DNA of 64,000 bases. Source: Protonemura montana. Its lineage: Eukaryota > Arthropoda > Insecta > Plecoptera > Nemouridae. Every line of letters starts with the position of its first letter. Position 1 is the first letter of the stretch. The notes beneath the pieces are model-generated. The model saw nothing but the letters and a program-made list of their open reading frames with translations. It was not told the DNA's origin and did not search any database. The stretch spans positions 11,919,660 to 11,983,659 of the forward strand of contig OX387609.1 in the NCBI GenBank assembly GCA_947568835.1, read 5' to 3'. Shown here in pieces: positions 1 to 64,000 of this stretch. A program made the translations under genes and the position numbers.

Positions 1-232
1 GCAGTAAATGAGGTAGAGGGTCAATGTTTTTAGCGGTTTTTCCCGTCTGTATAGTGCGTAGTGATTACTAAAAATATAGACCTCGGAAAAATGATCGATG
101 TTTTTGTCTGTTTTCTTGTCTATATAAAGCGTGGTGATTCGTATAAATATAGACCTCGGGAAAATGATCGATGTTTTTGTCTATTTTTCTCGTCTGTATA
201 GTGCTCAGTGATTGCTAATAAAATAGACCTCG
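1..232 (+). repeat. 73-74-bp tandem repeat, three copies
   Basis: ATAGACCTCGG recurs at 76, 149 and 223, with GAAAATGATCGATGTTTTTG between copies. The array may begin before the window. Positions 232-837 hold nothing I can assign. Confidence 0.75.
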
Positions 233-837
233 AATGGTTACGGCTGCTGGTGCAATAGAGTCAATGATTTTCGATTTTCGTGTGACTTTTAGAGGTCATC
301 AATACTGAATTGGATGGAGACCACCATGCACATGGCCAGTTGTGCTTAAAAGATTCTGGCAGGGTCTTTGTTTGAATTTATTGCCTTGCAGTAGAAATAA
401 TACATGAAAAGCAGTTTAAAAATTGAAAATACAGAAATCAATACACTGATCTGAGTCGGGACATGGAAAGGGTGATAACCAAACCAAAGAGTGATACTTA
501 CCGCAGATACTGAAGTTTAGCAACATTTGGAGTCTAGATATTCAGTAGGTGACCGTCTCCAGGATAGCCTTTTTCCTGGAGAGAGCGTTTAGAACAAATT
601 TTAAACAACAAGGATTTTTGTCAGGTTCTGGGTGAGCGACTCTTATCCACGGTTACGTCCAGGTCAAGTTTTTTTTGTCTGTAAGGTGAAGATTGTAAAT
701 CTTGATCCTCCCCAACGGGGCACTAGAAGACTGGTTCAGGATAAATATTAACTCTCGCCATGAGGATCTATTTTTATTGCACGTTATTAAACCATATTTA
801 TGGTTAAACTATCAAATGGTCATCAAAAAGGTGACGA

Positions 838-900
838 TAATGATTATGATGATGAGGATGATGATGAGGATGATGATTATGAAGATGATGATAATGAATA
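838..900 (+). repeat. (GAT)n microsatellite
   Basis: Imperfect GAT/GAG triplets. It explains the Met-rich spurious frame across it. Confidence 0.85.
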
Positions 901-1018
901 ATAATTATGGTTACATCGATACATTTGCTAGCAAGAGGGTGTGAAAAAACTGGTGAAGGCTCGGCCAAATTTTGGGCAACTCGGGACAGCCGATGGAAGA
1001 AATTGACCGGAACTAAAT

Positions 1019-1118
1019 TATATTTATTTGAACTCTTATTTAAATTGCAAGCGCTTGCAATGTGTGGGGTATTTTATATTAGGAACACTACTCCAGTCTC
1101 AAAAATGCTTGATCTTTG
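1019..1118 (-). mobile_element. tRNA-SINE tail fragment
   Basis: Contains the family's 3' signature TTTAAATTGCAAGCGCTTGC and the AGTGTTCCTAAT complement. The head is absent. Confidence 0.55.
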
Positions 1119-1228
1119 TTTAAAATGGACTAAATTAATAATAGGGTTTTAATGCTAAATAAAAACCGAAATGTCTGCACAAGATAGAGAGCCATAGGGC
1201 TGAGAGCGATTCCTGCTTTTTCTGGTTT

Positions 1229-1640
1229 CCTTCTCAATTCTGCTATCTTATGTTACCACGGGTATTTCATGGCCTAGCATAGGAGGTTTAATGGAAGATT
1301 CAATGTTTGGTAGCCATGGTGATGCTGAGATCGCCTGACAGAGCTTCTCGATTTTCCTATCTTATGTTACCACGGGTATATCATGGCCTAGCATAGGAGG
1401 TTCAATGGTAGATTCAATGTTTGGTAGCCATGGAGATGCTGAGATCGCCTGACAGAGCTTCTCAATTCTGCTATCTCATGTTACCACGGGTATTTTATAG
1501 CCTAGCATAGGAGGTTCAATGGAAGATTCAATGTTTGGTAGCCATGGTGATGCTGAGATCGCCTGACAGAGCTTCTCAATTCTGCTATCTTATGTTACCA
1601 CTGGTAAATCATGGCCTAGCATAAGAGGTTTAATGGAAGT
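1229..1640 (+). repeat. 114-bp tandem repeat, ~3.6 copies (locus A)
   Basis: Unit starts TTCTCAATTCTGCTATCTTA at 1231, 1345, 1459 and 1573, and includes GGCCTAGCATAGGAGGTT and GGTAGCCATGGTGATGCTGA. The same unit recurs at 56605-56900. Confidence 0.85.
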
Positions 1641-2307
1641 GTCTACGAACAAGGGAATGACTTGTGTCTCTGAATGCACGGTCCAGACCTGCAGGGTTAC
1701 CTCTTGAAGTCTTGCTTTCGGGAGAGCAAGGGTCCCATCACGCAATATTGACTCAAAGACGTGTGAAAAAGTATCTTATACGACTCGCTAAATATGCGAT
1801 TTTTTACTGTGGTATTTTATTATTTCTAGTTTTGGAATCATGGAGGCGGTTTACGCACTTAAGTGCGTGGTCCAGTCAACATGGGGTTTGCGATCTTGCC
1901 GCCGGGCGAATGAGCTCGTTTTAAAGTCATTCTGTTTTCATACAAAGAACCGTTTCAGCTAAACCTTCATAAATTGGAGGTTAAAGTTGTTATTGTCATG
2001 GTAACAACCCCTGAAAATCTGAACACAGCCTGTGATTGGCTGATCAATTTTAAGCTGGGTTTTAAACTCTTCTTTATGAGCGAACAGCTCCAATAAACTG
2101 CGTAATGCAAGGGAAGTTATGAAGGAATATTAATAAAAAGGTCCACATAATAGTTACTCTTGTTTCAACAGCTAAAAGGTTTTTCACTTTCCAAAAGGGA
2201 GCTTTACGAATACTCGGGCAAGACAGCAAAGTCCTACGTGTCGAAGTTAAAGAAAAAAGGATTTTGATCGACTCTGTAAAGAATATATGTTTTAACATTG
2301 CCGAGCT

Positions 2308-2385
2308 TGTTCAAACACTGACACTTATGCAACCCACGATACAGCCGTGTACTGTGGGTTGTCTATCCCCGTATCAAGGAGCATC
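2308..2385 (+). repeat. Dispersed repeat, copy 1
   Basis: CAAACACTGACACTTATGCA, GTACTGTGGGTTGTCTATCC, CAAGGAGCATCG. The second copy is at 3869-3945. The flanks differ. Confidence 0.6.
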
Positions 2386-2770
2386 GTACCTCTGTCTCGA
2401 CCATAGTTGGGGAAAGATCTTTTAGTGATCTTCGAACTGATCGCGATCTTTTTCGTATTTCAAAATCTTTTTATTCGATCGCAATCGGATTTTCCACCAT
2501 CTTTTTAAAAATATCGTTTCAAAAGATCAAGATCACAGTCGTTCCGTTTTTGGTGTTTGTTCTACAACACTTGACAATTGAAATTTGAATGTGGTAAATG
2601 GAAATATTTTTCTAAGCGTTCTGTTTCCTTATAGACTTGAAAGCGTTTCCAGGATTCCAAACGGTCATCAGTTTTAATTTTATTATTTTTATTGATGTGT
2701 GCTAATTTTAATTTTAATTTTTAATTTTATTTCCACAGAAACACATTGTGTTTTAAGAATTTGTCACATT

Positions 2771-3082
2771 TTACATTTTACTTTTTGCATTTGCATTTGT
2801 ATAGGTGATTAAAAACTCGTAAATGGTGTAAAAACAATGTTCAATGAGATAATTCTCAAGTCTTCGTTTTAAATCACATTCATTCTTATCTTTCAGTTCT
2901 GATGGTAGAGCATTGTTAAATAGGCAGCCTGCAAATGAAGGTCCTTTCTTATAAATGAGGAGATTTGGTTTTTGTAACTTCAATTGATTCTTTTGTCTTG
3001 TTTCATAACATACATTTTTCCTGGCTGAAGATAAGCTATTTTCATTTCGAATACATAAAATTACATAAAAATATATAAGCAA
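2771..3082 (-). pseudogene. Non-LTR retrotransposon ORF2 C-terminal fragment
   Basis: The minus-strand frame reads GPSFAGCLFNNALPSELKDK followed by a FK-type helix region ending FYTIYEFL. This fits the characteristic C-terminal tail of LINE reverse transcriptases (S..G...wN.LP..l......FK..l). There are no RT catalytic blocks, so it is a 5'-truncated remnant. Confidence 0.6.
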
Positions 3083-3868
3083 GTTAGAGTTAGTATCTCA
3101 AAACGTTTAAACAAGGGTCTGCAGGAGTCTTTCATCAATGTCACAGCACTAGGGTCCGCACTAGCCTTTGCCATGGATCTTAAGTGCACGCTTCTGCAAT
3201 ATAAACAACCTTCCCCATAGGATTACCCCGGAGGATAGTCTTGATTTTGTGTTAGACAAATATACCAGACTTGCAGTTTCCAGTGGCGTTACTGGCAGCA
3301 ACCTTTTAATGAGGCTGTCAGACTAGCAGACTAGCAGACTAGTAGTCTGCTAGGTAGCTGCAGGTAGCTATGCTGCCTTGTTTGTCCGCCGTGCCTGTCC
3401 ACGACCACAGCTTTTCACAAATTGGGTCATCGAGATTCGATGCCCACTTTCTGCCATGTTCCACTGACCACTGTCTGTTGTAGACAACATGCAAGGCATT
3501 TTTGTTCCTGTTAAGTGTTAACAGACTGTTAATTATCTTTTTTTATTCTTGACTATAAGTCATAGTCCTCGTCTCATTGTGTTTCTACTATTTCTATATT
3601 AATATTGCCTTTCCCAGTTCATAGAGGTGCTAAAAAATACGTTTTTTCCAGAGATTACACGATTTTTTATCGATAACGGTCTGTTAAATAAACTTGATCT
3701 TTTATTGAAACAAATTTGAATTTGAACTTAAAAAATACGATCGTGAACTTCGATCTTTTTAACAGATTGCTTTTTGACGACGATCGTGATCTTTTCAGCA
3801 GATCAAATTAAAAACGATCTTTCCCAACTGTGGTCTCTACCAGCTTCCCTGCCATCTGGCGCTTTTCA

Positions 3869-3945
3869 AACACTGAAACTTATGCAATTCACAATACAGC
3901 CATGCACTGTGGGTTGCTTATCTCCCCATCAAGGAGCATCGAATC
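3869..3945 (+). repeat. Dispersed repeat, copy 2
   Basis: About 80% identical to 2308-2385. The rest of 3083-4263 is AT-rich without recognisable genes. Confidence 0.6.
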
Positions 3946-4263
3946 TAACACGCTTTGTATGTCACCTACAAAACGCAGTGAAAACACTGCCATGACGTAA
4001 TCTTGCACAGCGATCAACATAAGATTTTTTTAATAAAACCAGTAAAACTTAGTTCCGATAATTGCTGGTATTTCCATTTGAAACGTGATTCAACGTCGCC
4101 TCGGCTGTCATTACACAAACATGTGACGATCAAAACTCGTTTATTTACAAAATAATACAGAAAAAAAACGACACAAGTTGCACGGTGAACGTGAGACGAC
4201 ACTTTCGCGTGAAATTTCACAATAGGACGTAGCGCAGCACAGCGGCAGGTTTCAATGCTTTCA

Positions 4264-4779
4264 GGTCGGGTTTTACCAAAATGTTCAAATATAAGTTGGA
4301 TCTCTAACTCACAGAGACATCTGAATTTCACTGCATGTGATTGGAAGTCGTCATGGCAACAGTTTCAACAAAATGTTCAACTATAAGTTGGATCTTTAAC
4401 TCACAGAAACATCTGAATTTCACTACATGTGATTGGAAGTCGCCATGGAAATAGTTTCAACAAAATATTCAACTATAAGTTGGATCTCTAGCTCACAGAA
4501 ACATCTGAATTTCACTGCATGTGATTGGAAGTCGTCATGGTAACAGTTTCAACAAAATGTTCAACTATAAGTTGGATCTCTAGCTCACAGAAACATCTGA
4601 ATTTCACTGCATGTGATTGGAAGTCGTCATGGTAACAGTTTCAACAAAATGTTCAACTATAAGTTGGATCTTTAACTCACAGAAACATCTGAATTTCACT
4701 GCATGTGATTGGAAGTCTTCAGGGCAATAGTTTAAACTAACACTTCAACTAGGAGGCGAGGTTTTGGTAAAACCGGACC
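4264..4779 (+). mobile_element. MITE-like element with five internal 92-bp repeats (copy 1)
   Basis: Ends are inverted: left GGTCGGGTTTTACCAAAA, right partner GGTCCGGTTTTACCAAAA on the other strand. The interior is about five copies of a 92-bp unit (TTCAACTATAAGTTGGATCT; CACTGCATGTGATTGGAAGT). It lies 89 bp past the stop of takeout gene 1, so probably within or next to its 3' UTR. Confidence 0.75.
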
Positions 4780-4803
4780 AAGTACGCTGTGGAGAGATCA
4801 ACC

Positions 4804-4856
4804 TAGGGCATAGGGCATAGGGCACAGGGCATAGGGCATAGGGCATAAGGCATAGT
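4804..4856 (+). repeat. (GGGCATA)n heptamer array
   Basis: About seven CATAGGG units with two variants, 12 bp beyond the stop codon of takeout gene 1. Confidence 0.85.
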
Positions 4857-4867
4857 TGGCGACGTCA

Positions 4868-7800
4868 TCACTTTGCCGGGAAGAGTTCGTCGTAGTCCAG
4901 ACTGCTCAAGATGGAGTCCGCAATCTGGATCATGATCTCCTGCGCCGTCTCGTCCAGGATCGGGTAGATTATGGAGTAAACCTGCTTCTGGTTCTGGTTG
5001 AAGAACGTGTTGGCCGTGTCAGCTGCAAGCAAGGGGTAGGGGGGGGGGCGTTTAGTCGTCTTGCAGAATAATCTACACTTTTAATTTCTAGCAACAGTGA
5101 TAACCTCTTAAAAATGTGTGTTTCCACAAAAAATGCTCACTCTCAAAATTCTAAATACTCAAATAATATCACTAAAAATTGATCAGAGCAACATTCGCGA
5201 CAGGTTGAGATCGGGGTTTGAGTCCCTATTTAGGCATCAATTTTTTAAAGGCTTTTAGTGTTTCTAATAATAAAATACTTTGTTTCTTGCAAGCGTTTGC
5301 AATTGAAATCAGATTTCCAGGACTACAACAATAGAAAGTAAAATGACTCAAAGAAAAGAAAAATTAACTACTGCAAGAAAACAAAAAGTATCGGAAATTG
5401 AGTCTAGCAGCAGTGGGTGCTCTCGGAATATGCAAACTCATCTCCCGTGTGAATACTCCATGTGTTCCCCACGTGTTCTTCGCGTGTTCCTCATATGTTC
5501 GACACGTGTTACCACGTGTTTAATGCACTTACTGATGCCTGTGTTCTGCGTGTCCTGCGGACGGTTAACCAGCTTCACGTCGGCCTCGCCCAGGATACGA
5601 ATCTTGGTCTTCAGGTTAGATACCGAGAGCCTCCTGATGGCGTTCACCGTCGACACCTCCCCCTTGCCAGTCACCTCGGCTCGCAGGTTAGCTGGACAAT
5701 TAGGAAACATGTTGGTTGGTGGTGTTTAACGACGCAATGTTTTGACAACAGGTCATGTGGAACTGGTCTAATGGCGTCAGTTGATGATAAACCTAGCCTA
5801 GAAAGAGGTAAGGGAAACCCGGTGCCGGCACGTAACCTACTCCTGTCGAAGAGCACCAAGGGGACCTCCGGCTTAACGTCCCTTCCAAAGGACGGTACAA
5901 CGCGAACAACAGGATTCCTACACAAATCCATGCTTTCGAGAAGTTGATAAGCAAGGCGAGCAAAATTGAACTAACTTTCATCCCTCCAGCCTCTCTTCCG
6001 AACAGAACCGGTCATGTGTATGATGGTCACCCATACTATACCTTACTCAGTGCAGTTAAAGAGGTAATGGATAAATTATTAAATAGTTATTAAAGAAATA
6101 TTAGTTGAATTATATGAATGTATGAAGTAAGAATTAACTCACTGAAATTTCCCCTGAAGATGCCCTTTCCCCTGAGGGGCACCAGAAGCAGCCTGCCGTT
6201 GATGTCGTACTCTCCCTCCGCGGATAAAGTTGGCAGCACCACGGTGATCGCCGCGGTCAACTTGATGGGGTCGGTCCTGCAACGAGGGGAGGGCTTTTAG
6301 CGAGATTCAATCCACACTTGGTATATGATATAAATCATTTCTGTGATTTTAAACTGGTTGGTAGCAACATTAGGATGAAATATTTGTACACTTTATCTGT
6401 GGTAGTCTTTGCCTCATAAGGATGGAATATCTGTGCAAGCCTTATCTGTGGTAGTATTTGTCCCATAAAGATGGAATACTTGTGCAAGCTTTATCTGTGG
6501 TAGCTTTTGCCTCATAAGGATGGAATATCTGTGCAAGATTTATCTATGGTAGTCTTTGCCTCATAAGGATAGAATATCTGTGCAAGCTTTATCTGTGTTA
6601 GCCTTTGCCCCATTAGGATGAAATATCTGTGTAAGCTTTATTTGTGGTAGTCTTTGCCTCACAAGGATGGGATATCTGTGCAATATTTATCCGTGGTAGT
6701 ATTTGCCCCATAAGGAAGGAAAATCTGTGCAAGCTTTATCTATGGTAGTATTTGCCTCATTAGGATGGAATATCTGTGTAAGCTTTATCTGTGGTAGTCT
6801 TTGCCTCATAAGAATGGAATATCTGTGCAAGTTTTATTTGTGGTAGTCTTTGCCTCATAAGGATGGAATATCTGTGCAAGCTTTATCGGTGGAAGTTTTG
6901 AGCCTTATATTTTATAGTAGCAGTAGGTACTTTTTTATATTAAATCAGCAGTAAACACTGTATTTGGGGTATTAAAGTGCAGGTAAACACTAACTTGATT
7001 GATTCAATGCGGAAGTTGCTGCCGCCAAACGCACGGATGTCCTTCATGCGCAGACGCACCGAGAGCGCGTCAAGGTCACGGTTTACCTCGAGTGCAGGAA
7101 GTGAGAACGGTTCCAGTGGAGGAATCCGCATCTTGGAGATTCCTGTAAGCGACACCAGGTGGTGTTCAGATATAGGGGGCGGTGATGGCAACAGGAAATA
7201 TTCGTCTCTCGGGGGGTTGTGTTGTTGTAAATACTATCGTAATATAATTGCGTCGTAGATGAGCGCATTGTCCTTCGTATTTTTTTTTAAATATTGAGGT
7301 GGTGGTGTCCAATAATCAAATTAATTCAAAAAAAGATATGTCTGTGTTCAAAAAATATTGTCAATTTATTTAAAACCTAAATAATAATAATATGATAATA
7401 TAAAATTTTGCACTCATCCAAAAATAATTTTTAGAAAAATATGTTTAAATATCGTTCTAAATGAACCATGCAAACTATTCTAGAGATTGGGCTGTAATTT
7501 GTTTGTGTCTTTGTGTGTTTTTTTTAGTTTGTGGGTGGGGGGTCTAAGTTGACAAGGAACACGTTCAGCCGATCTCGTAGTGTGTTGGTTTCTATGACAA
7601 CCTAATCAAAGACCGGCGAGTGAAAGGCGGGAGAAAGTGACGCTTGGCAGGACAAAAGAGCGATCGTTAAATGCATCACGCTTGCAGTGGTCTGCGTGCA
7701 CAGCCTTCTAGTTTGGAAGCTGAAAGAAATTTCATCCAGATACTTGCCAGTTCGAGGAGGCCGTTGTTAGCATTGTGATGTAGATACACAAAAGAAATTT

Positions 7801-10800
7801 ATTTAAATATGAAAAAAAAAACACACTTAAAATTGTGGCAAGAAAATTCAACTAATTTTTCCTGAAATATTAAGTAAGATTTACTGATTATTAAACCTAT
7901 AATTTACTTATGCTAAGAAACGATCAAGTAAACAAGAATATAAAAAAACAAATATTGTTAAGATTTTTTTTTCATTTCAAACGAATGTTAAATTAATTGT
8001 TCGTTGAATACTGGACAAGAGTTGTTAAAAAATCAAGATTTACAAATCGGCTACCAGAAAAAAATGTTACCACTCGAAACAATCCAGGAAAGTCGAATGT
8101 GGAGTTCCGTAGCAATTCGAAGTTTTTTTTTGTAAAAAATTGTAAAACTGTAATTACCGAGAGAATTTAAAACTTGTGACGATTAGGTTATGTGGGCGCC
8201 TGTAACGGTAACAACTCAAAGCTGTCTCCATGGCAACGGTTAAAGACACCCCGTGACGTCACGTACCTTTGGCTAGTCGAGGACGCAGCGACTCCACAGA
8301 CTTGAGGACGCATGCGTCGTACGCTGGATCGGTCACCTTGCACACCTGCACGTAGCTAGCTGCAACATGTGGACGCGTGACGTCATCAATACCTGTCATC
8401 GTTGACAAGCTCACTCTATCGGGGGACTACAAGCATAGGGGTACGAGCATAGAGGTACCAGCATAGGGGTACCAGCATAGAGGTACCAGCATAGAGGTAC
8501 CAGCATAGGGGTACAAGTATAGGGGTACAAGCATAGGGGTACCAGCATAGGGGTACAAGCATAGGGGTACAAGCATAGGGGTACGAGCATAGGGGTACGA
8601 GCATAGGGGTACCAGCATAGGGGTACCAGCATAGAGGTACCAGCATAGGGGTACCAGCATAGGGGTACAAGCATAGGGGTACAAGCATAGGGGTACGAGC
8701 ATAGGGGTACGAGCATAGGGGTACCAGCATAGGGGTACCAGCATAGAGGTACCAGCATAGGGGTACAAGCATAGGGGTACAAGCATAGGGGTACGAGCAT
8801 AGGGGTACCAGCATAGGGGTACCAGCATAGAGGTACCAGCATAGGGGTACAAGCATAGGGGTACCAGCAGAGGGGTACCAGCATAGGGGTACCAGCATAG
8901 GGGTACAAGCATAGAGGTACCAGCATAGGGGTACAAGCATAGGGGTACAAGCATAGGGGTACAAGCATAGGGGTACAAGCATAGGGGTACAAGCATAGGG
9001 GTACCAGCATAGGGGTACCAGCATAGAGGTACCAGCATAGAGGTACCAGCATAGAGGTACCAGCATAGGGGTACCAGCATAGGGGTACAAGCATAGGGGT
9101 ACAAGCATAGAGGTACCAGCATAGGGGTACCAGCATAGGGGTACAAGCATAGGGGTATAAGCATAGGGGTACAAGCATAGGGGTACCAGCATAGGGGTAC
9201 CAGCATAGGGGTACCAGCATAGAGGTACCAGCATAGGGGTACAAGCATAGGGGTACAAGCAACGGACTCAGGACCAACCTTCTCTGCTGTCAACAAAACT
9301 TATTTGAAGAGTGTCCAAATTTTGTGTTGGGCAAGTTGGGGTAGTGAGTACAATACTTTGAACGGAATGAGCATCGCACATGAACACGCACATGTTTGTT
9401 ATTGTGACAAGGTTTGCAAATAATTCTTGTCAAACAAAAAGTTTTGCAATTCTATGTACGACAGCATCCGTGAACGCTACTTTTTTGTTTAATCTTGGAA
9501 ATTTTGGCAATTTTGAAAATTATTTTGGATCTGTCCAAAAATGGTCAGCCTGATGCTGGTGATGGATAAATTTTAAAACGTAAAGTACACATATTTAAAT
9601 TGTTGCTAAAATCAACACTGAACGAATGGTATTTTTTGAAAATCGGCTTTTCATCAAATAAAACTTAAATAAAAGCCACGATTTCTCACTGAAAATAGCT
9701 TGCATGGTTTATTTTGACAGAAATAACATTGTATTTTTAAAGCCATTGTCTTAATTTTAACATTTGAAGTCATCTGAGTTGAAAGATCTCTCTAGAAGGT
9801 CGCACATGAAATAATTTGCCCCAGTGGCAATTGTTTTCTTCGTACAAGAACAAAAGATCTGAAGGCGATGTCAGAGTTAATTCTTAATTTCATTCGTAAA
9901 ACAGATGACATTCTACGATTATCATAATTATCATAAAAACAGGTTAAAGTGGCTGTGAAAATGCGTGTCGTCATATCTTGATGATCACTACTTACTGGTT
10001 CTATAATTCAAATTGTGTGAATATGCACCAACCACCTCACTTATCCTGCACCACCTCACTTATCCTGCAGCACCTCGCTTATCCTGCAGCACCACACTTA
10101 TCCTGCAGCACCTCACTTATCCTGCAGCACCTCACTTATCCTGCAGCACCACACTTATCCTGCAGCACCTCACTTATCCTGCAGCACCTCACTTATCCTG
10201 CAGCACCTCACTTATCCTGCAGCACCACACTTATCCTGCATGATCACGTTGTAATCATACTGATGTCAAGCACTAACCGTTTCATAGGGGCTTATTTTCT
10301 GACTTGTTTTGGAATAATTTTGAAATAATTTTGCTCCAAAAAAACAGACCACCAAAAGTGAAAAATATTCCTTGGGATACAGACATTTTTCCTTGTATCG
10401 TTAAATAAGGACCACATTTATTTGTGTTATCAGGTCATTATAGCTGAGCATCAGTTCGCTATTTCAGCGCCTTCTGTAAGCATAACGTGATGATTTATAT
10501 CTCTTGTCTGTGGCGTAGGAAGCTTGGCCATCTAGATGTGACAATTAGCATTTATTATTTTTTTAATATCTGGGAAGATAAAACAGATATCTGCATTTTG
10601 AAAACAAAAGAGTACGATTTCTATCGCTAAGAGTGTGTAACATATGTAGTCACATATTCTTATGTGCCCCAAAAAATGAGATAACAGCCACAGGGTTCCC
10701 ATGGCTACCGATTGCACTGCGCCTAACCAGGCCAATGTCGCTGTTTGGGCACCAAGTCAGATAAAAAACAGCTGGCAATCGTTTAGAACCTCGGCTTGCT

Positions 10801-12062
10801 AAACACTTCGGCCGTCTTCTTTTCAGTCAGCTTTTTGCTGCCCTCTACCAACGGAGAGACGCAATTTCTTCGCCCAGTATTGACAAATGGTCACGGCTAT
10901 GTGGACACCTTTCGGGGACTTCTTGGAACTTTGAAAGACTTTTGTGGTCTTTTGAGGACAACTTGGGACATATTGAGATTTTTTCGGTTTTTTTTTCGGT
11001 ACTTTTAGGCTGTAACATTGCGACTTCTGACATGGCTCATGGAACTTATAGAACATTTCTAGAACGTCTATAGACCTCAAAGAAACTTTTTCTTCTAGGT
11101 TCTTCTAAATATTCCAAGTGATTTTTAGGGTCAAAGAATTCCCCTTATCTTCGAGTGAATTTTTAAAACTTCTAAGCGCTGATTTCACTAACGCCGTTTA
11201 AAAGCTCTTAAGAAATGTTTAGGGGTGATTTTCACCGGCGCAGTAATTTTAAAACAGTGATATTTTAATATTTGCAAACCAAAAAGTTACAACACACGAA
11301 GAACAAGAAAACTTTTTTTTTTAACAATGTGTTTACTTCGAAACGAAATATTTGGGGACTTGGAAATACAAACAAAATATCAATGGGACTTCTTACTTTG
11401 ACCTCAAAATGACATTTTAGAAATTAACCCCCATCCTTTCAGGTTCAAATATTAAACTGCGATTAGGGCAGAGAGAAAATAGTGACGGCTGCCAAATAAA
11501 ATTTATTTTATATGACAGAAAAAAGCCTTCCTGAATCATCACCAAATTAAAACTAAAATTTACACCGTTTTAGGATATTTATATAAAAATTATCTTTAAA
11601 ATCTTTCAAAATGTCGCCTAAAATCTTTTTTTTAAACCTCCCTTAAGCGCTGATTAAGCAAGATCTAAACGGCGTCGGTGAAATCGGCCCTGGAACATAT
11701 TCACTAATGATGACTCTCATTTAAACAAATGGTCAGTTTATACTGATGACGTCAACATTGAAAGCCAAAGAAAAACCTGGTGAGTGGCGTTGCAGGGCTG
11801 GCGCTGGAAGACTTTCTTTGGTGGTCAAAACGTCCCGGTAATCGCAATGTGAGATCGACCCTCTTACTTTTTGTCAGCGAGAGAAAATGACAGAAGGAAA
11901 TATGAAGCAATCCAAGCATGGAAAGTTTTGACAGAATCCCTTGCAGCGATCGGCTGTCAACCAACGTCACAAAAAGTTTTCTTTTTGTTACTTACGCAGC
12001 TTCTTGGCTTCCCCAAGCACGGCCAGTGCGACGCAGGCGACGACGCAGATCACAGACTTCAT
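4868..12062 (-). CDS. Takeout/JHBP-like secreted protein, gene 1 (6 exons, 251 aa)
   Basis: Exons in transcript order: 11996-12062, 8267-8359, 6995-7142, 6143-6276, 5533-5691, 4868-5022. All introns are GT-AG, phases 1,1,2,1,1, and the total of 756 nt is in frame. The start ATG (12060-12062) opens a signal peptide beginning MKSVICVVACVALAVLG. The mature protein has the family's N-terminal cysteine pair (C-x9-C, in VCKVTDPAYDACV), then LRPRLAKGI, a central LLLVPLRGKGIFRGNFT strand region and a C-terminus ending ELFPAK. Length fits the family (about 240-260 aa). Members of this BPI-fold family bind small hydrophobic ligands such as juvenile hormone or odorants in hemolymph or extracellular fluid; the ligand here is unknown. 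It is a paralogue of the genes at 31166-36715 and 39573-44949. Introns carry a 49-bp array (intron 3), a 5S-SINE (intron 4), and 14-bp and 19-bp arrays (intron 1). Exon structure is certain from phase agreement; function is by family only. Confidence 0.9.
5170..5335 (+). mobile_element. tRNA-derived SINE, in intron 5 of takeout gene 1
   Basis: tRNA-like head with AGAGCAACATTCGCGACAGG and B-box-like GGGTTTGAGTCCC, then AGTGTTTCTAATAATAAAAT and the tail GCAAGCGTTTGCAATTGAAA. Confidence 0.65.
5720..6065 (-). mobile_element. 5S-rRNA-derived SINE (copy in intron 4 of takeout gene 1)
   Basis: The minus strand reads, in order, a 5S-like head, CTCTTCCGAACAGAACCGGTC complement spacer, then the body with GGGACGTTAAGCCGG and CCGGCACCGGGTTTCCC, ending at GTTAAACACCACC. 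It is diverged from the consensus. Confidence 0.75.
6362..6893 (+). repeat. 49-bp minisatellite, ~11 copies
   Basis: Unit contains GGATGGAATATCTGTGCAAG and TTTATCTGTGGTAGTCTTTG. It fills most of intron 3 of takeout gene 1. Confidence 0.9.
8430..9262 (+). repeat. 14-bp minisatellite, ~59 copies
   Basis: Unit CATAGGGGTACCAG with variants (CAAG, CGAG; GAGG for GGGG). Because 14 is not divisible by 3, all three minus-strand frames stay open for about 280 codons, giving false Tyr/Pro/Leu/Cys-rich proteins. In intron 1 of takeout gene 1. Confidence 0.95.
10028..10242 (+). repeat. 19-bp minisatellite, ~11 copies
   Basis: Unit CACCTCACTTATCCTGCAG (PstI-like CTGCAG), with CACACTT and CTCGCTT variants. 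In intron 1 of takeout gene 1. Confidence 0.9.
11378..11635 (+). repeat. Left arm of a ~3.2-kb-spaced inverted repeat
   Basis: Matches 14405-14640 in inverse orientation over about 250 bp with many mismatches. It shares GATTAGGGCAGAGAGAAAAT and GTGACGGCTGCCAAATAAAA. The two arms flank exon 1 and the promoter of takeout gene 1 and the Harbinger fragment. Confidence 0.65.
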
Positions 12063-12098
12063 CTCGGCAGATTGGATCGCGACAAGCGTCGGCAATCG

Positions 12099-12106
12099 CT
12101 TTTATA
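12099..12106 (-). promoter_or_regulatory. TATA box of takeout-like gene 1
   Basis: TATAAAAG reads on the minus strand, with its first T 44 nt upstream of the ATG at 12062. Transcription would start about 30 nt downstream of the box, leaving a 5' UTR of only 10-15 nt. The box is directly visible; the start site is inferred. Confidence 0.6.
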
Positions 12107-12351
12107 CGCCAACTGGGTCACTCTCACTTTCATCGTGGCGGCGCTCGCAGCCTCCCGGCGTGCGTCCCGAGCTTGCTAAACGCCCCCCCCCCCCCCCTGA
12201 CAGGTAGGGGTCAAGGCCGACAGATGCAGCACCAGAGTCTCGCCTGGTCGGGTGCAGACAATGCAGTCGGTGGCGACCTCTTAGCAAGAGTGGCCCATCA
12301 AGCATTGAGGTCTGCCCTCCAGGCGTGACCCACAAGTTTAGCGAGTTGGTA

Positions 12352-12572
12352 ACACGAGGACCAGAGTTTTCATCACGCCGAACTGTTCGGTGGTCACCCA
12401 TCCAATACCAGACCCAGCTTTGTGTTGCTTAACTTCGGTGATTTCACGAGGACCAGACTTTTCATCACGCCAAACCGTTCGATGGTCACCCATCCAATAC
12501 CAGACCCAGCTCTGTGTTGCTTAACTTCGGTGATCTCACGAGGACCGTTATTCCCAACGAGTTCGGTTTTGC
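12352..12572 (-). mobile_element. Tandem 5S-derived SINE heads upstream of takeout gene 1
   Basis: About two units of 95 bp containing GGATGGGTGACCA and GAGATCACCGAAGTTAAGCA (minus strand), about 290 bp upstream of the ATG at 12062. There is no SINE body. Confidence 0.75.
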
Positions 12573-13245
12573 ATGTTTTGTTAAATGAAAAAGTCTTGTC
12601 ATCGAAGTGCAAACACAAGTTATCGCTGTTGAAATGTTGCACGCCTGAGTTATCGGCTGCCAAGAGTTAGAAAATCAAACCCAATTTCTCTTCAACCCGG
12701 GTCTCCAGCTGACATCTCGGCCTTGTCTCTGTCAATGTTTCGGATCACCTCATTGCATTGTTATTGGCTTGCGTTCAGTTAACAGATTCTTCATAATGTA
12801 AATTCTTTCTTTAATATCTTCATTTACTCTGTGCATCATTGTTTTTTTTCCCTTGTTTGTGTGTTTGAGAGATATTTCGGTAAGTAAGCATGTTATCAAT
12901 TCTAACCTCATTGTTATTCAAAATCAACATTTTTACTTTTCTATTAGCTGGTTGATTAATATATTTCTTATATTCACCGATAACAGAGGCAGCTTTTGCT
13001 GTTGGTATCTTTGAAGGAGAGCCAATGCGTTTTGATCGAGTGCGGTTTACTGATATGACAGATCGATATTTTCTTTTAATGACAGGGCTTCGAAGCGGAT
13101 CTTTGGCACGTGACCAAACACGAGACATCAATGTGACTGATCTCTTTCCAGACATTTGCAGGCACGCTTCGCAGCCAACATGCAGTCAAGTGGTTGCCAG
13201 GGTGACCAATGCTTTGTGTCAACTTTGCAAACATCATATGTTTTC

Positions 13246-13365
13246 CAAAGACGCTCGAGGAACAGGATGAAACGAAAAACAGCTTCCGCCAAATTTTCTG
13301 GCTTCCCTAATGTCTTGGGCTGCATTGACGGCACCCATGTGAGCATTCTGCGACCACCGACTTAG
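13246..13365 (+). pseudogene. PIF/Harbinger (HARBI1-like) transposase remnant
   Basis: The frame contains SGFPNVLGCIDGTHVSILRP, the first-Asp block of Harbinger DDE transposases (FPN.....IDGTH with the catalytic Asp), then stops after PPT. No continuation with the next conserved block is seen in any frame, so it is a short dead fragment. It lies upstream of takeout gene 1, between the two arms of a long inverted repeat. Confidence 0.7.
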
Positions 13366-14404
13366 CGGTGCCACAGCGCATCGCGTAGATGACCGTCAAC
13401 CCCCAGGCCGTTTCCCGAGCAGGGACGGCCACTAAGACAACTCATCGAAGAAACGACGTGAACGGTGTTTTGATAGCGAGGTAGAACGGTTGGTATACAC
13501 ACATTTTGTTATATTATTCAAATGATGGTTGATAATAATACCTACAGCACTACAATGTGTATTTGGCATGTCATCAGCAGCCCAAAGATTTTAAACCTTC
13601 AAAAATTGCAATTAGATGAGAACGTACGCATAGATGTCCCTTGTATGGACTCGTATATCAGTGTGAAGGTGCAAAATCATTCACTGCCCTACCATTAAAA
13701 TTAAATCTGAACTTCAAAAAAAAATCCCTTTCAATTTCAACTATGGTGGGATACTCAGTCCAAGACAAAAACTTGATACTTCTTTCCACAATCGTTATAA
13801 TTAGTAGACAAGCTAATCAGCCTGTTGGCAACATTATCCAAGTGCAGTTTGTTATTTTACTTCATTAATTTTTGAACCTAGAATGTCTATAGGTACTCTA
13901 TAATCTCTAGTTTATCAGCTATGCAGATCTGTCGTTGTTTTACCTCAAATTTTCCTCCATCAACCAACATGTCTTTTTTTTGGCTATGTCATTCAGATGC
14001 CTCAATTCTTAAGTCAATTCTTTCACAGTCATTTTCAGCTCTTCCTGATTTCTTACAACTTGTCTTTAATTCTTCAGCATAGCGTTTACTGGGGTTCTTC
14101 TGCGGTTATTAAACCTGGTGGATTGTCGTGATTGTCAACAATCGCTGTACTCCAGCCAACGATCGGCCAGCCTCGAAGACTCGAGGTGCAAATCCCGTGC
14201 CAATCGTGACGGAAGTGACCCTTATCATTAACAGCCACTGGACTTCTAGCTGCAAAGACGGGATACAAAGAGCCCATGCTGGGACTTAAACGATGGTTGA
14301 CATCAGGTAATGATGCTTGGATGTCCACAACACGTACGTTGCAATTGAACAGAGTTTCGTGGTTAAACTGGTTAAACGCACTAGGTTAAACTTGATTTTC
14401 CCCT

Positions 14405-14640
14405 CTTAGCCAACATTTTGAGAGATTTAAAAAAGGATGTTTAGATAAATACTCAAAAAATCTGTAAATTTGAATTTGAATTTAGTGATGATTCAGGAAG
14501 GCAGAATAAAATAAATTTTATTTAGCAGCCGTCACTATTTTCTCTCTGCCCTAATCGCCTTTTAATATTTGAACCTTGAAGGATGGGGTTTAACTTTTAA
14601 ACTCTCATTTGGAGGTCAAAGTAAAGAAGTTCCATTGATA
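14405..14640 (-). repeat. Right arm of the ~3.2-kb-spaced inverted repeat
   Basis: Contains CAGCCGTCACTATTTTCTCT and CTCTGCCCTAATCGCC, the inverse of the arm at 11378. Confidence 0.65.
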
Positions 14641-14899
14641 TTGTCTGGTTTTGTAACTTGTACCGATTAACTTCTTCAAGGGTACGAGAGGACCGAGTTG
14701 ACCCTCCACTTCCTTGCAGGCTGGTTGCTAATCTTGTCCTTGTCTTTACAGACATCTGCTCTCGGCCGACAACCAACAAGGACCGTGTTCAGTGGTGCCA
14801 ACAGAAAACCGGTCGTTGCGCATGCCTCGAGCCTGGACCAACGCAGCCGAGTGAAGACCAAAGCGCACTTGCCTTGCTTTGTCTTCGCCCTCGCTTCAC

Positions 14900-15125
14900 A
14901 ACCAAACCTTTAACTTATAAACATTACCTATCCAACCTACAGAACATGGATTTTTTCTCATGTTTTTATCAATGTTTTTTGTCATGTAATGCCATGTTAT
15001 GCAATGTAATGTATGTATTTGTTATGTTTTATGATTTATGTCTTATGTCTTATTGTGTTTTATTATATGGCTCAACTAGGTTCCACCTGTACGTCATGAA
15101 GGTTCAATAAAAAAAAATTTTAAAA
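14900..15125 (+). mobile_element. Probable retroposed 3' end with AATAAA and A-run
   Basis: A T-rich 3'-UTR-like stretch ends in TTCAATAAAAAAAAA at 15102-15117. This looks like the polyadenylated end of an inserted transcript or LINE. The upstream source is not recognised. Confidence 0.35.
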
Positions 15126-15367
15126 AATTAATGTGTAAGTATGTGTTGCTGACGAGAATAAGATTGGTTGAACATTTTCTGCTAGTTTTGAAAATAACTT
15201 AATACAAAGAAGTAACACAATTTTACAAATTTCTGTTTTACTAGTGAGTTAAGATATGGTTGCAATAACTGTATCGAAATAATTGTAAAATAATAAATAA
15301 TAAAATAATTGTATATGATATGCAAAGAAGATTCATGAAGGGTGTAACAACAGGGGTAGGATTTCAA

Positions 15368-17430
15368 GGGTAGTTGAATGCACACCCCTGTTGTAGTCTC
15401 AGATTAATATTTAGGGAGTTATTCTAGTTTTAATGCTTAAAATCAATAAAGCGGCTAAAGTGTGATGTTTACGTAAAATCCCAATAGCGCATCGTGTCCG
15501 GTGGGTGCAAACTATCACTTAGACCACAGTATGTGCCATTATGGTCCAATGATTTTTTCAATATTTTTATAGTGGAAATTCAAGTGAAAGATATTGACCC
15601 GCGCGGGTTGTCAACAGGGAAAGTATTTCAAGGGGAATTCAATGCACCCCCTCCCCCCCCCCCCCCCCCCCCACCCACCCGTTGTCAAAGATTAATATTA
15701 AGGGAGTTATTCTAGTTGAAATGCTTAAAATCAATATAGCGGCTAAAGTATTATGTTTACCCAAAATCCAAATAGCCCATCGTGCTCGAGGGTGCAAACT
15801 ACCCCTTAGACCACAGTATGGGCGAATCTTCAAAAATTAAGGAAAAACTTAAGGGGTTAGTCCATTGATTTTTTCAATATTTATTGAGAGGAAATTCAAG
15901 TGACGTATTTTCACTCATGAGGGGTGTTAACAGGGGTAGAATTTCAAGGGGAGTTTAATGCACCCCCCTGTTGTTGTCTCAGATTAATATTAAGGGAGTT
16001 ATTCTAGTTGTGTTGCTTAAAATCAATATAGTGGCTAAAGTATTATGTTTACCCAAAATCCAAATAGCCCATCGTGCTCGGGGGTGCAAACTACCCCTAA
16101 GACCACAGTATGGGCGAATCTTCAAAAATTAAGGAAAAACGTAAGGGGTTAGTCCATTGATTTTTCAATATTTATTGAGAGGAAATTCAAGTGACGGATT
16201 TTGACTCATGAGGGGTGTCAACAGGAGTAGAATTTTAAGGGGAGTTGAATGCACCCCTCTGTTGTTGTCTCAGATTAATATTAAGGGAGTTATTCTAGTT
16301 GTAATGCTTAAAATCAATATAGCGGCTAAAGTATTATGTTTACCCAAAATCCAAATAGCCCATCGTGCTCGGGGGTGCAAACTACCCCTTAGACCACAGT
16401 ATGGGCGAATCTTCAAAAATTAAGGAAAAACGTAAGGGGTTAGTCCATTGATTTTTTCAATATTTATTGAGAGGAAATTCAAGTGACGTATTTTCACTCA
16501 TGAGGGGTGTTAACAGGGGTAGAATTTCAAGGGGAGTTGAATGCACCCCCCTGTTGTTGTCTTAGATTAATATTAAGGGAGTTATTCTAGTTGAAATGCT
16601 TAAAATCAATATCGTGGCTAAAGTATTATGTTTACCCAAAATCCAAATAGCCCATCGTGCTCGGGGGTGCAAACTACCCCTTAGACCACAGTATGGGCGA
16701 ATCTTCAAAAATTAAGGAAAAACTTAAGGGGTTAGTCCATTGATTTTTTCAATATTTATTGAGAGGAAATTCAAGTGACGTATTTTCACTCATGAGGGGT
16801 GTTAACAGGGGTAGAATTTCAAGGGGAGTTTAATGCACCCCCCTGTTGTTGTCTCAGATTAATATTAAGGGAGTTATTCTAGTTGTGTTGCTTAAAATCA
16901 ATATAGTGGCTAAAGTATTATGTTTACCCAAAATCCAAATAGCCCATCGTGCTCGGGGGTGCAAACTACCCCTAAGACCACAGTATGGGCGAATCTTCAA
17001 AAATTAAGGAAAAACGTAAGGGGTTAGTCCATTGATTTTTCAATATTTATTGAGAGGAAATTCAAGTGACGGATTTTGACTCATGAGGGGTGTCAACAGG
17101 AGTAGAATTTTAAGGGGAGTTGAATGCACCCCTCTGTTGTTGTCTCAGATTAATATTAAGGGAGTTATTCTAGTTGTAATGCTTAAAATCAATATAGCGG
17201 CTAAAGTATTATGTTTACCCAAAATCCAAATAGCCCATCGTGCTCGGGGGTGCAAACTACCCCTTAGACCACAGTATGGGCGAATCTTCAAAAATTAAGG
17301 AAAAACGTAAGGGGTTAGTCCATTGATTTTTCAATATTTATTGAGAGGAAATTCAAGTGACGGATTTTCACTTATGAGGGGTGTCAACAGGAGTAGAATT
17401 TCAAGGGGAGTTGAATGCACCCCCCTGTTT
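15368..17430 (+). repeat. ~292-bp satellite with 875-bp higher-order unit
   Basis: About seven copies of a unit with GGGAGTTATTCTAGTTG, CCATCGTGCTCGGGGGTGCA and CTTCAAAAATTAAGGAAAAA. Three-unit blocks repeat almost exactly at 875-bp offset (for example 16208 and 17083). Confidence 0.9.
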
Positions 17431-17580
17431 TAATCTGGGATGGAAACTTACCGTGGTTTTCTTGATTTCCTTTTAAGAATTCCCCGAGTTCCTTGGCTCC
17501 CAACGCCTGGGTTGTAAACTTGATGTAAGCGCACACGTGTACAATGGGTGGCCTACCCATCAGGATTCACAAATATATAT
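17430..17580 (+). repeat. Unique end of the element carrying the 292-bp satellite
   Basis: CCCCTGTTTTAATCTGG through GGCCTACCCATCAGGATTCA. The same end, with a single satellite-type start, occurs at 37565-37790. Confidence 0.65.
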
Positions 17581-18014
17581 TACTGCTCTAGATATGATTA
17601 GATGTGTCATATCTTTTTTTATTTACTTCCTGCAAAAGGCACACGAAAATGGAACGGAGGAGAAACGAGGCCTGGTTCGTATCCCGCTTGGTACACTATT
17701 TTTAACTAAGAAACAATCACCTACCAAGATTGTTAGGATATTGTCATGAAACTCTCGCCGGTGTTCTACACGACCGTTTGGCGGCGAGTGAAGATCGCTC
17801 TCTCTCCGAGCGTCAGGAGACAAAAGGTCACTGGTTCGAGCCCAGGCTGCTTGTTCAAAGCAGGTAAGTCACATGTCAACAATCTCTGAGCCTGTAAACC
17901 TGCTGGATATGTATACAAAGAATATTACTCGTTACAAAGAATATTTTTATCTCTTCTCCATGGTGTACTAAAATCTCCGCCAGCTGCTATTCAAGTACAT
18001 GTTAATACCACCGA

Positions 18015-18365
18015 CATTAAATTGGTCTCAGTGGCTATGTGGAAAGGACACTTCTCGCAGTGCCCAATGCATCGGGCTGTGGGTCGAATCCTGTCCGGTC
18101 CACTTTTTGTTCTTCATCGAGTGGCGACTGGCATTCATTGTATGCTGCAAGTGTTGCGTCACGCGTTCATCCATCGAAACTCTCGGAGTATTATTTTCAT
18201 TACACTGAAGTCGTCTCCTGCAATTCATGTACCTCTTACTTCCCGGTGATTATCATCCAGTCTCGGTGGCTGATTAGTAAAGTCGCTTCTCATCGAGGAA
18301 CTCCGTACGAGAGTGGGGTCGAATCATGTCCGCTCCGCTTTTTGTTCTTCAGAAAGTAGCAACAG
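18015..18365 (+). mobile_element. Two tandem tRNA-like SINE heads (second family)
   Basis: Two related copies, 18022-18125 and 18258-18355. Each has an A-box-like GTGGCT segment, a B-box-like GGTCGAATC and a shared CTTTTTGTTCTTC end. The cluster lies between takeout gene 1 and the protease gene. Confidence 0.5.
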
Positions 18366-18596
18366 GAATTTGTTAATAAGCAGTGTGCAGTTCGATAACA
18401 AATCGGCCGGGTGGTAGGTATACGGAGGGTGCTTCCTGGCACCCTCCAATTTTGTCTATCGAAGCCGTTCACCTGGAACATAGGGGCATAGAGGGAGAGA
18501 CGATATCTCGAGGGAGTATAGTTTTGAAGATTTTTTTTTTACTAAGTCCAAAAATGAAGGCATATATACAACTTCCACCAACCTGTCATTATCAGA

Positions 18597-18695
18597 GCAG
18601 CGTGGCTCGATGGTAACGTGCTAGCTACGAATCTGGGACAGAAATATTATTCCTGGGTTCGAATCCAGTCGAGATCCCAGTTTTGGAATCAGCTA

Positions 18696-18742
<47 letters not shown>
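18597..18742 (+). mobile_element. tRNA-like element followed by a ~40-nt poly(T)
   Basis: GTGGCTCGATGGTAACGTGC (A box), GGGTTCGAATCC (B box) spaced as in a tRNA, then a T run at 18701-18742. It could act as a pol III unit with a very strong terminator, or be a SINE head next to a microsatellite. Confidence 0.45.
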
Positions 18743-18851
18743 TGGATAGGAAAAGGGGTAAGCGTATTTTGGAATATAAAGAACTGTGTAAGAAAATTTT
18801 TGTTTTATTGTTAGTCATGGAAGTACATTTTATTTTCACATTTGAAAAAAC

Positions 18852-19090
18852 TACTTTCAACTAAGTTTTTTTAATGCTAAGTGAAGAACCACTAATTTTC
18901 CCAAAGTTTTGCAACTTATGCCTGGTACTTTATCAAGGGTGAAAGCAGTCCTGATATTTCTTAGATAACAAAAAGAACCACAAAAATATAAACAATTACT
19001 TTTAATTTTATAATTACCCTAACAATTACTGTTGGTAAACGTTATGAAAATTAATTGTTCTTTGCTTAGCATTCAAAAATCCAGTTGTTA
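18852..19090. mobile_element. MITE with inverted ends (GCTAAG family)
   Basis: Left CAACTAAGTTTTTTTAATGC and right GCATTCAAAAATCCAGTTG are inverse partners, with (A)GAAGAACCACTAATT and AATTAATTGTTCTTTGC inside. The same left-end sequence occurs at 39958 and 61755. Confidence 0.6.
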
Positions 19091-19635
19091 AGAGTTTCCT
19101 TGAAACCGGTGTGAAATTTCTTATCCGAATCTAAGCCACGATCCAACACCAACAACCATCTCAAGTTCAAAGCAGAACACAAAACAGATTTCAGACCGCC
19201 CTGGAAGCTATTGGGTGGCTATACGTCCAATAAACAAAATAAAAATAAGTTTTACAATCCAGTTGACCGGTGCTTTTGATTGGAGGAAGCTAAAGAACAT
19301 CTGACAGTTCCCCAAGATCTCTGTCCCAGTGAACTTTTGCTCCTCATCCTGCAGTTGTTTTAAGTCCTGACAATGCTTTTTATGTCATTTATAACTATGA
19401 GTGTTTTTCCCGATGTCGAGAATCAATAACGGTGATAAAATTAAAACCTTGCTTTTCTCCCCGAGGGACGGAAAGTGGACAAAGCGACTGGTCTTACGTT
19501 GACGTAGATCGATGTTTCCCCAGTTGAGTTCTCCTTTCGTTGGGTGCAGCGGTTTGACTTCCATACCCTAATAGAGATAAATCTCCGAAGCGATTTGCTG
19601 TATGGAAGGCTAGACTAGAGAGTTTAGGCACAACT

Positions 19636-19800
19636 TTGAACGTTATGCCGGGTGTTTGCTCAAAACACTTTTTCCCAGGTGACTTTAATCAGTCGGACAT
19701 TTCTAAAAAACGATTATTAGGTGAAACCGGCTGTAAGCAATCGATATATTTAAACCCGGGGACAGTGCCAACTCAGTGTCTTTCGAAATCACTTTCGAAA
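19636..19800 (+). pseudogene. Second THAP-domain remnant
   Basis: The frame reads PGVCSKHFFPGDFNQSD, then a linker, then YLNPGTVPTQC. This is the C-terminal half of a THAP finger (the C-x2-H pair in CSKHF, then the AVPT-type box). The N-terminal half with the first cysteine pair is not found directly upstream, so this is a fragment or one exon of a dead transposase gene. It differs in sequence from the THAP gene at 51666. Confidence 0.6.
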
Positions 19801-20164
19801 TCACTCGGCATCGGCTTGCATAGTCCACATTTGCACCAGAAAATATTGTTCTTGCAGCCTGCATATGCATGTAATGTGGTATCAACCTCACCCACTAAAA
19901 CTACACTGTTAATAACAAATCATCATACTCGGGTTCAAACTGATTAGGCAATACTGTCGTCTCCCAACTCATTGCTTAAACTGCTAAATTACTATTTACT
20001 AATTTTACAATATCACCAGGTGTCCAGCACAATAATCTTATAATTATTACAACTTCATTAAAAACCCAGAATAGTCTAAGGCACATACAAAACGCAAAAC
20101 AATAATTGAGAAAATAAAAACTACCCGTTTTTCCGTCACCCGTTGTAAACACACTAACTGCATT

Positions 20165-20371
20165 TTGTGTTTATTTAATATGGTGGAGGCAGAATCAATA
20201 AAAATAGATCTATGTGACATTTTAAAAGCATTTTCGTCGAGCGTGGTGCGATCGGCCGAAAATCACGAACACAACGCTTATCGTCGAACCGGGCTGTTAT
20301 ATGTTAAGAGACAAAAGAAAGAACTGATGACGTCACGTTTGAGTGAGAGCTATAACGCAATCGAAACTTAA
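20165..20371 (+). other. Short unassigned open frame downstream of THAP remnant
   Basis: A 68-codon frame, MVEAESIKIDLCDILKAFSS and so on, with hydrophilic, fairly balanced composition. I do not recognise it. It lies antisense just past the end of the protease gene and 400 bp from the THAP remnant, so it may be another piece of the same dead element. Confidence 0.25.
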
Positions 20372-20397
20372 AAAATCATAGCTCGGAAAGGAAATTA

Positions 20398-20403
20398 TTT
20401 ATT
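20398..20403 (-). terminator. Candidate polyadenylation signal of the Ig-sushi-protease gene
   Basis: AATAAA on the minus strand, 162 nt beyond the TAA stop at 20565-20567. The spacing is reasonable for a short 3' UTR. Confidence 0.45.
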
Positions 20404-20564
20404 TTTTTTGCAGTTTTCACTAAAAATCGTAGAAAAGAACACTGCATCTGCTAAAACCGGGTTGTGAATGCCTTTAAAAGAATGTTATCTGTTGTTTTTT
20501 TTCCTACTAAGGTTGCATTTATCACAATGATGCTGACGTAGCTGAAGCAAAACTGAAAGTCAAT

Positions 20565-23500
20565 TTATGTATCTGTGAACACAATTTGCTGCAGCCAGTC
20601 AACATATGATGATATATGTGTACACAAAGTCATATGCTCCGACCGGCAGACCAATGTACTCTCTTCTGTTTGACAGGGCGCAGAACTAACGACTCCTCTA
20701 AGAAAGTAACAGACTTCGGCAAAATTAGTCGCTGGAAAGACGAAGCCGCCGCCCGAGTCCCCGCTGCAGACGCTGGTCGACCGGTTCCGGTACCCGCCAC
20801 AAAACTTGTCGCGGAGGAGGAAGCTTGTGAAGTTCCAGGGCACAGAGGAATTGCTTTCTCCAAACGACACGAACGGCAGATTGACATATCGGAGGGTGGG
20901 GCTCATGGTGTTGTTCTCCGTCATGCCCCATCCTGCTACCTGCAACAAGACCAATTGGGATGCCGAGATCTGGTTTTCATAGCAAGTGTTGACTGGCCAG
21001 AAATAACTCAGAGAAAGTATAATCACAGTATATTAACCTTAAATAAAATCGCTAATTTTGGTTTCCTTGGTTACCTCGTGGGTCGGTGGAAAACTTTGAC
21101 ACATCAAAAGTGTGCTTTTTGAACTTTGGCAAAGCTTTAAAGGTTGATTCTTATTCTAAACTTACCGAGGATCACCCGACGGCAAAGAAAAATGCAATAC
21201 AATCGCTTTTTGTGGGTTAAAAAAGCAAAACATTCCGAGAAAACACAGTCTTGAATCTTTTTTTTTTTTTTTTTTTTTCGGCATTTTTTTTTTTAAGTGG
21301 CTTTCCAGTATCATCAGCATGAGCGCGTTGTCACTACTGTCATATAGGTATCAAAAAAATGTCGATTTAATCCTTGATGGGTGAGAAATTGGTCAAATAC
21401 GACGATTTTTCTCCATCCCCAGCCTAGACAAGGTCACGCAGTTGATTCCAAGCAATCAATAATATTTTCGACATTTTATACAAATCACCAATCATTTTAA
21501 CTTAGATGAAATCTTATTTAAATTGTAAATGCTTGCAATGCACGAGGTATTTCGAATCCCGATCTCTACCTATCGCGGATGTTGCTCTAACCAATTGAGT
21601 TACTTGCACACTGGCTTTTTTAGACAATTTTAGTGTTTTTTTTTAGTGTGTTTGGGCAAATGGGTGAGATTGAACCTGGACATTGAGTCAAACCCTTCAA
21701 ACTAACAAAATGGGTGAACAATTTACTGCAGAGTTGTTCTCGATATTTACTTTTTTCCGGACCAAAATTGCTGACTAATTCACATCACTTTTATCAGTAT
21801 CACTCAATTCACTTACGGCAGCTGCGTACGCAGCGAGTGCACTTCTAGTATAATTATAATAGCCGGCCCATAAAAGGGTTATAAACCATAAAAGTTACAT
21901 TCAAGGTAAAGGCAAGATGTAGCTTTGGTCTTGACAGAATCTTAAGATGTTACTTATCCCGACAAGATCACCATCACAAGATAAAACAGCTGCAACCAAG
22001 AACCAACATTGGAAAGTTCTGTTTAGCCGCAGAGGGGATAAGATTATGGAATAATCTGCTGGGGAGTGCGGTTATACCACTAGCAAAAAGCTCCAAAGAA
22101 ATGAGGGCTAAACTTAGCAATATACAAAAAAGCTAGCAACAACTGATAGCATTTATAATGAATGAAATGCACGTCAAAGTTGTGAAAAAATAAATAAAAT
22201 AAAAATAAATAAAAATAAAATGTCCAGCTATGCCTTTGTAGGTTAAAATTCCTCGTGGAAGACTTACAAGGCCCATGCTGTTGCTCGTAAGCTGCTGGTA
22301 CTCGAACAACGTGTTCCATTCCAGACACACAACTCCAACCGCCAACGTCGCTGTGACAGGCGTTGACAGTTGGATGACGGCAATATCCGATTCAAACCGC
22401 TTTGATTGTCCTTGATAGTGCTTCGGGATGTGGATCGCTCCCACACCCCTTCGCTGTTCGTGGTCATCTCTTATCTTCCAAAGCAAACTGGACTTCCCGA
22501 CGGCAGCCTTGTATGTGCTGCCACCCCAGAAGCAGTGAGTTGCTGCAACAGCCAGAGATCAGAGCAATTATAAAAAAGCCGTCGAGAGTTAGTGACCAGA
22601 ATGAAGTGGAAACCATGTCTCCCAATGGTGACAGGAGTTAAACTGTGTCATTTGGAAGATCAGCACCAAAGATGTTGGTACTAGAGATCGGCACTCTTTA
22701 CTGGCTTAACTTCTCACTAAGTGTTTAGCATGTGCAAATCCATGGCAGAAATCATATGGACTTATTTGTCACCCACTGCAAGCAATGTAACAAATATGAC
22801 GGATATTTTTCAAGTAAGCTCAAGGCAAAAGTTCAGCTGAATACAAATTAAGATGCACCATAGCAGTGGTCTCAACCTACCGGAGATAAAGAACTCGAGT
22901 GTGATGAGTGACCCGCCGCAAATGGGTTCAAACGAGTTGCCTTTCTTGCGGAAAACAGCCTCGTGCCACGGGAACTCGGTGGACTGTGCTTCTTTCCCAC
23001 CCGAGGACAGTGGAGAGGCTCTTCCCATCCGGAGACCGCAATCTACGGCACAGAAAGGCACCAGCCAGCAGTTAGTGAAGGCCCAGCAAGCCTTGCTTCA
23101 GAGCACAGCAAGCCTTGCTTCAGAGCACAGCAAGCCTTGCTTCAGAGCCCAGCAAGCATTGCTTCAGAGCCCAGTAAGCCTTGCTTCAGAGCACATCAAG
23201 CCTTGCTTCAGAGCACAGTAAGCCTTGCTTTAGAGCACAGCAAGCCTTGCTTCAGAGCACAGCAAGCCTTGCTTCAGAGCACATCAAGCCTTGCTTCAGA
23301 GCCCAGTAAGCCTTGCTTCAGAGCACAGTAAGCCTTGCTTCAGAGCACAGCAAGCCTTGCTTTAGAGCACAGCAAGCCTTGCTTCAGAGCCCAGCAAGCA
23401 TTGCTTCAGAGCCCAGTAAGCCTTGCTTCAGAGCCCAGTAAGCCTTGCTTCAGAGCCCAGTAAGCCTTTCTTCAGAGCACAGCAAGCCTTGCTTCAGAGC

Positions 23501-26500
23501 CCAGCAAGCCTTGCTTCAGAGCCCAGCAAGCATTGCTTCAGAGCCCAGCAAGCCTTGCTTCAGAGCCCAGCAAGCCTTGCTTTAGAGCACAGCAAGCCTT
23601 GCTTCAGAACCCAGCAAGCCTTGCTTCAGAGCCCAGCAAGCCTTGCTTCAAAGCACAGCAAGCCTTGCTTCAGAGCACAGCAAGCCTTGCTTCAGAGCAC
23701 AGCAAGCCTTGCTTCAGAGCCCAGCAAGCCTTGCTTCAGAGCAGCTAGCACAGCGTACACCACAGCATGTTGATACAGATATAGTTTCGATATAAACCCT
23801 GGCTTTGATGCTCTCAGCACTGAAGGACAAGTGCAAAGCTTTGAAAATTACGAAATCATCTGAATATGGCTGGCTATGTTTCACAAGTGGTTTAAATAAT
23901 TGACTGTTTCTCTGTGAAAAGATAAAATGTGTCAACCTCACCGAGTTCACAGGCTAGCGGCCTCGGAAGCCATTGTTTCCTCGTATTGCATCTTGATACC
24001 TGCGCTCCAGGGTAGTTCACTCGAGGTGTGTAACCTTGGCGACATGCGAGGCGGGCGGTCGTTCCCAGGGGCACGTGCGCAACACCCCAGTCTATGGTGA
24101 TTCCTTCCAGCGAGCAGCTGGCGCTCACGGAGTTAGTCACCAACGCTGAGCAGCCAGCCTCGGCGGTACCGGCTGGCATTGACACACTCAGCGTTGGCAC
24201 ACTCGGCGTTGGCACACTCGTAATTTGGCTGGCACTCGGCACAGTGTCTAAACACAGCGTTTGGAATAAAATGAGTGAATAATGTATAATATGTGATATG
24301 ATACGGAGCTAATTACAGTACGATTTGTTGGTTATATCTCGTGGATAAAAAAAACGTTATAAATTTGCCAAGAGTTGTGATTGTCTGTTGCTTTTATTCT
24401 GCGATAACATTGCGATGTTTAGTAGAGAATGTTGGGCAGTAAGAATGAAAATTTCCCATCCGATTTCCCATGCGACAGATGTGAGATGTCAACGCTACAA
24501 GTGCAGATAAAAAGATGAAGACTAACATCTATGGTCACGGCCAATCAGATACTTATATTATCTGAACCGACGCTATCTTTTATCCAAACATTGTACTACT
24601 GGATCTTAGTCCTGTGCAACGTCCAAGTCATATCCCAGCAACAAAACATTGTTTTGTTGTTACACCAGTTTGTTCCGGCAGCTTATTGTTTCCGAATTGG
24701 ACAGCATGGGCAGACCATGTTTGACAGACTACATGGCTGATAAAATCTGGTCTCTCACGTCATAGGTACTCATATATCAATGATATGCAAGCAAAGTGAA
24801 GTTGCAAGCTTACTCACCACTTGCCGGGAGTACGAGGGCGACACTCTTCGGTGAAGACAGCGCCGCATGGTCCACGCGGCATTCCAACCTCTTGCCCATG
24901 TCCTCGGTCGACAGGTTGCGGGTGAAAGTTTTTACGACGGGCTAAGGTTTCCAGGGACGTGCTGTCGTCAAGTTCTCTAGCAAGGTGTTGTTGCTCTGGT
25001 CTCGACGGACAACATGGCCGTCCAAGAGCCAGGTCAGGTTCGCACTAGGAGGCGCTCGGCACGTCGCTTGTAGGAGCGAGCCAGCGTGCAGGCTCTCAAA
25101 GTCACTCACGTCCAGAGCCGGATCTCCCACAGGGGCGGCTGAAACAAAGCAGGTGGCAAGCTGGAAACGCAGTCGATGTTTTTTGTATTTTTTTTACGGT
25201 ATAAGCTCTTTCAGGATGGAATTCTTGTCCTAAAACCCTTATCATATGACGATTCTGCGCAGAACCCTCCACTAACTTCAGGGTGAGACTGATGCACGTG
25301 AACCTTGACCTCATGGTGGTGCGCTGTGATTGGTCCAGATGATTTGCATGACCTCTGGGTTTATGGCAATGACGTGACAGAATTTTTGTTGCCGTATCCA
25401 AAGAGAGACAACATTATGGTGACAGCGAGTGTACCAGTCTCTGGAGACAACTTCACCCTCGTCTTCATAATTGCACAAGGCTAGCAGCACTTTCAGGTTT
25501 GCAGCCCAAAATGTTCAAACTCTCGAAGCTGGTTCCTTTAGTTTCTGGGCCCATGTCTTGATTAATTAGTTTACGAGGCGTTAAGTATGAAAATGATAAT
25601 GAGGCTATAAGGCATTCAAGATTGGGCTTCAAGTTGGCACCGGGTTTCCAATCTTCCTCCTAGGCTAGGTTAACATCAACCTACTGTTCACTGACTCCAT
25701 TAAACCAGTGCTGCAAGGTATAGAGTCGTTAAGCACCGTCGTCAAGTACCACCAATAAAATCATCAGTCAACAGAACATCAATATTCATGGACTGGATCC
25801 TCGAAGCAGAGTGTAAGGCCCCTAAGTTTGGTAGTCAAGGTGTAATCTCCATGGCAACGTACTGGAAATCACCATGAAAATCAGGAAACCGATGGGCTGC
25901 TCATATTTAAGCTCTGCGGTTAAACTTAAACACTGCTCCGAAGTTAAGCAACACTGCGCTGAGTCAGGTATTGGATGGGTGACCATTATACACATGACCA
26001 GTTCTGTTCAGGAGAGAGGTTGGAGGGATGAAAGTTAATACAGCAACTTCACTCGCCTTGCTTATCAACCTCTCGACAGCATGGATTTGTGGAGGAATCC
26101 TGCTGTTCCCGTTGTACCGTCCTTCGGAAGAGACGGTTAGCCGGTGGTCCCCTTGGTGCTCTTTGACAGGAGTGGGCTAAGTGCCAGCACTGGGTTTCCC
26201 CTCCTCCGTTCTAGGCTAGGTTAAGTTCATCATCATCCTCATCATCATCCACTCATTCACCGACGCCATTAGACCAGTGTCGCGTGGCCAGATGTCAAAA
26301 CAGTTCATCGTTAAACACCACAAATAATAATAATGGTAGAAGCTACCGTTGGCAAGTTTTGCCGACTCGTTTGCTCAGTAGAAGGCTTCAAATTAGCTTG
26401 GTGTCTGACTTAATTAAAGACAATTAACTAAAGGCAATAAGAAAATGAGGGAAATAAGGGAGGGAAAGGTATGGAAAAAAGAAATAATGATGAGAAAACA

Positions 26501-27044
26501 GTAAACAACGAGGATGATGAACGCAAAGAGAGAACAGAGAACAGAAGAGAGACAAAACAAAGAAGTTAAAATATCAGACAAAAAGAACACTAGTATTACT
26601 GAGAAAATGTCAGAATTCAATTAGAAGAATGAAGAAAAAGGAGGAAAATAACAAGATCAACTTATATGTATAAATCCTTTTTAGGGTGGAATGCATGGAA
26701 GGAGATAGGAGATAGATTAGAGAAGATAAAGTTTAGAGGAACATAAAGATGTGAATTTAAATTGATAGGAAAAAACTAGAAATGCAAGGGACTGGGATTG
26801 TGGAAAGAGGTGTTGAAGAGTGGAATGGGATTAAAGGTATGTACGAAGAAGGGGTAAAAAATGTATTTTTAGGTAATAGATAAAGAAGGTGGTGTGAATT
26901 GAAGGATGGAAGGGGATATAGGTACGCAGAAATAATTGTAGAAATCTGTTTCAAATAAATATATAATAACTAATAAGCTCAATGTTGTAAATGTTACTCA
27001 CGCCATACGGTGGCCAAGACACAAACGAGGGCGCTGTAGAGCAT
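20565..27044 (-). CDS. Secreted Ig-sushi-trypsin-like serine protease, six exons, with in-frame TAG
   Basis: Exons: 27002-27044, 24818-25138, 23942-24247, 22881-23042, 22268-22542, 20565-20939; phases 1,1,1,1,0; 494 codons. The start (GCCACCGCCATG context) gives signal peptide MLYSALVCVLATVWP. Exon 2 is one Ig domain (Cys in ATCRAP, Trp in NLTWLL, Cys in RLECRV). Exon 3 has a Ser/Thr/Pro linker and one sushi (CCP) domain ending LACEL, then DCG. The S1 protease has His57 in ATHC, Asp102 in SDIAVI and Ser195 in CSGDSGGG. Residue 189 is Ser, suggesting chymotrypsin-like specificity. The usual IVGG activation site is replaced by SPLSSGG. Codon 80 (24942-24944) is TAG inside the Ig domain, while the frame stays open on both sides. 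So this is either a recent null allele or pseudogene, a recoded stop, or an assembly error. The architecture resembles modular proteases at the head of arthropod immune cascades; that role is inference. Confidence 0.82.
21505..21625 (-). mobile_element. tRNA-derived SINE
   Basis: The minus strand reads AACTCAATTGGTTAGAGCAA (A-box region of a tRNA), GGGATTCGAA (B box), then the family tail with GCATTTACAATTTAAAT. Confidence 0.65.
21938..22128 (+). pseudogene. LINE reverse-transcriptase C-terminal fragment
   Basis: The frame reads RTNIGKFCLAAEGIRLWNNL followed by SSKEMRAKL. This is the same tail motif class (R.n.gk.......g..lWN.L) seen at the end of many LINE ORF2 proteins. It lies in an intron of the protease gene, antisense to it, and is truncated. 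Confidence 0.55.
23082..23745 (+). repeat. 22-bp minisatellite, ~30 copies
   Basis: Unit CAGCAAGCCTTGCTTCAGAG plus CC or CA. The core AGCAAGCCTTGCT is nearly palindromic. It lies in an intron, 40 bp from the protease exon ending at 23042. Confidence 0.95.
25925..26335 (+). mobile_element. 5S-rRNA-derived SINE, near full length
   Basis: This is the best reference copy. The head GAAGTTAAGCAACACTGCGC, GTATTGGATGGGTGACCA matches the 5S rRNA internal control region (5S: GATCACCGAAATTAAGC and TTGGATGGGTGACC). The linker is GAGAGAGGTTGGAGGGATGAA, then a body of about 250 bp with CTTCGGAAG and GTTTCCCCTCCTCC, a CATCATC-rich stretch and an end CGTTAAACACCACAAATAAT. A pol III 5S promoter makes this a SINE3-class element. 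Confidence 0.85.
26410..26930 (+). other. Purine-rich strand-asymmetric stretch
   Basis: About 500 bp with strong A/G excess on the plus strand, upstream of nothing known and about 110 bp beyond the protease gene start region. No frame is open through it. It may be decayed coding sequence or a polypurine tract. Confidence 0.4.
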
Positions 27045-27682
27045 GGCGGTGGCAGGACCTGGAACCAAACAGCACAGTCAGTCTCCATGTGGCACTTGCT
27101 GGGCTTTATTTGCAATGACATGTGGAAATTCAGCTTGAAGACAATCAAAGACAGCTTCTCAGAGTGCAAAAAAAAACTTGGTTTTTGAATGATAAGTAAA
27201 AAACCAATTTCAGTTTGAATGTAATAAAAAATGTTTATTTTTACTTTTTTAAAGTGTTTTTTGTTTTTGTTTAAACTAGTGCTAAAGTTAGATAAAGTAG
27301 AAATGTGTCTAAAAACTATAATATCATCTTAGTGTGTCTAGTTGCCACTGAGCAGTGTTGCAATCGCAGTTTAAATTCCAACTCAATTCACGTTGGGAAG
27401 AAGGCTGTGACTTTCACTAGAACAAATGACACAACGCACCAATAAAGTGCTCCATGAATAAGTGCCATAGCAACCATTAGTGTTCGCTCAAAACTGTGCT
27501 ACGAATTGAAATGGTATTGTTCAGTTTACAATTCAGTCATGTTGCTGGGGTGACTACTGCATTATGATACATTAAAAAATGTGATTTATCAAAATATGCT
27601 CTAAAGAAATTAATATCGCCAAAGATTTAGATGTTGAGAAAATATAAGATTGAAAGTGTGTTTCTAGAAATATGAAAATATA

Positions 27683-27907
27683 TTATTCATAACTTAGAGT
27701 GAACGCAGTTTGTGATCGGTGACGGTCGGATGTGGGCAGAGATGCTGACGGATGGACGGGCTTGTTCATAAGCAGGCTGTGGATGAACTGCGAAGACTCC
27801 TGTGCTGCTGACTGTGACACTTTGGTGTCGTCGCGGTGGCTTTTATTCCGTCCGAGACAAACCAGGGTGGGGAAGAAAACCATTTGGAAAACCCCAAGCG
27901 CGGTCAT
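27683..27907 (-). other. Unassigned 74-codon frame upstream of the protease gene
   Basis: MTALGVFQMVFFPTLVCLG resembles a signal peptide and is followed by a Ser/Thr-rich hydrophilic stretch. There are no family motifs or splice support. It could be chance. Confidence 0.2.
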
Positions 27908-28780
27908 AGGATAGGGTAAAGCGGGTCACAGATAACAAATAGGCTTTCTATAAAATGCGCAGATTTAATTAGCGATCAGATCCTGCTCAGTACGATTAAT
28001 TCAACTGAGTACAATTTTTTGCAGTAAAGGTCAGAGGTGCATGATAACATGGAGTGATTTAGTTCTCATTTTTAATTGGTCAACTCTTTTTGCGCTTTAA
28101 AATTTGACACAAGAAGACACGAGAAGAATCCCTTAGCTGCAATTATTACTAAAACAATAGTTTTCTTGGATCTTGCATAGCTTTCTCTTGTTTGACGCAT
28201 TTCGCTGACCTCCTCTTAATTGGAGTGCCCATGTCTGCTGACATCTGAAGCAGGTTTCTTTTTTCATCTTTGACAGGATAACTAAAAAACATAACAAAGT
28301 TACAAAGGATCTAGTTTCATTATTGAATTCTGGCAAAAAGTAATGTCCGAACAATGCAGTTTGCTAGAATGCAAGCTTTTGACTATCAACCGCTTAATTG
28401 TACCGTATGACACAATAAATGAAATGAAATCTTACTTTCTCGTTTTTTCAAGCGATTCCAGCTCCGTAAGAAGGGTTGACCAAGTCATTTTCGTTGTGTT
28501 TAAGCCGTCACGTTTCTTCCGGTCTGCCTTGCCTTACGCTCAAAGTTGCTCACCTATTTGTTGCAGCATAGAATCCTTTCCACGTCAAAGGACCACAGAG
28601 CTCAAGTCATATTTCGGCCAGGGTTAATACCGAGTTGTCGGATAAACTCGGCTTTACAATGTTCCTAAAAATGTTTCAGTTTTGTTGCAAGACAAAACAC
28701 CCGACAAACACCGGTTGCTTTAGAGATGCACGATTTGCGGCGGCACTCGCGGCAAGCCACGAAGCTCCACAAAGCAAACG

Positions 28781-29131
28781 TCAAAAGTTCAATGTTGGTA
28801 ATATGGTAATATCATTACCATTGTCTGGACAATGATCACTGATTTCTGAATCTTCAAAGTGTCCTTCCTCCGTTCGTCTTGACGAACTTAAACAAGGCGT
28901 TATTGAGCGACATGTACCAGTTGAAGGCTTGTAGCAGAGAAAGCATGGATAAAGGATTCTTGTAGCTAACCCCACTTTTGCTTCTATATCACTATCTTGA
29001 ACACTTGCGGTTATCTCATCTAGAACATCTTGAGGCTTAAAAATAATTTTTTTTCTAGAAGCCTTGCTTTCGCTTTTTCGTAGCACAAAAAATTTTGCAC
29101 AATATTGCACAAACAAAACCAATTGAAACAA
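28781..29131 (-). other. Unassigned 116-codon frame
   Basis: Contains PQDVLDEITASVQDSDIEAK and a Ser/Asp-rich end (FEDSEISDHCPDNGNDI), somewhat like acidic N-termini of transposase genes. It is not recognised with confidence. The rest of 27190-29320 is AT-rich without clear genes. Confidence 0.2.
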
Positions 29132-29321
29132 TCGAGGGAGACAAAAGCGTGCTAGAAGACTAGTGTAAACCTTAGCTCACAATAACAGAAACGTTTTTTC
29201 AAGGCACCAATTTAAGATACCGCATCAACAAAAGAGCCTACAAAACTCAGAAGCATTAGCTATCAAAAACTATTTTACAAAACATTTACAAACATTTGGT
29301 TTTCATTTATTTGCTCGAAAA

Positions 29322-29672
29322 TTAAGGGGGTGGACCTCCTTAAATTTTCCACAGAAGATAGAGTATGTGACAAGGTATTGAATTGTGAGTCTTAATTTTT
29401 GGCCCAGCCCCGGACAAAAAAAGGCGAATTTTTTGCAATGGTTTTGCAAAGAATGGTTTCATGCAACCAGCAGGAAATGCTGGTTTAATGAAATCAGGAG
29501 GAAATTCTGGTTTTTACTCCGGCAGTTAATTGTACTAATAAAAAATAAAAAATAAAGCAGTACCCCCCCCCCCCCCACTCCTTTCAAAAATTGAGACTAT
29601 CACGGATCGATACCTTGTCACGTACTCTATCTTCTGTGAAAAATTCAAGGATGTTCCTATTTGCGTTCATGC
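29322..29672. mobile_element. MITE with ~75-bp inverted ends
   Basis: Left CCACAGAAGATAGAGTATGT and right ACGTACTCTATCTTCTGTGA belong to inverted arms (about 29335-29400 and 29590-29660), both including GACAAGGTAT. A C-run (29562-29576) lies inside. Confidence 0.65.
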
Positions 29673-30597
29673 GGTATTAAGGGTGGAATATTTTTGTGTA
29701 TACAATACTTTTACTGCGGTTTTTTTCATCTAGTCTGCGAAGCAGACCATCTAGTCCGAGCAATTTTGAACTACAGTCGCCTTACCTTGCCACAGCCTGG
29801 TGGACTCTGACTTCACTAACTACATGTTGGCAAATTTTGAATGCAAAATAAAGCTAGTCTTCACCCGGGAGTTTGAAAATTAACCAGGAAATTATGAAGG
29901 ACCAATACATCTCGCATTTTAATTCTTTCAGAACTGATCAGTTTATTTACGTGAAACTAAATCTATTGAAAAATAAGAAATTGAATACAAAACTAAATGT
30001 CCTAATGACTTCTGCTAAATACCTGCCGTACACTAGCGGATTCTAGCAATGGCTGCCAAAGAGCGGTTTGCAAGCTTGGGTGCTTGCCAAACCTGATAAA
30101 AGTTAAATGTAACCCAAAATATATTAATTTGATCTTTGGTTGATCAATATTTATGGTTTTTCATTAAATATTTATTTTTACTGAAATTAGTAAATTTTTC
30201 AACTGAAGAAAAACATTTTTGTCTACTTTTAAATCGGATAGCCAACAGTAGCATCATGGTATGATGTCTTCTAGGTCGGTACAAGCACCCCAGAAAGTAG
30301 CAAACTCAAATTAATTCTAGTGTATTGGAGGCGAAGGCTAAGGCTAACTTCCCACGAACGCTCTTTCCAGGCCCGATTCAGCAGGGCTTCCAACTTACAA
30401 AAAAAATCATATCAATTTCACGCGGATAATTTTACGGTAAAGTTCTAAAATAGAATAACTGCTTGCGTAAATGTACTTATATACATTAGTTGTAGCGCAC
30501 TTCTTCCTGTCAGTGAATAGACCCGAAGACCGTTTCCCATTGGAAACATTCCCATTTTTAAAAAATGCATTAATGAATCAATTAAAAAGTAAATACC

Positions 30598-30905
30598 TAC
30601 AGCTACTTCAATCGCCTTGCTTATAAACCTCACGACAGCATAGATTTGTGAAGGAATCCTGTTGTTCGTGTTATACCGTTCTTCGAAAGGGACGTTAAGT
30701 CGGTGGTACCCTTGGTGCTCTTCGACAGGAGTAGGCTACGTGCCGGTACCGGTATTCTCCTTCTCCCTTCTAAGCTAGGTTAGGTTCAACATCACCCACT
30801 CATTCACCGACGCCATTTTACCAGTGCCAACATGGCCCGTTATCAGAACAGTGCGTCTTTAAACACAACAAATAAATCCAGTTTTGAAGTCACAATAAAA
30901 ACTCC
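30598..30905 (+). mobile_element. 5S-SINE, 5'-truncated
   Basis: Begins at TACAGCTACTTCAATCGCC in the body and runs to CTTTAAACACAACAAATAAA. The head is absent. Confidence 0.75.
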
Positions 30906-31165
30906 AAGAAAGTCGATCACAAACTTTGTTTACTCTCTTCGTACAAACACCAAAACGACAGTTCTGAGACAACAATCATCTTTTGTCTGCAAATTCTCAG
31001 TGCCACCTGAATAACAATACACCAGAGTGCAGAGTGAAATAACAGCTTGTCATATGTGCAGGGTCGATGACAAGCCACATGTCTCTGTAAACTACAGTGC
31101 GCTCAACATAAGATGCTCATGGCCCCAGGCGGCCATGATGTAAGAGTGATCCGTCAAAATGGCGC

Positions 31166-34100
31166 CTATTTCCCAGGTGGGAAGAGCTGATCGAAAGTGA
31201 ACGCCTCCAGTACTCGTCTGGTGATCTCGCCGATCTTCTCGTTCAGTGCCCTCTCGATGGAGGGCAGGATCTCGCTTACGACCGAGTCGAAGTTGGAGTT
31301 GATGACGCCGTTGACGACGCTACCCAGGGTGGGGTCCCCGCCGAAGAGGTTGGCGAGCTCAAGGCGGCCTCCTCCCACCCTGACCTTGACTGTGAGGGAG
31401 TCCAAGACTAGGGTGTTGTTGTCGACTCGAGTCTTCAGCACCACGTCACTGATGCAGTCGGCTGCAACGAGGTCAACAGGGGTCAACAGACGTCTGGAAA
31501 ATGTACCCTAGGGTTTTAAGCAAACTTATCGTGATCCCAATGCCTCAGTTTTGGCATGCAGGACTTCCAACGCCTCAGGAGGCATACACCATGTCTGAAT
31601 CCTAATGCCTAAGTTTTGGAAATCATACCTGATTTCCATTTCATGGGTTTGGGCAAGCATGCAGGACTCCCACTGCCTGGGATTGGCAAGCCTGACTCCC
31701 AATTTCTAGAGTTATGGTGACTCACTGAAGTTCCCGGCAAACGGACCGCTTCCTGTCAGGGGCAGCAACAGGACACGCCCTGAGATCTCGTAGCGCGCAG
31801 CCACGCGCAGGCGTGGGAAGTGGAGACGAAACGAGATGCTCTCTTTCGGCTTAACACTGCAACAAGCGTCGGCACCAGGTTCACCCTCTACCTCCTGCAA
31901 ACTAGGTACCCTACCTTATGGTTGCTAGGCATCCTACCTCATGGTTGCTAGGCACCCTACCTCATGCGACTTAGGTCGAAGTTGCTGCACTCCCTGGCCG
32001 TGACGTTGTAAGCCCGCATGACGAGTCCGGCCCCTTGGAGCGCCACCATGTCGCCAAGTAGCAGGGGTTCGAGGCTCGGGACCAGCAGCTCTGGCACGCC
32101 CCTAGCGAGCTGTGGACGCATCGCCAACACCGAGTCGATCACGCATGCGTCGAGTCGTGGGTCGTCGCGCGAGCAGATGGCAATGAAGTCGGCTGTCAAC
32201 AGGTTGGTTGAGTTAGTAAGCGCACCTACTTTGGGGTGCAATAATATCTGCATGTCGCCAGCTCTGACCACAGTTATAATAATAATAATTTATTTTTATT
32301 TTTATTTAGCTATCAAGATGTTAAATTTGATATACAAGTTACAAATACAAAAGAACATGTGTATAGTTTGTTACTGTCGGGTTTTTCCAAAATGTTGAAC
32401 TATAAGTTGGACCTCCAATTCACAGATCATCTGAGTTTCACTGCATGTGATTGGAAGTTGTCATGGCAACAGTTTCAACAAAATGTTGAACTATAAGTTG
32501 GATCTCTAGCTCACAGAAACATCTGAATTTCACTGCATGTGATTGGAAGTGGTCATGGCAATAGTTTCAACTAACACTTCAACTAGGAGGCGAGATTTTG
32601 GTAAAACCGGACCAAAGGGAAGCCCAGTTTACTTCTGTTCAAACAGGAAAAACAAGCTCTCCTTGGACAAAGATTTTACTGAATCAATAACGAGTTTTAA
32701 AACCAATTTAAGATAATATCTTATTTTAGATAATACCGAAGATAATTCTGTTGATCGCGTTGTACCGTCCTTCGGAAGGGAAGGGAACATCTAGTCAATA
32801 ACTATAATACCTCGTTTTAAACTGTTTGTTAACTTGCAAGTATTTATAAAGATGGCGATTGGAATTAGTATGTAACCCTATTTCTGATCTCCTGTCCCAC
32901 TTGAAGGTTTTGACCTTTTATCGTAACTTTTTCACAGGCGCAAAATGACCAAAAGGTTGACGCGGGTCTAAACTACACTATTAAATCATTCATTCAAAGG
33001 ACGTTAGGCCGGTGGTCGCCTTGGTGCTCTTCGACAGGAGTAGGTTACGTGCCGGCACCGGGTTTCCCCTCCTCCCTTCTAGACTGACTTCATCACCATT
33101 CACTCCTTCACCGACGTCATCAGACCAGTGCCACATGGCCCGTTTTTCAAAAAACAGTGCGTCGTTAAACACAATAAATCAATTGTATTCTTAAGAGAGT
33201 GAGAAAAAATTGCTTGATTGATTGATTTGCGCTGTTTTGACATCTGGTCATGCGGCACTGGTCTAATGGCGTAGGTGAATGAGTGGATGATGATGAGGAT
33301 GATTAGGAAACTAACCTAGCTTACAAGGCAGGAGGGGAAACCCGGTGCTGGCACTTAGCCTACTCCTGTCGAAGAGCACCAAGGGGACCACCGGCTTAAC
33401 GTCCCTTCCGAAGGACGGTACAACTCAAACAGCAGGATTCCTCCACAAATCCATGCTGTCGAGAGGTTGATAAGCAATTGACGAGTGAAGTTGCTGTACT
33501 AACATTCCTTCCTCCAACCTCTCTCCCGAACAGACCTGGTCATGTGTGTGATAGTTACCCATCCTATACCTGACTCAGCGCAGTGTTGCTTAACTTTGAT
33601 GATCTCACGAGAACCGGTGTTTCCAACACGCCAAACCGTTCGGTGGAAAAAAAAAATATATTTAGCCACCAGGATCGTGGTTTCCCAAGACAAGCCTTGT
33701 GATTAGTTCTGGTTCCACCCGAGCAGCACGATCGCACGCCTTCTAAGCCATGATCGACCACCGCCTGCCTGATTGATTTAATCGTTTGATTGTCAATTGA
33801 TACGCAATCAATTTGATTGGTGTGTTTTCCCGGCCGTGATTGTGAGCGGAAATTTGTCCCCGAGTGCACGTGACACACAGATTGCACGTCGTCAAGCGCA
33901 GGCCACTCTGATTACCAATTACCGCACGTGATTACCGATAATACCTTGGACAGTGATACCAAGCAATTTCCCATTTCAAAGATCTCCACAATCACTCGTA
34001 AAGTCCCATGCCCAATGATGCCAAACTGCCCTTTGTCTGTGTAACTTTAATTTTCAGTGCATTTTATTTAGGATCTCAAGTACCCTTCGCCATAGAACAA

Positions 34101-36715
34101 GTGCCTCCAACAATATCCCTGACTCCACCTCTAAAACAACATTTTTGTGAAGATCGTCTCAGTTTTTTGTGTGAGCTAGTTGGGCGGTAAAAGTGCCATC
34201 AAACGAACAGAAACGCCCAAAAAAAGTCAAATTTTGTTCTTAATTGATTTGAGAAGTGTGTCTAAGCGATGCACTATTTTGACAACGGGCCATGCGGCTC
34301 TGGTCTTATGGCGATGATGAAACATTTTAGCTAGTCTGGAAGGGAGGAGGGAAAATCCGGTGCCGGCACGTAGCTTACTCCTGTCGAAGAGCACCAAAGA
34401 GACCACCGGATAACGTCCCTTCCGAAGGACGGTTCAACTCGAACAACAGGATTTCTCCACAAATCCATACTGTCGAGAGGTTGATAAGCAAGGCGAGTGA
34501 AGTTGCTGTACTAATTTTCATCCCTACAACCTCTCTCCCGAACAGAACTGGTCATGTGTATGATGATCACCCATCCAATACCTGACCCGGCGAATTGTTG
34601 CTCGAGCATCTAAGCTGTGTTGCCAACTCTCGTATCTACCCCCACCCCTTCCCATCAGGAGGGTCTTTGTTCGATTCATGTCCATCTTGTCAGGTGTCAA
34701 CATTTCAATCCGTCTCGACTCGACCATCTAAGCTGTGTTGCCAACTCACGTACCTACCCCCACCCCTTCCTATCAGGAGGGTCTTTGTTCGATTCATGTC
34801 CATCTTGTCAGGTGTCAACATTTCAACCCGTCTCGACTCGACCATCTAAGCTGTGTTGCCAACTCACGTACCTACCCCCATCCCTTCCCATCAGGAGGGT
34901 CTTTGTTCGATTCATGTCCATCTTGTCAGGTGTCAACATTTCAACCCGTCTCGACTCGACCATCTAAGCTGTGTTACCAACTCACGTACCTACCCCCACC
35001 CCTTCCCATCAGGAGGGTCTTTGTTCGATTCATGTCCATCTTGTCAGGTGTCAACATTTCAACCCGTCTCGACTCGACCATCTAAGCTGTGTTACCAACT
35101 CACGTACCTACCCCCACCCCTTCCCATCAGGAGGGTCTTTGTTCGATTCATGTCCATCTTTTCAGGTGTCAACATTTCAACCCGTCTCGATTCGACCATC
35201 TAAGCTGTGTTGCCAACTCACGTACCTATACCCACCCCTTCCCATCAGGAGGGTCTATGTTCGATTCATGTCCATCTTGTCAGGTGTCAACATTTCAACC
35301 CGTCTCGACTCGACCATCTAAGCTGTGTTACCAACTCACGTACCTACCCCCACCCCTTCCATCAGGTAAACACGAGAAATAGAATTGCAGTGCATGTCCT
35401 CGGTAGAAGATATATTCGACAACGCAGCCAAACCAATAAATTCTGACATAATTTAGAGGCACAAAAAACTCTCACTGATAACCTTAAAAAAGCAGCAAAA
35501 GTAGGTTTGCCATGACGTTCCAAACTTTATAAAGTGCAAGTGCACTGTCATTTCCAACCAGCTTGTTGCTCTTGACTCCCCGAGAGTTAAATGTCAACAA
35601 GTTTGAGCAAATATCACACACTCTCTTATTAATCGCGCAAATTCATTATAATCATAGAATTAAATGTCCGATATTTAATCGGCTTCGATGGGAAATTACA
35701 CCAAGCCCGAGCTTGGGGTTTACAACGCCGCTGCACCCAACAAAGTGCACTTTACGCTGCATTTATTGTTGCATCAAGCACCTCCGAGCTGTCTGCGTCG
35801 GCGCGGAGGCCAAGGTGGTCAGCCGTTGCCTAGGACAACGTGACAAGAGTCCAGCTCGCCGTGGATCTTGGCACAAGCACCTGTGGCATTGGCACCGTGA
35901 CCTGCATTGCGGGACGTCGCTTGAGTTAAGCAACACTGCGCTGAGTCAGGTATTGGATGGGTGAACACCGAACGGTTTGGCGTGTTGGAAACTCCGATCC
36001 TCGTGAGATCACCGAAGTTAAGCAATACTGCGCTGAGTCGGGTATTGGATGGGTGACCATCGAACGGTTTGGCGTGTTGGAAACACCGGTCCTCGTGAGA
36101 TCACCGAAGTTAAATCCATCTTGACTTACAAAAGAATACACAGTTTAGGTACTCACCCATACACAAGCTACGGCTTATGTGGGTTAATTTCTTTTGTTTC
36201 CTATGTTATTTATTTTTAATGTTTTTTGCCTAAGTTCATTTTCTGTTCATGTAAATTTATGTAATTGTTCTCTAAATGGAAAATAAACATTTACTTTAAA
36301 AAAAAATAAAAAAAAAATAAAAAAAAACACTGCCCTGGGTCAGGTAGGTACTGGATGGGTGACCACCGAACGGTTTTGCATGTTGGAAACACCGGTCCTC
36401 GTGAGATCACCGAAGTTAAGCAACACTGCGCTTGGTCTGGTATTGGATGGGTGACCACAAAACGGTTTGGCGTTTTTGAAAACTCCAGTCCTCGTGAGAT
36501 CACCAAAGTAAGCAACACTACGCTGGGTCAGGTATTGAATGGGTGACCACCAAACGGTTCGACGTGTTAAAAACACCGGTCCTCGTGAGATCACCGCAGT
36601 TAAGCAACACTGCTCTAGGTCAGGTATTGTGGTACTCACGGATCGGCCTGAGCTCTAGCGCGTGCGCAGACGTCGCCACCAGCACCAGGAAGAGGACGTC
36701 AAGGAGGATCGCCAT
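31166..36715 (-). CDS. Takeout/JHBP-like secreted protein, gene 2 (4 exons, 244 aa)
   Basis: Exons: 36640-36715, 31961-32192, 31726-31856, 31166-31461; intron phases 1,2,1; 735 nt. The ATG at 36713-36715 gives signal peptide MAILLDVLFLVLVATSAHA, followed by ELRPIPDF. Family marks are the C-x9-C pair in ICSRDDPRLDACV, LRPQLARG-like MRPQLARGVPELLVPSLEP, the YEISGRVLLLPLTGSGPF strand, and a C-terminal block with NLFGGDPTLG and ending DQLFPPGK. It has the same introns as gene 1 at three positions (after the signal peptide, mid-protein phase 2, after GNF) but lacks gene 1's second and last introns. Intron 1 (4.4 kb) holds several 5S-SINEs and a 118-bp array. A 5S-head array comes within a few bases of the exon 1 splice donor. 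It is likely secreted and binds a small hydrophobic ligand; the specific ligand is unknown. Confidence 0.9.
31530..31705 (+). repeat. Degenerate ~50-60-bp repeat in intron 3 of takeout gene 2
   Basis: Recurring CCAATGCCTCAGTTTTGG, TAATGCCTAAGTTTTGG and GCATGCAGGACTYCCA phrases. Confidence 0.5.
31906..31966 (+). repeat. ~23-bp tandem repeat containing the exon 2 splice donor of takeout gene 2
   Basis: CCTACCTCATGGTTGCTAGG and variants, three times. On the minus strand each unit gives (A)TGAG or TAAG followed by GTAGG, so the donor is triplicated. Confidence 0.7.
32376..32613 (+). mobile_element. MITE-like element with internal 92-bp repeats (copy 2)
   Basis: Same ends (GTCGGGTTTTTCCAAAA and TTTTGGTAAAACCGGACC) but only about two internal units. 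Lies in intron 1 of takeout gene 2. Confidence 0.75.
32755..33180 (+). mobile_element. 5S-SINE split by a ~208-bp insertion
   Basis: Body sequence GCGTTGTACCGTCCTTCGGA stops at about 32789 and resumes at about 32997 (GGACGTTAGGCCGGTGG), ending CGTTAAACACAATAAAT. The intervening DNA (about 32790-32996) has similar short flanks (AAGGGA/AAAGGA), consistent with an inserted element of unknown type. Confidence 0.6.
33226..33645 (-). mobile_element. 5S-SINE, near full length
   Basis: Reverse-orientation copy with full body and head, ending at CCAAACCGTTCGGTGG, i.e. it includes the extended 5S part ACCGAACGGTTTGGCGTG. Confidence 0.8.
34276..34606 (-). mobile_element. 5S-SINE abutting the 118-bp satellite
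   Basis: Reverse copy with body and head. The 118-bp tandem array begins directly where its 5S head ends. Confidence 0.75.
34607..35365 (+). repeat. 118-bp satellite, ~6.4 copies
   Basis: Unit starts CATCTAAGCTGTGTTGCCAA and includes CCCATCAGGAGGGTCTTTG. Copies differ at only a few sites, so expansion is recent. Overlapping 116-codon frames are artefacts of the period. Confidence 0.95.
35925..36113 (+). mobile_element. 5S-SINE head dimer
   Basis: Two heads with an exact 92-bp period (GTTAAG at 35925 and 36017), each with TATTGGATGGGTGA and CTCGTGAGATCACCGAAGTT. Confidence 0.8.
36113..36330 (+). mobile_element. LINE 3' fragment with poly(A), nested in a 5S-SINE head array
   Basis: The stretch begins CACCCATACACAAGCTACGG and ends GGAAAATAAACATTTACTTT then A-rich (AAAAAAAAT)n. 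It interrupts a 5S-derived head at GTTAA/CACTG, and the 5S sequence resumes after the poly(A). Confidence 0.55.
36330..36630 (+). mobile_element. 5S-SINE head trimer adjacent to takeout gene 2 exon 1
   Basis: About 3.3 head units of about 92 bp, no body. The last unit stops a few bases from the exon 1 splice donor (GTGAGT, 36634-36639 on the minus strand). Confidence 0.8.
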
Positions 36716-37389
36716 GTCGAGCTGTGTGCACGATCTCGGGTAGACTGACTCGGACGTCTGCGTCGGTCGAGGGAGGGCGATGCTATGGATCGACTCGCGC
36801 CTTGACACGATTTAAGTGGCCCCGGCGATGACGTATAACACTCGGCGACAACAATGCACGGCGTTTTGCAAGCCTCGGTGGTTGGCATGGCAACGGCTTG
36901 TTAGTGGTAATGAAATTAATGTCAGTCGTTTGGTAGCCATGTACGTGTGATTGATTAGGGATGAGCCACATGATCGCATACACTTGCAGTTTTAATGATG
37001 ATTGGTTGGTTTAACGGCGCGTCTGCTGATTGGCTATTAACGACGAATACACGAAAGTTTTTGCGATTTATTTATGAATGAAACGATAATTGGATATCAA
37101 ATTAAACAAAGGAATGTATCAATGACAAATGCATTTTTCAGTTTTCATTGTTGCCTGTTTTTGTTTCTGTTTGATTTTTTTGCATCATCATGTGCTATTA
37201 TTTTTATCCTTATTAGCGATTGAAAGTCGCAGTGATTATGCAAATTATCGTACAGCATTTTCACATGATTATAATGCTTCAAAACTGATAAACATTTCAT
37301 TCTAGTTTTGTTTTGTTCTCTTATTACTATTCGTCATATCCCTCTTGTCAAAATACCACCGAGACGACTGGCAGTTCAAACAGCTACAC

Positions 37390-37470
37390 AGCTGCTTTGA
37401 GTGATGTAATGTACTTTGAGTGATGTAATGTGATTTGAGTGATGTAATGTACTTTGAGTGATATTAGGTG
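37390..37470 (+). repeat. ~23-bp repeat
   Basis: TTTGAGTGATGTAATGTAC/GAT, about four copies. Confidence 0.75.
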
Positions 37471-37564
37471 TTTTGATTATTAGACAATAACGGGGTGTGC
37501 ATTTGACTTCCCTACAAATTAAATATTCCAGATTCAATAAAATATAATTTATATAATTACATTA

Positions 37565-37790
37565 CGAATTCCGACCCGCAAGAGGTGTCAACAGGTGTAG
37601 AATTTTAATGGGAGTTGATTACACGTCCCTGTTTTTACCTGCAAATGAAACTGATCCCGTGTTTCTTGGTTTTCTTCTGAGAATTACCCGAATTCCTCGA
37701 CTCCCTACGCCTGATCTGTAGACTCGCCATCAGTGCACGCCTGTACGATGGGTGGCTTACCCATCAGGATTCACAAATACTTGTTGGCTG
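37565..37790 (+). repeat. Single-copy relative of the 292-bp satellite element
   Basis: GGTGTCAACAGGTGTAGAAT, GGGAGTTGATTACACG, then GGGTGGCTTACCCATCAGGA, collinear with 17370-17580 but without the tandem expansion. Confidence 0.65.
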
Positions 37791-38282
37791 GAGAATTGAT
37801 TTATTTACATATTGTCTTATGAACGACCTAAAAAAGCTTCAACTAATTCCGAAATTAAGTAAATAATAATAATGGAAAATGGGAGCGCAGTGAAAAGCAC
37901 CGGGCCTCGACTGGCGTTCTTAAGATCGGACTCTTCTACCAGCATGATCGCACTAGATCTTGCTTTATGCTACAAACATTCATAGAATGGCTGAACTATG
38001 CAACTGTGCAGGAGTGAGTCCTTCTTTCTCAGCGCTGCTTCTGGAACTTTCTAATCGCTTGATGGGATTTGGATATTATTTCACCGAACACGCAGTCGTG
38101 TTAAGTCACACCGTGACTCCCAGCGCAGTCTATTGGATATCAAATTTACCCGATTGATGAATTTTGGACATCGGTCGGTAACCTGTATACTTGACGTTCA
38201 GGTGTACCCTGCTGTCGCCAGGGCAACCGGCCGGTGATTATCTAGCATTTGACCTGGTCACTGTTTATTATCTATTTATTTT

Positions 38283-38645
38283 GAGTAGATGATGAGGATG
38301 ATGATGAACCTAACCTAGACTAGAAGAGAGGAGGGGAAACCCGGTGACGGCACGTAGCCTACTCCTGTCGAACAGCACCAAGGGGACCACCGGCATAACG
38401 TCCCTTCCGAAGGACGGTATAACGCGAACAGCAGGATTCCTCCACAAATCCATGCTGCCGAGAGGTTGATAAGCAAGGCGAATGAAGTAGCTGTACCAAC
38501 TTTCATCCCTCCAACCTCTCTCCCGAACAGAACTGGTCATGTGTATGGTGGTCACCCATCCAATACCTGACTCAGCGCAGCGTTACTTAACTTCGGTGAT
38601 CTAACGAGAACCGGTGTTTCCAACACGCTAAACCGTTCGGTCCTG
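38283..38645 (-). mobile_element. 5S-SINE, near full length
   Basis: Reverse copy between takeout genes 2 and 3, with body and extended head ending at AAACCGTTCGGT. Confidence 0.8.
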
Positions 38646-39572
38646 GTCGCAGCATCTTATCCTTTAATATATATTAAAGGGAGATATATTTCCTTTCTCT
38701 TATCAACTTAATGGCCAGAATTTCTCAGACTTTTGAATTAGCTTTCATCAAAAGCTAATATCTTGACTGAAAGTTCTCAATGTTGCTTAAAATTCACATG
38801 TGTGTAATGAGTGATTAAAGTGATGTGATATGATTTTTGTATATTTTCACATTTACACATTTTTTTTCATTTAAATTTGATGCTTGCTTTAAGGTTCAAA
38901 CTAAACGCTTACCAAAATTAGTGACACCAACCAACATTAGGCCAAGGATGCTCTGGGGAAGGATCCACGAAGGATATTTTAAAACACAGGTGTCCTTAAA
39001 ACAACAAACAACTTCCTTTATTTCTGTACATGCCTAACATTTTTTAAACTAAACGTAATAATACTTAGAGCAGCACACGGCTGCCAACCTGGGTTCGAAC
39101 TCCGGGACGTACCGGGATCGCCTGTACTTACCGTAAGCACAAGCGCAATTCATTGGCTAGAAGAATTTACTTGAAGCTACTCGAGCTTTTTCCAAGCAGC
39201 AAGCTTAAATTTGAAAAATAATTTCACCTTTTTTATAAACTACGTTCATGTGTTTGCATTATTTTCGAGAATATCATTAAATTTTGTTTCATTATGTAAA
39301 AACTGACACAAATAGAAAGTTTTAAATATTCTGCCATTCTAAGAAACAATCGAGCGGAGTGGCCCATGTCTCAAAGTGGCCTAAAAATGAAACACCTGAA
39401 CACAGCACTGATAACGCAAACTGTCAAAAACTTCAAAACAAAATCTTTCTTTCCAACCAGGACCATCTTGATGCAGTCTAACCTTGCACGAATGTTGCTG
39501 ATTTTTTTTTAAGTGACAGTTCTTCGCACTTGGCACCGGGTTAACCCTCGGCTCCCTGCCATGCTGGTTACC

Positions 39573-42500
39573 CTAGTTTCTGAGCCACAGGTCTAGGGGC
39601 ACGCGTGCAAACAGGTTGTCCAGGAAAGCACGCATGACAGCTGTCAGTTTGGTACGCAGTGTAGGCTTCATCTCGGCCAATAACTCCTGGGCATGCGCGT
39701 TGATCATCAAGTTCAGCGCCGCGTCTGCGGAGAACACAAGAACTAGATTGGTTGGCAAATTTTCTGATTGACTTTTCTGAAAAAGAAAAGAAGTTGAGAA
39801 CAGGAAAAGGTGTCATAAAAAATTGCATAAACATCCAAGCAGTTGTCTGGCCTTTAGGGCGCGAAAAAAAACACAAAATAACGACTTGGCGTTATGATTG
39901 TTTTTAGACTCATGTCTATTTGATGTAACCTTAGCACTTGTTTTGACAAACACTATCTGAACTGGTTTTTAAATGCTAAGTAAAGAACAACTAAATTTTC
40001 CAACGTTTTGTAACTAGTACCTGTTACTTTTTCAAGGGTGAGAGCAATGACAATTTTCCGATAACAAAAGAACCACATAAAATTATAACAATTACCTAGT
40101 TCAAGCATTCTAAATGCAACTAAATAAAATAATCCGGGCCAATAACTCAAAAACTAATGTATTTTGTATTTTCTGAAATAAAATCTCGAAAAAATTGGCG
40201 TTTTTACTAACTAACCAATTATGTGTATGGAAAAAACGCCAATTTTTCGAGTTTGTCCTAACGTTATGTGATACAATCAAAATTTCCTTATTCAGTACGT
40301 TTAGTTCTTAATCTACCCGTCCAAATATTTTCTTCTGGATTCTTTGTGCTGATGTCTTCTGTCTCCTCACTGATATTCTCTATTCCATTTTTCTGTTGTA
40401 AAATTGTTCCCCATGCTCTATCTAGTTGACATTGGTTAAATTAATATTTTGCAATAGGTTTAGAAATAAGTATACTGACGACAGAGCAGTTTGGAAAAAA
40501 ACAGTTCTGCACATGTATCTTCAGCTCGTTATCGATAACTAAATTGGCTCGACCTGCATCCTAGCGGTGACCTACGCAATTACGCGGCCCATCACGCCGT
40601 TCAACACGCACCGCAGTTCCAAGTAACTCCTCCGTGCGACGGCGCATACGCCGGAAGTCCGCCACTGGACTAATTGCTAATTGCAGATAACTTCCAGCTG
40701 GAGGACGTGTTTTTAGAAACCTACGCGTAGGGTCCTCAGGGGTCAAAACTGTTTGAAAATATACTTTGCCAATTATTTATGTTTCTTACTAATGAGCTTA
40801 GAGGCCATTAAAAAATTCTTATGACACTATTACCAAAGTTGACGTTTTTCACAGTTTTTTTTTTAACATGGATATATTTTTCAACCCCTAGCACCTAGTA
40901 CATTGGACTGCTTGGAAAAACATGGCTCATAAGATTAACACAGAGACATTCTTCAGCCCCTAGCACCTAGTACATTGGACTGCTTGGAAAAACATGGTCC
41001 ATCAGAATAACACAGAGACACTTTTCAACCCCTAGCACCTAGTACATTGGACTGCTTGGAAAAACATGGCCCATAAGAATAACACAGAGACATTTTTCAA
41101 CCCCTAGAACCCAGTACATTGGACTGCTTGGAAAAACATGGCCCATCAGAATAACACAGAGACATTTTTCAACCCCTAGCACCTAGTACATTGGACTGCT
41201 TGGAAAAACATGGCCCATAAGAATAACACAGAGACATTTTTCAACCCCTAGCACCTAGTACATTGGACTGCTTGGAAAAACATGGCCCATAAGAATAACA
41301 CAGAGACATTTTTCAATCCCTAGCACCTAGTACATTGGACTGCTTGGAAAAACATGGCCCATAAGAATAACACAGAGACATTTTTCAACCCCTAGCACCT
41401 AGTACATTGGACTGCTTGGAAAAACATGGCCCATAAGAATAACACAGAGACATTTTTCAATCCCTAGCACCTAGTACATTGGACTGCTTGGAAAAACATG
41501 GCCCATAAGAATAACACAGAGACATTTTTCAATCCCTAGCACCTAGTACATTGGACTGCTTGGAAAAACATGGCCCATAAGAATAACACAGAGACATTTT
41601 TCAACCCCTAGCACCTAGTACATTGGACTGCTTGGAAAAACATGGCCCATAAGAATAACACAGAGACATTTTTCAACCACTAGCACCTAGTACATTGGAC
41701 TGCTTGGAAAAACATGGCCCATAAGAATAACACAGAGACATTTTTCAACCCCTAGCACCTAGTACATTGGACTGCTTGGAAAAACATGGCCCATAAGAAT
41801 AACACAGAGACATTTTTCAATCCCTAGCACCTAGTACATTGGACTGCTTGGAAAAACATGGCCCATAAGAATAACACAGAGACATTTTTCAACCCCTAGC
41901 ACCTAGTACATTGGACTGCTTGGAAAAACATGGCCCATAAGAATAACACAGAGACATTTTTCAATCCCTAGCACCTAGTACATTGGACTGCTTGGAAAAA
42001 CATGGCCCATAAGAATAACACAGAGACATTTTTCAACCCCTAGCACCTAGTACATTGGACTGCTTGGAAAAACATGGCCCATAAGAATAACACAGAGACA
42101 TTTTTCAACCCCTAGCACCTAGTACATTGGAATGCTTGGAAAAACATGGCCCATAAGAATAACACAGAGACATTTTTCAATCCCTAGCACCTAGAACATT
42201 GGACTGCTTGGAAAAACATGGCCCATAAGAATAACACAGAGACATTTTTCAACCTCTAGCACCTAGTACATTGGACTGCTTGGAAAAACATGGCCCATAA
42301 GAATAACACAGAGACATTTTTCAACCCCTAGCACCTAGTACATTGGACTGCTTGGAAAACAGATACATTTTCCGTATGACATTCTACTTTTAAAATCCCA
42401 AGTATCGTTCACAAAGCGCAGGCAATGTGTCCGAATTTGAGGAAATTCCTGTGCTATTTTCACGATGATAGAGGAGCCGTGCGCTCCAGCTGAAATCTTA

Positions 42501-44949
42501 ATTAGTTTCTTGGACTCACGTATGACAGCGCTCGTGTCTGTGGGATTTTCCACGCCCATCTGGATGTCTTGCACGCTGAAGTCCATCTTGAGAGCGTCGA
42601 CAGCCAAGAAGTCCCGACCCTCGATGTCAACTGGGTGCGCCCGGAAGTACACCTTGGCTCGCACACCACCTGTCGACCAATCACAGAGCTCAGACAGAGA
42701 AAATAACTCAGAAAACTCATAAAAATAAGATAAAACATAAGACATAAGACTCATAAAACTCCTGAAGATCGCATTGGTAAGACTTGGTGAGCTCATAGCA
42801 AGGACATCTCCAAGAAGCACTGACTAGAAGACTTGGGTTTGATGCTTTGATAGAGAAACATTTTTAAAATGACACTCAAGTGTTAATTACAAAATATTAT
42901 TTTTCTCCAGTTTTACCGTAATTTCCCATACGATAGTTTATTTTTTGCTAGCCTTGCGATATTTTCCCCTAACATATCTCGTATTTCCCCTTATTTTCAC
43001 CCAGATCATACCGAACCACTCCATAACCAGGTCATACCGTAGATGAAATCTGATTTAAATTGCAAACGCTTGCAATGTGCGGGGTATTTTATTATTATTA
43101 ACACTATATATTATATAAGTTAAGGTTCATAGTACATTGGACTGCTTGGAAAACATGGCCCGTAAGAATAACACAGAGACATTTTTCAACCCCTAGCACC
43201 TAGTACATTGAACTGCTTGAAAAAACATGGCCCGTAAGAATATCACAGATACATTTTTCAACCTCTAGCCCCAAGATCATTGGACTGCTTGGAAAAACAT
43301 TACCCATTTTAATAACACAGAGACATTTTTCAACCCCTAGCACCTAGTACATTGGACCGTTTGGAAAACATGAACCGTAAGAATAACTCAAAGACATTTT
43401 TGAGACGGTTATAGTGTTCATAAAAATAAAAAAATGTCATACCGCATTTCCCCCTTTAATCAATTATCATGTTTTTCATGTGTTATTTGTATTTAGTATC
43501 CCCCCCCCCCCCCATCATGTCCCGTCATGTCCAAGATAGGCAAGATAAAGTGGACATGCGTCTACAGTCCAGAATTGAAATGTCCCATATGGTTGACTAC
43601 CAGTACTCACTGTATTTGCCCCAGTAGTCGCCGCCCCCGGACGCAGGCATGACCAGGAGAACTCCCGAGGACCGGAACTGGGCGCGAACCCGGATCATCG
43701 GGATGAGGAAGCTGAGCTGGAACTGCAGCGAGGGCAAGTCTGCACGGACAGCCGTCACGGTCATGTTGCTCACGCCGAACGCCTCCACCTGGCGGAACGT
43801 GGCGCGGTAGCCGTCGGGTCCCGTACCCAGGGCCACGCTGAGCTCGTCGATCAGCACTGGTTCGACCTCGGACACCCCTAGCTCGGGCAGCCCTGTGATT
43901 GGACGATAGACATTAGACTGGGGTGTGATTGGATTGTGCAGTCTTGAGTAAGATCAGAAACTTAATGAAAACCAGTGACCTCCCAATTGCCGATCGGGTA
44001 GAGCACCCGACCGGCGATTGGGATGTCCCAGGTTCGTATCCCGATTCGATCACACATTTCTCCAGTCTAGCTGTTTCCATCCTTCGCTTGCTGGTTAATG
44101 CTCCCTTGTAGACTCACCAGAAAAACAAAAAACCCTGCTACAATAAAACTGAACCTGTGTCCTATTTAACTTACCATACCACAAAGCTTCAAGCTTCAAG
44201 CTTAAAGTTTCACGCAACGTTGAATTAAATTTTCCTAGGCCTCATTGTTTTTTTCAAATAATTTCTTCCAAACAATCGTAAGTTTTTAGGTTCGAGCCTC
44301 GGTGAAAATGTTGAGACAGATCTGACAGGGTATTTAATTGTTGTCCCAGTGACGTCATTGATAGCGTGCTCACGTCTCCAGAGATTGTATCCACAGAGCA
44401 GTGTCATTTGACAGTAGTAATTATTAAACAATAACATTAAAAAACCACTAAACAATTCCTTATAAGCTTTATCGTAAGCTCCGCCTTGTGGATCCTAGAG
44501 CGGCTATTTGGCGGTGCTGAGACAGTGACACCGTGGTCCTGCCCCCGGGCAACACTAGGTCCACGCAGAACAAACCCATCCAGGAGCTTCCTTCTGTTGT
44601 GCTCACCCGTCGTCCTTGTCGTGCGACCCAGGGCCCAGGACCCAGGACCCAGGACTCAGGACCCAGGACCTCACCTACACCCATCCAGGAGCTTCCTTAT
44701 GTCCTGCTCACCTCGTCGGAAGCTCTCGGCGAGGTGGTTGGCCTGCTTAGCCAGACAAACATTCACTTCGGGGTCTGAACGGGAACACTGGAGTACGAAG
44801 TGGACACCCTCGTCGTCCTCTTCGTGGTGGTTCGACGGCGACCCACGGGGTTCGTCGACGTCGTCCTCTTCGTCGTGGTTCGACGGAGACCCCGTCACCA
44901 TGGCAACGGTTGCCAGTACGAGCAACAAACAAACTAGTCTAGTACGCAT
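39573..44949 (-). CDS. Takeout/JHBP-like secreted protein with acidic N-terminal insert, gene 3 (4 exons, 273 aa)
   Basis: Exons: 44712-44949, 43611-43892, 42520-42669, 39573-39724; all three introns phase 1; 822 nt. The ATG at 44947-44949 opens a signal peptide MRTRLVCLLLVLATVAMVTG. Next comes a duplicated acidic segment (SPSNHDEEDDVDEPRG, then SPSNHHEEDDEG) absent from genes 1 and 2, then the family C-x9-C pair in QCSRSDPEVNVCL and SFRRGLPELGVSEVEPVLIDEL. The C-terminus ends LDLWLRN rather than the usual LFP motif. It keeps gene 1's introns 2, 4 and 5 and has lost 1 and 3, the complement of gene 2's losses at introns 1 and 3. Intron 3 carries a roughly 1.5-kb 72-bp satellite, and the same repeat recurs on the other side of exon 3. 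It is expected to be secreted. The acidic insert might affect solubility or partner binding (inference). Confidence 0.88.
39955..40110 (+). mobile_element. Partial copy of the GCTAAG-family MITE
   Basis: AACTGGTTTTTAAATGCTAA, then AAAGAACAACTAAATTTTCC and a CAAGGGTGAGAGCA segment that parallels 18860-18950. The right end is not clear. Confidence 0.45.
40185..40251. repeat. Short perfect hairpin
   Basis: Arms CTCGAAAAAATTGGCGTTTT and its near-exact inverse complement, separated by about 24 nt, in intron 3 of takeout gene 3. Confidence 0.6.
40868..42360 (+). repeat. 72-bp satellite, ~20.7 copies
   Basis: Unit CCCCTAGCACCTAGTACATT, GGACTGCTTGGAAAAACATG, GCCCATAAGAATAACACAGA. Highly homogeneous, in intron 3 of takeout gene 3, 160 bp from exon 3. 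Confidence 0.95.
43033..43110 (-). mobile_element. tRNA-SINE tail fragment
   Basis: GATTTAAATTGCAAACGCTTGC followed by GGGGTATTTTATTATTATTA; tail only. Confidence 0.55.
43125..43405 (+). repeat. Diverged copies of the 72-bp satellite
   Basis: About four degraded units (GTACATTGGACTGCTTGG and so on) on the opposite side of exon 3 (42520-42669) from the main array. Confidence 0.85.
43975..44065 (+). mobile_element. tRNA-like SINE head
   Basis: CGGGTAGAGCACCCGACCGG followed by CAGGTTCGTATCCCG. D-arm and T-arm motifs are present, but the acceptor stem and CCA-end pairing are not evident, so it is not called a tRNA gene. Confidence 0.45.
44574..44716 (-). repeat. Duplicated splice-donor segment of takeout gene 3 exon 1
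   Basis: A 38-bp segment (ACCCATCCAGGAGCTTCCTT..TGCTCACC on the plus strand) at 44679-44716 recurs at 44574-44611, offset 105 bp. A CCCAGGA repeat lies between. The copy brings a second CGACGG-GTGAGC donor into the intron. Confidence 0.7.
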
Positions 44950-45093
44950 CTTGGACTACAGTGGCTATCGTTCTGCCGTTGCCATGGCAGCCAACAGTAA
45001 CGGGGCTTTGCTAACCAGGCCGAGCGGTCAATGCCGTGACCGACAACTGGTTGCCATGGCTACTGACGACCAGCTGAGTGGTCCGTGGCAGTG

Positions 45094-45205
45094 ATCTCAC
45101 GAGGACAGGTGTTTTTAACATCCCGAACCGTCCGGTGGTCACCCATCCAATACCTGACACAGTACAGTGTTGCTTAACTTCGGTGATCTCACGAGGAACG
45201 GTTTG
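45094..45205 (-). mobile_element. 5S-SINE head upstream of takeout gene 3
   Basis: One head plus flanks, starting 145 bp upstream of the gene 3 ATG (44949). Confidence 0.75.
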
Positions 45206-45317
45206 GTTCAAATTATTTTTGGATAATTTATATTTTGAAATTTTGTTAACTTTCCGATTTGAATAAAAAAAAATTGATATTTTTGTGTAGGTGCACTGTT
45301 TAATGTATTGTGGTTGT

Positions 45318-45388
45318 AGCCGGTGGTCCCCTTGGTACTCTTCGACATGAGCAGGTTGGTTACGTGCCGGCACCGGGTTTCCCCTCAT
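45318..45388 (+). mobile_element. 5S-SINE body fragment
   Basis: GCCGGTGGTCCCCTTGG through GCACCGGGTTTCCCCTC only. Confidence 0.65.
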
Positions 45389-45399
45389 CTTTTTGATGA

Positions 45400-47765
45400 G
45401 CGTAGCGAGCGGAGCTAAATCTTCAACTTCACTCACACCAAAAAATATAATCACTTGTTTTTTTTTTGGCATTTTCGTTCGCGCTGTAGTGGCCAATCTC
45501 TTGCTGCGATTTGAACCAAATTTTCAGAGCACATTTTTGTGTTCTCAACTTAAACCACTGCGTGTTTTCAAAAAAATCAGTCAAATATTTTTGACGTATT
45601 CAAAATTTACGAACATTTCAAGATTTTGAATCAACTTTTCTGAGTAGCACCGCCAAAAGTATTTAAACATTTTTCACCAAACTTTGCAAAGAGGTGAAAT
45701 ACATCAAAATTAAAAAGTGTCAACGTTTTTGGGCCCATATGTGTTTTCCTTTTTTTTCGACTTGATTTTGTGCTTTTTTTTTCAAAATCAAAATCGCTGG
45801 TAGGTACAGGAAGCAAGGGTGAAAAGCAAAATGACAGGAAAAACAAAAATTTGTTGTTTTGCTAAAAACAAATGCCTCTCTAGATCCAGTGAAATGTTTT
45901 TTTTATTTGTTTTGCAGCACATTTCTAAAATGACAAACATTATTTGCATAAAACTATACGACAGTTAAAACTCTGATAATAATATTAATACAGCGTTTGT
46001 TATATCTCTGGTCACACAGATGTTTACCATTAACACTGAATAATATCCTGATTGAACAAGCGCATAGGTCAAACATACCATATGTCAAAGTATTACGTTG
46101 GGGCATATCTACACAGGTATTGATTTCCCTAGAAGCAAACGAAAAGTCACCGTATCCAACGTACATCTACAAAACGCCACACGCAATGCATATCGGTGAC
46201 ACGAATAGGATATATTAGCGTTACCTTCATAGTTGGTTATGTACACAAAAATACGACAAGTGTCAGTGGGATAGTCTTGTCACAAGCTGATAATCGCATT
46301 GACCTAGGTATAAAAGATGTCAGAATGTTGATCCCAGTGTTCAAAAACATTACCAATTCATATGTAACTCACTAATTTTATTATTATTGTCAGCAAGTAA
46401 GAAGACTAGGCCAGAAAATTAATCTTAACCTAACTAAAAGGGCGCTAATTCGTCGTCTTTGTACTGAATAGTTTTTTTTTAGCGTTTCATTCTGTTCCAT
46501 GCCGCTGATCTCTTTAGGGCCGGTTTGTAACGAGGAGTCACCCGTCCTCCATTGTCAAACCTCTTTCTTCTCGGCTCTCTATCTAGTCAATTTAAAAACA
46601 TAACATTTGTCAATAAATCTGTCGGAAACGAGTCCCAATTACAAAAAGCTAACACCTAATAGACTTTTCGACGAGTGAATTAATTCTAGAATCTCTCTTC
46701 TCACAGGCGGGACTTTGATGGGCGTCGAAAAACAAAAGCCGATCGCCGATCGAAACACAACAAAGTCCAAAAGTTCATGCATCACAGTAGGTACTTGAAT
46801 CTACACCTAACCTAAAAGTTACAAGTTATTTATGCCACGTACTCTATTTACCTCCGTTACCTACGCTAGTTATGCACCGATGGGTCAACTATATCGCTAT
46901 ATTGCTAAAGAAGTCGAAACCTAAGACCAGAGGGAAAGTTTAACGGGACACCCCACGAGAAAGCAAGCAACGGGATTCGGTCGAAAGGAAGCTCTTTGAA
47001 ACGAGACGAGTGTCGAATGAATTCGCTGCTCTGCCATTTAATTTACACGCACTTCGGAAAAAAATATAGTTTAACAGTTTAGTGAGAATTATAAAAAGAG
47101 TCGTTGCCGTAAAATGATAAAAAAATCAGCACTTGAAGTTGAAGCGACGACTGATTCCCGGCATAGCAAGCTTTCCCACGCGGCGTACCTTCACCGCTAC
47201 AAGCTAAACAAAGTTCCATTGAGAAACAAAACAAAGTTACTACGAAAGCTCTCCCGACGCTGCTCAGTCTAAGGTCGGCGCGGAAAAAAAAACAACCTAT
47301 CGGGTAAGAAAAACAGCCAAGATCAAGCGCAGTTACTCACTGCCTCTTTGCGACTCTCACAGATTGCCAACACTCTCATATATCGCTCTCTCTCGTCTAT
47401 CCAGAAGCAACGCTCGTCACAAAGAACCTGAATTAAACAGGTCTGTGGGCGCACAACATTACGTTCCTATTTAGTGAATGCCGTCTGCCTAGCTTCTCGG
47501 TCATATCTTTCCGAGTCATATCTCAAGACATATCTCTACCAAGCGGAGTCCTAGATTGGCTTGGTAGTCCAGATTAAGATCAATCAAGTAGCATCGATGC
47601 GTACCTCACTGCAACCCCCAGGGTTACGTGCACATGCATCAAATCTAATCAGTTTCGTGGCACCTCAGCTCACGGGAACCAACCCCCCGGTGGCCACGCC
47701 CGAGGAGACCTTTCCAGAAACCAGCCAAGTGGTTCGCTGCCGTCAGCAAACCACGTTCAGAAATG
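45400..47765. other. Gene-poor stretch between takeout gene 3 and FAM13
   Basis: AT-rich at the left and mixed at the right. I find no coding exon, known repeat or RNA gene. Confidence 0.4.
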
Positions 47766-47767
47766 TC

Positions 47768-48095
47768 TGGTATTTTCGTACGCACGGTTAAATTGTGAGA
47801 TTCGGTTTCGAATACGAAAATTCAATCAAAGACCGAGGAAAACTCGGGTGAAAACTCGACAAAATGACATTGCAGACTATTTATCAGAAACAAACCGTTC
47901 TTCAAAGCTGACAGTTATCAAGTTTGAAGGTCGTTATCTTTTGTTATGCCTGGCCACACATTGGCCACGCGCTTGGAGGTATTTTCGTACGCACAGTGAA
48001 ACATTGCGATTGAGTTTCGGATCTAAAAATCCAATCGATCGAGCAAAGATCGACGATAAGACCGAAGAAAAATCCTGTGAAAATTTGACATATCT
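47768..48095 (+). repeat. ~210-bp-offset direct repeat downstream of FAM13
   Basis: TATTTTCGTACGCACGG with GTTTCGAATACGAAAATTCA recurs in diverged form at 47980 (TATTTTCGTACGCACAG, TTTCGGATCTAAAAATCCAA). It ends about 30 bp before the FAM13 stop. Confidence 0.5.
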
Positions 48096-48124
48096 TGTTG
48101 TCGTTTTTTTTTGCCTTCTTCCAC

Positions 48125-51100
48125 CTAAACGCTGGCTGCTGTGTGCTTAGATGCCAGCGCCTGCAGCAAGCGCAGGCGTGCCTTCGCGCGCTTGTACGCG
48201 GCGTACTTTGCTTCGTGCGGCCCGCGGTCCTCACGCTGCAGCTTGCGTCCGGCGCGGCGGGCGAAGTCGGCTTCGAGGTCGCGCAGCTCACGGCGCAACG
48301 ATCGCTTCTCTTCGCGGACCGAGCGCGTCTGCTCCAGGAGGCGCCAACTGTTGGAGACACGCAACGTCAATCCGGGGTGGTTTGGTTGGGGAAATCAGAA
48401 CCAATAGCCTAGTATGTTAATATAAGTATGGAAAATTAACAACGTTGCTGCACAAACAAGGGATAGAACCTCAATCTCAGTATTTCCAATAGCACCAAAT
48501 TGACGTTGGGTATGTTTTATGCTGGGAAATGCTATTAAATTGCAAATGCTTGTGATCCGTAAAGTATTTTATGATAAGGAACACTGATAACATCACAAAA
48601 ATTGGTGCCTAAATGGGGAAATATGGTGGGAAAATATTAACAAATAGAATGGTAATTATTTAAAAATCAACCTGAGCTACAATTTGAATGAGTTTCTGTC
48701 CCAGATGAACTACGTTCATTGACATATCAGACAGCTGTTTGAATTCACAGTCAGCCATCTTGAATCCAGGCACAAACTGATCCATGTGGCTCAGAGAACG
48801 CTGGCAAACGCTGTTTTCGTGCACTCACAGTGGCAGAGAGTGGAGATTTTCGAGGTCAAGCCGATTATCAGGGTCGTCAGAAACCGGTTCATCTTCGCCC
48901 GGTTCTTGCCCAGCCGGTTCCGGTGCGGCCGGTTCTTGGGCCGATTCTTGCGTTCCCTGGGACTCTGGTGATGCCAGCGCAGCCGGTGGCTGGCTGGAGA
49001 AGTTCATGGTCTCGTGTTCCAAGATGGTGGCCAGCTCGGAGATGCTGTCTTTGCTGGCAGCCTGAAGAGAAAGAAGAGGAAGATAAGGGATCGAGTTCTT
49101 GTTCCTGGGATCCTGATATCTTCAGGGATCCTGATATCGGCATGGGGTTCCAGTTATTGTGTACAGCTCTGCACATCTTCATCAGGCTAAACTTAGTTCA
49201 GGCTCAAGATTTGATGTTCTCTAAATCAAAGATATTTTGCAAACATCAAGCAAATAAATGAAGACAACACAAGTTAAACAAGAAAAATATCGTTTTTAGC
49301 CCAGAGTTTCGTGTTACGGAAATACGTTTCGGTTTTGTCCGCGACTATTTTCTTTCAACTCGAAAAGCAATTTAAAATTTAAACCGTCTTTGATCCAGGT
49401 TCAAATTTTAAACAGAGATTACCACAAGGAGAAGTTGGTGAAATCGGTGCTAACAGATCAAATTATCAGACAAAGATAGGTGTCCTGGCTTCAATGGGAC
49501 AGGGAAAATAGTTGATTTGTAATGCGCCAAAGGCCCGGAATAAGGGCCGCGACAGTGGATACTTATTTTTTAACGTTTCGGCTGTTGCCTTCATCACTGA
49601 AGAGTTAAAGGCAACAGCCGAAACATTAACAAAGAATCTCCACTATCCCGGCCTGCCAATCCCGCTCGGTAAGTTGCGTACTCTCCCTTTACTTTCCCTT
49701 TACAATCAACATATGGTGAAACAGGGAGCATAGAGATGGGATAGAGAATATCTTTAAGGTACAGAAGCTTCAATGAGATATGAAGGGGACATTATCTTCC
49801 AAGGGACATTGACTCACCGCTCCGTTCCTGAGCAGAGCTCGCTTGAGAGCTCTGTACCGATCGTACAGAGGGCGTACGAGGTCACGCTGGGCCCGTGCTG
49901 CCGGCCTCCCCCCGACAGACTCTAGGTACAGCAGGGCGCGCTGCACACTCGTCTTCTCCTCCAGCGTCTGCGCCGGGCTCAGCGCCGTTAGCGCCCAGGG
50001 TCGGCCGTGGGTCTGGCGCTCACTCTCCAAGTGCTGTCGGCAGGAAGGTCAGGGGGGTTTAGATTTGGGAGCTAAACACTTCAATGTGTATGATGGACAC
50101 CCATCCAATACCTGACCCAGCGCAGTGTTGCTAAACTTTCATCCCTCAAACCTCTCTACCGAACAGAACTAGTCATGTGTATGATGGTCACCCATCCAAT
50201 ACCTGACCCAGGGCAGTGTTGCTTAACTTCGGTGATCTCACGAGAACCAGTGTTTCCAACACGCCAAACCGTTCGGTAGGTATATATTTTAAAAATTAAG
50301 AAAATGAAGGAAGAAAGATTGCCTAAAAATATTTTAAGTTTGGAATATGAGAGAAGGAGAAGGGGAAGACCAAGAGAAAGATGAATACAAAAAGTACAAG
50401 CAGATGTGGAGGAAAGAGGTGGGAAATGAAATGAAGTAAAAGAGAAAGAAAGCTGGCAAGATAAGGAAGTATAGAAGAAGTTGGTGAATGAAGAAGAGCA
50501 TGAAGAAGACAAAAAATTATTTGGCACAATCAAGCTAAACGCCTTACATTAAACATTTCCTACCTGTTGTAGCAAATGGATGAAAAAAAAATACATTAAA
50601 AATGTTTGACGAATTGAATGTATTTTATTGTTTTGTAATTGAAAGAACTGGCTTGTGTGCTAACAAATATTATAACTAACTGCTTGCTTCACGCCCTGAT
50701 CGAATGTTAGGTTAGCTCACCTTCTCGACTTCCCGCAACGCTGTCTCCATGGCTGCCACTCCGCGGGCCGAGTCCGAGTCCGTTGGACTCTCGTCCTTCA
50801 GTTCTGCAGGCAGGCAACATTGACACTTGTCAAGCATGGGCTTAGCATAAATTGAAATATAGCGACTTGTGCCGATTTTTGAGAGGGTGGCAGTGTTTCT
50901 TGTAATTAAAAAAAAATGTACCGGTTACTTTATAATGTCGCAAACCTTGATCGATTTCACCAACTTAAAGCACGGCAATTTGGGCAACACACGTGAATAC
51001 GCAAGAAATTGGTATGGCTTTTAGTGCATAGTTTAAATGAAAATGGAATGTTTTGTGATAAAGAACAATGAAATGGTTTTGTGTGGCACAATTTTCTTTT

Positions 51101-54100
51101 AACTCGAGAATTGTTTTGGCTAAAAATAATTTAAAATCTGATCAAAAGTCAAAAACAGATTTTACTGATTTTATGGTATTTTTGACAGGTTTAAAAGAAG
51201 ATATGGGCATACAAAAATACTCAAAAAAAAAAGAAAAAATCCAATATTAAACCAAGTTGTTGGTGAAATTGGGAAAAAATCAGCAAATATTATCACTGTG
51301 AAATTGTCAAACAGGTCAAAGGGCAACTGTTAAAGGAACACCTTCAATTGAAATTTAAAAATTACTGTATGTGAGGAACATCAATTAATTAAGGATCCCG
51401 TAAAAAAGAAAAATCTTAAAAAATGTGGTGCATATTTTCTCGCGCTTTTTCTTTTTGGCGCGAAGCTCCGCTAGTGACGTCAGAGATAGGTAGTCTGCAG
51501 GGCTAGCAAGCGCTGCCCGGTTGCCGCGGCTGCTGCCAGTTAGTTCGTGCGATACCTCTTTGCGAGTAGGATTGTTTTTTCTCGTTACTATATTTGTCTC
51601 GTATATTTGTCTATGTGTGCTATGTCTAACGATTGCTACTTTATAAGTGAACCAACTGCAGAATAATGGTGAACAATCATTGTGTTGTGTATCAGTGTTC
51701 GAACACGAAAGGCCCATTTTCTTTCCACAAATTTCCAGATAAGAATAAGTTTCCTGGGATGTATCGGCAATGGTTGCATAAAGTTAATCGGACAGATTTT
51801 GTCCCAAGAAAATCCTCGTGTGTTTGTTCCGCACATTTTCAAGAAGATGATTTTGAAATTCGCAACAAACTAAAACTGCAATTGATGGGCGATGCAGTGA
51901 AATCCAGACCCATTTTGAAGAAAACGGCAGTCCCGTCGTTGCTCATGACTGGTAAATCACATTCGAATGTTTGTCCTCCACCGAAAAAGCGTCAGAAGTC
52001 CATGTTTTTGATCAATAAGGAGAAAGAGGAGTTATTGGACCATGTGCCAGATTATTTGAACGAGCCGTCAACGAGCAAATCGCACCCGAATCCGCGAGTG
52101 AAACCCATCGCTATCACAAGCCAAGCGCCGGGCGATCCATTTTCGCGTGAAATAAGCACTCAATGCGAGTTAGGCATTGAAACTTTGCGTCGAGTTTGTT
52201 TAGAAAATGAAGAGAGTTCTAGTGAAACGGATACTAGTGAGAGTGAATTGCAAAACTTAGACGAATCTTTCAAACTAAATAGTGAGGATGATGATCACAT
52301 GATGTGAGCACATCAATGCTTTTCGTGATAACGTCGAATGACCCGTGCTCGGTAATGCACTCGTCATTCTGGCACAACGCTCGTATTTGTGGTGGCTCTT
52401 TACAGCAATGCGATTCTACGTCGCTGTCCATTGCAACGCAGTTACCACACGTACACCACGAGGTGTTTCCTGCTCGCCCTACAAAGGATTCTTGTAGTCT
52501 CCTTTCATCGGCTTTTTTGCAAATATTTTCTTCAATCTCGCTCTGAGTAAACTTCGGGTCTAAACTGAAAGGTCCAGCCATTGCCACACTTCAATGAAAC
52601 AATGCGACACTATCGCGAGCGCGCCGACCCTACCGACTCTGCAGCGCGCGTCTTACAGTCTTGCAGACTGCCGCTGCAGACTCCCTATCTCTGACGTCAC
52701 GCACGGAGCTTCGCGCCAAAAAGAAAAAGTGCGAGAAATGTGCACCGCATTTTTTTAGATTTTTCTTTTTTACGGGATCCTTAATTAATTGATGTTCCTC
52801 ACATACAGTAATTTTTAAATGTCAATTGAAGGTGGTCCTTTAAGCTTAAGAAGAACAAGACAAGAAACTCTCGTTGGGCTCACGTTTCATCTCTTTGCGC
52901 AGACGGAGCAGCTCCGCGCCAAGGTGCTTGACCTCACGGTCGGCCATCTTGTCTGCGTGCGACGGACGGTAGCCGAACTCTCGCTCGAACCTCTCGTCGA
53001 AACGCTTCAACTTGCGCTTTACGCTGCAAACAAAACATGGACCAAAACACTTCAACAAGAGCTCAAAACATTCATAGCTTTCTTAATTGTCAGGTTTCAA
53101 AAAAGCTTCATAATTTTCCCACGGTACTTCAAACGAACAAGCCTAACAGTGTTTGGTCCTTAATGCTGTTGGACAGGAGCAGCCAATACAGTATGTCAAA
53201 GGGACAAGGCTAAGCGGTGGCCGGTCCTTGGTTGCTGTTGGACAGGAGCAGCCAACACAGTGTGTCAAAGGGACAAGGCTCAGCGGTGGCCGGTCCTTGG
53301 TGCTGTTGGACAGGAGCAGCCACACAGTGTGTCAAAGGGACAAGACTAAGAGGTGGCCGATCCTTGGTGCTATTGGACAGGAGCAGCCAACACAGTGTGT
53401 CAGAGGGAGCAGACAGTACCTGCTGGTCTGCTTATGCAAGTGTTTCATCTGTGTGTCCAGCTGGGCCGGACTGCGTGGGCTTCGTGGGCTCCGGGGGCTA
53501 TGCTCCTGAGGGGGAGAAGGAGGCACGCTGGAGTCGAGCCCCCCGCGCCCCCCTCCCAGCGGGACACAGCCTCTTGGAGACAGCAAAGCCTGGAACATCG
53601 AAGACAACGGATTGAACATCTCGACCAGGCAATGTGAGAATGTAGAAGAAATTAAAAACAATAATTATTTAAATTAATTATCACATTGAGGGCAGATTTC
53701 ACTAACATAAGGCTAAACGTGGTTAACTTTTAATCAATGATACTTTGCAAACGCCAAGCAAGTAAACTTAGCGAACACATGTATGTGTATTTCAATATCT
53801 TTTTGGATCTATTTAGGCTTTATTTAAGTCATATATACTTTGACTTATATTAAAGTCACTGCTTGGAATTTCTACTTATGGGCACTTGCAAGCATTGATT
53901 CTATTTCTGCACGGTGTACAAATGTTGATATACTTTGTGCACCCCTGGCAAGCTCTGCCAACTCCACGTGGCTTAGGAAGTAACCCACTTAGGACATCTG
54001 ATTTCCTGATTTCATTCCTATCTGAAAATCATCGACAATGTTTGCTTTTCGAAGCGAATGGGTTGCGTGAAGTCAGGGCTACCAACCTGTGTTGGTGTGA

Positions 54101-57048
54101 ATGCCCACTGGGCGTGGCTCGGCAAGGCTTCGTTGGCGTGAAGCAGTTCTCGTAGTGGCGTGCCTGCATGGCTCGAAACCACGCCCTCCTGGAACAGTTT
54201 GCGAATATCTCGATGAAAAATTGATTTCGGTAAAATCGACGAAAAGTGGAGTCAAAATTTGGTTCGCAGATGGGAAGCTTCGGACAAAGGAAAGACATGC
54301 AGAGGTGTAAGCGTCAAGTGGGCTTTGTTTTGACAAGATAAAACACTTGCAAGGTTCAGTGAGAAAATATTAGTAAAGTTTTTGCCTTTAAAGCATTAAA
54401 ATAACTGTGCACACTTTTAACATTTTTGTAAATATTGATTGCTATAAAACTAGTGAAGCAATTTTACTGAAAAACGCAGAGGGTTTAACTTGAGAACACA
54501 AAAAGATATTTTGAACATTTCATCAAGATCAAAGAAGCCATTTGGCCAGTAGAGCACGAAAAAAATGCACACAATGGACTTTTTTTTACCGGTTACAATC
54601 CGATTTCGTTCGCTCAAATCCCGGTTTTATCAAAATCTTGTCTCCTAGTTGAAGTGTTGGTTGAAACTATTGCCGTGACGACTTCCAATCACATGCTGTG
54701 AAAATCAGATGTTTCTGTGAGCTAGAGATCCAACTTATAGTTGAACATTTTGTTGAAACTATTGCCATGACGACTTCCAATCACATGCAGTGAAATTCAG
54801 ATGTTTCTGTGAGCTAGAGATCCAACTCATAGTTGAACATTTTGGTAAAAACCCAACCTATGCTCATCACAAGCCAATGAATTTCCACGAAAAGTACCTG
54901 CTTCGGCCGCTGGTTTCCTTGCATTTCAGCGCACATCGAAACTGATTCCCGAGACAACTACGCTAACAAACGCTTACAAGAAGACTTTGCAGAGACTGAT
55001 CTCACGCGTCGTCTCCAGCAAACAACTCGACGTGCAACAATAAATCGTTGCCGTGACGCAAAGCAAACAATTGTCTGCCACGCATCGAAATGACTCAGTC
55101 GGGGATTCGAGGAAGCGACAAGTAGGTCGGCAAACAAAAATGCGGTTAATGTTTGCACAGAATGACAGGTTTCGGGAGGTGAAAGTGCAGAGAGATAACG
55201 TTGTTTGGCGACTTGCTCACCGCTTCGGGGGACGGGACTCGACTCTAAGACTACGTTAATTTCGATTCAAAGATCGGCTGGCAGTTTTACAGGGTACCAA
55301 CTTAGCTAAGAAGTACCAACCACACAACTTGCAGTCACGTTTTCGAACATTTTCTTATGAATTTGGATTCATTTTTTAATTCTGATAACTCCGATCCAAA
55401 TTTTCAAAATATTTGTTGGATTAATTCAGATTTATTTGATATATTTAACTTGCAAATAATAATGACAAATCATTTTATGAACACTCGCATTTTAACTTCA
55501 TGTCCCACCATGTCACCATGTCATAAATCAACATCTTGGTAATATTTATTTACTTTCCCATCAAGTGAGCTGTTGAATTGCGTTTGATTCACGATGATTT
55601 GATCTCCAAAATCTCGCCGCTCGTAAATCAAGCTGAACTTTTGTAAACCGTGTCGCGAGATCGTTATCTCAATTGCACAATCGCACGCAATAAATCACGG
55701 CATCGTAATTCTAGCCGCGAACACGGAAGCTACGACGGCACGGCCTTTCTTGCCATCTTCGTGCGACGTACAAAGCTGATTTACGGCCGGCCGGAAAAAC
55801 TGTGTGAAGGTCTCCACGCAATTGACACAAGCATGAGCGTGAAACACGCGGTATTAAAACTGGACGAATGTTCGCATCATTTTTTGAGAGGTTATTAGAG
55901 TTCCTAACAATAAAATGCCACGTGCATTGCAAGCGTTTGCAATTTAAATCAGATTTCACATATTTTTTAGTGCTCTGTATTTAAATTATGTGCCTGTACA
56001 TCTAGTCCAAATCCATAGCCACCTCACTGCTTTATGAAATAAGTTACAATTTTGTGGCAATCCTACTGTGAACGTGTAATGCACTTCAACATAACCTCAA
56101 ATTTACACCACTGAAAAAACAAGTGACAGCTGAGACAAAGCCTACAATGTATAGCACCAGATTCGAAAATCAATGTGGCTGTGGCGTCCGTTTCATTTCT
56201 TGTGTAGCTTTCTTTGCTTTTAAGCAAAGTTTGAGCTTTGATTATGATAATGTTTGGGCTTACGCTAATGCTTATGCTTGCAGCAGTTGTTGGTAACCGT
56301 TGACATAATTACAGCCCCACCTCCCCAATCGTGTTGGTACCTGTGACTGATTGTTGTCATCTTCGGAAGTGGAGCTCGACACTGGGCTGAGCGGGCTCTG
56401 CTGGCCGCGACTTGGCTCCGCCTGCTGTGTGGGCGGAGCCACGGCTCGCGGAGCACGGCGCCGTCGTGGAGCTGGTCGACGACCGAGCTGCGCAGCTGCG
56501 CGGCACTCACGCTCCGAGCGACGGCGACGTTCGTGCTCTTCCTCAGAGCAGGCGTCCAGACCGGGCCGTAAGGACAGCTGTAATGCAAGGACAGCTCTGT
56601 AGAGGGACAGATGTCATTGGTATATCAGGGCCTAGCAAAGGAGGTTCAATAGTAGATTCAACGTTTGGTAGCCATGGAGATGCTGAGATCGCCTAACAGA
56701 GCTTCTCAATTCTGCTCTCTTATGTTACCACGGGTATATCATGGCCTAGCATAGGAGGTTCAATGGTAGATTCAACGTTTGGTAGCCATGAAGATGCTAA
56801 GATCGCCTGACAGAGCTTCTCAATTCTGCTATCTTATGTTACCACGGGTATACCATGGCCTAGCATAGGAGGTTCAATGGTAGATATCTTATGTTACCAT
56901 TGGTAAACAAAAGTGTTTACTTTTAGAGATACTACAAAAAGCATTCACAAATCCAATTAATTACTGTTCAAGACCTAACGTCCAGGTTCCCTGACAGGAC
57001 TTACCACTCCATGTCCAGATCCAGGGTCTATCAATTCCGACAGGAAGC

Positions 57049-57079
<31 letters not shown>

Positions 57080-60000
57080 ATTGTTGTTGTTGTGGTTGTT
57101 CTTGGCCAGGCTGAAGTCCTCGTGGCTAGAAACCCGACGTATGCTGGAGTTCTCGCGTCCGCATGAGGAAAGTGCCCGCTCCTCCGAGTTGGACCTGTCA
57201 TCGGAAGGAAGGGAATCAGTACCGTAAATATTATTAGAGCCTCTGAATATTTAAATAAATATAATACATAACAAACATTAGAGCTTACCTGACCACCTTG
57301 CGCAAGTCCCTTCCCCCGCAGATCTCGTTGTGCTCTTTGCGCTTGCGCAGGTTTCCAGCGCAAGCGTCGGGCTCGGCAAGCGCAGGCGCCACCTCCATCC
57401 TGCACAACGCAAAGCGCAAGTCAGTCGTCAAGATAATATGAAAATTTTTGTGTCAACATTTTTTAAAAATGAGCATCTAGCATATAAGAGACCTTGACTT
57501 GTTGAATTGAAAAGGTGTTCAACGTAATCGAAGAGGCTGTGGTCCCCTTGCTACAAAGCATGACAGCTGATCTCAAATAACCTGGATACAGCATAGGATC
57601 CAGCCAGCTGATCTCAAATAACCTGAATAGAGCATAGGATCCAGCCAGCTGATCTCAAATAACCTGGATAGAGCATAGGATCCAGCCAGCTGATCTCAAA
57701 TAACCTGGATACAGCATAGGATTCAGGCAGCTGATCTCAAATAACCTGGATAGAGCATAGGATCCAGCCAGCTGATCTTAAATAACCTGGATAGAGCATA
57801 GGATCCAGTTAGCTGATCTCAAATAACCTGGTTAGAGTATAGGATCCAGGCAGCTGATCTCAAATAACCTGGATAGAGCATAGGATCCAGCCAGCTGATC
57901 TCAAATAAACTGGATAGAGCATAGGATCCAGCCAGCTGATCTCAAATAACCTGGATAGAGCCTAGGATCCAGGCAGCTGATCTCAAATAACCTGGATAGA
58001 GCATAGGATCCAGCCAGCTGATCTCAAATAAACTGGATAGAGCATAGGATCCAGCCAGCTGATCTCAAATAACCTGGATAGAGCCTAGGATCCAGCCAGC
58101 TGATCTCAAATAATCTGGATAGACCTGGCTGATTGAAATTGAAGTCATCCATTGTTGGCAACAGGTAAGAGTCCCTAAATCCGAGGTGTCCCTATGATTT
58201 TTGAAACACTTTTTCAACCAATTTTGACCATTAATTTGGTGAAAACTATGAGAACTACCAATGACAACACTTGAAATAGCATGAGCTCTTTGTAAGAATT
58301 CAAAATCTGGTACTCTCAAGATGGCCGCCTTGGCTTCAAAGTGGCTTCATGGCAACTGCTCTTCAGATCATTTGGGATCAGTGGGGGCTTTTCACTTTGG
58401 AAGATGGTCGTTTCACGAGACAAAAACTACTTCAAATAAATCAATAATAGATATAAAAATAATATCAGTTTGAGATCAAATAGTTTTTCAGAAAAGTAGA
58501 CATGAGTCTCAAAACGATTTAAGTGTCATCGCTTGTTTCTTAAAAAAGTGGTCTAGTCTGGTTTAGGCAACCCATGGCAATGCAGATAGCTACTCTCATG
58601 GCCCACCTGTTGTTATCCACCGCGGGGAAGAGGTGCTGAGCTTCCGACAGGATGCGCGCTGTAAGTTCGACGGCAGGGACGCACCGGGCTCCGGCCACCG
58701 CTTCCCGCAGGAGCAGGGGCGCAAACACGGCGGCGATGTTGTCGGCGTGGCGGCACTGGCGCGAGGCTGCCAACTGCAAGGGCACACGTTAGTTTCATCT
58801 TCAAGCTATTGACTGCTAGTAACCACTCTTGTTTAGACTGGGTCATTGGAGTTAGAATTCTAGATATAGTATTTTGTAAACAAAGGATTGAAGTTATGGA
58901 GAACAGGTTTTTATTTTTTAATATTTTTTAATTTCTTGCCAAAATTAACCCTCAAAATGGCTCAATTTGCTAAGGCAAAATGAAAACATGTCTGAAAATT
59001 GGTTTGCTATTTACCAGATATTTTATTCAGAGCCAGGAGTTTGTGGTGATAATAAAACCAAAAATTCTCATTATACATACCAAAAAGTGGTGAATTGGCG
59101 ATGGAACTTTAGGAACAAGTCGCTGTTTGATGTTAAATGAAAAACAAAGTTTGTACACCATGATTATAAAGAATCCAAATGAAGAAACGGTCTATCTCTA
59201 TACTAGGACAGTAGCACACATTAATACTTCTTTCCCCTTGCCCATCTTCAAAGTGAATGACCACACTGCCTTTCTAGTGAAATGACTGATAACATGTCAA
59301 ATCAAATCAAATGTCAAGACTTGCTCTCCCCTCCAAGGATTATTGCTTTTCCCCTCTACCAACCCCATGTGACCATAAACAAGGATGCAGCAACCTTGAG
59401 ACCAAGTGGTGAAATCTCTGAGAATCGAATCTCTGGCATACCTCAGCCGACCCTTATTCTTGGAATTGCACAGACATCTACTTCAAGTCAGTTGATTTGT
59501 ACAAAGATTTACAATTCTGGCATTCTGAGATTTAGGAATGTTTACTATTTAATGAAATCATGGGAATTTATTGTTATTGCCCCAATTCCCACTTAACACA
59601 GGAATTCACAAAAATTTCATAAATGTCTTTAGAACCTATGACATCTAGCATGTCAAGGTCTGCTAGCAAAAAGCTGTAATTAAACATATCGCGTTTTACC
59701 CAGAAATGATAAACTCCTGGCTCTGATTATATTCTATCCAACTCTACCACTATTATTATTATTATTATTATTACTTTACTATATTTTGAACAACATTACT
59801 GACCTACAAAAATCGATGTTATATAATTATAAAATAATTATATTCAATGTACTTATCATTAGCCTATGAACAAACAATCAAATTGTATTATTATGAACAA
59901 TACTAACGTCTCAAAAGCCTCTTGGTTGTACTCCTTGGAGATCCGTCATTCTCATCAAATAAACTGAACTCATCTCAAAAAGCCAGTGTCCAAGTAGCTC

Positions 60001-61564
60001 AATGGTTTAGACCAACACCCACGACAGGTGGAGATCGGGGTCCGAGTCCCGTTTGGGCATACATTTTTGAGACGGTTATTAGTGTTCCTAATAATAAAAA
60101 CATCCCGCGTATTGCAAGCATTTGCAATTTAAATAAGATTTCAAATAATAAACAAGTTGAACCCTTAGTCTACAAGATAGAAGATTTCTATAATACTAGC
60201 TTCAATGGTAGAGCCAGGCAAAGTCTGAAAAGATTGGTCCGTTTCTTGACATTTTCACTCTAATTTTGCGACACCTTGTTCTCCCTGAAATGCACCTGGT
60301 CAATCAGCGTGAAAGCAATAATTTATCGACCTTGCAACTACAATTATCCATTGTTGGCTCAGGGTTGTACAAAGTTCGAGTCGGGTTACCAAGAAAGTAA
60401 AGAAATGCAGAGATTGTTGTCCTCGAGGGATGCTCACCGTGCATCGTAGCAGGAACCTCGCGAGGAACGCCAGCAGGCGGCGGTGTTCGGGCGGCAACGA
60501 GTCCAGCGTGTCGGCAACGGCCATCCGCCACTCATTCAGCGGACTCTCGGCAAACTCTGAAGACAAACAAACGTCGAGACGGTGAGAACACCACGGGAAC
60601 AGCTCGAGCAGCAGGTCACGTGGACTCCAGTGCTTGTTGTCGGCATTTTAAATTTGGGTATTAAAGTTCGAGATAACACTTTTTTGTGTTGTTAAAGTAC
60701 ACGTAAAGACTGTTTAGGGACATGAAAGAGCAGAAATACACTGTTTTGGGGTATCTAAGTGCGGTTAAAGTTGTCCACCAAAGCACTTACTGTGGTGTAC
60801 GGCCAGCAGTCTCTCGGCCACCTCCAGCGTGACCACTGGCTCGGGCAGCTCGCGCAGCCAGAGCTTCAGCAGCTGCGCGGCGGAGTGGACGTCGGCGACG
60901 CCCTCCAAGTCAGCGTCCCCGGAACGCTCGAACTGCGCGCGCAATCGTTCCACGAGGCGTGGCTTGCCGGCTGACAGGCGGAACAGTCCGCCGCAGTGCA
61001 GGCCTGCGCATTGGGATTAGATTGAACTAGAGCTGGGTTTATAGGTAAGTCGATATTCTGATCATTTTGCTCCTTATACCCATGTGGCATCCACAGGTAT
61101 GAGAGGGTTAAAGCAAACCCAATTGAAATCACTAACAGCCATTTCACAACAAAAGCATTGGACAACAGGAATCCAAACCAAATTTGTAAATTTAGTTCAA
61201 ATCAAAGCAAGCGCTAAATACAAAAAAAATGAAGAAAAAACAAAAAACACGTAAATGTCCACTCACCGTGCCCCTCGATGTAGCCACAGAGTCTCAAGGC
61301 CACGTCCGGCACGCCCTCCCCTCCTCCCGGTTGCTCTGCAACGCGCACGCCAAACGCGTGAGGTCTACGATTGCGCGCCATCAAGGAGCCAGCCAAAAGG
61401 CGCTTGACTCGCGCGAGCCGTCCCTCGTCAGGGGCGGGGCTACGAGGGGCGGGGAATGCCGCCAGACATGCGCACTCGTCGTCGGCACTCGACGCCCCGC
61501 CCCCGACTCCGCCCCCGCAGAACGTCGGGCGGCGCATGCTCCGACGCCCGCTGGACGAGCCACA
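48125..61564 (-). CDS. FAM13: FAM13 homologue, RhoGAP protein (14 exons, 833 aa, 5' end not found)
   Basis: Exons: 61267-61564, 60791-61003, 60438-60556, 58607-58773, 57289-57399, 57005-57194, 56341-56577, 54087-54188, 53420-53589, 52884-53023, 50721-50803, 49818-50033, 48829-49061, 48125-48347. All junction phases agree (2502 nt). RhoGAP spans about residues 70-265, with arginine finger R108 in GGLFRLSAG, Lys and Arg in LLKLWLRELPEPV, and Asn in DNIAAVFAP; it should therefore be able to stimulate Rho-family GTP hydrolysis. The middle is low-complexity with a 14-Asn run. The FAM13 signature is unmistakable: RFDERFEREFGYRPSHADK (about 546-564), RPLYDRYRALK, and a C-terminal EEKRSLRRELRDLEADF, GRKLQREDR, YKRAKARLRLLQAL block. 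The first exon found begins at an acceptor, so upstream coding exons are missing or lie beyond 64000. The 102-nt exon at 54087-54188 is supported only by phase and splice sites. Confidence 0.9.
48528..48620 (-). mobile_element. tRNA-SINE tail fragment in a FAM13 intron
   Basis: ATTAAATTGCAAATGCTTGTG, then AAGTATTTTATGATAAGGAACAC. A diverged tail with part of the middle. Confidence 0.5.
49530..49660. mobile_element. Foldback element in a FAM13 intron
   Basis: Inner arms GTTTCGGCTGTTGCCTT and AAGGCAACAGCCGAAAC flank a short loop (CATCACTGAAGAGTTA). An outer, weaker inverted match joins GACAGTGGATAC to a TCTCCACTATC segment. Confidence 0.6.
50083..50280 (-). mobile_element. 5S-SINE heads in a FAM13 intron
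   Basis: Two head units linked by the SINE spacer (CTCTCTACCGAACAGAACTA), ending at CCAAACCGTTCGGT. The first comes within about 50 bp of the exon starting at 50033. Confidence 0.75.
50285..50560 (+). pseudogene. Decayed LINE-type ORF tail in a purine-rich stretch
   Basis: The frame from 50303 reads MKEERLPKNILSLEYERRRR, then GRPRER followed by a TGA where the family has Trp, then IQKVQADVEERGGK and further stops. The P-K-L...GRP...W pattern matches the extreme C-terminus of retrotransposon polyproteins. Three in-frame stops show decay. The purine-rich strand is explained by this Arg/Glu/Lys-rich code. Confidence 0.55.
51334..51500 (+). repeat. Left terminal inverted repeat of the THAP transposon
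   Basis: About 167 bp, matching 52674-52839 in inverse orientation with only scattered mismatches. It contains an AT-rich outer part and an inner TTTTTGGCGCGAAGCTCCG segment, then GTGACGTCAGAGATAGG, which includes a CRE-like TGACGTCA. Confidence 0.9.
51666..52307 (+). CDS. THAP-domain protein of the transposon (213 aa)
   Basis: A single open frame. The N-terminus is a full THAP zinc finger (C2CH, about residues 1-90). The zinc ligands are the first cysteine pair (C-x4-C in NHCVVYQC) and a C-x2-H pair in CSAHF. The conserved Trp lies in YRQWLHK, and an AVPT-box equivalent reads TAVPSLL. The middle is basic and Pro-rich with a PPKKRQK stretch that could be a nuclear signal. The C-terminus is acidic, Ser-rich and short, ending DDDHMM. 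THAP domains bind DNA in P-element and Kolobok transposases and in domesticated derivatives. The catalytic part expected downstream is absent, so this may be a DNA-binding remnant able to occupy the element's own ends (inference). Confidence 0.85.
   Translation: MVNNHCVVYQCSNTKGPFSFHKFPDKNKFPGMYRQWLHKVNRTDFVPRKSSCVCSAHFQEDDFEIRNKLKLQLMGDAVKSRPILKKTAVPSLLMTGKSHSNVCPPPKKRQKSMFLINKEKEELLDHVPDYLNEPSTSKSHPNPRVKPIAITSQAPGDPFSREISTQCELGIETLRRVCLENEESSSETDTSESELQNLDESFKLNSEDDDHMM
52270..52587 (-). CDS. P2X7-type cysteine-rich (ballast/P2RX7_C-like) domain protein, truncated (105 aa)
   Basis: Starts MAMAGPFSL (two close Met codons) near the right inverted repeat. The core has the P2X7 C-terminal zinc-domain signature: a WCTCGNC motif, then ESHCCKE, an ALCQNDECITEH segment and a following FDVI..IDVL stretch. 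In the P2X7 cytoplasmic domain about 70 further residues with more Cys pairs follow. Here the frame ends 10 residues later, reading through the antisense of the THAP gene's tail. That places a deletion junction near 52290-52310. Stand-alone genes of this domain are widespread in invertebrates. Its presence as a partner gene inside a THAP transposon is the notable point. Confidence 0.75.
   Translation of the reverse strand: MAMAGPFSLDPKFTQSEIEENICKKADERRLQESFVGRAGNTSWCTCGNCVAMDSDVESHCCKEPPQIRALCQNDECITEHGSFDVITKSIDVLTSCDHHPHYLV
52674..52839 (-). repeat. Right terminal inverted repeat of the THAP transposon
   Basis: The partner of the left repeat, ending GGTGGTCCT before TTAA. The same CRE-like TGACGTCA is kept. 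Each repeat probably supplies the promoter for the gene facing inward from it (inference). Confidence 0.9.
53155..53420 (+). repeat. 67-69-bp tandem repeat, four copies
   Basis: GACAGGAGCAGCC recurs at 53172, 53241, 53309 and 53376. The array runs up to the donor of the FAM13 exon starting at 53420. Confidence 0.85.
54620..54856 (-). mobile_element. MITE-like element with internal 92-bp repeats (copy 3)
   Basis: Reverse copy with about two units. Ends are CCCGGTTTTATCAAAAT and ATTTTGGTAAAAACCC. Lies in a FAM13 intron. Confidence 0.75.
55882..55968 (+). mobile_element. tRNA-SINE tail fragment in a FAM13 intron
   Basis: GAGGTTATTAGAGTTCCTAA through GCAAGCGTTTGCAATTTAAA, close to the family consensus. 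Confidence 0.6.
56605..56900 (+). repeat. 114-bp tandem repeat, ~2.5 copies (locus B, FAM13 intron)
   Basis: Same unit as 1229-1640 (TTCTCAATTCTGCT; GGTAGCCATGGAGATGCTGA), 55 kb away, starting about 28 bp from the FAM13 exon boundary at 56577. Confidence 0.85.
57566..58128 (+). repeat. 41-bp minisatellite, ~13.7 copies
   Basis: Unit GGATCCAGCCAGCTGATCTC, AAATAACCTGGATAGAGCAT. In the FAM13 intron between 57399 and 58607. Confidence 0.95.
58800..59980. other. FAM13 intron without recognisable elements
   Basis: AT-rich. It contains a short (ATT)n run at 59753-59775 and nothing else I can assign. Confidence 0.4.
59985..60150 (+). mobile_element. tRNA-derived SINE, best complete copy
   Basis: Head GTAGCTCAATGGTTTAGACC (A box) and GGGGTCCGAGTCCC (B box), then TGGGCATACATTTTTGAGAC, AGTGTTCCTAATAATAAAAA and the tail GCAAGCATTTGCAATTTAAA. 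This is a class of pol III-transcribed SINE. Confidence 0.75.
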
Positions 61565-61754
61565 CTGCAGGCAGAAGAGATCAGAGTCAACTTTTATTTT
61601 TCAATTCACAAATATCAAATTTTGTATCGCGCTTTTTTACCACAAAGCCCTGGGGGCTCATCTGTGGGTTTCAGAGTTTTGAAACATATAATTTTGATTT
61701 TTGATTACGTAGGGCGGACGGATAATTACAGATTAAAGTAAAAAAAAAATATTT

Positions 61755-61925
61755 CAACTGGGTTTTGAATGCTAAGTAAAGGACAACTAAATTTCCCGAC
61801 GTTTCGTAACATATACTAGTTACTTCTTCAAGGGTTGGAGCAGTCCTTGAAGAAGTAACTAGTTTATGTTACGAAACGTCGGGAAATTTAGTTGTCCTTT
61901 ACTCCAAACCCATTTCTAATAGTTT
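61755..61925. mobile_element. Foldback form of the GCTAAG-family MITE
   Basis: Two arms of about 58 bp (61776-61834 and 61845-61902) are near-perfect inverse complements around a loop of about 10 nt (TTGGAGCAGT). The left end TCAACTGGGTTTTGAATGCT matches the MITE at 18852. It lies upstream of the first FAM13 exon found. Confidence 0.75.
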
Positions 61926-61999
61926 TTGTTTAAACTAGTGCTAAGAATAAATCAAGTAAAAATGAGTCTAAAAACCATCATCCTGATTAAATTATTTGC

Positions 62000-62600
62000 A
62001 AATTCTACTTTAGTTGATGGGGTGAGGGTCCATACCACCAACATCATCTAGCTTAACCTGGTTTTAATTCGACCTAGAGGTCATATTCATTTTTACAGAT
62101 TTTCTGAAATAATTAAAAGAAGATAATTACTCAAATACTCAAACGAAAATGAAATTTTATAACCGAATTAAAAAACGATGAAGATGTATTAACTATCAAA
62201 TGCAAAGTCTTTCAATAAACTATCGGTTGTTATTGTGGCTGATTCTAGAATCTAGAAAAACGAGTGAAACGAATGTGAATTTCCAAGAGACCGAAATACC
62301 ATTGACGTTGACAACGCACTTTTAAATGTGAAAGCTAACAATGTATCCCCGACTTTACAACACCGAACCAGAGTCACGGTTCCGAGATCCGCCGCTGGGC
62401 CCCCTAGATACTACGCCACTGGTCGTCAGTTGCCAAGGTGACCCCCAAGTAAACAGCGGCGCACGTCAAGTGTTTTTGCGCACTGTCTATTTCGGTGCTG
62501 GCCCTAGGGCATTCCATTCAAACCGCGTACATCGTTAATGGCAAGGCATGAACCAGAACAAAATGTTGCTACCACAGCGGCCGGCATGTTTATTGCTTGT
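62000..62600. other. Stretch upstream of the first FAM13 exon found
   Basis: No exon with a matching phase-0 donor could be recognised here. The missing FAM13 start may lie beyond 64000. Confidence 0.35.
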
Positions 62601-62611
62601 TGCCATGTTAG

Positions 62612-63165
62612 TTAATGAAGTTAAGCAACACAGCGCTGGGTCAGGTATTGGATGGGTGACCACCGAGTGGTTTGCCGTGTTGGAAACACCGGTCCTCGTG
62701 AGATCACCGAAGTTATGCAAAACTGCGCTGGGTTAGTTATTAGATGGGTGACTATCATACACATGACCAGTTCTGTTCGGGAGAGAGGTTGGAGGGATGA
62801 AAGTTAAGCAACACTGCGCTGGGTCAGGTATTGGATGGGTGACCATCATACACATGACCAGTTCTGTTCGGGAGAGAGGTTGGAGGGATGAAAGTTTGTA
62901 CAGCAACTTCACACGCCTTGATTATCAACCTCTCGACAGCATGGATTTGTGAAGGAATCCTGTTGTTCGCGTTTTACCGTCCTTCGGAAGGGACGTTAAG
63001 CCGGTGGTCCCCTTGGTGCTCTTCGACTGGAGTAGGCTACGTGCCGGCACCGGGTTTCCCATTCATCCTTCTAAGCTAGGTTGCGCTAACTTCAATGCCA
63101 TTCACCTAACCCATTAGCGCGAGACCTAGGCTAAAGCAGTGCGTCGTTAAACAAAGATGCCTATT
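62612..63165 (+). mobile_element. 5S-SINE with three heads and complete body
   Basis: Heads at about 62620, 62711 and 62803 (period about 91 bp) mix two spacer types: one extended-5S spacer (CCGTGTTGGAAACACCGG) and two SINE-linker spacers. A full body ends near GCGTCGTTAAACAAAG. Confidence 0.85.
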
Positions 63166-63639
63166 AAAACCGCGACAAAATAAACAAACGCTTTGCCAGG
63201 AATGTGTTGTTGTTATTCTTCGTTTGATTAGGGGCAGTGATGAGGCGTGGTAGGGGTTGGGGAGTGGGATGGGGAGGGGGGAGGGGGGCATCGCCCAGCG
63301 GCGCTGAAAATAGTCTGCCCGTTGTTATTTGTTGTCATAGCAACTAAACAAGATGACGTCAATGGTGGTCACAAGGCGTGGTTTTTTTCAGTGACCTTGG
63401 CCGTGAGCGAAACTCCACACGATGTGTTTAACGACGCACTAGACGCTTAGCGAACGTGTCCGTTACTTAGCGCCTACTGCTAACACTGGAAGTATCTTTC
63501 TTTGGCGCCATCTTGGAATAGTGTTTTGTAAAGCAGCTAATGGCGATCCGTGCTGTAGCGATTTAGACAAAATTCAAAGCATTTACTGTGATTGGAACAA
63601 AATTTTTAAATCAAATCGGCCGGTTTGATGACACATTGC

Positions 63640-63965
63640 TTGGTGGTCACCCATCTAATGTCCGTCTCGGAGCAGTGTTGCTTAACTGCAATCTATCCGA
63701 CCTCATTCCTGAACAGAACTGGCCGTGTGCATGGTCACCCATCCAATACCTGACCCAGCGCCGTGTTGCTTAACTTTCATCCCTCCAACCTCTCTCCCGA
63801 ACAGAACTGGTCATGTGTATGATGGTCACCCATCCAATACCTGACCCAGCGCAGTTTTGCTTAACTTTCATCCCTACAACCTCTCTCCCGAACAGAACTG
63901 GTCATGTGTATGATGGTCACCCATCCAATACCTGACCCAGCGCAGTGTTGCTTAACTTGATTAAG
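63640..63965 (-). mobile_element. 5S-SINE multi-head array
   Basis: At least three heads with an exact 91-bp period (GGTCACCC at 63733, 63824, 63915) separated by the SINE linker. No body is present before the window edge region. Confidence 0.8.
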
Positions 63966-64000
63966 TTTGGTACCACCGTTGAGTGTAGAGGTTATAGGTA

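Follow-up and report, generated by a model that had tools for sequence, protein, structure and literature searches.

A TTAA-flanked element of Protonemura montana with truncated THAP and P2X7 ballast-type frames: a very probable deletion derivative of a Kolobok transposon

Does a cysteine-rich reading frame that resembles the cytoplasmic ballast domain of P2X7 receptors, lying opposite a THAP frame between two TTAA copies, belong to a transposon, or was it picked up by chance by a single element? The question is raised by a 64,000-nucleotide stretch of DNA from the plecopteran insect P. montana (assembly GCA_947568835.1, contig OX387609.1, positions 11,919,660 to 11,983,659 of the forward strand), here called the window. 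Its preliminary description proposed a compact two-gene transposon in which the ballast domain is a cargo or accessory gene, and saw in this a route by which a receptor could have acquired the domain. The features of the element, in window positions, are:

51330..51333, no strand: left target-site copy, TTAA, read from the sequence
51334..51500, plus strand: left terminal inverted repeat, starting AGGAACACC, 93% identical to the right repeat (BLAST)
51666..52307, plus strand: truncated THAP-transposase frame, 213 aa, of which 210 codons are native and three come from the filler; its stop lies in the right part
52270..52581, minus strand: truncated frame of KolX (P2X7 ballast-type), 103 aa, of which 92 codons are native and 11 are read across the junction
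52296..52304, no strand: 9-bp filler at the internal-deletion junction, from comparison with the full-length element
52674..52839, minus strand: right terminal inverted repeat, starting, read inward, AGGACCACC (BLAST against the left repeat)
52840..52843, no strand: right target-site copy, TTAA, read from the sequence

The element occupies 51334-52839 (1,506 bp). The exact TTAA flanks and the inverted repeats of about 166 bp that had been described are both present; by BLAST the repeats are 166-167 bp long, one base apart in length, and 93% identical. The THAP gene reading inward from the left end was also correctly recognized: the frame is open at 51651-52307 (+), with its first ATG at 51666, and its THAP domain (approximately 51681-51941) scores 55.7 bits with the Pfam THAP model (cut-off 23.9). 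The cysteine-rich frame reading inward from the right end (open at 52590-52270 on the minus strand, first ATG at 52581) exists as well, but it is truncated. It retains the WCxCxxC and CC...CIT motifs and six of seven otherwise invariant cysteines, lacks the third ballast motif (IPSC...YVG) and scores 20.4 bits with P2RX7_C (PF20478), under the curated cut-off of 23.5. The sub-threshold score is a consequence of the truncation; the full-length sister gene reaches 66.6 bits.

To find sister copies, the 34 contigs of the genome (258.5 Mb) were searched with the 22 bases at the start of the element, TTAA included, one mismatch being allowed. All 44 ends found match without a mismatch and the reversed-pattern control gave none, which excludes a chance origin of the ends. 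Together they define family A, with 21 complete copies (1,127-3,433 bp) and two unpaired ends. TTAA lies on both sides of all 19 complete copies among loci L017-L036, and likewise of the window copy and of L045. The search by terminal sequence that had been proposed recovered four full-length copies, L017, L018, L020 and L024 (3,427, 3,427, 3,427 and 3,433 bp). The first three differ pairwise at 4-6 of 3,427 positions, and family A is therefore young. A stop interrupts the transposase frame of L017, and the other three full-length copies share one set of open frames. Sister copies devoid of both genes, which would have pointed to an accidental capture, are absent: a THAP match is found in 21/21 complete copies and a KolX match in 18/21. 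One family A copy, L035 (C1:22582374-22584292; 1,919 bp), is a head-to-head structure with two left ends, 931-bp arms, a 57-bp loop and TTAA flanks. An old, decayed relative of the family, L057 (C14:1958262-1958420), has a KolX fragment (55% identity to that of family A) beside a transposase fragment.

Comparison with the full-length element shows how the window copy is built. Full-length positions 1-962 form its left part and positions 2893-3427 its right part, which begins at 52305; a 9-bp filler joins them. The 1,930 bp missing (positions 963-2892) took with them the core of the transposase and the latter half of KolX. After 210 native residues the THAP product ends in HMM and a stop. Over the parts compared, no full-length copy departs from the window copy at more than one position (962 left bases in four copies; 535 right bases in three, L024 being left out on that side). 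The 38-bp overlap of the two 3' ends at 52270-52307, noted in the preliminary description, is real, but it was created by the deletion junction and is a scar, not a native gene arrangement. A native overlapping gene pair was accordingly rejected: approximately 110 bp separate the ends of the two frames in the full-length element. Instead of a compact two-gene transposon, the window holds a non-autonomous derivative whose internal deletion truncated both genes.

In the full-length element a THAP-DDE transposase gene reads inward from the left and KolX inward from the right, the two being convergent. The transposase strand carries a 588-codon frame followed by a 144-codon frame in the same register, and a candidate GT-AG intron of 117 bp (positions 2035-2151 of the full-length element) contains the stop between them. 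Removal of this putative intron would give a transposase of 689 aa. The spliced family A sequence reads CHTG-NLESYHN at this point, where the transposases of two further families, B and C, read through uninterrupted, without an intron at that position. With the intron removed, L018 has DGQYD, TDRHRG, DVWH (the C/DxxH motif) and, within HTGNLESYHN, the catalytic E all in place. The C/DxxH motif between the second D and the E is also seen, unspliced, in family B (L047) and family C (L052), and in an A-B-C alignment restricted to these host families Cys and His residues are conserved between C/DxxH and the last E. In Pfam the L018 transposase scores 53.6 bits with THAP, and its matches to Mutator and MULE are sub-threshold. 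The full-length family A KolX protein has 180 aa and scores 66.6 bits with PF20478, above the cut-off of 23.5. In the longer copies THAP and a DDE core thus share a strand, and the opposite strand carries a complete ballast gene, which is the arrangement that the preliminary description had suggested looking for; both of the domain models it named, THAP in the window and P2RX7_C in the full-length sister gene, exceed their cut-offs.

TTAA is the target of more than one superfamily, and the exact TTAA flanks would suit a piggyBac-type element too. This assignment is extremely unlikely: the termini are AGG...CCT (5'-RR...YY-3') in families A, B, C and in a fourth family, D, and RR...YY ends set Kolobok apart from piggyBac according to PMC9587614; the THAP domain and the C/DxxH motif are likewise against it. 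PiggyBac was rejected on the termini. An N-terminal THAP domain is described as usual in Kolobok (PMC6004289), and the earlier assignment to a Kolobok type is borne out by the TTAA, the RR/YY ends, the THAP domain and, in sister copies, the DDE core with C/DxxH. Placement in the Kol0 lineage, as predicted from sequence, would rest on KolX. The type of that lineage is Kolobok-1_XT, and the features given for it in PMC9587614 (TTAA, RR/YY termini, DDE with C/DxxH, a KolX protein of ballast fold with seven cysteines) are the same here. Compared with that account, the window copy is internally deleted, KolX is convergent, and family A has a putative intron before the catalytic E; the transposase-bearing copies of family C, unlike Kol0, have lost KolX. 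Taking observed and inferred steps together, we consider it very likely that the window element derives by internal deletion from a cut-and-paste DNA transposon of the Kolobok superfamily (Kol0-type), and that it is both young and non-autonomous.

The other families of this genome decide whether KolX is a regular part of such elements. Family B has a single full-length copy (L047; 3,535 bp) with a transposase of 723 aa and a convergent KolX of 179 aa. In family D (L058 and L063), whose ends measure 48 bp, the transposase is broken, a THAP remnant persists, and KolX is open, convergent and 200 aa long. Seven cysteines are invariant in KolX of A, B and D, which is the number reported for the two zinc sites of KolX (PMC9587614), and the motifs WCxCxxC, CC...CIT and (I/V)P(S/A)C...Y(V/I)G are common to all three families. 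Between A and B the amino-acid identity of KolX (39.5%) is close to that of the transposase (40.7%). Divergence between A and B is given by codon position, second positions differing at 0.42 and third positions at 0.67; dS is saturated and dN/dS was not used.

Family C is known from three copies on contigs C4, C5 and C14 with differing flanks and an open transposase of 733 aa; L052 and L053 were examined whole and the C5 copy by its ends. L052 and L053 are 99.97% identical over 3,631 bp. In the transposase-bearing copies KolX is cut to approximately its first 22 codons. Three short copies (L068-L070) have the KolX N-terminal region beside the family C right end, and two of the three match the C left end too. 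Given these remnants and the near-identical, multiplied copies, family C has lost KolX and multiplied nonetheless, so that KolX is not required in cis; other families perhaps supply it.

Since KolX occurs in A, B and D, with a remnant in C, and is conserved like the transposase, it is a regular transposon gene and not chance cargo. A single capture by the window element would be in keeping with the weak, sub-threshold P2RX7_C match of the window copy if that copy were seen in isolation, and no result favours it. We regard such a capture as very improbable and reject it: the same convergent gene recurs in B and D and as a remnant in C, with conservation equal to that of the transposase, and it corresponds to KolX as already described from the Kol0 lineage (PMC9587614). 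A ballast gene confined to one copy is thus not what the genome holds. Of the proposed 'cargo or accessory gene', what stands is that the transposon itself encodes the domain; for a conserved accessory gene, 'cargo' says too little.

KolX also matches P2X7 structures, with E = 4.1e-7 as a single sequence and 7.5e-12 as a three-sequence profile (6u9v, 8tr5, 9e3m and 9e3q). The three motifs common to KolX of A, B and D are those of the P2X7 ballast or ZCD domain (PF20478; PMC7016195). In contrast to P2X7, KolX has no channel and is a stand-alone transposon protein of 179-200 aa; the window copy, in addition, lacks the third motif. Rump et al. (2020) reported ballast proteins across animals, and the available portion of that article (PMC7016195) names no transposon. 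Kojima and Bao (2022) identified KolX of the Kol0 lineage as a ballast fold and concluded that a fusion with KolX gave rise to P2X7 (PMC9587614); within the open-licence PMC literature the term 'KolX' is confined to this single source. The link between ballast domain and transposon is therefore real but not new, and the route to a receptor put forward in the preliminary description had been published in 2022 (PMC9587614). In four families of one animal genome the P2X7 ballast domain is confirmed as a transposon gene under purifying selection, and the published transposon origin of the P2X7 tail is supported, not newly found. The function that the ballast fold had originally may shed light on its presence in P2X7. 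As a whole, the earlier interpretation is partly supported. A search of the host for P2X receptors (PF00864) gave no matches, and the control likewise gave none (0/14). Among viral sequences in IMG/VR, 57 pattern matches to KolX were obtained, none of which was confirmed by tblastn.

Two further observations concern family D and its surroundings. A segment near contig ends is common to L058 (C12:86000-95900) and L063 (C1:33055000-33062000) and has matches on C2, C4, C11, C13, C14, C15 and C28; it contains the broken family D Kolobok with open KolX, and a family B deletion derivative lies approximately 15-19 kb away. It is probably a duplicated subtelomeric block. No telomere repeat was present in the first 500 bases of three contigs, two of which read as N in the portion covered. 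Each of C5:20831138-20849905, C8:101986-120753 and C10:85725-104492 has a pair of family D ends whose TTAA copies are separated by exactly 18,760 bp, which would mean either that a block was duplicated or that the element is very large.

The window copy has lost the DDE catalytic core and kept the THAP DNA-binding domain, and THAP is likewise kept among the derivatives of A and B. The whole THAP domain is kept in 11/11 deletion classes of family A and in 8/8 known classes of family B; the KolX start codon is kept in 9/11 and 8/8, respectively. The A classes cover 16 of the 21 complete copies, with the four full-length copies, the head-to-head L035 and the two single-ended copies left out. For B, breakpoints were taken from 10 of the 21 derivative copies and fall into 8 classes, with the single-ended L051 left out; small indels led to the use of BLAST ends for L049, L055, L056, L071 and one end of L054. 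In family B a THAP match is present in 22/22 complete copies and a KolX match, with the family A query, in 7/22, the remaining copies being judged by breakpoint. When deletions are slid randomly between the ends, the joint probability that every class keeps THAP is 0.9e-4 to 1.6e-4, a range that depends on the end length protected, under a null that takes the classes as independent. Junctions of the 11 A classes show microhomology of 1-4 bp in seven and filler of 3-10 bp in four.

This retention in A and B suggests, from the sequences, self-repression of the KP type; alternatively, it may be caused by cis-acting subterminal DNA instead of a protein. On the latter reading the short copies would be passive, with the left 740-1,607 bp kept for cis needs such as binding sites and spacing, and with both truncated products (THAP and KolX) inert. 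We give this reading an even chance. The copies are too young to show decay of an unused frame; two A classes (L027 and L032) have lost KolX entirely and keep both ends and the TTAA; and two derivative lineages, L019/L022 and L045, persist despite an in-frame stop in the THAP-side match. Against it, THAP retention exceeds the sliding null, and short derivatives of approximately 600-670 bp are plentiful in family D, so that long subterminal DNA is no general need of Kolobok ends here, D being a different family. At least 11 pairs of 591-674 bp are found among the 100 of 314 D ends listed. These are too short to hold much of the THAP gene, and THAP loss is therefore tolerated in family D; for the short copies this loss is read from length alone, and the THAP query matches 0/24 of the D pairs listed, even long ones with a THAP remnant.

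The protein-based reading has its model in the KP elements of the Drosophila P element, which like the window copy keep the N-terminal THAP region and have lost the catalytic core. They belong to a different superfamily, and repression is established for KP but here proposed. The KP product has 207 aa (compare 213 aa in the window copy), and in the P element intron retention gives a second, longer repressor. Lee, Beall and Rio reportedly studied these KP elements in 1998 (cited in PMC7313671).

The following sequence of events would account for the locus. The internal deletion would have arisen by error-prone repair of a transposition gap, which microhomology and filler at the junctions would fit, and full-length sisters would have mobilized the window copy in trans at TTAA. 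KolX may be an accessory protein that cooperates with the transposase even when provided in trans; this helper role is suggested by the family C copies, which multiplied without KolX. The 213-aa THAP product, devoid of the catalytic core, would bind the terminal repeats and compete with the transposase, as the KP repressor does; the repeats adjoin both genes upstream, and binding there would damp transposase and KolX together. For Xenopus Kolobok proteins with DNA binding and without catalysis a repressor role has been suggested (PMC6004289). By analogy one may propose, tentatively and with more doubt than confidence, that families A and B regulate themselves: THAP-keeping derivatives would repress through the shared terminal repeats, KolX would be a trans helper, and intron retention in family A would yield a longer second repressor.

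Two modest points are possibly new, namely a family that multiplied without KolX in cis and the retention of THAP by the A and B deletion derivatives; no report of either was found in the open-licence PMC literature. The near-identical full-length copies, the natural KolX losses and the natural THAP-only derivatives provide material for probing the role of KolX.

Elsewhere in the window, tandem minisatellites at 8411-9299 and 53147-53509 are open in several frames, and a frame at 20565-21032 (-) contains a GDSGG motif, which we take to resemble that of trypsin-type proteases.
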